Assembly: GCA_003229375.1 (NCBI GenBank)
Contig: QIDP01000076.1
Span: 1-37,540 of the forward strand
From: Nitrospirota bacterium
GTDB lineage: Bacteria > Nitrospinota > Nitrospinia > SZUA-224
DNA length: 37,540 bases
Direction of reading: 5' to 3'
Part shown: positions 1 through 37,540 of the stretch, piece after piece
How the letters are laid out: the number at the start of each line of letters is the position of its first letter
Numbering within the stretch: the first letter of the stretch is position 1
Translations under genes and position numbers: made by a program
Notes under the pieces: generated by a model
The model's input: only the letters and a program-made list of their open reading frames with translations
Database searches by the model: none
What the model was told of the DNA's origin: nothing

Positions 1-135
1 TTTCGGAGTAGGTTCAATAACCATTTTATTGAAAATGAGGGGGTTGAGTGGAAAGTGAAAAAAAATTACCGCGAAGCGGTTTAGTTCAACTATGATGATA
101 TACGGAAACGGTTTGGGTTTAGCTCTTTTAACTCT

Positions 136-606
136 GTGACCAAGCATATAAAACAGCTTAAAGAAAAAGGGGTAATATCTGTCCAACCTAATAGGAAACG
201 GGCCATTACCCTGATTGAACATGGTACCCCTGCTGTTTATGTCAAAGTATTAGGGAATATTGCAGCAGGAGAGCCAATCGAGGCGGTTGAGGATATTGAG
301 ACCATTTCGGTTCCACAGGAATACCTGGGAAGAGGAGAGAGTTTTTGCCTGAGGGTAAAGGGTGATTCTATGATTGGTGATGGTATCCATGATGGTGATA
401 TTGTGATTATTAATAAAAGGGTGACGGCTAGCAATAATGAGATGGTGGCAGCACTGATTAATAATGAGGCAACCTTAAAGAAGTTTTACAAGACAAAAGA
501 CGGGGTTGAGTTAAGGCCGTCAAATCCCTCTATGAAACCTATTAAAATCACATCAGGTGATTTTAAAATCTTAGGTGTGGTTATAGGGCTTATTAGAAAA
601 TATTAA
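136..606 (+). CDS. lexA: LexA-type SOS repressor / S24 peptidase, amino end disrupted
   Basis: The product carries the LexA/S24 autoprotease domain: an Ala44-Gly45 self-cleavage site in GNIAAGEP, the nucleophile Ser78 in KGDSMIGDGI and the general base Lys115 in NEATLKKF. LexA represses DNA-repair genes and cleaves itself on activated RecA. The only usable start codon is the GTG at 136, which has no Shine-Dalgarno sequence and falls in the middle of the winged-helix domain. The same frame upstream (85-135) reads FNYDDIRKRFGFSSFNS, a good match to the LexA helix-turn-helix, but an in-frame TAG lies at 82-84 and nothing resembling LexA helix 1 precedes it. The gene is therefore probably truncated or damaged at its 5' end, unless initiation is non-standard. 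Its stop overlaps that of the convergent radical SAM gene by 4 bases. The family call is secure; function is doubtful. Confidence 0.78.
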   Translation: MTKHIKQLKEKGVISVQPNRKRAITLIEHGTPAVYVKVLGNIAAGEPIEAVEDIETISVPQEYLGRGESFCLRVKGDSMIGDGIHDGDIVIINKRVTASNNEMVAALINNEATLKKFYKTKDGVELRPSNPSMKPIKITSGDFKILGVVIGLIRKY

Positions 607-2357
607 TGATTATCCGGACAATAGAAATCTCCGCACCTCTTACATACCCCCTTACCAGGACAGGGGGAAGTGGTGATGCCCTTTCTTGCCCTGATACACT
701 CTTCGATAAGATACTCCTTTTTGACACCTATATCTATGTGATCCCAGGGGAGTACCTCATCAAATCTTTTTTTCCTGTATACATAGAACCCGGGATTGAG
801 TTTGAGTTCCCTGAATACCCTGTGCCAATCCCCCTTCATACGGTGTACTGCAAGGAGTATCTCACCTACCCTGCGGTCACCCATGGAGAGGAGTCCCTGG
901 ACAAATCCCAGCTTAGGAAGAGTGTGTATCACCTTTATATTGCTCATCCTCCTCAACCCTGCTTTAATATACTTTATCTTCCTGTTGAGTGATGCAATAT
1001 CTTCCATCCCCTCCCACTGGTAAGGTGTAAATGGTTTCGGAATAAATGTGTTTATACTGATGGTCATGATCCCGAGTCTTTTTTTCTCTTTTCCCTTTTT
1101 GGTGATGATATGCTTGATCTTTTTTGTCAGGTTGATAATCTCATCTATGTCTTCATCCTTTTCTCCCGGAAGCCCGATAAGAAAGTACAGCTTGAGGTTT
1201 GGTATGCCATGGCCGATAATTAGTTCAACAGCATTCAATATCCCGTCTTCTGACATCTCCTTGTTTATAGCCCTTCTCAGATCCGCTGCCCCTGCCTCAG
1301 GGGCAATGGAGACTAACTTGCTGCCGCTTGAGACTAAATACCTGATCATCCTCTCAGAAACAGAATCAATCCTGACAGATGAGACAGAAATCTTTGCCCC
1401 CATCTTTTCCAGACCTTCGCAGAGTTCATCTATACGGGGGTAATCGCAGATAGCAGAACTTATAAGACCGATCCTTTCTCTATATATAAGACCCTTTTTT
1501 CCCTCCCTCAGGAGGAGGTCGAGATCATAGTTTCTTGGTGGACGATAGATATACCCTGCTGCGCAAAAACGGCAGTGTCGTCCACATCCCCTGCCGATCT
1601 CTATAAGATACATGTCACCAAAGACTGTATTATGTGTGATTATCTGTGATGTAGTTGGGGATTTGTTTATATTCTTTAGCCACCGCTTCCTTATTTTTTT
1701 GGGAAAGCCGTCATCCGGCTCTACACTTGCTACCTCTCCGGCAGCAGTGTAGCTTATATGGTATGCAGAGGGTATATATATCCCTTCTATCTGTGAAAGC
1801 CTTATGATGAATTCTTTCCTGTCCTCATGCGGGCGCACCTGACGTAATACCTCTATCATCTCCGGAACCACCTCTTCTCCTTCACCGATGATAGCAACAT
1901 CTATAAAGGAGGCCAGGGGTTCGGGGTTAAAGCTGGGGCAGATCCCTCCCACAATGATTAGCGGGTCCTTATCTGTCCTTTCCTCGCTCTTCAGGGGGAT
2001 GCGGGAAAGCTCCAGTATCTTAAGTATATGAAGATAATCTGTCTCAAAGGTGACAGAGAATGCCACTATGTCAAATCTATTTACAGGTGTCTGGGATTCT
2101 AAGGAAAAGAGGGGGGTCCTGCTCCCCTCTAATATGTCTATCTCTTCCTCAGCCGGGAGGAAGACCCTCTCGCAGAGGACATCATTTTTTCTGTTAAGTA
2201 AGGAATATATCTTATGATATCCAAGATTGGACATCCCTACATAATAGGTGTTGGGGTAAGAGAGTGCAATGGTTATCCTCCCGCCAAAGTCTTTGACAAC
2301 AGCGCCCTCTTCTCCCGCAAGGAGACCTTTTGCTCTCTTATATAACTTATGACTCAT
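603..2357 (-). CDS. B12-binding-domain radical SAM protein (TIGR03960-like)
   Basis: A 584-residue protein with an amino-terminal Rossmann-like, cobalamin-binding-type region (roughly residues 25-200) followed by a radical SAM core. The [4Fe-4S]/AdoMet motif is GRGCGRHCRFCAAG with Cys258, Cys262 and Cys265, followed by the YRPPRNYD stretch typical of TIGR03960-type proteins. The carboxyl end has an extra cysteine cluster (CPGKGVCKRCGDFYC), which may bind a second cluster or zinc. Family members are widespread in anaerobes; their substrate is not established, and in some lineages they are fused or adjacent to a DUF2344 domain, which is absent here. The gene stands alone, convergent with the lexA-like gene. 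The reading frame appears intact. Family confidence is high; function is unknown. Confidence 0.85.
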   Translation of the reverse strand: MSHKLYKRAKGLLAGEEGAVVKDFGGRITIALSYPNTYYVGMSNLGYHKIYSLLNRKNDVLCERVFLPAEEEIDILEGSRTPLFSLESQTPVNRFDIVAFSVTFETDYLHILKILELSRIPLKSEERTDKDPLIIVGGICPSFNPEPLASFIDVAIIGEGEEVVPEMIEVLRQVRPHEDRKEFIIRLSQIEGIYIPSAYHISYTAAGEVASVEPDDGFPKKIRKRWLKNINKSPTTSQIITHNTVFGDMYLIEIGRGCGRHCRFCAAGYIYRPPRNYDLDLLLREGKKGLIYRERIGLISSAICDYPRIDELCEGLEKMGAKISVSSVRIDSVSERMIRYLVSSGSKLVSIAPEAGAADLRRAINKEMSEDGILNAVELIIGHGIPNLKLYFLIGLPGEKDEDIDEIINLTKKIKHIITKKGKEKKRLGIMTISINTFIPKPFTPYQWEGMEDIASLNRKIKYIKAGLRRMSNIKVIHTLPKLGFVQGLLSMGDRRVGEILLAVHRMKGDWHRVFRELKLNPGFYVYRKKRFDEVLPWDHIDIGVKKEYLIEECIRARKGITTSPCPGKGVCKRCGDFYCPDNH

Positions 2358-2401
2358 AACCGGTGTCTGACCTAAAACATGTGTTTAACTTGTTATTTTT
2401 T

Positions 2402-2460
2402 TGTAACTATTCAGGTCTCCCCCTTTGCTAAAGGGGGGGATGAATAGCTGAATAGTTACA
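2402..2460. repeat. 59-bp MITE-like inverted repeat, complete copy
   Basis: The ends are perfect 13-bp inverted repeats, TGTAACTATTCAG and CTGAATAGTTACA. The core is a C5-TTT/AAA-G7 palindrome, and a second inner inverted repeat (CTATTCA/TGAATAG) lies inside the ends. T-runs flank both sides. Partial or diverged copies lie at 8532-8567 (reverse orientation) and 31279-31314, with a weak match to one end near 24389. It sits in the 469-bp gap between two divergent genes. No open reading frame fits inside, so any movement must depend on an enzyme encoded elsewhere. Confidence 0.8.
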
Positions 2461-2603
2461 TTTTTTTAAACTCATTATAACATGGTGAGGAGCCCTTTTC
2501 CAGGTGTATTAATCTTATTCCTACTTTATTTTCAGTATATTACAGCGCTGTATTTATTTTTTGGAGAATGTCCGGAAAATTGAACCTCGCTTTGCGACGA
2601 AAT

Positions 2604-2752
2604 TGGAATAATGGAAATATCAGAATGATGGTAATGGGTTATGGGAAACCGTCAAAGTGTTCACTGGCAAAATCCTCTTTACTTTGATGTTCATAAATGA
2701 TAGACTTATGTACAAAGTTATCATACCATGATTACCTCATACCATTATTCCA
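2604..2752. repeat. Imperfect long inverted repeat in intergenic gap
   Basis: The rest of the 2358-2826 gap is non-coding. It contains an 11-bp perfect inverted repeat, TGGAATAATGG at 2604-2614 and CCATTATTCCA at 2742-2752, with partly matching sequence continuing inward (TAT...GGTAATG against GGTAATCATGG). The outline resembles a diverged ~150-bp MITE, but there is no second copy in this window and no clear target duplication. No confident promoter for the downstream gene was found. Confidence 0.35.
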
Positions 2753-2826
2753 GAAATGCTTAAAATGAGAAAGCATCTGAATATCTCTTATATTTCAATA
2801 AATTGTATAATTTTTGGGGCATATAT

Positions 2827-3819
2827 ATGCAAGGCAAAGAAAAAAGAAGGATAGGAATAACTACTACCGTCCCTATTGAGATTATCTATGCTGCAGGAGC
2901 TATCCCTATTGATCTTAATAATATTTTTATATCCAATGTACACAGGATGGGTCTCATTGAGAGGGCAGAGATAGATGGTTTCCCCAGAAATTTCTGCTCA
3001 TGGATAAAGGGCTTATACTCGATAGCCTTAGATTCCGGTATAGAGGAGGTTATAGGTGTTACTCAAGGAGATTGCAGTAATACCCGTGTACTGATGGAGG
3101 TATATCAACTCCGTGGAATAAAGACGATCCCCTTTGCCTACCCACTTGACCGGGATGAGGGTATTCTCAGGCTCCAGATGGAACGACTTATAAATCATCT
3201 TCATACATCATGGGAGTGCGCCCATGATATGAAAGTAAAACTGGATAGGATAAGGGCTAAGGTTTATCGGATAGATGAGATGACATGGAAAGAGAATCTG
3301 ATCACAGGCTTTGAGAACCATTATTACAATATCAGTACCAGCGATATGGAGGGAGATATTGCAAGATTTGAGGAAAAGGTGGATAGATTCCTTAAGGAGA
3401 GTTCAGAAAGAAAGATGATTGAGGAGGATGTCCGTCTGGGCTATATTGGTGTGCCTCCCATAGTCGAAGATCTGTATCAATTCATAGAGGATAATGGTGG
3501 AAGGGTGATCTACAATGAGGTACAGAGACAGTTCAGTATGCCGTTTAAGACAGACGATCTTGTAGAGCAATACCGTTTGTACACATACCCATATGATATC
3601 TTTAAAAGGATCGAGGATATCAGAAAGGAGATTGATTCAAGAAAAATCGATGGGTTGATCCACTATATACAATCATTCTGTCACCGGCAGATAGAGGATA
3701 TTATAATACGGGATAAGCTTGATATCCCTATCCTGACACTGGAGTGCGATATCCCTTCCAGGCTTGATGCAAGGAGTAAGATAAGGATAGAGAGCTTTAT
3801 AGATATGCTAAAAAAGTAG
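2827..3819 (+). CDS. 2-hydroxyacyl-CoA dehydratase family protein (HgdB/BcrC-like)
   Basis: A 330-residue protein resembling the D component of the 2-hydroxyglutaryl-CoA dehydratase / benzoyl-CoA reductase family. Recognisable stretches are the amino-terminal GITTTVPIEIIYAAGAIPIDLNN, the cysteines in FPRNFCSWIKG and TQGDCSNTR, and the carboxyl-terminal GLIHYIQSFCHRQIEDI. In this family three conserved cysteines bind an iron-sulfur cluster on each catalytic subunit, and a separate activator ATPase supplies electrons. Here there is no neighbouring partner subunit or activator, so it may be one of the orphan family members often annotated only at family level. The ATG at 2827 is preferred over an in-frame TTG at 2803 because GGGGC lies at suitable spacing before it. 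Family call good; substrate unknown. Confidence 0.8.
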   Translation: MQGKEKRRIGITTTVPIEIIYAAGAIPIDLNNIFISNVHRMGLIERAEIDGFPRNFCSWIKGLYSIALDSGIEEVIGVTQGDCSNTRVLMEVYQLRGIKTIPFAYPLDRDEGILRLQMERLINHLHTSWECAHDMKVKLDRIRAKVYRIDEMTWKENLITGFENHYYNISTSDMEGDIARFEEKVDRFLKESSERKMIEEDVRLGYIGVPPIVEDLYQFIEDNGGRVIYNEVQRQFSMPFKTDDLVEQYRLYTYPYDIFKRIEDIRKEIDSRKIDGLIHYIQSFCHRQIEDIIIRDKLDIPILTLECDIPSRLDARSKIRIESFIDMLKK

Positions 3820-3948
3820 AACTTATCACCCTAAAAGCATGAGACGAGGCTGTTCAATCCTTCCTATCTGTGGTATAAAGAACCTAATGGCTTACATATG
3901 GAAGATATTAAGGAGACGTTGTAACCCTGATTTTGAGGTTTTCCTATA

Positions 3949-5115
3949 ATGGATAGATCAAGGGTTGTATTGATTATTCTGGATGGTTTTGGTGTTGGAG
4001 AATTGCCAGATGCAGGGGAATATAAAGATGCGGGGACCAATACACTGGGCAATATATCAAAGAGATCAGGAGGTATAGCCCTACCCAATCTGGAAAGGAT
4101 GGGGTTGGGCTGTATCGGGGATTTTGAGGGGATCAGATGCGTAAAGGAGCCGATGGCCTCTTTTGGGAGGATGGCAGAGAAATCAAAGGGAAAGGATACT
4201 ACTACGGGTCACTGGGAGTTGATGGGGCTTGTTCTGGATAAAGCTTTTCCATTATATCCGGATGGTTTTCCTCCGGATATAATGGAACCATTCAAGAAGG
4301 CTATAAAAAGGGAGATATTGTGGAATAGACCGGCATCAGGAACAGAGATAATAGAAAGATTAGGCAGAGAACATATAAAAACCGGTTTTCCCATTATCTA
4401 TACCTCGGCAGATAGTGTATTTCAGATTGCCGCCCATGAGGAGATCATTCATGTAGATGATTTATATCATATGTGTGAGATTGCCAGGGGGATATTAAAA
4501 CCTCCATGTAATGTATGCAGGGTAATTGCCAGGCCATTTGCTGGAAAACCGGGTTCCTTTGTTCGTACAGAGAGAAGAAGGGATTATTCTGTGGAACCAT
4601 TCAGGGAAACTACCCTTGATAATCTGAGAAAGAATAATATCAATGTAATTGGAATAGGTAAGATAGAAGATATATTTGCAGGGAAGGGGATAGCTGAGTC
4701 GATCCATACAAAAGAGAATGAAGATGGTATAAATAAGACCTTATACTATTTGGAAAAGATAGATAGTGGTCTGATATTTATCAATCTCAATGATTTTGAT
4801 ACAAAGTATGGTCATAGAAATAATATAGAGGGATATGCAGATGCCCTGAAGGTGTTTGATGCGAGATTACCCGAGATATGGTCGGGTATAAAAAGAGACG
4901 ATCTCTTAATAATTACATCAGATCATGGATGCGACCCGACTACCCCCGGTACTGACCATTCCAGGGAATATGTGCCATTGCTCGTTTATGGTAAAATGAT
5001 AAAAGGAGGGATAAATCTTGGGACAAGAGAGACATTTGCCGATGTGGGCGAGACAATAGCCGGGATATTTGGAGTAAAAGGTGCAGGGGCAGGAAAGAGC
5101 TTCCTGAAATCGTAA
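3949..5115 (+). CDS. deoB: Phosphopentomutase
   Basis: A 388-residue protein of the alkaline-phosphatase-like metalloenzyme fold, the usual length for DeoB. It interconverts ribose (or deoxyribose) 1- and 5-phosphates, joining nucleoside breakdown to central metabolism. Metal-site and catalytic motifs are present: ILDGFGVGELPDA at the amino end with the first metal-binding Asp, KGKDTTTGHWELMG with the nucleophilic Thr region, TSADSVFQIAAHE, DFDTKYGHRN and the carboxyl-terminal TSDHGCDPTTPGTDHSRE. It follows the dehydratase-family gene by 129 bp and is not obviously in an operon with other nucleoside genes. The adenine deaminase far downstream is the only other purine-salvage gene in the window. 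The start ATG lacks a strong ribosome-binding site. Confidence 0.95.
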   Translation: MDRSRVVLIILDGFGVGELPDAGEYKDAGTNTLGNISKRSGGIALPNLERMGLGCIGDFEGIRCVKEPMASFGRMAEKSKGKDTTTGHWELMGLVLDKAFPLYPDGFPPDIMEPFKKAIKREILWNRPASGTEIIERLGREHIKTGFPIIYTSADSVFQIAAHEEIIHVDDLYHMCEIARGILKPPCNVCRVIARPFAGKPGSFVRTERRRDYSVEPFRETTLDNLRKNNINVIGIGKIEDIFAGKGIAESIHTKENEDGINKTLYYLEKIDSGLIFINLNDFDTKYGHRNNIEGYADALKVFDARLPEIWSGIKRDDLLIITSDHGCDPTTPGTDHSREYVPLLVYGKMIKGGINLGTRETFADVGETIAGIFGVKGAGAGKSFLKS

Positions 5116-5118
5116 TAA

Positions 5119-5185
5119 TTTGCCACAGAGGACACAGAGAGCACAGAGGAAAATAAAAAGTAAACTCTGTGTCCTCTGTGGCAAA
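5119..5185. repeat. Perfect 21-bp inverted repeat (CACAGAGGACACAGAG type)
   Basis: The arms at 5119-5139 and 5165-5185 begin TTTGCCACAGAGGACACAGA and are exact reverse complements, with a loop of about 25 bp that itself repeats the CACAGAG unit. It lies between the deoB stop and the YkgJ-family start, so the transcript can form a large hairpin just upstream of that ribosome-binding site. From memory, CACAGAG-rich repeats of this type recur in several environmental bacterial genomes. A degenerate look-alike (TTTGCCGCAGAG) is visible near 33778, after the adenine deaminase gene. Confidence 0.8.
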
Positions 5186-5211
5186 ACTTTAAAAAAGAAA
5201 GGACAAAAAAG

Positions 5212-6018
5212 ATGGATTGTATTAACAATAGTAATAAAGATGACGAAAGACTCCCCATGCTTGACTTGCATGATAAGTTTAAGTTTTCTTGCGGTAAAGA
5301 GATTGAATGCTCTATTCAATGTTGCAGTAATCTCAATCTCATGCTTACCCCTTACGATATCTTCCGCATGAAAAAGAGGTTAAAACTCTCCTCCGAAGAC
5401 TTTTTAATGCAATACACAACCTCTCCCTTAAAAGAGGGAACCGCGATCCCGGTCGTCATGCTCCAGATGACAGATGATGAAAAGCGAACTTGTCCCTTTG
5501 CCAGTTCAGAGGGATGTAAGATATATGAAGACAGGCCCAGCTCTTGCCGGGTTTACCCCCTGGGCCAGGCAACCACTAACGACAAAGATAAGGCGGCTTG
5601 CCATAAAGAAATCTATTTTATTGTTAGAGAGCCTTATTGCATCGGGTTTAATACGGATAAGGAGTGGACAGTAAGGGAATGGAAAAAGAATCAAGGGCTT
5701 GACATCTATAATGAAATGAATTACCCCTGGATGGAGATCATATTAGATAAGATTTTGCAGAAACAGAAGATGCTCGATGATAATATCGCGAAGATGATCT
5801 TTATGGGGAGTTATAACCTTGATGCCTTTAAACGGTTTGTATTTGAAAGTAGGTTTCTTGAGACCTTTGATATCGAAAACGAGGTTATTGAGAGTATAAA
5901 AAAAGATGAACTGGAGTTGATGAAGTTTGGTTTCATGTGGCTGAAAGCTGTTATATCAGGAGAAAAAGTCCTTAAAGTAAAGGATGAAGCAATACCGTCT
6001 AACAATAAGGGACTGTAA
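5212..6018 (+). CDS. YkgJ-family cysteine cluster protein
   Basis: A 268-residue protein with the zinc/iron-chelating CxxxCC-type domain. The amino-terminal FSCGKEIECSIQCCSNLNLMLTPYDI and the following CPFASSEGCKIYEDRPSSCRVYPLG supply the conserved cysteines, including the RPxxCRxYP signature of the family. Such proteins bind a metal or iron-sulfur cluster; no specific reaction is established. The ATG follows an AAAGGA ribosome-binding site. The carboxyl half (from about residue 150) has no motif I recognise. The stop codon sits inside a hairpin, and the next gene starts about 40 bp on, so the two may be co-transcribed. Confidence 0.85.
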   Translation: MDCINNSNKDDERLPMLDLHDKFKFSCGKEIECSIQCCSNLNLMLTPYDIFRMKKRLKLSSEDFLMQYTTSPLKEGTAIPVVMLQMTDDEKRTCPFASSEGCKIYEDRPSSCRVYPLGQATTNDKDKAACHKEIYFIVREPYCIGFNTDKEWTVREWKKNQGLDIYNEMNYPWMEIILDKILQKQKMLDDNIAKMIFMGSYNLDAFKRFVFESRFLETFDIENEVIESIKKDELELMKFGFMWLKAVISGEKVLKVKDEAIPSNNKGL

Positions 6019-6038
6019 AGTAATAATTTTACAGTCCC
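6009..6038 (+). terminator. Stem-loop at gene end, no U-tract
   Basis: An 11-bp perfect stem (GGGACTGTAAA/TTTACAGTCCC) with an 8-base loop. The stop codon of the YkgJ-family gene lies in the left arm. There is no run of T after it, so it may be a processing or attenuation hairpin rather than a true intrinsic terminator. The next start codon is 22 bases downstream. Confidence 0.5.
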
Positions 6039-6059
6039 TAAGTAAAAATGGAGAATATA

Positions 6060-7991
6060 ATGCCATTTGATAACCTTTTTCAAGAGGGAAATATCGGGAT
6101 ATTAAGACTTCGAAACCGTATCATAATGCCCCTTTACCCGACCAAATATTCTCAGGATAGTCGTGTAAATGACCGGATGCTGGCCTTTTATAAGGAAAGG
6201 GCCGGGGGCGGGGCGGCCATGATAGTCCTGGATTGCCCCTGCCTTGATTATCCTGCTGCATATAAAGGAAAGAATGAGTTACGTATAGATGAGCCATCCT
6301 ATGTTAAAGGTATTCAAAAGCTCTTGAACGTGATTCACAAAGAGGGGGCAGTGGCTTTTATGCACCTTAACTATCCAAAGGAAAGGATATGTGATGAGAA
6401 AGCAGATGGGGCAAGGCAGAAAAAGGGTAAATGGGTTCAGCCACTGGTAAATTACATGACAGCAGATGATGCAAGGGAGATTATTGTCAAGATGGCTTCC
6501 GGGGCCGGGATGGCCAGAGAAACCGGCTACGATGGAATAGAGATACAGGCCGGTTATGGTGATTTGATCTCTCAACTCCTTTCACCCCTTTCAAACAAGA
6601 GAGGTGATGATTTTGGAGGTCCTATAGAAAATCGTGCAAGGTTTTTGGTCGAACTGATTCAAAAGGTCAAGCAAGAAGCAGGAAAGGACTTTCCGGTTAT
6701 GGTCAAACTGGTCTGTGATGAATATATGGCCGGTGGATTATCACTTAATGACTCGAGAGAGATTGCTAAGATGACGGCCTCTGCCGGGGCAGATGCTATT
6801 ATAGCCAATGCCGGAAATAAGGAGACAAAGATAAAGACCATACCGATCCATTCCTCTAAGCCGGGTCCTATCGTTCATCTGGCTAACGGGATCAAGGAGG
6901 TCGTGGATATTCCTGTAGTGGCTATTGGAAAGATCAATACCCCTGAACTGGCTGATCAAATTATCAGTGAAGGAAAGGCCGATTTCGTTGCCATGGCCAG
7001 GGCATTGGTGGCAGATCCCTATCTTCCCCTGAAGGCCCTCCAGGGAAGGCGTGAAGAGATAAGGGGCTGTATCTACTGTCTTGAGGATTGTTTTGAAAAT
7101 GGAGCAGCGGGATTGGGAAGAGGTTGCAGTGTAAATCCTTTTGCCGGTCAGGAATACCTCCTGGAGTTAACTCCCGCAAAAAAGAGGAAAAAATTGGCGG
7201 TGATTGGTGGTGGGCCTGCCGGGATGCAGGCAGCTATCCTTGCAAGTCAGAGGGGCCATCAGGTCATCCTCTTTGAAAAGGAAGACAGCCCTGGTGGGCA
7301 GTTCCTGCTTGCTGACCGTGCGCCCTTTAAAGGTGAGGTCAAAGAGTTACTCCGATACCTTAATCATATGCTGGGACTGACCAATGTAAAGGTGATCTTG
7401 AATAAAGAGGCCGGATTAGAGGATATCATTGCTGAATCTCCTGATGCGGTTGTTCTGGCCGCAGGCTCTCATCCTAAAGATATCCCGGGAAAGGATTTAC
7501 ACGGACAAACAAGTTTGTCCATGCCACCGGTCTATGAAGTTCGTAAGGTATATAAACACAGACCTGACCCTGGTAAAAGGATTATTATCATTGGCGGGGG
7601 TGATATCGGTTGTGAGACAGCAGATATGCTGGCATCAGATGACAGAGAAATCACTATCATAGAGATCCTTGAATCTGTCCTGCAAAGAATGAAGAGTATC
7701 CCGGGAGAGGAGCTGCTGGATCGCTTAAAGGAAAAGAATGTTAAGATAATGACCGGGACCAGGGTAACGGCAATTGAGTCCGGTGCAGTCCGGATCGAGG
7801 ATAAAGAGGGTAATCGTTCTTCATTGAAGGCAGATTCAGTAATCCTGTCTATTGGATCTCTACCCGAAGACTCCTTGCTGAACCCGCTCAAACAGAAGAT
7901 TCCGGAGGTTTATCCTGTTGGGGAAGCAGCACAGCCAGGGAATATAGGTACTGCTCTACGTAGTGCAGCAAAGGTTGCGCTCACTCTGTGA
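6060..7991 (+). CDS. NADH:flavin oxidoreductase, 2,4-dienoyl-CoA reductase-like (OYE fold plus FAD/NAD domain)
   Basis: A 643-residue iron-sulfur flavoenzyme. Residues 1-330 form the FMN-binding old-yellow-enzyme TIM barrel (GYDGIEIQAGYGDLISQLLSP, SNKRGDDFGG). Cys337, Cys340, Cys344 and Cys356 in GCIYCLEDC...GRGCSVNP form the [4Fe-4S] site. The carboxyl part has an FAD site (GGGPAGMQAAILASQRGH), an NAD(P) site (IIIGGGDIGCETADMLAS) and the closing VYPVGEAAQPGNIGTALRSA. Relatives reduce enoyl-CoA or other enones, with electrons passing NAD(P)H-FAD-[4Fe-4S]-FMN; the substrate here is not known. The ATG at 6060 is chosen over 6048 because GGAG precedes it at good spacing. Unusually, codons at 7500-7528 consist of a palindromic repeat found elsewhere in the window. 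Confidence 0.88.
   Translation: MPFDNLFQEGNIGILRLRNRIIMPLYPTKYSQDSRVNDRMLAFYKERAGGGAAMIVLDCPCLDYPAAYKGKNELRIDEPSYVKGIQKLLNVIHKEGAVAFMHLNYPKERICDEKADGARQKKGKWVQPLVNYMTADDAREIIVKMASGAGMARETGYDGIEIQAGYGDLISQLLSPLSNKRGDDFGGPIENRARFLVELIQKVKQEAGKDFPVMVKLVCDEYMAGGLSLNDSREIAKMTASAGADAIIANAGNKETKIKTIPIHSSKPGPIVHLANGIKEVVDIPVVAIGKINTPELADQIISEGKADFVAMARALVADPYLPLKALQGRREEIRGCIYCLEDCFENGAAGLGRGCSVNPFAGQEYLLELTPAKKRKKLAVIGGGPAGMQAAILASQRGHQVILFEKEDSPGGQFLLADRAPFKGEVKELLRYLNHMLGLTNVKVILNKEAGLEDIIAESPDAVVLAAGSHPKDIPGKDLHGQTSLSMPPVYEVRKVYKHRPDPGKRIIIIGGGDIGCETADMLASDDREITIIEILESVLQRMKSIPGEELLDRLKEKNVKIMTGTRVTAIESGAVRIEDKEGNRSSLKADSVILSIGSLPEDSLLNPLKQKIPEVYPVGEAAQPGNIGTALRSAAKVALTL
7500..7528 (-). repeat. 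29-bp palindromic repeat inside a coding sequence
   Basis: These 29 bases are the exact reverse complement of 14497-14525, and match the copy at 14828-14856 equally well. The core is GGACAAAC/GTTTGTCC with a 2-base spacer. It is read in frame in the flavoenzyme as HGQTSLSMPP, in the linker between the FAD and NAD(P) subdomains just before IIIGGGDIG. Similarity to the other copies stops at the edges of the 29 bp. Confidence 0.85.
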
Positions 7992-8017
7992 ATTCTGTAG
8001 TGAATCATTTAAAACTT

Positions 8018-8440
8018 TTATTTTGGTAAGGAGGGACCTATTTTAATTAAAAAGAGTTCTACTGCTGTTAACTCTTCTTCTATTATTTCTTTAATCTTTT
8101 CCAGCCAGGTTTCGCTGATTTTGTGTATAGCTTGAACCTCGCCGGCATCCAGCCACAATCCTTGGCATTCAGGACAAACATTTATTTTTATGCCAGTTTC
8201 ATGTTCGTATTCCAGGGTATGCAATGTTTCTTTATCACGAGGGCATAGCAAGCTGCTTCTATCAATTTTTGTAGATGCTTCTTCATGTTTAGAATCGATT
8301 TTAAACCAGTCTTTTGCCTGCATTATCTGCGATAGTTCCCCTTTATCAAACCATAAACTACCGCAGCCATGACATTTGTGATAGAGTTTTCCTTCCAGTA
8401 TATGGTTTTTAAACTGGTCATAACATTTCGGGCAATCCAT
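8018..8440 (-). CDS. Double zf-TFIIB zinc-ribbon protein
   Basis: A 140-residue protein with two copies of the zf-TFIIB (DUF2180/COG3809-type) zinc ribbon. The first, at residues 1-40, reads MDCPKCYDQ...CHGCGSLWFDKGEL. The second, near residues 66-105, reads LLCPRDKETL...NVCPECQGLWLDAGEV. In the second ribbon the first CxxC is replaced by CxxD (CPRD), so its metal site has three cysteines plus possibly the Asp. The tail is an amphipathic helix. Family members are uncharacterised. AAGGAG precedes the ATG. The gene is convergent with the flavoenzyme and stands alone on its strand. Confidence 0.75.
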   Translation of the reverse strand: MDCPKCYDQFKNHILEGKLYHKCHGCGSLWFDKGELSQIMQAKDWFKIDSKHEEASTKIDRSSLLCPRDKETLHTLEYEHETGIKINVCPECQGLWLDAGEVQAIHKISETWLEKIKEIIEEELTAVELFLIKIGPSLPK

Positions 8441-8531
8441 TTTGTCTCCTTAAAAGTTGTTTTGAATATTTAATGCCTGTTAAGATTATATATATTAAGT
8501 TCCCTCTTTACAACATAAAAAAAATGGACAT

Positions 8532-8567
8532 CCCCTTTTTTCAAAGGGGGAGACCTGAGTAGTTACA
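8532..8567 (-). repeat. Diverged half copy of the TGTAACTATTCAG element
   Basis: On the minus strand this reads TGTAACTACTCAGGTCTCC, then a C5-TTT/AAA-G4 core, matching the left half and core of the complete copy at 2402-2460 with a few changes. The other end is absent. The remaining part of the 8441-8820 gap holds a promoter (8637-8666) and nothing else I can identify. Confidence 0.65.
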
Positions 8568-8636
8568 TTATTTTAATCTATTTATTGTAACGCCTTAATT
8601 AACAGTATGCTGCAATTCACAGGGAATTGCTGACCC

Positions 8637-8666
8637 TTGACAATAATATCATTGTAAAGGTATAAT
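8637..8666 (+). promoter_or_regulatory. Sigma70-type promoter for the ppiC-surA-flgM-MBL operon
   Basis: Perfect consensus hexamers, TTGACA at 8637-8642 and TATAAT at 8661-8666, separated by 18 bp. This would start a transcript near 8673, about 150 bases before the PpiC lipoprotein gene. Being a perfect consensus match, it is likely to be strong. Confidence 0.7.
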
Positions 8667-8820
8667 AAGTTTGTAAGCGTTCAGCTAAAATCAGAAAACA
8701 TAAAACATAACCATCAATTTAAAGAAAAGGTGTATATGTATAACTTATTGTTTTATTATTTCTTGCTGACAGGTGATAGCTAATGGCCGAACATTTATAT
8801 AGATTTTAAAGGTGAGCAAA

Positions 8821-9774
8821 TTGATAAGAAACTATTCCTTATTATTGATAGGTATGTCGGTATTGGTTTTGTTGTACACTAGTGGATGCGGGGAGAAGAT
8901 TGACAATATCACGGAGAAGAGGGATGAAATTGCTGCCCTGATAAACGGGAAGGAGATACTCTTATCCGAGATAAACAGAGGGGTTGAGGATCTAAAGGAA
9001 AGATATAGATTGTATGAACCAATAGAGGAGAAGAGGCTTAAGGATCTGAGGATGAATGTCCTGAGCCAGTTGATTGAGAAAATAATTCTCTTTCAAGAAG
9101 CAGAAAGAAAAAATATATATGTAACCGATTCTGAGGTAGAGAGCGTGATCAAGGAGATAACGGATGATTATCAAGGAGAAGGGCTTAAGAGGAAACTGGA
9201 GGTTGAAAAGATCACTCCGGATCAATGGAAAGAAAAGATAAAAGAGAGATTACTAATAAAAAAGCTAATAACAGAGGAAGTAAATAAGGGCATCGAGGTG
9301 AGTGATGAGAAATTGAGGGAGTACTATAAGGCAAATTCCGGGAAATACTTTCAGCCGGTGCAGGTGCGGGCACTTCAAATCGTTGTAGGGATAGAAACAG
9401 AGGCCGAAGAGATATATAAGAGGCTTGTTAAAGGTGATAATTTTGCCCGGATAGCAAGGGAGATCTCCATCAGCCCTGAAGGGAAATCAGATGGGGATCT
9501 AGGTTTTTTCAGTAGGGGACAGATGCCTCAGGAGTTTGATGTTGTTTTCGATCTTAAGATAGGTAAGATCAGTAAGGTGATACAGACCCCTTATGGCTTT
9601 CATATCTTTAAGGTCATCGAGAGGAAAGAGGCAAGGAAGATGAATTTTAACGAGGCAAGAGATATAATCAGGAAGAGATTATTAAAGGAGCAACAGGATG
9701 CCAGGTTTAAGGAGTGGTTAAAGGCGCTGAAGGATAAATCAAGGATTATGATAAATGATAAGATACTTTTATAA
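8821..9774 (+). CDS. Peptidyl-prolyl isomerase lipoprotein, PpiC/parvulin type
   Basis: A protein of about 317 residues with a lipoprotein signal (hydrophobic LLLIGMSVLVLLYTSGC, lipid-bearing Cys23), a SurA_N-like helical chaperone region (about residues 40-165) and one parvulin domain (about 175-270; VRALQIVVGI...GKSDGDLGFFSRGQM...TPYGFHIFKVIE). It should sit in the periplasmic face of a membrane and help fold exported or outer-membrane proteins. TTG at 8821 is preferred because AAAGGTGAG lies just before it; a GTG at 8812 is in frame but has no spacing to a ribosome-binding site. The next gene, a second foldase, overlaps its end by 20 bases, indicating translational coupling. Confidence 0.88.
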   Translation: MIRNYSLLLIGMSVLVLLYTSGCGEKIDNITEKRDEIAALINGKEILLSEINRGVEDLKERYRLYEPIEEKRLKDLRMNVLSQLIEKIILFQEAERKNIYVTDSEVESVIKEITDDYQGEGLKRKLEVEKITPDQWKEKIKERLLIKKLITEEVNKGIEVSDEKLREYYKANSGKYFQPVQVRALQIVVGIETEAEEIYKRLVKGDNFARIAREISISPEGKSDGDLGFFSRGQMPQEFDVVFDLKIGKISKVIQTPYGFHIFKVIERKEARKMNFNEARDIIRKRLLKEQQDARFKEWLKALKDKSRIMINDKILL

Positions 9775-10813
9775 TATTAAATGTCGGAATAGTGAGTTTA
9801 CTATAATTATCTTTGTTGTATCTGTTGTGATCAGTCTCCTCGTCTCTTCCCATGCCAGATGTGAGATTGTTGATAGGGTTGCGGCAAAGGTAAGGGGAGA
9901 TATTATCACCTTGAGTGAGGTCCGGGAAAGGACCCTTTTGGTCAAGGAAAAGATAAGACCGGAGATGAATAAAGATATAAAAATTAAGGATATAGAGAGA
10001 ATGGTTATAGATATGATAATTGCAGAGAGGCTGCAGTTAGATTACGCAAAGAAGATTGGTATAGAGGTTACTGATGAGGATATCTATACAGCGATTAAAG
10101 ACATTAAAGAGAAGAATTCACTGACAGATAAGATGCTTGAGACGCTTTTAGAGAAAGAGGGACAGACTATTGATAATTATAGGGCAAGAATCAGGGAACA
10201 ACTCATTTTATCTAAGGTAGTGGATTACGAGGTAAAATCAAGGATTCGCATTGATGATAATGAGATCAAGGGCTATTACGAGGAGCATCTTAATTTTTTT
10301 CTTATGCCGGAGGAAGTGAATATAAGACATATCCTTTTCCTCTGTAATGAAGATACGAGCAGAGAAGAAGAGGAAAGGATCAGAGAAAAAGTGCTTTCGG
10401 TCCTAAAGAGGGTCCGTGAGGGTGAGGATTTTATTGAACTGGTAAAAATATATTCTGAAGATCCTTCTGCATCCAGTGGTGGGGATCTCGGCTTCTTTAA
10501 AAAGGGTACAATGCTTGCCCCTCTCGAGAAGGTAGCGTTTAGTCTAAAGGTAGGGGAAGTGAGTGATCCGGTCAGGACAAAATATGGTTTTCATATCATC
10601 AGGGTTGAAGGGAAAAAGGAATCAGCTCCCAGATCAATAGATGAAGTTAGAGAAGGGATAAGGAACAGGATATTTGCAGAAAAAATAAAGAAGAGATACG
10701 ATAACTGGATCGCGGACCTTAAAGATGTATCTTATATAGAGATACTCATGCCGGTGGAAAGTGAAAAGGGAGAAGAGAATTTAATGACAGGAACAAAAGG
10801 AAAGAGAAAGTAA
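9755..10813 (+). CDS. SurA-like periplasmic peptidyl-prolyl isomerase
   Basis: A 352-residue protein: signal peptide (residues about 16-35, cleavage probably after SSHARC or nearby), a SurA-type amino-terminal domain opening with EIVDRVAAKVRGDIITLSEV, and a parvulin domain at about 180-285 (NIRHILFLC...SSGGDLGFFKKGTML...TKYGFHIIRVEG). It has one parvulin domain, whereas Escherichia coli SurA has two. It probably chaperones outer-membrane proteins with the lipoprotein encoded just upstream, which it overlaps by 20 bases. The carboxyl tail is lysine- and glutamate-rich. One base separates its stop from the flgM-like start. Confidence 0.87.
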   Translation: MIRYFYNIKCRNSEFTIIIFVVSVVISLLVSSHARCEIVDRVAAKVRGDIITLSEVRERTLLVKEKIRPEMNKDIKIKDIERMVIDMIIAERLQLDYAKKIGIEVTDEDIYTAIKDIKEKNSLTDKMLETLLEKEGQTIDNYRARIREQLILSKVVDYEVKSRIRIDDNEIKGYYEEHLNFFLMPEEVNIRHILFLCNEDTSREEEERIREKVLSVLKRVREGEDFIELVKIYSEDPSASSGGDLGFFKKGTMLAPLEKVAFSLKVGEVSDPVRTKYGFHIIRVEGKKESAPRSIDEVREGIRNRIFAEKIKKRYDNWIADLKDVSYIEILMPVESEKGEENLMTGTKGKRK

Positions 10814-10814
10814 A

Positions 10815-11057
10815 ATGATTATATTCAAGGGGAATCAAGATCAAAGAGAGACTAAAAACCTTAAGAATCCTGCCAAAGGCGGACTGTCTATAAGTAATGC
10901 TTATATGAATGAAGAGGATAATGGATCGGTTAAATTGTTATCATTGGAGATGAGAACAGATTTATTAGTTAAGGTCAAGAGAGAGATTAAAAACAAAACC
11001 TATCGTGTGAAATCAAAAGAGATTGCTGAGAAGATAATTCGCAAGATCGGGGAATAG
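10815..11057 (+). CDS. FlgM-like anti-sigma-28 factor
   Basis: An 80-residue protein whose carboxyl half, RTDLLVKVKREIKNKTYRVKSKEIAEKIIRKIGE, fits the FlgM consensus (sigma28-binding helices with the G/KTY-x-V-xx-xx-IAEKI pattern). The amino half is polar and disordered-looking, as in FlgM. FlgM holds sigma-28 inactive until it is exported through the hook-basal body. No flagellar gene is present in the window, so the partner sigma factor must be elsewhere, or this is a relative with another partner. The gene is packed tightly between the surA-like gene and the MBL hydrolase (stop and next start adjoin), so it belongs to the same operon. Confidence 0.6.
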   Translation: MIIFKGNQDQRETKNLKNPAKGGLSISNAYMNEEDNGSVKLLSLEMRTDLLVKVKREIKNKTYRVKSKEIAEKIIRKIGE

Positions 11058-11813
11058 ATGGAATTGATCATATTGGGTTCAGGGACATGTGTTCCATCAA
11101 AGAGAAGAGGTTCGCCAGGACTGGTTATAAGGGTTGGACGGAAGATACTCCTATTTGACAGTGGCTCTGGTACGCTGGGGAAGTTGATTCAGATAGGGAT
11201 TAGCTATAGGGATATCGATTATATATTTTACAGCCATATCCATCCTGATCATGTTATCGATTTAGTGCCCTTTCTCTTTACTTGCAAATATGGAGATGCT
11301 ATGAGAAAGAAGGATATTCAGATTGTTGCCGGAAAGGGATTTAAGGACTTCTTTAGAAGGCTTAAAAATGTATATGGGGAGTGGATAGAGCCTTCTTCTT
11401 ATTGTCTTACCTTGAAGGAGATCACCGATGAAAGGATCTCCTGCGGTGCCATTAATATAATTGCTAAACCGATGGCACATATCCGGGAGAGTATAGGGTA
11501 TCGAATAGAGTCGGGTGATGGGAGATCCATAGTCTTTTCCGGTGATACAGATTACTGCAGAAACATAGTAGCCCTGGCAGAGGAGGCGGACCTTTTGGTA
11601 CTGGAATGTTCTTTTCCTAATGAGATGAAGGTTGAAGGACACCTGACACCCTCCCTGGCCGGGAGAATAGCCTCTGAATCTCGCTGCAAAAAATTGATTC
11701 TTACTCACTTTTATCCTCCATGTGATAGCGTTGATATCCTAAGCCAGTGTAAAGAGGTATTCGATGGAGAGATTATCCTGGCAGAGGATCTTATGAAAAT
11801 AAGGGTATCTTGA
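11058..11813 (+). CDS. Metallo-beta-lactamase-fold hydrolase, RNase Z-like
   Basis: A 251-residue protein with the MBL metal-binding motif SHIHPDHVIDL, an earlier strand-turn LGSGTCVPSKRRGSPG typical of the RNase Z/ElaC branch, the metal-bridging Asp in FSGDTDYC, and the last His in LILTHFYPP. It is shorter than true tRNase Z (about 300 residues) and lacks its exosite arm, so a general MBL phosphodiesterase or hydrolase is more likely. Its ATG immediately follows the TAG of the flgM-like gene, making it the last gene of the 8.8-11.8 kb operon. Substrate unknown. Confidence 0.82.
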   Translation: MELIILGSGTCVPSKRRGSPGLVIRVGRKILLFDSGSGTLGKLIQIGISYRDIDYIFYSHIHPDHVIDLVPFLFTCKYGDAMRKKDIQIVAGKGFKDFFRRLKNVYGEWIEPSSYCLTLKEITDERISCGAINIIAKPMAHIRESIGYRIESGDGRSIVFSGDTDYCRNIVALAEEADLLVLECSFPNEMKVEGHLTPSLAGRIASESRCKKLILTHFYPPCDSVDILSQCKEVFDGEIILAEDLMKIRVS

Positions 11814-11961
11814 ATATTCTAAATCTTGATGCTATCACGAACAGGTGTATTTGCGGTTCTGGAAATAACACAATATATTGTATACATAGGTAGGTGTCAA
11901 CCAGCATATAGTATGCGGTGTCCGAAAACCAAAAAATAGTAAATGCACTCGTTACATAGTA

Positions 11962-11991
11962 TTGACATTTCGGATAAAAAAGGTTTATAAT
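11962..11991 (+). promoter_or_regulatory. Sigma70-type promoter for the cyclic-di-GMP response regulator
   Basis: TTGACA at 11962-11967 and TATAAT at 11986-11991, both perfect, with an 18-bp spacer. The expected start lies near 11998, 36 bases before the GTG of the response-regulator gene. The rest of the 11814-12033 gap shows nothing else recognisable. Confidence 0.7.
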
Positions 11992-12033
11992 GATTATAAT
12001 ATATACTTATATGCAAGGATATAGGAGTTTAAA

Positions 12034-14466
12034 GTGAAAAAGGAAATCAGGGTAATCGTTGTTGATGATGAGGTTGAAGTAAGAAATTTAATCAAGAGCT
12101 TTCTGGAGCTTGATGGATATCATATTGATATAACCGGTGATGGCTATCAGGCAATAGAGCTAATTGAGAAAAATGATTATGATATTGTCATCGCTGATTA
12201 CAGGATGCCTGGTATAGATGGAATTGAGGTCATCAAAAAGGCAAGAGAGATCAGAAACTATATAGCCGCCCTTCTTATAACCGGTTTTGGAACACAGGAG
12301 ATTGTCCTTGAGGCATTCAAAGAAGGTGATGTCAATAATTACCTCTCCAAGCCATTCGAGAGCAGGGAATTGCGGAGACTGGTCAGATTGTCTATACAGG
12401 AACAGCAAATCAAGAAAAGGGAGGATAATCTCTGGCAGGAACTCATGCTAAAGGTAAATGAGGCAACATTTGAATGTGAGAATAAGAATAAGTTATTAGA
12501 AAGAGATCAGGAGAGGATCAGAAAACTTAATATTCAGCTTGAAAAATTGGCTATTACCGATGGTCTGACAGGACTTTATAACTATCGCTATTTCCAGAAA
12601 CGTATGTCCGAAGAGCTCTCACGTGCTGTGAGGTTTAATCTCTCATTATCTTGCATTATGATTGATATTGATCATTTTAAGGATATCAATGATATGTATG
12701 GTCATCAGATAGGGGATGAGATATTACAGGGACTAAGCGGTATTGTAAAGGATTCTGTCAGAGATATTGATATCGCGGCCAGATATGGTGGAGAGGAATT
12801 CGTCCTGATACTTCCTCAGATAGATATAAAAGGGGCAGGTATTATGGCAGAGAGGCTGAGGGAAAAGGTCGAGTCTCATTGCTTCTCAGATTGCAGCAGA
12901 CCGATAAACATAACAGTAAGTATTGGCGTAGCTACATACCCTGGAGATGGAATAAAAAATGGAAATGATTTGCTGAAGAGAGCAGATAATGCCCTTTATA
13001 AGGCAAAACATATGGGAAGAAACAGGGTAATAATTCGTTCTCCTGCTAAAGGAGATAAAGCCATATTAACCTCTGTTGATAAAGAGAAGGTGGGAGTTCT
13101 TCTCGAGGAAAGATTAAATGAGCTTATGATAATAGATTCTGCTATCCTCGGGATACATCGAAATGTTATATTTGATGATCCTCGTGAGGAAAATCTCAAA
13201 CTGATAGTACGTTGTATCTCTCAGATGGCCTTTAATCCGGTAGCAGCTTACTTCTATGATGAAGTTAATGATCTGCTGATAGGAGGGGTAGATGGCAGTA
13301 TAACCGGGAGGATTAAAAGGTCCCGGATATCTCTGAGTTCCCTTGAGGAGGAAAGCATCCTTTTAAAGATTATGAGGGAGAGATATATCCCGGGAATTAT
13401 AGATATCAGTGTGGTAGAATCATCTGCGGATCTCTCTGAAGGTGAAAAGAAGATATTAAAGGAGCTCGGGATAGGGGATACCCCTCTTGCCATTGTTCCT
13501 TTTACAGGGGAAGACAGATGCAAAGGGATAGTCATAGGGACCAAGGAGGTAATAACTAAAAAAGATATAGATTTCTTAAGAACCTTTATGACACAAGTAA
13601 TTCTTGCCATCGAAAATCTAAATCTCCAGGACAAAAATCGCAAACTTACCATGGAACTTCAGAAAAAGACAAAAGAAATCTCCTATAGAAGGCTTGAACA
13701 GCAGACAATAGAGACCGTTGCTGCCTTAATAAAGGAGATTGAGGCAAAGGATCAGTATACCAAAGGGCATTCGAATAGGGTGGGTATATATTCTGTCTAT
13801 ATTGCCAGGGCTATGGGATTAAGTCCTAAGGACGTGGAGAAGGTCAGGAGCATAGCCATTCTTCATGATATAGGAAAGATCGGCATCCCCAGGAGTACCC
13901 TGCACAAGACTGAAAAATTGACAAAGGAGGAGTATGATGAGATCAAGAGACATCCGGTGAATGGGGTAAATATCCTTGGTAACTGGTTCAAGGAGATGCG
14001 TCCTTCAGTACGCTGGCACCACGAAAGAGAGGATGGTAAGGGGTATCCTGATGGGAAGTCGGGCAATGAGATTCCACAGATTGCCAAAATAATGAATATT
14101 GCGGACTCCTTTGATGCTATGACATCCAAGAGACCATATAGGGAAAAACTCTCTATGTGTGAAATGCTATTTGAAATGATAAGATGTTCTGGCAAGCAAT
14201 TTGATCCTAAAATCATGGAGGTCTTTATAAGAAAATTGACAGAGGAATCTATCGAAATTAAGGAAGATGGGAAGGCATTCTCTGTTAGGCTGAGCAATCA
14301 CAATAAGAAGGATTTGATAAGGCTCCTGAGAGAGAGGGCAGGCGAAGATATAGATCAGGACAATAGGTATAAGGTCGATAGAGACACAGCAGGATATTAT
14401 ATTAATATACTGGAAGGAAAAGCAATCCCTCATGCCGGCCACAGTTGGCACAAAGGGGGATTTTAG
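12034..14466 (+). CDS. Response regulator with GGDEF and HD-GYP domains
   Basis: An 810-residue cytoplasmic signalling protein. Domains in order: receiver (1-120, acidic pocket DDE at 11-13, phospho-acceptor Asp55, Lys in YLSKPFE); coiled-coil linker; GGDEF (about 170-335) with intact GGEEF at 252-256 and an inhibitory RxxD site exactly five residues before it; a GAF-like sensory region (about 350-535); coiled coil; and HD-GYP (about 550-750) with LHDIGKIGIP (His611-Asp612), HHEREDGKGYP (His662-His663) and the DSFDAMTS motif. It can therefore in principle both make and break cyclic-di-GMP, switched by phosphorylation. No histidine kinase is encoded nearby. Start: GTG preceded by AGGAG. The HDOD gene downstream is likely related in function. 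Confidence 0.93.
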   Translation: MKKEIRVIVVDDEVEVRNLIKSFLELDGYHIDITGDGYQAIELIEKNDYDIVIADYRMPGIDGIEVIKKAREIRNYIAALLITGFGTQEIVLEAFKEGDVNNYLSKPFESRELRRLVRLSIQEQQIKKREDNLWQELMLKVNEATFECENKNKLLERDQERIRKLNIQLEKLAITDGLTGLYNYRYFQKRMSEELSRAVRFNLSLSCIMIDIDHFKDINDMYGHQIGDEILQGLSGIVKDSVRDIDIAARYGGEEFVLILPQIDIKGAGIMAERLREKVESHCFSDCSRPINITVSIGVATYPGDGIKNGNDLLKRADNALYKAKHMGRNRVIIRSPAKGDKAILTSVDKEKVGVLLEERLNELMIIDSAILGIHRNVIFDDPREENLKLIVRCISQMAFNPVAAYFYDEVNDLLIGGVDGSITGRIKRSRISLSSLEEESILLKIMRERYIPGIIDISVVESSADLSEGEKKILKELGIGDTPLAIVPFTGEDRCKGIVIGTKEVITKKDIDFLRTFMTQVILAIENLNLQDKNRKLTMELQKKTKEISYRRLEQQTIETVAALIKEIEAKDQYTKGHSNRVGIYSVYIARAMGLSPKDVEKVRSIAILHDIGKIGIPRSTLHKTEKLTKEEYDEIKRHPVNGVNILGNWFKEMRPSVRWHHEREDGKGYPDGKSGNEIPQIAKIMNIADSFDAMTSKRPYREKLSMCEMLFEMIRCSGKQFDPKIMEVFIRKLTEESIEIKEDGKAFSVRLSNHNKKDLIRLLRERAGEDIDQDNRYKVDRDTAGYYINILEGKAIPHAGHSWHKGGF

Positions 14467-14526
14467 GAAATAGATGAAATGAGTCTCTATGGGTGGGTGG
14501 CATGGACAAACTTGTTTGTCCGTGAG
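14466..14526. repeat. 60-bp direct repeat, left copy
   Basis: Matches 14798-14857 over its whole length except for about one deleted base (GTCTCTAT against GTCCTAT). It ends in the palindromic core GGACAAAC-TT-GTTTGTCC, which is also found inside the flavoenzyme gene at 7500-7528. It begins with the last base of the response-regulator stop codon, and together the two copies bracket a 75-codon gene. Confidence 0.85.
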
Positions 14527-14542
14527 GGGATTTTTAGCTAAA

Positions 14543-14770
14543 ATGGTTAATAGTGATATCGAAAAAGGAAAAGAGGAAAATACTGCAGGGCAGGATAATA
14601 CAGAGACATCCACTGTTAGTATGAGTGAACAGATAAAAGAGATAGATAAGGTGGTGGAAGAGAGGTTTTCCGATGTGCTGGATGATGAGATCATGCAGGG
14701 TTTAATGTTGGAGGTAAAGAGGTATTTAAAGGAGAAACTCATGCCGATAAATCGGCACAAAGAGGAATGA
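14543..14770 (+). CDS. Small hypothetical protein between direct repeats
   Basis: A 75-residue acidic protein, MVNSDIEKGKEENTAGQDN..., with a low-complexity amino half and a predicted helical carboxyl half (EIDKVVEERFSDVLDDEIMQGLMLEVKRYLKEKLM). I recognise no family. The frame stays open upstream to 14489, but that extension is pure repeat sequence, so the ATG at 14543 is more likely; its ribosome-binding site is weak (GGGGA about 13 bases before it). Position between two cyclic-di-GMP/HDOD signalling genes and between 60-bp repeats could mean a small regulator or a gene caught in a duplication of the repeat. Reality as a protein is moderately likely. Confidence 0.5.
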   Translation: MVNSDIEKGKEENTAGQDNTETSTVSMSEQIKEIDKVVEERFSDVLDDEIMQGLMLEVKRYLKEKLMPINRHKEE

Positions 14771-14797
14771 AAATTAGTGCTGCGGTGCTGCGGTTTG

Positions 14798-14857
14798 GGA
14801 AATAGATGAAATGAGTCCTATGGGTGGGTGGCATGGACAAACTTGTTTGTCCGTGAG
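14798..14857. repeat. 60-bp direct repeat, right copy
   Basis: Same sequence and orientation as 14466-14526, including the GGACAAAC-TT-GTTTGTCC palindrome. It lies in the leader of the HDOD gene, 61 bases before the start codon, where it can form a short hairpin. Confidence 0.85.
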
Positions 14858-14917
14858 AGATAGGGTGAGATGGGATTTTCTAAGGAAAGACTAAACAGGT
14901 AAGGCAGGTGGCGGCAT

Positions 14918-15787
14918 TTGGGTGATGACAAGAATAGGGTTCAGGAGATTGTAAAGGGGATCACAAATTTGCCAACACTCCCTCCTGTAATGATGCAGGT
15001 ATTATCCCTGATGCAGGATCCGAAGACCACTGCTGACGATATAGGAAAGGTTATTATATCTGATCAAGTGTTGGCAGCTAATATATTAAAGGTAGTAAAC
15101 TCAGCATATTACGGCTTTCCGCGGAAGATTAATACAATCATCCAATCCATACTTATACTGGGATTTGACACAATAAAAAATATAATCCTGACTACTTCGA
15201 TCCTTGATATTTTTTCTGATAAGGAGGAAAAAGGGGGATTTGACAGGGACCGGTTCTGGGAACATGCTATCGCCTGTGGTGTAGCAACCAAGATAATTGC
15301 AGAAAGGATTGGTTGTGTGATGCAGGAGGAATCATTTCTCTCCGGATTAGTCCATGATATCGGCAAGGTGGTCTTAGATAGGTTTTTACACGATGACTTT
15401 AAGAAGATAGTCAAAAAGGTGAATGATGAAAATATTCTCATAATCGATGCTGAAAGATCTGTTTTAGGGATTACACACACCGAAATAGGAAGCTGGCTGG
15501 CCGAGGAGTGGAATATGCCTCATAGTTTTTCACATGCAATAGCCTATCATCATGATCCTCTTTTAGCAAAGGAAGACACTATTATAGTATCAATTGTCCA
15601 TGTGTCAGATATACTATGCCGGGCAATTGGAGCAGGTTCCGGCGGAGATAAAAAGATCCCGAGGATCAACAGAGAGGCGTGGATGAAATTGAAACTAAGT
15701 ATGTCTGCCATTGAATCGATCCTGAAGAGGTTTGATGAAGAGATGGAGAAGGCGAGCGTTTTTATAGAACTTAGCAGGTCCATGTAG
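14918..15787 (+). CDS. HDOD domain protein
   Basis: A 289-residue single-domain HDOD protein: amino-terminal LPTLPPVMMQVLSLMQDP, then VNSAYYGFPRKINTIIQSILILGFDTIKNI, both typical of the family. Many HDOD domains have lost catalytic residues, but this one keeps an HD pair (VHDIGK, His146-Asp147) and an AIAYHHDPL stretch, so some metal binding is possible. HDOD proteins act in cyclic-di-GMP-linked signalling, usually as output or scaffold. TTG start with AGGTGG eight bases before; no alternative start lies close by. It follows the REC-GGDEF-HD-GYP gene and probably works in the same pathway. Confidence 0.87.
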   Translation: MGDDKNRVQEIVKGITNLPTLPPVMMQVLSLMQDPKTTADDIGKVIISDQVLAANILKVVNSAYYGFPRKINTIIQSILILGFDTIKNIILTTSILDIFSDKEEKGGFDRDRFWEHAIACGVATKIIAERIGCVMQEESFLSGLVHDIGKVVLDRFLHDDFKKIVKKVNDENILIIDAERSVLGITHTEIGSWLAEEWNMPHSFSHAIAYHHDPLLAKEDTIIVSIVHVSDILCRAIGAGSGGDKKIPRINREAWMKLKLSMSAIESILKRFDEEMEKASVFIELSRSM

Positions 15788-15807
15788 GAGGTAAGGGCTC
15801 GTATTTT

Positions 15808-16821
15808 ATGATAGGTAAAAGTCTTTTCTTGTTGTTAAATCTAATCTTTTTGTTCTCTTCAGCAATCCCTTCCTATGCCATGTCGAATTCTATAGGGGCC
15901 GGGCCAATAACATACAAAAACAGTTTCCCTCTCTATCTATTCTTTTTCTCCTTTACGCCTGACAGGGTACAGACATTATCCAGAGGTACTTCCGGATTTA
16001 GGCTGGATATGGCTGTTCAAAACTTTATCGTAGATGAAGAGTATGACAGGTATAAGACAGTGGTAGATATGGGGGTAATAAAGACATCTTTGAATCTTAG
16101 TTATGGAGTGAGGGATAACATTGAGGTAGGGATGGAGATACCCTTCTATATTTTATATAAAGGATTCCTGGACAGCTTTATACTTGATTTTGAAAAATCT
16201 ATAGGTGCTACTACTCCAATCTCCCGCAAAAAAAATGGTGTAAATAACTTTACCTATCTTTTAACTCGCGGCAGTGATACCATGATCTCAATAAATTCAC
16301 CTTATGGAGGTGTAGGTGATATTGCGCTCACTGCCAAAGTAAGGCATATCTATAATAGCGGGATGAAATATATGCCATCTATATCAACTAGATATGCAAT
16401 AAAGATTCCAACAGGTGATGATGATAGATTTCTTGGGAGTGGAAAGGTAGATTTTGGAATAGGTGTAATACTTGAAAAATCATTTGGAATATCTTCTAAT
16501 TATATAAATTTAAACGGAATATTTATTGGGAAACCCGATTTCCTCAAGGGTATGGAGATGGATCCAATCTTTTCCTATACCCTGGCAACAGAATTTTCCT
16601 TGACTGAGAAATTTTCACTATTACTTCAATTGATGGGAAATACCTCCCCGTTTCCACCAACCGGGATTACATCCCTTGATGATCAGGTAATGGATTTTCT
16701 GATAGGTTTTAATTATCTGATAGGCAAAGGCACACTCTTACAATTTGGACTGACAGAGAATATACTGGATGACTCATCACCTGATTTCAGTATCCATATA
16801 GGAATAGGCATGATATTTTAA
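15808..16821 (+). CDS. DUF3187 family outer-membrane beta-barrel protein
   Basis: A 337-residue protein with a signal peptide (about residues 1-24, cleavage near PSYA) and a body of alternating hydrophobic and polar strands ending in an aromatic residue (GIGMIF), as expected of an outer-membrane barrel. The opening GAGPITYKNSFPLYLFFFSFTPD and the middle FTYLLTRGSDTMISINSPYGGVGDIALTAKV match DUF3187. The function of the family is unknown. It follows the HDOD gene by 20 bases, and AGGAGG lies upstream of its ATG, though at long spacing. It may be in one transcript with the HDOD gene. Confidence 0.8.
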   Translation: MIGKSLFLLLNLIFLFSSAIPSYAMSNSIGAGPITYKNSFPLYLFFFSFTPDRVQTLSRGTSGFRLDMAVQNFIVDEEYDRYKTVVDMGVIKTSLNLSYGVRDNIEVGMEIPFYILYKGFLDSFILDFEKSIGATTPISRKKNGVNNFTYLLTRGSDTMISINSPYGGVGDIALTAKVRHIYNSGMKYMPSISTRYAIKIPTGDDDRFLGSGKVDFGIGVILEKSFGISSNYINLNGIFIGKPDFLKGMEMDPIFSYTLATEFSLTEKFSLLLQLMGNTSPFPPTGITSLDDQVMDFLIGFNYLIGKGTLLQFGLTENILDDSSPDFSIHIGIGMIF

Positions 16822-16822
16822 C

Positions 16823-16864
16823 CTAACCCTCTTCCACCCTTTATTAAAGGGGGGTTAGGGGGGA
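16823..16864. repeat. G/C-run hairpin repeat between DUF3187 and tlpA genes
   Basis: An imperfect palindrome that begins CCTAACCCT and ends GGGGGGTTAGGGGGG around AAAG. The CCCTAA/TTAGGG words also occur in the composite element at 18476-18626. It ends 15 bases before the tlpA-like ATG and just before its GGAGG ribosome-binding site. Confidence 0.6.
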
Positions 16865-16879
16865 TTTTCGGAGGAAAAA

Positions 16880-17491
16880 ATGAGTTCTGAAATAGACGCT
16901 ATAAGAGAAAATAGGAATATAACCACATTTATTCCCTTCATATTACTCATAACAGTTATGTTATTCATCGTATTTAGCTCAAATGTAAGGAGAGAGAGAG
17001 GGCCTGATGTCAATAACAAGGCCAAGCATCGTGCATCTCCTGCCATGGGTCATATAGCACCGGATTTTACCTTGCCGGATATTAGCGGGATTAATAATAT
17101 TACACTATCTGAGTTAAGGGGAAAGGTTGTGTTCCTCAACTTCTGGGCCACATGGTGTGCAACATGCAGGGAAGAGATGCCTTCCATGGAAAAAATCTAC
17201 CAGAGGTTTAAAGATGACGATTTTGAGATGCTAACAATCAATATAGACAAATTCGGGAAATCGGTAGCAGAGCCATATATGAAAGAACTGGGGTTAACCT
17301 TTCCTGTACTTCTGGATCCGGATGGTAAGGTTTCCAGGATGTATCAACTCACAGGTGTCCCTGAAACCTTTATTATAGGCAAGAATGGTGTGATTGTTTA
17401 TAAGGCTATAGGTCCTGTGGAATGGGCAAAAGAAGCCTGGTTTGATGCATTTGATAATCTTATTAATAAAGGTTCATCTTCATATGAATAA
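16880..17491 (+). CDS. TlpA/ResA-type membrane-anchored thioredoxin
   Basis: A 203-residue protein with one amino-terminal membrane segment (about residues 14-34) and a periplasmic thioredoxin fold of the AhpC/TSA-Redoxin class. The redox-active pair lies in FWATWCATCREEMPSMEKI (CATC). Further family marks are APDFTLPDISG before it and the cis-proline stretch TGVPETFIIGKNGVIV. It should reduce or exchange disulfides outside the cytoplasm, for example in cytochrome c maturation, but no such gene is near. CGGAGG precedes the ATG. Its end overlaps the PgeF gene by 8 bases, indicating coupled translation. Confidence 0.9.
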   Translation: MSSEIDAIRENRNITTFIPFILLITVMLFIVFSSNVRRERGPDVNNKAKHRASPAMGHIAPDFTLPDISGINNITLSELRGKVVFLNFWATWCATCREEMPSMEKIYQRFKDDDFEMLTINIDKFGKSVAEPYMKELGLTFPVLLDPDGKVSRMYQLTGVPETFIIGKNGVIVYKAIGPVEWAKEAWFDAFDNLINKGSSSYE

Positions 17492-18269
17492 TTTTCATAA
17501 ATCGAAATTTAAGTTCATACGTATCCCTGAATTGGAGAAAAATGGGGGAGTGATACATGCCTTCAGTACCAGACACTCTTTCAACATGGCCTTTAACGGT
17601 CATGACAACCAGGAGGAGATATTAAAAAATAGAATAGTCTTTGGTGAAGCAATTGGAATAGGGGCAAGGGAGATTGTAACAGTAAAGCAAATTCATGGGG
17701 AACAGGTCATCACCCTAAAAGAGAGAAATATTAATATCGATTGCATTAGGAGCAAAGAAGGAGATGCTATCATAACCAATCTCAGAGGACTCCCTATTGC
17801 TGTTCTCACTGCGGATTGTCTTCCAATACTACTTATAGATCTCTACAGAAGGGCTATCGCGGTAGTTCATGCAGGAAGGATAGGGACCTATTTAAGGATT
17901 GTCCGGAAGACTGCAAAGGAGATGAAGAACACCTTTGACATTCTTTCTAAAGATCTATTAATAGGCATCGGTCCCGGGATAGGGGGATGTTGCTATGAAC
18001 TTGATGAGAGGGGAATCCAACCGTTTAGAGAGGAGACCTCTTATTATGATGATTTTATCGATAGACGAGGGAAGAATAGATATCTTCTGGATTTAGCAGG
18101 GGCCAATGAGAGACAGCTCCTGGAACTTGGGGTACTGTCAAAGAATATCTTCTCTACACGGTTATGCACTGCCTGTGATACTGAAAACTTTTTCTCTCAC
18201 AGGGCTGTAAGGGGAGAGGATAAAAGGATGATGGGTCTCATAATGCTCTCCGAGTTTGCAGAATTGTAA
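17484..18269 (+). CDS. pgeF: Peptidoglycan editing factor / laccase-domain (YfiH family) protein
   Basis: A 261-residue protein with the YfiH/DUF152 signatures: VTVKQIHGEQV, PIAVLTADCLPILLID, AVVHAGRIGTYLRI (the usual VHAGWRG with changes at two places), GIGPGIGGCCYEL and the closing FFSHRAVRGEDKRMMGLI. The conserved His and two Cys that bind zinc or copper are in place. Family members have been reported both as cytoplasmic peptidoglycan-precursor editing enzymes (PgeF) and as purine nucleoside phosphorylase/polyphenol oxidase. The ATG at 17484 overlaps the upstream stop; an in-frame ATG at 17442 lies inside the upstream gene and lacks a ribosome-binding site. Its stop codon falls inside the target duplication of a small mobile element. 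Confidence 0.88.
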   Translation: MNNFHKSKFKFIRIPELEKNGGVIHAFSTRHSFNMAFNGHDNQEEILKNRIVFGEAIGIGAREIVTVKQIHGEQVITLKERNINIDCIRSKEGDAIITNLRGLPIAVLTADCLPILLIDLYRRAIAVVHAGRIGTYLRIVRKTAKEMKNTFDILSKDLLIGIGPGIGGCCYELDERGIQPFREETSYYDDFIDRRGKNRYLLDLAGANERQLLELGVLSKNIFSTRLCTACDTENFFSHRAVRGEDKRMMGLIMLSEFAEL

Positions 18270-18270
18270 A

Positions 18271-18410
18271 CCGAAAAATAGACATAGAAATTCTTGAGAG
18301 CTTCAAAACCTCAGTAGGACAGCCGTCTCGGCTGTCCTTGAGTTTAACCCTTCTGGACAGGCGAGACGCCTGTCCTACCAGCGTTTGGCATCTCTATGCC
18401 TATTTTTCGG
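18271..18410. mobile_element. 140-bp MITE-like element with 20-bp TIRs and TGTAAA target duplication
   Basis: Ends: CCGAAAAATAGACATAGAAA at 18271-18290 and the reverse complement of CCGAAAAATAGGCATAGAGA at 18391-18410, 18 of 20 matching. The hexamer TGTAAA occurs directly outside both ends (18265-18270 and 18411-18416), as expected of a target duplication. Inside are two perfect 9-bp hairpins, GGACAGCCG/CGGCTGTCC (18317-18337) and GGACAGGCG/CGCCTGTCC (18355-18375), facing each other. It contains no gene. The left duplication includes the pgeF stop codon. Confidence 0.8.
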
Positions 18411-18435
18411 TGTAAACAAACTGTAAACAACAAAC

Positions 18436-18464
18436 TTGACACTCATCTTATGATGTAATAATAT
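18436..18464 (+). promoter_or_regulatory. Sigma70-type promoter for dac-clpB
   Basis: TTGACA at 18436-18441 and TAATAT at 18459-18464 with a 17-bp spacer. It lies between the 140-bp element and the composite element at 18476-18626, so the transcript would carry a roughly 225-base leader with strong G/C hairpins before the diadenylate cyclase gene. No heat-shock (CIRCE or sigma-32-like) site was seen before clpB. Confidence 0.55.
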
Positions 18465-18475
18465 TTAAAAAATAG

Positions 18476-18626
18476 TAATAGTTCAGCATCCCCTCCCCCT
18501 AACCCCCTCCCGCTAGGGGAGGGGGGATTTTAGAGGGAATTTGATAGTTTTTTTTCTTTGATGGTGTGTCCTTTTCTTGTCCCCTCCCCCTTGAGGGGGG
18601 AGGGTTAGGGTGGGGGTGAACTATTA
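18476..18626. repeat. 151-bp composite repeat with G-quadruplex-forming tracts
   Basis: Ends TAATAGTTCA (18476-18485) and TGAACTATTA (18617-18626) are perfect 10-bp inverted repeats. Just inside each lies a C-rich/G-rich hairpin with CCCTAACC-type words. 18595-18616 has four G-runs (6, 3, 3 and 5) separated by 1-3 bases on the plus strand, a canonical G-quadruplex pattern; the left part has a similar pattern on the minus strand. It occupies most of the 5' leader of dac. No coding sequence is present. Confidence 0.65.
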
Positions 18627-18697
18627 CAAAAAATAATGTTTTGGACTAATACTATTCACTAACGACTATTCACTGTTTAATAGGAGAGGGTTTTCAG

Positions 18698-19627
18698 ATG
18701 GCTACAAAAAAAGCTGTAAAGGCTAAGATTGAGACATCCAGGAAGGAAAGAGAGGAGCCTCTAAATAAGGTAATTATCGAATCAGCCAGTGAGATAGCTG
18801 CAAAGATAAAGGCAAATACTATCCTCTTATGTGCTGATGTGATAGATGATTATGACATATTGAAAGATCTGTCAAAAAGGCAAAATATAATATTTGTGAC
18901 AAGGAACGAAGAGACATTCAGGAAGGCCTCAAGGATGGTAAAGGAGGTACTTATCGTACCAAATGTCAATCTCACCCGTGTTGGACAGATAAAGATAGCG
19001 GTTGTTATGGCACTATCCGCAGGTATTGTGGGAAAGGGGGATAAGATCGTTTGTATATCGGGTATACCGAGATTGGGTTCCCTCGATAATATTGTAGTAC
19101 TGGATATAGGGAAGGAGTTCGAGATACTGACATCTAATAATATATCAGTATCAGATATAACGGTTAAGTTAAGACCCGAGGTATTCGAGACAGTTCTCAA
19201 CCTTGCTGTAGAACTTGCCAATCAGGGCAGAGAGGGTAAGGCGATAGGTGCTATGTTTGTCATCGGGGATGAGGAAAAGGTATTGCAACTCTCCCGTCAA
19301 ATAATAATAAATCCCTTCAGGGGCTATCCGGAAGAGGAGAAAAATATCGTGGACCCTGGTTTAAGGGAGACGATCAAGGAGTTCTCAGCTATAGATGGGG
19401 CCTTCATTATACGTGAGGATGGGATAGTAGTCTCTGCAGGCAGACATCTAAGTGTTGCCCTGGAAAAGGAGGAGTTTCCCCAGGGGTTAGGGAGCAGGCA
19501 TATTGCAGCAGCCGGGATCACGTCAGTGACAGATGCAACGGTAATAGTCATCTCTGAATCGACCGGTACTGTGCGTATATTCAAGAATGGTGTGATATTT
19601 ATGGAGATTGAAAAATCTTCTAAATAA
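18698..19627 (+). CDS. Diadenylate cyclase, DacZ-like (PK-C-like domain plus DAC domain)
   Basis: A 309-residue soluble protein. The carboxyl part (about 205-309) is a DisA_N/DAC domain with the two nucleotide-binding motifs AIDGAFIIREDG (Asp233-Gly234-Ala235) and GLGSRHIAAAGIT (Arg267-His268), then TVRIFKNG. The usual RHR is RHI here, as in archaeal-type enzymes where the third residue varies. Residues about 25-190 resemble the pyruvate-kinase C-terminal-like domain that precedes DAC in archaeal DacZ proteins. It should condense two ATP to cyclic-di-AMP. There is no membrane segment, so it is not CdaA-like, and no DisA helix-hairpin-helix. GGAGAGG lies before the ATG. The clpB start is only 9 bases after its stop. 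Confidence 0.82.
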   Translation: MATKKAVKAKIETSRKEREEPLNKVIIESASEIAAKIKANTILLCADVIDDYDILKDLSKRQNIIFVTRNEETFRKASRMVKEVLIVPNVNLTRVGQIKIAVVMALSAGIVGKGDKIVCISGIPRLGSLDNIVVLDIGKEFEILTSNNISVSDITVKLRPEVFETVLNLAVELANQGREGKAIGAMFVIGDEEKVLQLSRQIIINPFRGYPEEEKNIVDPGLRETIKEFSAIDGAFIIREDGIVVSAGRHLSVALEKEEFPQGLGSRHIAAAGITSVTDATVIVISESTGTVRIFKNGVIFMEIEKSSK

Positions 19628-19636
19628 GGTGACCTT

Positions 19637-22309
19637 ATGCGATTCGATAAGTTTACATTAAAGGCTCAGGAGGCGATTCAGGAGGCCCAATCAATAGCGG
19701 ACAAGCATGGACATCAGACTATTGATGTTGAACACCTTCTGCATGCCCTCATTGAACAGAGCGGCGGGGTAGTTGTACCTATTCTTCAAAAGTTAGGTGC
19801 TGATCCAAAGATCATTCTTGAAAAGGTGGTAGAAAAATTAGAAAAACTCCCCGGGGTATCTGGCAGCGGGGCCATTGGACAGGTCTATATCTCCCCGAGG
19901 CTGAAACAGGTAATGGATTCTGCCTTTAAAGAGGCAGAACAATTAAAGGATGAGTATGTAAGTACCGAGCATCTCCTTATTGCTATTGCTGATGAAAAGA
20001 ATGGAGTATCTTCGGCTATTCTCTCTTCTGAGGGTGTAACCAAAGATATCATCCTTAAGGCAATGGTCAGTATCAGGGGTTCTCAGAGGGTAACTGACCA
20101 GAGTCCGGAAGATAAGTATCAGGCACTCTCTAAATACAGCAGGGATCTGACAGATATGGCCAGGAAAGGGAAACTGGATCCTGTCATAGGACGGGATGAC
20201 GAGATAAGGAGGGTGATTCAAGTCCTCTCCCGCAGAACCAAGAACAACCCTGTTCTGATAGGTGAACCCGGGGTGGGGAAGACAGCTATCATAGAGGGAC
20301 TGGCCCAGAGGATAGTTAATGGCGATGTGCCTGAGGGTCTGAAGAATAAGAGACTGGTAGCCCTTGATATAGCTGCATTAATCGCAGGGTCAAAGTACCG
20401 TGGTGAATTCGAGGATAGGCTGAAGGCTGTTCTAAAGGAGATAAACGAGGCAGAGGGCGGAATAATCCTGTTTATTGATGAGCTTCATACCCTTGTAGGG
20501 GCAGGGGCAGCAGAGGGCTCTATGGATGCCTCCAACATGCTGAAACCCGCCTTGGCAAGAGGTGAGTTAAGGTGTGTGGGTGCTACTACCTTGAATGAAT
20601 ACCGTAAATATATAGAAAAGGATGCTGCGCTTGAGAGGAGATTCCAGCAAGTATATGTGGGCGAACCTACAGTTGAAGATACAATTGCTATACTGAGGGG
20701 TTTAAAGGAACGCTACGAGGTCCACCATGGTGTCCGTATACAGGACGCGGCAATCATTGCCGCATCCACACTCTCCAACAGATACATAACTGACAGATTT
20801 CTACCGGACAAGGCTATTGATCTGATAGATGAGGCTGCATCACATCTCAGGATAGAGATCGATTCTCTCCCAACAGAGATAGATGAAATCGAGAGGAAGA
20901 TTATCCAGCTTGAGATAGAAAAGGAGGCGCTTAAGAAGGAGAAGGATAAAGGATCGACCGGGAGACTCAAAAGGATAGAAAAGGACCTTGGAGAATTAAG
21001 GGAGACCAGCAACCAGATGAAGGCCCACTGGCAGAATGAAAAGGAATCCATAAAAAAGATCCGCTCCTTGAAGGAAGAGATAGAAAAGGCAAAGCTGGAG
21101 GAGCAGATGGCAGAGCGAAGTGGGGACCTTGGCAAAGTGGCCGAGCTGAGATACGGGACACTTATGCAGCTTCAGAGGGATATAGATAGTGAGAATAAGA
21201 GGTTGGCCGGGCTTCAGAAGGACAATAGAATGCTCAAGGAGGAGGTAGATGATGAGGATATTGCCAGCATCATAGCACAATGGACAGGGATTCCTGTCTC
21301 CAGGATGATGGAGGGAGAGATAGAGAAGCTGGTGAAGATGGAGGAGCGGCTTAAGAGACGGGTTATCGGTCAAGATGAGGCAGTCATATCAGTATCCAAT
21401 GCAGTAAGGAGGGGCAGGGCAGGACTCCAGGATGTTAACCGTCCTATTGGTTCCTTTATATTTCTAGGGCCCACAGGTGTTGGGAAGACAGAAACAGCAA
21501 GGGCACTGGCAGAGTTTCTTTTTGACGATGATCAGGCAATGGTGAGGGTGGATATGTCCGAGTATATGGAGAAATTTTCAGTGTCACGCCTTATAGGCGC
21601 ACCACCAGGATATGTCGGGTATGATGAAGGTGGGTATCTTACAGAGGCTGTGAGGAGAAGGCCATATTCCGTAATACTCTTTGACGAGATAGAGAAGGCA
21701 CATTCTGATGTATTTAATATCCTGCTGCAGGTACTTGATGATGGGAGATTGACAGATGGACATGGACGGACTGTTGATTTTAAGAATACAGTAATTATAA
21801 TGACCTCTAATATCGCCAGTCAACTGATACAGGAACCCGGTATGAGGGATAAAGAGGAGAGTGTGAACACGGCTCTTGATAAAAATACAGAGGAATATGT
21901 ACACGCCCTTCACGAAAGAAAGATATACCAGGAGATGAGGGAAAGGATATTGGAGGAGTTGAGATCCCAATTCAGACCCGAGTTTCTAAACAGGGTCGAC
22001 GATATAATAATCTTCCATAATCTTAAGGCAGAGGATATAAAATCTATTATAGATATCCAGTTAACCAATCTTTGTAAGAGACTTGAAGAAAAAAAGATTG
22101 ATCTGAAACTCACCGATGCAGCAAAGTCTCTACTTGCAGAACAGGGATTTGATCCTGTCTATGGTGCCAGACCCTTAAAGAGGGCGATACAGAAAGGTAT
22201 TCAGGACACCCTTGCACTGAAGTTATTAGAAGGAACATTCTCAGGGGGGGATACAGTATTGGTTGATGCTGATAAAGATAGAGGGGAGATGATATTCCAA
22301 AAAGGCTAA
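19637..22309 (+). CDS. clpB: ATP-dependent disaggregase ClpB
   Basis: An 890-residue Hsp100 protein, slightly longer than the usual ~860. Order: Clp N-repeats (1-145), first AAA+ module with Walker A GEPGVGKT (about 209-216) and Walker B ILFIDELH, the coiled-coil middle domain (about 400-530) that marks ClpB rather than ClpA/ClpC, second AAA+ module with GPTGVGKTE (about 611-619) and [10 protein letters not shown], and the D2-small domain with [16 protein letters not shown] ~20-residue insertion ([21 protein letters not shown]) follows [10 protein letters not shown]. ClpB pulls proteins out of aggregates together with DnaK. AAGGTGA precedes the ATG; very likely co-transcribed with the diadenylate cyclase. 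Confidence 0.97.
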
Positions 22310-22317
22310 TAATATCT

Positions 22318-23640
22318 ATGCAAAAGAGAAAGGACCTGTATTTAATTATCCTGCCGGGAATTGCCTTGAGTATAATCTACAGTATAATCGCTCTAAAAAG
22401 TAATTGGTGGGTAGAGATCCTTTTAATAATTATCTTATATCTTACCGCATCCATTCCATATCTCATCTCCCTTTTTATCCTGAAGGATAAGGGGATGGAT
22501 GCAATCTCTGTAAAAAAGAGATTATATCTAATAATATTTTTCTCAATCCTATTCAGGATAATACTCCTGCCATCTCCCCCTTCCCTCTCGGATGATATTT
22601 ACAGGTATCTCTGGGATGGAAGAGTCCAAAGCCACGGGATAAACCCTTATAAGTATCCCCCAAATTCTGATAAGTTGGCTTTTCTCAAAGATGAATATGC
22701 AGACAAGGTAAACGAACCTACACGTCCTACAATCTATCCCCCATTAGCACAGATCGTCTCTCTTGCCGGTGTGAACATATCTTATACAGTTACATTTATG
22801 AAACTAATCTATGTAATTTTTGATATCCTATTGATATTTGTTATCTATAAAATACTCCTTTTCAGAGGGGATAATATCTTAAAGGTAATAATCTATGCAT
22901 GGAACCCTGTGGCGGTAATAGAGTTTGCCTCAAATGGCCATAACGATTCAATGGCGATATTCTTTTTGTTTCTCTCCTTCTACCTTGCAATGAAAGACAG
23001 ACCCTTCCTCTCTGTATCATCCTTATCCTTCTCGGTTCTTTCAAAATATACCCCGATGATTCTCCTCCCTTTTTATTACAAAAAGATAGATAAAAGGGCC
23101 ATCCTCCTCTTCCCTCTTATAATAATTGTATTGTTTTGGCCGTACCGCAATGGTATAGAGGAGCTCCTCGGGGGTATAAAGATATACTCACACCTCCAAA
23201 AGTTTAATGATAGCATCTTTTATATACTTCACTCCATATTCTTGCACTATTTGAAAGATTATTACAATCCATGGCATCTTGCTATGATCGATTCCAAGAT
23301 GGTGATAGTGGTTATACTAATTTCTGTTTTTATGTACCTTTTTATAAAGAATAAAGAACTTGAATGGTCAGCATATATTATAATCGGGTTGTTTATAATT
23401 CTCTCCTTCCAGGTTCAGCCATGGTATCTCATGTGGATCCTCCCATTTGTTTGCATCTACAGAGGCAGGGCATGGATTGTACTCACATCTCTTATTCCTC
23501 TTTCTTACTATACCTATGTTAAATTTTATTCACCTGAAAAGATATGGCATGAGTCTTTGATTATAAAGTCCATTGAATATTTCCCCTTTTATTTTTTATT
23601 GATTTATGATTATATAAAGGCTAAAGGCAAAAAGGGATGA
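22318..23640 (+). CDS. Polytopic GT-C/GT87-like glycosyltransferase
   Basis: A 440-residue protein with about ten to twelve hydrophobic segments. After the first segments comes the extracytoplasmic acidic loop SPPSLSDDIYRYLWDGRVQSHGINPYKYPP, whose DD pair and YLWDGR are characteristic of lipid-phosphate-sugar-dependent mannosyltransferase-like GT-C enzymes. Further marks are YAWNPVAVIEFASNGHNDS and VQPWYLMWILPF. It would transfer a sugar from a polyprenyl-phosphate donor to a glycolipid or surface glycan; donor and acceptor are unknown. Its start is 8 bases after clpB, so it may ride on the same transcript. A clear paralog lies at 25093-26454 on the other strand. Confidence 0.78.
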   Translation: MQKRKDLYLIILPGIALSIIYSIIALKSNWWVEILLIIILYLTASIPYLISLFILKDKGMDAISVKKRLYLIIFFSILFRIILLPSPPSLSDDIYRYLWDGRVQSHGINPYKYPPNSDKLAFLKDEYADKVNEPTRPTIYPPLAQIVSLAGVNISYTVTFMKLIYVIFDILLIFVIYKILLFRGDNILKVIIYAWNPVAVIEFASNGHNDSMAIFFLFLSFYLAMKDRPFLSVSSLSFSVLSKYTPMILLPFYYKKIDKRAILLFPLIIIVLFWPYRNGIEELLGGIKIYSHLQKFNDSIFYILHSIFLHYLKDYYNPWHLAMIDSKMVIVVILISVFMYLFIKNKELEWSAYIIIGLFIILSFQVQPWYLMWILPFVCIYRGRAWIVLTSLIPLSYYTYVKFYSPEKIWHESLIIKSIEYFPFYFLLIYDYIKAKGKKG

Positions 23641-23675
23641 AGGGTTTATAATGTTAAAAAAGGAGAGGGATAGTA

Positions 23676-24371
23676 ATGAAGAAAAAGATCGTTAAATTCC
23701 TTATGAAATCCATCATAGTTGTATCAATAATAATTGTAGCATTATATATATATCAGGGGTGGAATACCTATGCTGGATTGCTCTATTATCAGTTCAATTA
23801 CCATAAAGGGGCTATCTCGGCATTTGAAAAGGCAATAAACTACAATCATAAAGATGCCTATGCACTTACATATCTTGCAAAGATATATCAGCAGAGAGGT
23901 GATTATGATAAGGCAATAAAGAGATATAAAGAACTAATCATCCTTTTTCCTGACAATGTTAACGCGCATTACGACCTTGCATTTACTTACAGAGAGAAAA
24001 AACTTTACGATAAAGCCATAGAGGAACTGAATAACGTGCTGAAGATGGATCCAGAACATCTTTATGCCGGTTATGATATAGGATTTATCTATCGTGATAT
24101 GGGAGAGATAGATAAGGCAATATCAGCTTATAAAGAGGCAACAAGGGTAAATCCTGAATGTGACTATGCATATTATGATTTGGGATTTATCTATAAGGAA
24201 AGAGGGGAGATTGATAAGGCAATAGAGGCGTTTGAGGGGGCGGTAAAGGCAAACCGTAGAAACCCTTATCCTCACTATGAATTAGGTGTTCTTTATGAAC
24301 AGATAGGGATGAAAAAGAAGGCAAAAAAGGAATTTAGAAGATATCACCGGTACCACGATTTTGGATTGTAA
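23676..24371 (+). CDS. Membrane-anchored TPR protein
   Basis: A 231-residue protein with one amino-terminal membrane segment (about residues 12-28) followed by about five tetratricopeptide repeats from residue 42 to the end. The repeats have the usual A--Y-LA-IY---GDYDKAI pattern; three consecutive repeats are almost alike (YAGYDIGFIYRDMGEIDKAI, YAYYDLGFIYKERGEIDKAI), suggesting recent internal duplication. The TPR face probably lies outside the cytoplasm and binds partner proteins. GGAGAGGG precedes the ATG. It follows the glycosyltransferase by 35 bases and is likely in the same operon, perhaps as part of a surface-glycan assembly. Confidence 0.85.
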   Translation: MKKKIVKFLMKSIIVVSIIIVALYIYQGWNTYAGLLYYQFNYHKGAISAFEKAINYNHKDAYALTYLAKIYQQRGDYDKAIKRYKELIILFPDNVNAHYDLAFTYREKKLYDKAIEELNNVLKMDPEHLYAGYDIGFIYRDMGEIDKAISAYKEATRVNPECDYAYYDLGFIYKERGEIDKAIEAFEGAVKANRRNPYPHYELGVLYEQIGMKKKAKKEFRRYHRYHDFGL

Positions 24372-24529
24372 AAGTTATAATCTCCTTTTGTAACTATTTA
24401 GAGTCCATCCATTAATGAGCAATTTTGTTCCAGGGCAAGGCAAAAATAATTTTATTTATGATATAATATGTCAAGATATCAAGCAGTTATATGTGTTTTA
24501 ACGCAACCAAGAAAATGGAGGACTAAAAT

Positions 24530-24751
24530 ATGAAAGTTAAAGATGTCCAGGAAATATCACAATTAAGTGTGCCAGAAAAGATACTTTTTCTTGAGGAACT
24601 TTGGGACAGTATTTTGCCTGCTGATTCGGAAATTCCTGTGCCGGATAGCCATAAATACGAGTTGGACACTAGATTTGAAAAGCATTTGAACTCTCCGGGA
24701 AAATTATTATCTCTAAGTGAATTGCAAGAGCGTATCGAGAGAAGAAAATGA
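24530..24751 (+). CDS. Antitoxin, addiction-module component (TIGR02574-like)
   Basis: A 73-residue protein matching the short putative addiction-module antitoxins: VQEISQLSVPEKILFLEELWDSI at the amino end and a tail with the pattern ...SLSELQERIERRK. It is expected to bind and silence the toxin encoded next and to repress its own promoter. GGAGG lies eight bases before the ATG. Its last four bases (ATGA) overlap the toxin start, typical of a coupled pair. The leader from 24372 contains a weak match to one end of the TGTAACTATTCAG element near 24389 and a TATAAT box near 24465. Confidence 0.82.
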   Translation: MKVKDVQEISQLSVPEKILFLEELWDSILPADSEIPVPDSHKYELDTRFEKHLNSPGKLLSLSELQERIERRK

Positions 24752-25068
24752 CTTATTCCCTATCCTTCCTCCCTGAAGTGGAGGAAGATGCAGTAAATAG
24801 CTATAGTTGGTATGAGGAAAAAGCCATTGGACTTGGGGAGGAATTTCTTCGAATGTTTTATGCACTTGCTGGAGATATAGCAAGAAATCCTTTAATTTAT
24901 CAAGTTATATATAAAGATTTCAGGCGTTGCCTGCTAAAACGGTTTCCATATGCGGTTTATTATAGGATTGAAGAAAACAAAATAATAGTATATGCTCTAT
25001 TCCACTGTGCGAGAAAACCTACTGTATTAAGGAAAAATTTGCGTTTACGAGAATATAAAAATCGCTAA
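24748..25068 (+). CDS. RelE/ParE superfamily toxin
   Basis: A 106-residue protein of the ParE_toxin type: LSFLPEVEEDAVNSYSWYEEKAIGLGEEFL with the usual WYE...GLG--F helix pair, then DFRRCLLKRFPYAVYYRIEENKIIVYALFHCARKP, the beta-sheet core of the family. Relatives either cut mRNA at the ribosome (RelE) or poison gyrase (ParE); the activity of this branch cannot be decided by eye. It is translationally coupled to its antitoxin by an ATGA overlap. The gene is complete and intact, with a convergent neighbour 24 bases after its stop. Confidence 0.87.
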   Translation: MTYSLSFLPEVEEDAVNSYSWYEEKAIGLGEEFLRMFYALAGDIARNPLIYQVIYKDFRRCLLKRFPYAVYYRIEENKIIVYALFHCARKPTVLRKNLRLREYKNR

Positions 25069-25092
25069 CAAAGCGCTCAACATACTTACTTT

Positions 25093-26454
25093 CTATCCCA
25101 TTAAAATTATAAAAACAAGGCAGCATGATGTTAACATGACAACAAGTAGATCAGATCCATAAAAGTGTTGTGATTCTTTGAATTTTTTGCTTACTGTATC
25201 ATAAATCATTAACGCATAAAACGGTATATATTCTATTAATTTCACCCATAGGGACTCCTGCCAGATACCTCTTTCGACATATCCTATCAATACCTGATAA
25301 GATATCAGGGACAAAGATGTCAGGACTATCCATGCTCGATTCTTGAAAAAACAGAGAAAAGGGACGATCCATACGAGATACCACGGATGTAAATTGGGTG
25401 TAAGGATCAATAGTGCCCCGATCAATATATATTCTGATTTCATCATATCGGTTTTACGATAGATCAGATATATTGTCAGGAGTATAAAAAACAATAGGAT
25501 AATCATCTTTGAAACTACAACAGAACCTGCATAATAATTAATTATCGAAAAAATGCTATCATTAAAACGCCATTTTGAACCGACTGTTATAATAGTACTG
25601 AAAAGACCATCGAGTTCAAGTATAAATGGGAGATAAAAGAGAAGTATTACTAAAGGGAAGACAAGAAATTCCTTATTCTTTATCTTCTTTATATAAAGGG
25701 GAAGCATGACAACAGCCGTTAATTTTGATAAGAATGACAGGGCAAGAGAAAATAGAGACATCTTTGACCTGTTAAGTAAAAAGAGATAGATAGAGAGGAT
25801 AAGAAAAAATACAAATATAGAATCATGATGACCGCTCCCTGAAATCTCAATCAATACTAATGGATTCCATGCATAAATCAGCGTATTTGATATGTCCTGA
25901 TCTTTCATTATCAGTATCTTATAAATCACGAATATTGTAAGAAGATCGAATAAGATGAGAAACAATTTAAGGGAATAAAATGAGTAGTCTATCTTTACAG
26001 CTAAATGAAAGATAATTTGTGATAGAGGGGGATAAAATGTGACAAGATATTTATGGTTTATATCTTTATAGATATCATCTCTGAAATCTGTCAGCTCTTC
26101 AGCCTCAGGGGGAAAACAGTAAGGATTTATTCCGTTACATGCCATTCTGCCATCCCACAAATAGCGATTGATATCCTCTGATAGGGTAGGAGGACTAAAC
26201 AGTAAAGTAAGACGGAATATAACCGCAAATAAGATAATAATCGAGAATATCTTTTTTTTTGTCTTAAAATCCACCTTATCTTTCCATATCAGATGTACCT
26301 GTATAAAATATGGAATAGATAATATCAGAGATACAGCAATAAAAGGGTAGATATGATTTCGTAGATTTCCGAGTAGAACAATTACAAGAAGAGATATCTC
26401 TATTAATATCCCTGAGATGATAATATTTTTAAATCTGCTATTATTCCTAAACAT
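25093..26454 (-). CDS. Polytopic GT-C/GT87-like glycosyltransferase, paralog
   Basis: A 453-residue multispanning membrane protein clearly homologous to the enzyme at 22318-23640: the loop SPPTLSEDINRYLWDGRMACNGINPYCFPP, then FYPPLSQIIFHLAVKIDYS, YAWNPLVLIEISGSGHHDS, and near the end NLHPWYLVWIVPFLCFFKNRAWIVLTSL align along the length. The DD of the first protein is ED here, which keeps one acidic catalytic candidate. It is encoded on the opposite strand, convergent with the toxin gene. There is no clear ribosome-binding site and the ATG is the first of the frame. Sugar and acceptor unknown. Confidence 0.78.
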   Translation of the reverse strand: MFRNNSRFKNIIISGILIEISLLVIVLLGNLRNHIYPFIAVSLILSIPYFIQVHLIWKDKVDFKTKKKIFSIIILFAVIFRLTLLFSPPTLSEDINRYLWDGRMACNGINPYCFPPEAEELTDFRDDIYKDINHKYLVTFYPPLSQIIFHLAVKIDYSFYSLKLFLILFDLLTIFVIYKILIMKDQDISNTLIYAWNPLVLIEISGSGHHDSIFVFFLILSIYLFLLNRSKMSLFSLALSFLSKLTAVVMLPLYIKKIKNKEFLVFPLVILLFYLPFILELDGLFSTIITVGSKWRFNDSIFSIINYYAGSVVVSKMIILLFFILLTIYLIYRKTDMMKSEYILIGALLILTPNLHPWYLVWIVPFLCFFKNRAWIVLTSLSLISYQVLIGYVERGIWQESLWVKLIEYIPFYALMIYDTVSKKFKESQHFYGSDLLVVMLTSCCLVFIILMG

Positions 26455-26533
26455 CTCTAAATGTCAATATTTATCCATTAATAAGATAGCTTTATTATAG
26501 TGTAGTTACTGAAGAGAAGTCAATAGCAAAGAA

Positions 26534-26626
26534 GCGTCCTGTCAAGATTTTTTTTGCAGGACGCCTCTCATAACCGGCAAACAAAAGCGGAGCGACGGAG
26601 GAGCGCAGCTTTTGGCTGTCCGGGTT
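26534..26626. repeat. Two adjacent stem-loops in intergenic gap
   Basis: The 26455-26772 gap holds a hairpin GCGTCCTG/CAGGACGC (26534-26564) whose loop contains a run of eight T, followed at 26572-26626 by a longer imperfect hairpin with AACCGG...CCGGGTT outside and CAAAAGC...GCTTTTG inside a purine-rich GGAGCGACGGAGGAGCG centre. The second has the look of a dispersed palindromic repeat. Downstream is a promoter at 26676-26704. Confidence 0.5.
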
Positions 26627-26675
26627 AATATATGTGATGGATTTGAGAGTGATACTGGTGGCTTAGTTTCATGTA

Positions 26676-26704
26676 TTGACAGGAAAATCCTTAGGCATTA
26701 TATT
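26676..26704 (+). promoter_or_regulatory. Sigma70-type promoter for the small membrane protein
   Basis: TTGACA at 26676-26681 and TATATT at 26699-26704, spacer 17 bp. The predicted start is about 60 bases before the 76-codon gene, which has an AAGGAGG ribosome-binding site. Confidence 0.6.
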
Positions 26705-26772
26705 TTAAATAATAATTAAAATATCGCATTTTTTGGGTTAAATGCTTTAATGGAATAAGGAGGTAGGATCTA

Positions 26773-27003
26773 ATGAAAGATTTTCCTAAGACACTAATGG
26801 GTTTGCTGATGGATACATGCCTGCTTGCAACCGTATATTATGTGTGGGCTGGATACATTAATAACAGCAAATTTCAATTAACCGTAGCTCTTTTATTCAC
26901 CGTTATAGCTTACTTTATCTACAAAAGGATTGATGAGAGAGTTGTAAAGAAAGACCCCTATATACTGGATGATGAGGCAAAGAGGAGATTGCGGAGACAA
27001 TAA
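26773..27003 (+). CDS. Small two-span membrane protein, unknown function
   Basis: A 76-residue protein with two hydrophobic segments (about residues 8-27 and 35-52) and a charged tail ending DEAKRRLRRQ, probably cytoplasmic by the positive-inside rule. I recognise no family. A strong AAGGAGG lies 6 bases before the ATG and a good promoter upstream, so it is very likely expressed. It stands alone, about 190 bases before uvrA, with no visible operon partner. Confidence 0.65.
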   Translation: MKDFPKTLMGLLMDTCLLATVYYVWAGYINNSKFQLTVALLFTVIAYFIYKRIDERVVKKDPYILDDEAKRRLRRQ

Positions 27004-27191
27004 ATGTATTTTGGGTTTTTTCGAAAAAGAGTCAAGCGACTCAAAAATTAAAAATCAATTCTTTCAATTCTCTTCCTTCTTTACTATTTCCATGAATTAT
27101 GCTATTCTCAAATCATAAGAATTCCCCGGGGTGAGCCCTTAACTTTTAATCTAAACCGCTTCATGATAGTGAACTCACACTGAAAGCATCT

Positions 27192-30041
27192 ATGTCTGTT
27201 GATAAGATCATTATTAAAGGTGCCAGAGAGCATAACCTGAAAAATATAGACCTGGAAATTCCTAGAAATAAATTGGTGGTTATCACAGGTCTTAGCGGGT
27301 CAGGTAAATCCTCCCTTGCCTTTGATACTATTTATGCTGAAGGCCAGAGGAGGTATGTGGAGTCCCTGTCTGCCTACGCCAGACAATTTCTCGAACAGAT
27401 GGAAAAGCCGGACGTCGATTACATAGAAGGACTCTCTCCTGCCATATCTATAGAACAGAAGACCTCAAGCAAAAATCCCAGATCTACTGTTGGTACTATA
27501 ACAGAGATCTATGACTATCTGAGACTCCTTTTTGCAAGGGTGGGGAGGGTTCACTGTTACAAATGCGGGAAGGAGATAGCCTCACAGACAGTACAGCAGA
27601 TGGTTGATCAGATTATGGAGCTACCCGCAGGAATGAATATTCATATCCTATCTCCTATAGTAATGGGAAGAAAAGGTGAATACAGAAAGGAGCTTGCTGA
27701 GTTACAGAGAAAGGGATTTGTCAGGGTAAGGATTGATGGTGTGATGCGGGAGTTTACTGAAGAAATCAGTTTGGATAAGAATAAGAAGCATGATATCGAG
27801 GTAGTAGTTGATAGATTGATAATCAAAGATAGTATAAAGAGGCGTCTATCCGATTCTATAGAATTGGCCTTGAAACTCTCTGAAGGGATAGTGTTTGTCA
27901 GTATCATAGATACCGGAAAAACGCAGCATGGAATCAAGAGAGAGCTGCTTTTCAGTGAGAGATTTGCCTGTATCAAGTGCGGTATAAGCTATCCGGCAAT
28001 GGAGCCGCGTATGTTCTCATTCAATAACCCTCATGGTGCGTGCCATGTCTGTGGCGGGCTGGGGACAAGGATGAATATAGATCCAGACCTTGTTGTTCCT
28101 GATCGTAGTAAATCACTAAGGGAGGGCGCAATAAAACCATGGGAAAAGAAGAGTTCGATATATTTCTATCAGATGTTGGAGTCGATTGCAGATCACTATC
28201 ATTTTAATCTCAATACCCAGTTTAATAAGTTAAGTAAAGAGGTTCAGGATGTATTACTCTATGGCTCAGGGAATAAAGAGATAAAGTTTTTCTATGAAAA
28301 GGAAAACCGCCAATACTTTTATTATCGTGTATTTGAAGGGGTTATAAGTACACTGAAGAGGAAATACAGGGCGACTGAATCTTCATATGAGAGGGAAGAG
28401 GCAGAGAGATATATGAATATCTCACCATGCCCTGAGTGTAATGGTGCACGGCTGCGTAAGGAGAGCCTTGCTGTCAAGATGCAGGGGAGATCTATAGTTG
28501 ATATTACCGGATTTTCTATTAATGATGCCATAAGGTTTTTTTTAGATATCTCCCTTAGAGAGCAGGAGTGGATGATTGCTGAGAGGATTTTAAAAGAGAT
28601 AAAGGATCGCTTGCAATTTCTGTGTGATGTGGGATTGGATTACCTCACCCTGGATAGGTCATCTGCCTCCCTTTCAGGAGGAGAGGGACAGAGGATACGG
28701 CTGGCTACACAGATAGGATCTAACCTTATGGGGGTTTTTTACATATTAGATGAACCTAGCATCGGACTTCACCAGCGGGATAATAAGAGGCTTCTTAAGA
28801 CCCTGGAGAAGTTAAGAGATATAGGGAATACAGTCATCGTTGTGGAGCATGACAGAGAGACTATAATCTCTGCCGATTATGTCGTGGACCTTGGTCCGGG
28901 GGCCGGAATCATGGGTGGAGAGGTTGTCTCTTCCGGAAAACCCGGGACCATATTAAAGGATAAAAACTCTCTGACAGGGAGATACCTGTCAGGTGAGTTA
29001 TCTATCCCTGTGCCTAAAAAACGGAGACAAGGTAATGGGAGCTATCTCAGGATTATTAACGCAAGTCATAACAATCTTAAGAATATTGATGTTCATATCC
29101 CCCTGGGGGCCTTTACATGTATAACAGGTGTCTCGGGTTCAGGGAAGAGCACCCTTTTGATCGATATCCTTTATAAGGCCTTTGCACAAAGGTTGTGGAG
29201 ATCAACAGATAGACCCGGGAAGTTCGGAAGCATAAAAGGGGTGGAATATATAGATAAGGTTATCGACATAGATCAATCCCCGATCGGGCGTACTCCCCGT
29301 TCTAATTCAGCTACATACACAGGGGTATTTACAGTTATACGTGATCTGTTCTCACAGGTGACTGAATCAAGAAAGAGGGGGTATAAAATGGGGAGATTTA
29401 GTTTTAATGTCAAGGGAGGGAGGTGTGAGGCGTGCAGCGGGGATGGGATAATAAAGATCGAGATGCATTTTTTGCCTGATATCTATATTACCTGTGATGT
29501 ATGCAAGGGGAAGAGGTTTAACAGGGAGACACTGGAGATAAAGTATAAGGGTAAGAGTATTGCGGATATACTTGATATGACTGTCAATGAGGCATTGGAA
29601 TTTTTTGAGAATATTCCAAGGATAAGGTCAAAGCTTGAAACCATTAAAGATGTGGGTCTGGGTTATATCACACTCGGGCAGTCTGCCACAACACTATCCG
29701 GGGGAGAGGCCCAGAGGGTTAAACTTTCAAAAGAGCTAAGTAAGAGTAGTACAGGACAGACCCTCTATATCCTGGATGAACCTACTACCGGTCTCCACTT
29801 TGCAGATATTCAGAATCTCCTCCATGTTCTTAACCGCCTTACTGATCAGGGAAATACTGTGATCGTTATAGAGCACAATATGGATGTAATAAAGACTGCT
29901 GATTATATCATAGATCTGGGACCTGAAGGAGGAGAAAAGGGAGGAGAGGTCATAGCTGCCGGTCCCCCTGAAGAGGTTGCCAGTGTTCCAAATTCCTATA
30001 CCGGTCAGTTTTTGAGAGAGGTGTTAGATGGATCATTTTAA
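27192..30041 (+). CDS. uvrA: Excinuclease ABC subunit A
   Basis: A 949-residue protein with the complete UvrA architecture: first ATPase half with Walker [10 protein letters not shown] (about residues 33-41), UvrB-binding and insertion regions, zinc sites CYKCGKE and [24 protein letters not shown] signature [17 protein letters not shown]; second half with GVSGSGKST, zinc module [16 protein letters not shown]...CDVCKGKRF, signature [16 protein letters not shown] and [14 protein letters not shown]. It finds bulky DNA lesions and loads UvrB for nucleotide excision repair. The gene is single, without uvrB nearby. Upstream sequence (27004-27191) shows no obvious LexA box that I could identify. Its stop overlaps the convergent metallophosphoesterase gene by 4 bases. 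Confidence 0.97.
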
Positions 30042-31231
30042 TCTATGGTTGCAGATTGTCCTTGAATCACTACTCCCGTCTTGTAATCAGCGATTTTCTT
30101 CTCATTGATGGTAAAACCGGCATTATCAGTCTCGATAACCTCGACAAAGGTTAGCATCTTTTTTCCACTCTCCATGTCCGGGATAGACGCACAGTAAAAA
30201 CCGGAATTCATATAAACCGGGTCTTTTTCACGGCCGGACCAAACCAGCTTATAGTCATGTGTGTGTCCCATGACCATTACCCTGACCCGTGGATTTTTAT
30301 TGAAGTGCTGTTTTGCAAAGCAGTCCAGTCCTTCGAAGCTGACCCCTGCCTCGCGCAGGTCTTCAAACAAATTTCCGGGTGAAAACAGCCCGGGATAGTA
30401 GTTGTCAACCGCATCTGATGACGGACAACCACCGCAGTGCCATTGCATATTATAATTAAGCTTGCCGGTTTTATCGAAGGAAAGCACTATGTCCAGCGTT
30501 ATTTCAGAGATATTGGGCTCTTCGCCTCTCTTAATCAAATCTATTATGGTTTCGCAAATCACTTTGAGATCAATGCCAAAATTTGAGTAGTTTGGATCAC
30601 CTGATCCCTTTAAGCAGGCACTGTTTGGATGGGCGCTATCGAGTTGTTTCAGAACATAGTCACCTACCGTTCTGGTAATGAAATGCCCGACCGGCACCGG
30701 AGCATATTGATTTTGCGGCATATTGGCGGGCTTATTAAATAGGTCGTACAAATGGCCATGCTCGGCGTAGATTTTTCCATTATCGTTTTGGTAGAAGGTA
30801 TTTTCGCTTGAAGGTTTGGCTAAATCTCCACCAACTCCAGGATACACCCGTTGATCAGTGTGCTGCGCAAGCCAACCGTTGATATCTTTCAACTCAACCA
30901 GCATGTCATGGTTGCCATTAATAAACCGAAGATTACCGCGAATCGCCTCCATGACAGAAATAAAATCACCACTGCCATCTTCCTGGCTGATGAAGATATC
31001 CTTATTATCCTCCATGATCTGCGTAACATCGGGCGGATTGCCGGTTGGGGAATAAGTCCATTGATCGAACCAATCCCCGAGTATCACTACTTCGTTGATG
31101 CCTGTTGCGTGCTTCAGGATGTACCTCAAAAACCCCTTTAAGGCCTTGCGGTGCACCCGGTCCTGATACCAATTTGTCCTGGCATTGATGCCCATGTGTA
31201 TATCACTGATGAAAATGGTTTTGCCTGTCAC
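30038..31231 (-). CDS. Calcineurin-like metallophosphoesterase
   Basis: A 397-residue protein with the full dimetal motif set of the family: FISDIHMG (D-x-H), [10 protein letters not shown] (GD-x-x-D), FINGNHDML (GNH) and VMGHTHDYK (GHTH). There is no signal peptide or membrane segment, so it is cytoplasmic. The long middle part (about 140-290) and the mention of residues such as HAxHPNSAC have no motif I can assign, so the substrate (nucleotide, phospholipid or phosphoprotein) is open. AGGAGG lies about 8 bases before the ATG. It runs convergently into uvrA, sharing 4 bases. Confidence 0.88.
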
Positions 31232-31264
31232 TTTCTAACCTCCTATATAATATGAAGAGAAAAA

Positions 31265-31834
31265 TTACAAGATAAATTTGTAACTATTCAGGTCTCCCCC
31301 TTTGCTAAAGGGGGCGCTGCTGATATCACCCACATGTACCGGCGCCCCCGGTACCCCAATCTTCACTATACCTGTGTCATTCAATCCTATAAAGGTAAGG
31401 AACAGACCAATACCTACAGCAAAGCTGTATTTCAACCCTGCAGGAATAGCCTGCGCCAACCATCCCCTAAGCCCTATGACTGTTATCAGGATAAAAAGCA
31501 CTCCGCCAATAAATATTGCTCCTATGGCTGTCTGCCATGAGTATCCCAGTACCTTGACAACAGTAAATGCAATAAATGCATTTTCTCCCATATAAGGGGC
31601 AATAGCAAAAGGTCTTCTGGCATATAAACCCATAAGGACTGTCCCGAAGGATGCTGAAAGGATCGTGGCAACCATTGAAGGCCCTTTTGGTATCCCGGCA
31701 GCTTCAAGGATCGCAGGGTTTACTATTACTATATAGACCATGGTCATAAAGGTGACCACCCCTCCTGTTATCTCTGTCTTTATGGTGCTATTGCATTCCG
31801 TGATTCTGAAATATCTGTCAATAGCATCTCTCAT
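31265..31834 (-). pseudogene. Truncated NCS2/AzgA-type purine permease
   Basis: The first ~170 residues are the amino half of an AzgA/PbuG-type hypoxanthine-guanine-adenine permease (FRITECNSTIKTEITGGVVTFMTMVYIVIVNPAIL, then APYMGENAFIAFTVV and the SFAVGIGLFLTFIGL helix). Intact proteins are about 430 residues with 14 spans; here the frame ends at 189. The last residues, SAPFSKGGDLNSYKFIL, are translated from the TGTAACTATTCAG repeat at 31279-31314 and its flank, and the distal half of the gene is absent. It is divergent from the adenine deaminase, the natural functional partner, so this was once an adenine uptake and deamination locus. The 5' half and its promoter look undamaged. Confidence 0.85.
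31279..31314 (+). repeat. Half copy of the TGTAACTATTCAG element ending the permease gene
   Basis: Identical over 36 bp to the left end and core of the complete copy at 2402-2460 (TGTAACTATTCAGGTCTCC, then C3-TTTGCTAAA-G5). Similarity stops abruptly where permease sequence begins, and the right end of the element is missing, consistent with insertion followed by deletion of the permease 3' half. Confidence 0.85.
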
Positions 31835-31896
31835 CTATATATCCTCATTTCCTTTGTTAGATTCGATACCCGTTACTCGTTGCGCGGATATTCGAT

Positions 31897-31925
31897 AGAA
31901 TAAGAGTAAAAATTGACATAGTCAA
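31897..31925 (-). promoter_or_regulatory. Promoter of the (truncated) permease gene
   Basis: On the minus strand: TTGACT (31925-31920), 17-bp spacer, TATTCT (31902-31897), about 55-60 bases before the permease ATG. The -35 region CCCTTGACTAT is identical to that of the divergent adenine deaminase promoter, so the two form an inverted repeat about 40 bp apart. Confidence 0.55.
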
Positions 31926-31970
31926 GGGGTTTTTCTGTTTTGCTTAAAAATCCTTTTAAAATTAAAACCC

Positions 31971-31998
31971 TTGACTATCCCTTGTGTGCGGTTATAAT
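31971..31998 (+). promoter_or_regulatory. Promoter of the adenine deaminase gene
   Basis: TTGACT at 31971-31976 and TATAAT at 31993-31998 with a 16-bp spacer, about 30 bases before the preferred start at 32035. Facing it is the permease promoter with the same AACCC(C)TTGACTAT sequence, suggesting a shared regulator could act on both. Confidence 0.55.
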
Positions 31999-32034
31999 AA
32001 AGTCTTGAAATTACTGGTTTTCTTAAGGTATAAA

Positions 32035-33762
32035 ATGGCAACAACCGTAAAATACAGGGGAGAGCTTATTGATGCAGCGTACGGCAACATCAAACCGGAC
32101 CTTGTTCTCAAAGGAGGCAGGATCGTTAATGTTTATACAGGGGAAATAAACAAAGGAGACATAGTGATGAAGGCCCACAAGATAGTGGGCATGTATGATG
32201 AGTATGACGGTAAAGTAAATATTGATGTCTCTGGAAAATATATCCTTCCGGGATTCATTGACGGCCACATCCACGTCGAGAGCAGCATGTTATCCCTTTC
32301 AGAATTCGCAAGAGCCATTGTTCCACACGGCACAACAAGTGCCCTCATCGACCCGCACGAATTCGCAAATGTAAGGGGTGTTGACGCACTGAAGTTATTT
32401 ATGAAGAATTCCAGAAGGCTTCCGCTTGATCTTTTCATGAATATGCCTTCCTGCGTTCCTGCGACCAATATGGAGACCTCCGGGGCCGAAATAGACTCAA
32501 ACACAGTGAGTACCTTCATTCGCAAGCCAAAGGTTGTCTGCCTTGCAGAGATGATGAATTTTCCGGGCGTGATAAACAAGGATGAAGAGGTCCTGAAGAA
32601 GATTAATGCAGTAAGGTCGGCAAAGAAAAGGGTGGACGGCCACTGTCCTTTGCTAACAGGAAAGGGGCTCAATGCCTACATCGCGGCAGGCATAAATTCC
32701 GACCATGAATCCTTAAGTGGAGAGGAGGCTCTGGAGAAACTTCGCAAAGGTATGTATTTGATGATCCGTGAAGGAAGCGCTGGAAAGGATATGAAGCCTA
32801 TTGTAAGCTATCTTCTCAAAAAAAAGGTCAGACTTGGAAGAACTTTCTTTGTTTCAGATGATAAGCACCCGCATGACATCATAACTAAAGGGCACATGGA
32901 CGAGATACTGAGAATGGCCATAAAACTAGGACTTGATCCAATTACAGCGGTTCGCATGGTCACGCTCAATACTGCAAAGCACTTTGGCATGAGAGGGCAC
33001 GGCTCGCTCGGCATCGGCAAGGTGGCAAATGTCGTGGTGGTTGATTCGCTGAAGAATTTTAATGTGAAGCTTACAGTGTATCGTGGAAAGGTTGTCGCAA
33101 AAGACGGAAAACTTACTGCGAAATTACAACCTGATGAATACGACCACGCCACATTGAACTCAGTAAAGCTCAAGAAAAGATTCAGGGCGCAGGATTTCAT
33201 GCTTGAGGGAAACGGCTCTGCAAAAATAATAGTCGCACAGGACGGATCGCTTGTCACAGGCATGAAAATTGTGCATATGAAAGAGCTTCGCATAGATACA
33301 AAGAATGACATCCTCAAGATAGCAGTTATTGAGAGACACAGGGGAAAAAATAATCATAGTGTAGGCCTCATAAAGGGCTTTGGGCTGAAGAGAGGAGCGA
33401 TTGCATCCACTGTTGCGCATGACTCGCACAACATCATTGTGATCGGTGCAGATGAGAAAGACATGGCGTATGCCGTAAACAGGTTAGGGGAGCTTAAAGG
33501 AGGGATTATCGCAGTCTCGGGCAATAAGGTGCTCGCCGGGCTCGCACTGCCGATAGCAGGACTCATGTCCACCGAAAGCATTGAAACCGTAAATAAAAAA
33601 TATGAAGAGCTGCATAAGGCTGCAGCAATGCTCGGCACCAGGATGACATCCCCGTTTATGACCCTGAGCTTTATGGCTCTTCCCGTGATCCCTGCACTGA
33701 AGATAACTGACAAGGGCCTTGTCGACGTCGAAAAGTTTTCGTTTGTGAAGATAGTTGAATAA
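32035..33762 (+). CDS. ade: Adenine deaminase (Ade family)
   Basis: A 575-residue amidohydrolase converting adenine to hypoxanthine and ammonia. Family marks: DLVLKGGRIVNVYTGEI, metal motif DGHIHVESSM (His78, His80, Glu82), SALIDPHEFANVRG, VDGHCPLLTGKGLNAYIAAGINSDHES, FVSDDKHPHDI, the HGSLGIGKVANVVVVD turn and a carboxyl domain with RHRGKNNHSVGLIKGFGLKRGAIASTVAHDSHN. Length is normal. The ATG at 32035 is preferred to a TTG-like extension at 31984 that would start upstream of the -10 box. Codons appear richer in G/C third bases (gcc, ctc, cgc) than the neighbours, which could indicate transfer. It is divergent from a broken purine permease and followed by a DUF401 transporter-like gene. Confidence 0.93.
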   Translation: MATTVKYRGELIDAAYGNIKPDLVLKGGRIVNVYTGEINKGDIVMKAHKIVGMYDEYDGKVNIDVSGKYILPGFIDGHIHVESSMLSLSEFARAIVPHGTTSALIDPHEFANVRGVDALKLFMKNSRRLPLDLFMNMPSCVPATNMETSGAEIDSNTVSTFIRKPKVVCLAEMMNFPGVINKDEEVLKKINAVRSAKKRVDGHCPLLTGKGLNAYIAAGINSDHESLSGEEALEKLRKGMYLMIREGSAGKDMKPIVSYLLKKKVRLGRTFFVSDDKHPHDIITKGHMDEILRMAIKLGLDPITAVRMVTLNTAKHFGMRGHGSLGIGKVANVVVVDSLKNFNVKLTVYRGKVVAKDGKLTAKLQPDEYDHATLNSVKLKKRFRAQDFMLEGNGSAKIIVAQDGSLVTGMKIVHMKELRIDTKNDILKIAVIERHRGKNNHSVGLIKGFGLKRGAIASTVAHDSHNIIVIGADEKDMAYAVNRLGELKGGIIAVSGNKVLAGLALPIAGLMSTESIETVNKKYEELHKAAAMLGTRMTSPFMTLSFMALPVIPALKITDKGLVDVEKFSFVKIVE

Positions 33763-33830
33763 AATCATTATGTAATATTTGCCGCAGAGATCGCGGATAA
33801 AGTTTAAAAGTAAACTCTCGCTTAATTTCT

Positions 33831-35057
33831 ATGTTTGATCTGATCCGTCTATCAATAGCATTCATACTCATCCTCTTTCTGCTCAGACAGAGGTGGAATG
33901 TTGGATATGTGTTGATGACAGCTTCAGGTGCGCTTGCTGTGCTCTATCTCATGAAACCGTCAGATATCTTGCTGGTCATTAAAAATGCACTAACAGCAGG
34001 TATCACAATAAAGCTCCTTGTTGCCCTTACTTTCATCAGAATTTTTGAATTTATCCTCAGGGATAAGGGCATTCTTGGAAAGATGATGGAGTCAATGAAG
34101 GGGCTTTTTCGTAATAAAAAGGCAGTGGTTATATCCATGCCGCTTCTGATAGGAATGCTTCCATCTGTGGGCGGGGCTTATTTTTCAGCACCCATGGTGG
34201 ATGAGGCTACCAGAGACCTATCCATCACCCCGGAAGAAAAGGCATTTGCCAACTACTGGTTCAGACATCCCTGGGAGTTTATACTACCGCTATATCCGGG
34301 TATTATCCTTGCTTCTGTGTTGACCTCTATTGAGGTGAGAATATTTATAATCCTTAATCTCTCCTATGCGATTGCGATGTTTCTGGTGGGCCTTCTGGGA
34401 CTCAGAGAGATCACGGGAAGGTATAAAAAGTTGGAAAGTGTTTACCGGAAAGGGCTCTGGAGCTTTCTGCCTATTATTATCCTTCTTGGACTCGTGATAA
34501 TATGTCACATGGAGCTCTATGTCGCCCTTGTTATCCTGGTCTTTATGTTAATAATTTATTTCAGATATTCATTGGGAAAGACGACTGAAGCCTTAAAGTA
34601 TGGTCTATCAAGGAATGTAGTGGTACTTATCATCGGGGTGATGTTTTTTAAAGAAGCACTTGAGGTCTCTGGCGCTGTGGGTAATATCAGCCGGTTTTTT
34701 TATGAGAATAATATCCCCATGATGCCAATACTCTTTTTTCTGCCATTCCTGACAGGTCTCCTGACAGGAATAACCGTTGGTTTTGTAGGCAGTACCTTTC
34801 CTCTGATAATGAATCTGGCCGGGAGTGACCCGCATGCCTTCACCCTTGCCTTTGCATCCGGGATTATTGGCGTTCTCCTTTCGCCTGTGCATGTATGTCT
34901 CATCCTCACAAAGGAATATTTCAAGGCTGATATGTGGGGTATCTACAAAAAGATCATACCTGCAGCATGTGCTGTGCTGCTAGTGGCTGTGCTGGAGTTT
35001 TTCTTTCAGACCTATTTTTCTTTCAGGCATGTGTGTTTTGTTCTTATGGGAATGTAA
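33831..35057 (+). CDS. DUF401 family integral membrane protein
   Basis: A 408-residue protein with about ten hydrophobic segments, matching the DUF401/TIGR00529 family of the ion-transporter superfamily: FEFILRDKGILGKMMESMKGLFRNKKAVVISMPLLIGMLPSVGGAYFSAPMVDE and FLTGLLTGITVGFVGSTFPLI. It is probably a secondary transporter for a small anion; no substrate is established. It follows the adenine deaminase by 68 bp, a gap containing a degenerate CACAGAG-type repeat, and there is no good ribosome-binding site before its ATG, so the exact start is uncertain. Co-expression with ade is possible. Confidence 0.8.
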   Translation: MFDLIRLSIAFILILFLLRQRWNVGYVLMTASGALAVLYLMKPSDILLVIKNALTAGITIKLLVALTFIRIFEFILRDKGILGKMMESMKGLFRNKKAVVISMPLLIGMLPSVGGAYFSAPMVDEATRDLSITPEEKAFANYWFRHPWEFILPLYPGIILASVLTSIEVRIFIILNLSYAIAMFLVGLLGLREITGRYKKLESVYRKGLWSFLPIIILLGLVIICHMELYVALVILVFMLIIYFRYSLGKTTEALKYGLSRNVVVLIIGVMFFKEALEVSGAVGNISRFFYENNIPMMPILFFLPFLTGLLTGITVGFVGSTFPLIMNLAGSDPHAFTLAFASGIIGVLLSPVHVCLILTKEYFKADMWGIYKKIIPAACAVLLVAVLEFFFQTYFSFRHVCFVLMGM

Positions 35058-35113
35058 AGTGTCCATCCATACAAGAAGGGTGTTGCCAGCAATGAAAGAA
35101 AGAATCCATAACC

Positions 35114-35293
35114 TTATAAATTTTCAGCAGCGAGTTGTTCCAGGCTCTTTGCTTTTGCCTGCCAATTATAAAGAGTGTCATAGGCCCATCGGTATTCACC
35201 ATTTTTAATTAGCCCCGTGGATAATATTATAGCAGGAGTATTTATATTAAAAATGGGGGATGTCCAAACAAAATTTAAATAATGGTTGACAAA
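35114..35293 (-). pseudogene. Possible 3' remnant of an unknown gene
   Basis: On the minus strand a frame without a start codon stays open for about 60 codons and reads like real protein: ...NTPAIILSTGLIKNGEYRW, AYDTLYNWQAKAKSLEQ, LAAENL, then stop. There is no ATG, GTG or TTG start, and an in-frame stop lies just before it. I do not recognise the family. It could be the degraded carboxyl end of a gene whose front was lost; the cspA promoter overlaps its upstream end. The rest of the 35058-35285 stretch holds nothing else. Confidence 0.35.
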
Positions 35294-35314
35294 TTATTCT
35301 CAAATATGTATATT
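35286..35314 (+). promoter_or_regulatory. Sigma70-type promoter of cspA
   Basis: TTGACA at 35286-35291 and TATATT at 35309-35314 with a 17-bp spacer. The transcript would begin near 35321 and have a leader of about 107 bases, long for such a small gene but typical of cold-shock mRNAs. Confidence 0.65.
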
Positions 35315-35350
35315 AGTAAATGAGGTTTCGGAAGTTTTTGCAAATAGTAA

Positions 35351-35384
35351 GGCCACAAAGACTTTTAGCTTTGTGGCCTTTTTT
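35351..35384 (+). terminator. Intrinsic-terminator-like hairpin in the cspA leader
   Basis: A perfect 10-bp stem GGCCACAAAG/CTTTGTGGCC with an 8-base loop and a following run of six T. It lies between the cspA promoter and the cspA start, so it can act as an attenuator or cold-sensitive structure. It could also be the old terminator of something upstream if the promoter call is wrong. Confidence 0.75.
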
Positions 35385-35427
35385 GTTAAGTCTGAGACTT
35401 TAGTTTATAAGTAAGGAGGTAAAAAAG

Positions 35428-35628
35428 ATGGCTAAAGGAACAGTAAAGTGGTTCAATGAATCCAAGGGTTTTGGCTTTGTCACAAGCGAAGATGGTAGCG
35501 ATGTTTTTGTTCACTATTCTTCCATCCAGAGTAATGGTTTTAAGACTATTGCTGAGGGTGATACAGTTAGCTTCGATATCGAAGAAGGCCAAAAGGGCCC
35601 CAAGGCAGTCAATTTGGTTGTACAGTAA
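35428..35628 (+). CDS. cspA: CspA-family cold-shock protein
   Basis: A 66-residue single OB-fold protein with both RNA-binding motifs, KGFGFV (RNP1, residues about 13-18) and DVFVHY (RNP2, about 28-33), and the usual opening [14 protein letters not shown]. It binds single-stranded RNA and DNA and acts as an RNA chaperone. AAGGAGG is placed 8 bases before the ATG. The leader contains a terminator-like hairpin, and a second hairpin follows the gene, so it is a single-gene unit. Confidence 0.97.
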
Positions 35629-35637
35629 TTGACAATT

Positions 35638-35669
35638 AAAGTCCCCCTGCATAGCAGGGGGACTTTAAT
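35638..35669 (+). terminator. Terminator of cspA
   Basis: A 10-bp stem GTCCCCCTGC/GCAGGGGGAC with a 3-base loop, flanked by AAA and TTTAATATT, eleven bases after the cspA stop. The stem is strong and the T-run short; because of the A-run on the left it could also stop transcripts from the convergent gene. Confidence 0.8.
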
Positions 35670-35676
35670 ATTCGGT

Positions 35677-35703
35677 CAAAAATAAAATGACATTTTATTT
35701 TTG
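35677..35703. terminator. AT-rich perfect palindrome between convergent genes
   Basis: CAAAAATAAAATG and CATTTTATTTTTG form a perfect 13-bp inverted repeat around one base. Placed between cspA and the convergent membrane-protein gene, it may act as a weak bidirectional terminator or a protein-binding site. Confidence 0.45.
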
Positions 35704-35769
35704 CACAAGCCCTAAGTCACCATAATGTCTTGATTTTTGTGTAAATCACGTTTTTTCTCGGTTCGATAC

Positions 35770-36702
35770 TTACCATGTCCAATTTGCCTGGTATGTATAT
35801 CCTTTCTTCGGCTTTTCTATTTTCCAAAGGAAAACTTGGCGGTTCTCACTGGGGATCAAAATCGATGGATCGCGAAACGGTTTCACCACTTGTAATTTAT
35901 GTGGTTGGGCATATAGAGTATAATTATTGAAAGGTTTATCTTCGGGAAATAAAATAACCATTGCAATTAGATCAGTTTCTTCTGTGACTGCCATGGCAGC
36001 CCACTCTTTTTCCTCCCCGGCAAACGCATTCCAATATGTTGCCTCATTTATAACTAAAAAGTCCTCATTGGTCTTAATATTCTTCACGTCAACGCGGATT
36101 TGCCACGTGTGTTTCATTTTTATCTTTCCATGAAAGTGTGGTCCGGTAACTTTCCGTAATGTGTATTCGTGTGTTAAACACCGCGGATAAACGTTGATGC
36201 CTGTTGTACCGAATTCAAAATCCACAAATTCTATGTCTGCAGAAAGCTTTCTTAGCAGCGTATACCGAGACCAGGTAACCGGACTATATTCTTCGTTTTT
36301 TTTGTCTTCTGGCACTGGAATCCTCGATCTCAAGTCAATAACTCTGATATCCTTTAGGACATGAAATCCTTTCATAGTGGGCTCAGCCGCCTCCGCAACC
36401 TCTACGAAGTTAATGGGCTGCGGTACTATAGAGGGACCAGGCTGAGGCCCTGGAGGCGGCTTTAGGATATCAACCGAATATTTCAGTGGAAATATTATTA
36501 ATAAAACTCCAATCACAAATATAGCAAACGAACGTCCACCATGAATTTCGGTACCAAATATTTTGAGATCTACTTGCGGGCCTGACGGCAATGTTCCTTT
36601 TCTTTGTCGATGGAAAATTAGTAATGTGTGAATTACAAATAGTATGCCCAATAAAACTACGATTATAGAGCTTACCAAAAAAATGTATTCGAACATAGTC
36701 AA
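35770..36702 (-). CDS. Membrane protein of unknown function with extracytoplasmic domain
   Basis: A protein of about 310 residues. Two hydrophobic segments (EYIFLVSSIIVVLLGILFVIHTLLI near the start and FAIFVIGVLLIIFPLKYSV about 45 residues later) are followed by a proline-rich linker (PPPGPQPGPSIVPQP) and a ~200-residue soluble domain, probably outside the cytoplasm, with many aromatic and charged residues and no motif I know. Start: the first ATG of the frame is at 36756, but GGAGGAGAT sits just before TTG 36702 and an ATG follows at 36696, so one of these two is more likely. No operon partner is visible. Family unknown. Confidence 0.6.
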   Translation of the reverse strand: MTMFEYIFLVSSIIVVLLGILFVIHTLLIFHRQRKGTLPSGPQVDLKIFGTEIHGGRSFAIFVIGVLLIIFPLKYSVDILKPPPGPQPGPSIVPQPINFVEVAEAAEPTMKGFHVLKDIRVIDLRSRIPVPEDKKNEEYSPVTWSRYTLLRKLSADIEFVDFEFGTTGINVYPRCLTHEYTLRKVTGPHFHGKIKMKHTWQIRVDVKNIKTNEDFLVINEATYWNAFAGEEKEWAAMAVTEETDLIAMVILFPEDKPFNNYTLYAQPHKLQVVKPFRDPSILIPSENRQVFLWKIEKPKKGYTYQANWTW

Positions 36703-36997
36703 TTTAAAATATCTCCTCCATTTGTTCTTACTTAGATGTTTATTGTTTATCCGCATTAGCCGTGTAAGGTGGCCGGTGCCCCCTTCCTTTGCAACCTAAG
36801 AAAAAATTCACCTGCTCAAAACAAAAGGAGATAAACATCTGAGAAACTTTAGAATATTTTAGCAAATAAACCCATCGAAAAAAAGAGCGCTGTTTTGGGT
36901 CAGGTGAAACGACTTGATCTAAATTAAGTCCTCCTTCACAGCATATCGAAAGGTATACTGTTATAAAGTCCAAAAAGAAGGAGGTGATACATACTTT

Positions 36998-37136
36998 ATG
37001 ATAACTAAACCTATGAACAGGATATAAAAGTTTAAGCAGAAATTCAAGTTTTATTTGCTGCAAAACCGTAGCCTGCAAGTTTAAGTTCAAGGAGGAAATA
37101 GACATGAAATTTTGGTTCTTCCGACATTTGTGTGGG
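36998..37136 (+). other. Two short reading frames with strong Shine-Dalgarno sequences
   Basis: The 36757-37133 gap contains two near-ideal ribosome-binding sites: GAAGGAGGTGAT before ATG 36998 (frame MITKPMNRI, stop) and CAAGGAGGAAAT before ATG 37104 (frame MKFWFFRHLCG, stop). The second frame ends at a TAG that belongs to the REP sequence at 37134, so it may be the first codons of a gene cut off by insertion of the REP-RAYT unit; the first may be a leader peptide. No other feature was recognised in this stretch. Confidence 0.35.
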
Positions 37137-37160
37137 TAGCCGCAGGCTTTAGCCTGCGAT
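37134..37160 (+). repeat. REP sequence, left of RAYT remnant
   Basis: GGGTAGCCGCAGGCTTTAGC followed by CTGCGAT: a head GGGTAGCCG and a short hairpin GCAGGCT/AGCCTGC. It is the inverted counterpart of 37514-37538 at the window end, the arrangement normally seen around REP-associated transposases. Confidence 0.8.
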
Positions 37161-37211
37161 TTAAACAATCCTATTTAAAACACATCCTCCAATTTGCATC
37201 CAATAGAACCT

Positions 37212-37485
37212 TTAAAATGTATAATCTTGCCACGATGACACTAAACTTTTCCTTACCGGGTTATCAAGTATATATCTTACTTGAACTTCTATATCCTCAT
37301 GTCTTCTTATTACATGGTCATAAAAGTCTTTCTGCCACCTAATTTATGTTTTATTCATAGACATCCAAAATCCTGTCTTCTGTTTATAACTTACTATTGC
37401 CTTCCATATATCAGATCAGAATTACAGACAGCTCTCCTTTATAAATTTTTTTGGGTAATCTGTGTCTCTTTTCTCTTATACCCAT
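37212..37485 (-). pseudogene. REP-associated tyrosine transposase (RAYT / Y1_Tnp) remnant
   Basis: Read on the minus strand the frame from ATG 37485 gives MGIREKRHRLPKKIYKGEL and soon stops; this is the RAYT amino end (HRLPxxxYKG). After about 100 bases with several stops, sequence up to 37212 gives WQKDFYDHVIRRHEDIEVQV, RYILDNPVRKSLVSSWQDYTF and stop, matching the RAYT carboxyl region (W-x-x-x-FYDH-x-IR...YI-x-NPVRKGLV...DYP). The middle, including the HUH metal site and catalytic Tyr, is missing, so the enzyme is dead. It lies between two inverted REP sequences, the usual RAYT context. Such single-copy IS200-like transposases are thought to spread REP repeats. Confidence 0.82.
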
Positions 37486-37513
37486 GTTCTTCTTGCAGGC
37501 CACCTTTTCTCCT

Positions 37514-37538
37514 CGCAGGCTGAAGCCTGCGGCTACCC
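37514..37538 (-). repeat. REP sequence, right of RAYT remnant
   Basis: CGCAGGCTGAAGCCTGCGGC followed by TACCC; on the minus strand it reads GGGTAGCCGCAGGCTTCAGC, matching the left REP with one loop change. It forms the 5' border of the RAYT remnant, and the window ends immediately after it. Confidence 0.8.
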
Positions 37539-37540
37539 GC

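Follow-up and report, generated by a model that had tools for sequence, protein, structure and literature searches.

A DacZ-type diadenylate cyclase gene adjoining clpB in a Nitrospinota genome

The dac-clpB locus and its products

The analyzed DNA (hereafter the window) is a 37.5-kb contig from a Nitrospinota MAG. The following features were identified in and around the dac-clpB pair:

17442..18269, + strand, pgeF-type (PF02578) gene upstream of dac (TIGR00726, 169.7 bits)
18297..18604, strand not applicable, palindromic repeats filling the pgeF-dac gap (repeat search, sequence)
18698..19627, + strand, dac, DacZ/CdaZ-type diadenylate cyclase (Pfam, NCBIfam, homologue alignment, dN/dS)
19622..19636, + strand, dac-clpB junction AAATAAGGTGACCTT, with a Shine-Dalgarno (SD)-like AAGGTGA overlapping the dac stop
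19637..22309, + strand, clpB, Hsp100 disaggregase of 890 aa (TIGR03346, 1377.1 bits, cut-off 1232.1)
22318..23640, + strand, GT87-like membrane glycosyltransferase (weak Pfam GT87 match, under the cut-off)

The dac open reading frame encodes a protein of 309 aa. The PK_C-like sensor domain DacZ_P was found at aa 26-145 (61.1 bits, cut-off 27.4), where the PK_C model also passed (32.8 bits, cut-off 28), and the C-terminal DAC domain (PF02457) at aa 174-299 (85.6 bits, cut-off 27). With all three above their Pfam cut-offs, the DacZ-like PK-C plus DAC architecture proposed in the preliminary description was borne out. The best NCBIfam match was the haloarchaeal DacZ model NF041371, at 151 bits and under its cut-off of 430, and the models for CdaA (TIGR00159, 46.4 bits, cut-off 188.8), CdaM (45.7/225), CdaS (45.4/225), and DisA (23.2/201) were not reached. 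Judged by these matches, the protein is a relative of haloarchaeal DacZ and not the haloarchaeal equivalog. The archaeal branch of the DacZ tree was very long, and the tree fixes neither the root nor a transfer from archaea. An AlphaFold2 model made with five sequences as input was poor (mean pLDDT 42). No second DAC was found in the MAG (2.56 Mb, 93% complete), and a contig search with the single window protein returned four relatives only, all described as Nitrospirae, Nitrospinae, or Nitrospinota.

The stop codon of dac (TAA, 19625-19627) and the clpB start (ATG, 19637) are separated by 9 bp, and no terminator was detected by the scan of this junction. The earlier statement that dac lies 9 bases before a clpB with its own ribosome-binding site was thereby confirmed for the spacing, with the SD-like motif as the candidate site, and clpB is genuine. 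The GT87-like gene starts 8 bp past clpB and is also located 3' of clpB in the congener G001 (tblastn, L015). Directly 5' of dac, pgeF was found in the congener G002 as well, and it was not found beside dac in other families (tblastn). The pgeF-dac gap of G002 is about 60 bp and has no dense palindromic repeats; those of the window are probably an insertion particular to its genome. Further downstream, a ParE-like toxin gene (PF05016) was observed at 24748-25068, with no adjoining antitoxin candidate among ORFs of at least 90 aa.

Active site and the cyclic di-AMP circuit

The window DAC was aligned with 11 further homologues from Nitrospinota and with two DacZ sequences of haloarchaea (Haladaptatus). 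Its motifs are DGA (aa 233-235), GSRHI (aa 265-269, RH at 267-268), and SE (aa 286-287); DGA, RH, and S-E were invariant across the aligned DacZ wherever the sequence covers them. On this alignment, RHI is a family trait and no defect, because RH is followed by I, V, or L in every Nitrospinota homologue covering the position and by H in the haloarchaeal DacZ. The suspicion that RHI may abolish cyclase activity found no support here. A DAC domain rendered catalytically dead by RHI in place of RHR is very unlikely: RHR is present in the bacterial CdaA sequences aligned, but the hydrophobic third residue is shared by the Nitrospinota homologues, the remaining motifs are intact, purifying selection on dac is strong (dN/dS 0.11-0.15 within the genus, three species; 0.08-0.09 for clpB), and the phosphodiesterase PgpH is retained. 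The window gene encodes a real and probably active DacZ-type cyclase.

The preliminary description had noted that the window is devoid of a cyclic di-AMP (c-di-AMP) phosphodiesterase and of any obvious receptor. This proved uninformative, since the genome encodes PgpH and TrkA_C proteins elsewhere. PgpH has the full domain set (7TMR-HDED 153.8, 7TM 141.3, HD 57.6 bits), and in the relative G009 it sits in a phoH-pgpH-ybeY-like setting. The suggested search for GdpP/PgpH-type enzymes was therefore positive for PgpH and negative for a GdpP/DhhP-type enzyme, the two DHH proteins of the genome being RecJ and a DHH-CBS-polyA-polymerase fusion. The receptor search yielded three proteins with TrkA_C (RCK_C): TrkA itself (two TrkA_C domains), a CPA-type exchanger, and a CitMHS transporter. 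The presence of TrkA_C is weak evidence, because it was found in 13 of 14 control genomes, some of them without a DAC. The E. coli control genome yielded no DAC. The CitMHS transporter with TrkA_C domains (L081 220-2187, G000:C117) is a possible further c-di-AMP target. From these gene contents, the likeliest function of the window DacZ would be in an ordinary circuit of synthesis, breakdown, and ion transport.

Across a set of 77 Nitrospinota genomes, DacZ was found in 12, belonging to families f1, f2, f3, f4, and f6, and was absent from f5, f7, f8, and f9; with five families covered, DacZ is the resident DAC class of the phylum. PgpH was above the cut-off in nine genomes, eight of the 12 with DacZ and one of the 65 in which no DacZ was found. 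That single genome (G017) is incomplete and belongs to a genus in which DacZ occurs, and the other 64 had no PgpH. The association (Fisher p 2e-7, a value inflated by shared descent) clusters on the tree, and one or a few joint losses may be its cause. Four genomes with DacZ (G003, G005, G011, G015) yielded no PgpH; three of these are 81-87% complete. ClpB was not found in G004, G007, and G009, all with DacZ, and occurred without DacZ in G022 (f7), G031 (f8), and G043 (f9). DacZ therefore tracks PgpH, and not ClpB, across the 77 genomes.

Conservation and regulation of the gene pair

The dac and clpB genes were surveyed in relatives of the window genome. In all three species of the genus, clpB follows dac, with gaps of 9 (window), 66, and 129 bp, the last containing a 12-pair terminator-like hairpin (G002). 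G019, of genus g10 in family f6, carries a duplicate of the initial clpB codons, closed by a stop, 89 bp past the dac stop; two small genes (DUF7718, DUF5647) come next, and the intact clpB lies 764 bp from dac. The inserted stretch (L025 7210-7909) at the 5' end of clpB left a duplicated clpB start of 17 residues ending in a stop, and it resembles a small mobile module able to restore the start of the gene. A truncation of dac in G019 was only apparent, being an assembly gap of Ns. The second g10 genome, G013, has a dac-clpB gap of 987 bp with a MazF-like toxin-antitoxin pair (named by sequence appearance only) on the opposite strand (L023 1728-2286). G013 and G019 have their post-dac sequence in common, and direct dac-clpB adjacency is therefore ancestral to both. 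In G003, G005, and G011, clpB was located away from dac. The adjacency thus held for the genus and, as the ancestral state, for g10; it was absent elsewhere, and the 9-bp spacing was not conserved.

The 5' neighbors of dac differ, with pgeF in the window genus versus S-adenosylmethionine synthetase-like, phospholipase-D-like, and NYN genes in f6 (the first two named by sequence appearance only). The order of these f6 genes was conserved among L021, L022, L024, and L025. Apart from generic response-regulator matches, none of the other tested window genes near dac was common to the genus and g10 loci (tblastn). Because f1 and f6 were joined in the unrooted ClpB tree, apart from f2, f7, f8, and f9 and with full support, the dac-clpB adjacency may date from the f1/f6 ancestor.

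Perfect CIRCE sites were found in the window genome before groES-groEL and beside hrcA. The window had none, even when three mismatches were allowed. No sigma-32-like site was found before dac-clpB, and the number of sigma-70-like matches in the gap upstream of dac was no better than chance.

Known systems and interpretation

The window protein resembles DacZ of Haloferax volcanii and DacY/CdaZ of Methanocaldococcus jannaschii in its PK_C-like N-terminus, C-terminal DAC domain, and DGA motif. The DacZ/CdaZ enzymes of these two archaea synthesize c-di-AMP, and DacZ is the only DAC in the H. volcanii genome (PMC6741144); in the window genome, likewise, only one DAC was found. Unlike the archaeal enzymes, the window protein has a bacterial host, I and not H as the third motif residue, and about 31% identity to Haladaptatus DacZ; the neighboring gene is clpB, versus mscS2 for H. 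volcanii dacZ. The premise that this family is foreign to bacteria did not hold, since some bacteria have it (PMC6741144), and five Nitrospinota families do here. Neither is c-di-AMP unusual in Gram-negatives, as had been assumed: the literature already describes it in Porphyromonas (PMC9259658), Chlamydia (PMC12422730), and Leptospira (PMC12974146).

The CdaA enzyme is anchored in the membrane and linked to GlmM. The CdaA-CdaR-GlmM module of Gram-positives and others has a DAC domain, a PgpH-type phosphodiesterase, and RCK_C targets in common with the system described here, but the N-terminal part of the window protein matches DacZ_P and not the CdaA model. A DAC gene adjoining an Hsp100 gene is known from Bacillus: consecutive ctsR, mcsA, mcsB, clpC, radA, and disA are listed under CtsR/SigB in B. 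pumilus (PMC3896406), and disA of B. subtilis is regulated by CtsR (PMC10633939). The Bacillus operon differs in having the DNA-scanning DisA with ClpC under CtsR/SigB control, whereas the window has DacZ with ClpB; the regulatory search here covered CIRCE and sigma-32-like sites. Both the enzyme class in a bacterium and the placement of a DAC gene next to one for an Hsp100 protein are thus already known. A literature search on c-di-AMP plus ClpB turned up no work connecting the two.

The best explanation, to which a probability of about 0.75 is assigned, is a soluble DacZ cyclase acting in an ion and osmotic circuit with PgpH, its position before clpB being an inherited pairing and not an obligate machine. 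The DacZ/CdaZ-family enzyme would join two ATP molecules into c-di-AMP, and binding of a metabolite by the PK_C-like domain probably tunes this activity. The c-di-AMP formed would most likely control ion and osmotic homeostasis through transport proteins containing RCK_C, and PgpH would degrade it. On this account dac would be an old resident of Nitrospinota, and the short dac-clpB pair would bring about no more than joint expression, presumably by co-transcription, in some genera, and no obligate DacZ-ClpB machine. The conservation of this gene order within the genus, and the trace of it in f6, count against this explanation and remain to be explained.

That order has two other readings. It may be neutral, simply retained from an ancestral arrangement without any joint function of the two genes; this reading is compatible with the preferred account of the enzyme and has roughly even odds. 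The loss or absence of adjacency in most DacZ lineages, the variable spacing, and the insertions speak for it; against it, the flanking genes of f1 and f6 differ, yet dac and clpB stayed together beyond full gene-order scrambling. Alternatively, the two genes could form a functional stress operon, in which c-di-AMP rises, or ClpB follows c-di-AMP, upon aggregation or ion imbalance. The pairing in the genus and ancestrally in g10, the scarcity of other genes common to these loci, and the Bacillus precedent favor such an operon. It is nevertheless improbable, as the pair is not adjacent in three DacZ-bearing genomes, each gene occurs without the other, the gap varies and in one congener holds a terminator-like hairpin, g10 tolerates insertions, and the window is without CIRCE despite the perfect sites at groESL and hrcA and without a sigma-32-like site. 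The functional coupling to ClpB envisaged at the outset was accordingly not supported, with the genes apart in most other DacZ lineages, each occurring alone, and DacZ tracking PgpH. A direct connection between c-di-AMP and disaggregation may exist, but it is unproven and the less likely reading. Slightly more doubtful than the stress operon is the proposal that some Nitrospinota co-express a PK_C-sensor cyclase with ClpB in a joint stress response of c-di-AMP and disaggregation, as a second, independent DAC-Hsp100 pairing besides clpC-disA of Bacillus.

The DAC-Hsp100 neighborhood is a testable one, the pairing alone showing no new signaling link. As the enzyme type was already known from some bacteria and dac is paired with the chaperone gene only in part of the group, the finding is useful but modest. 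DacZ-class cyclases are documented across several Nitrospinota families, and DacZ with PgpH is a likely c-di-AMP circuit in this phylum.
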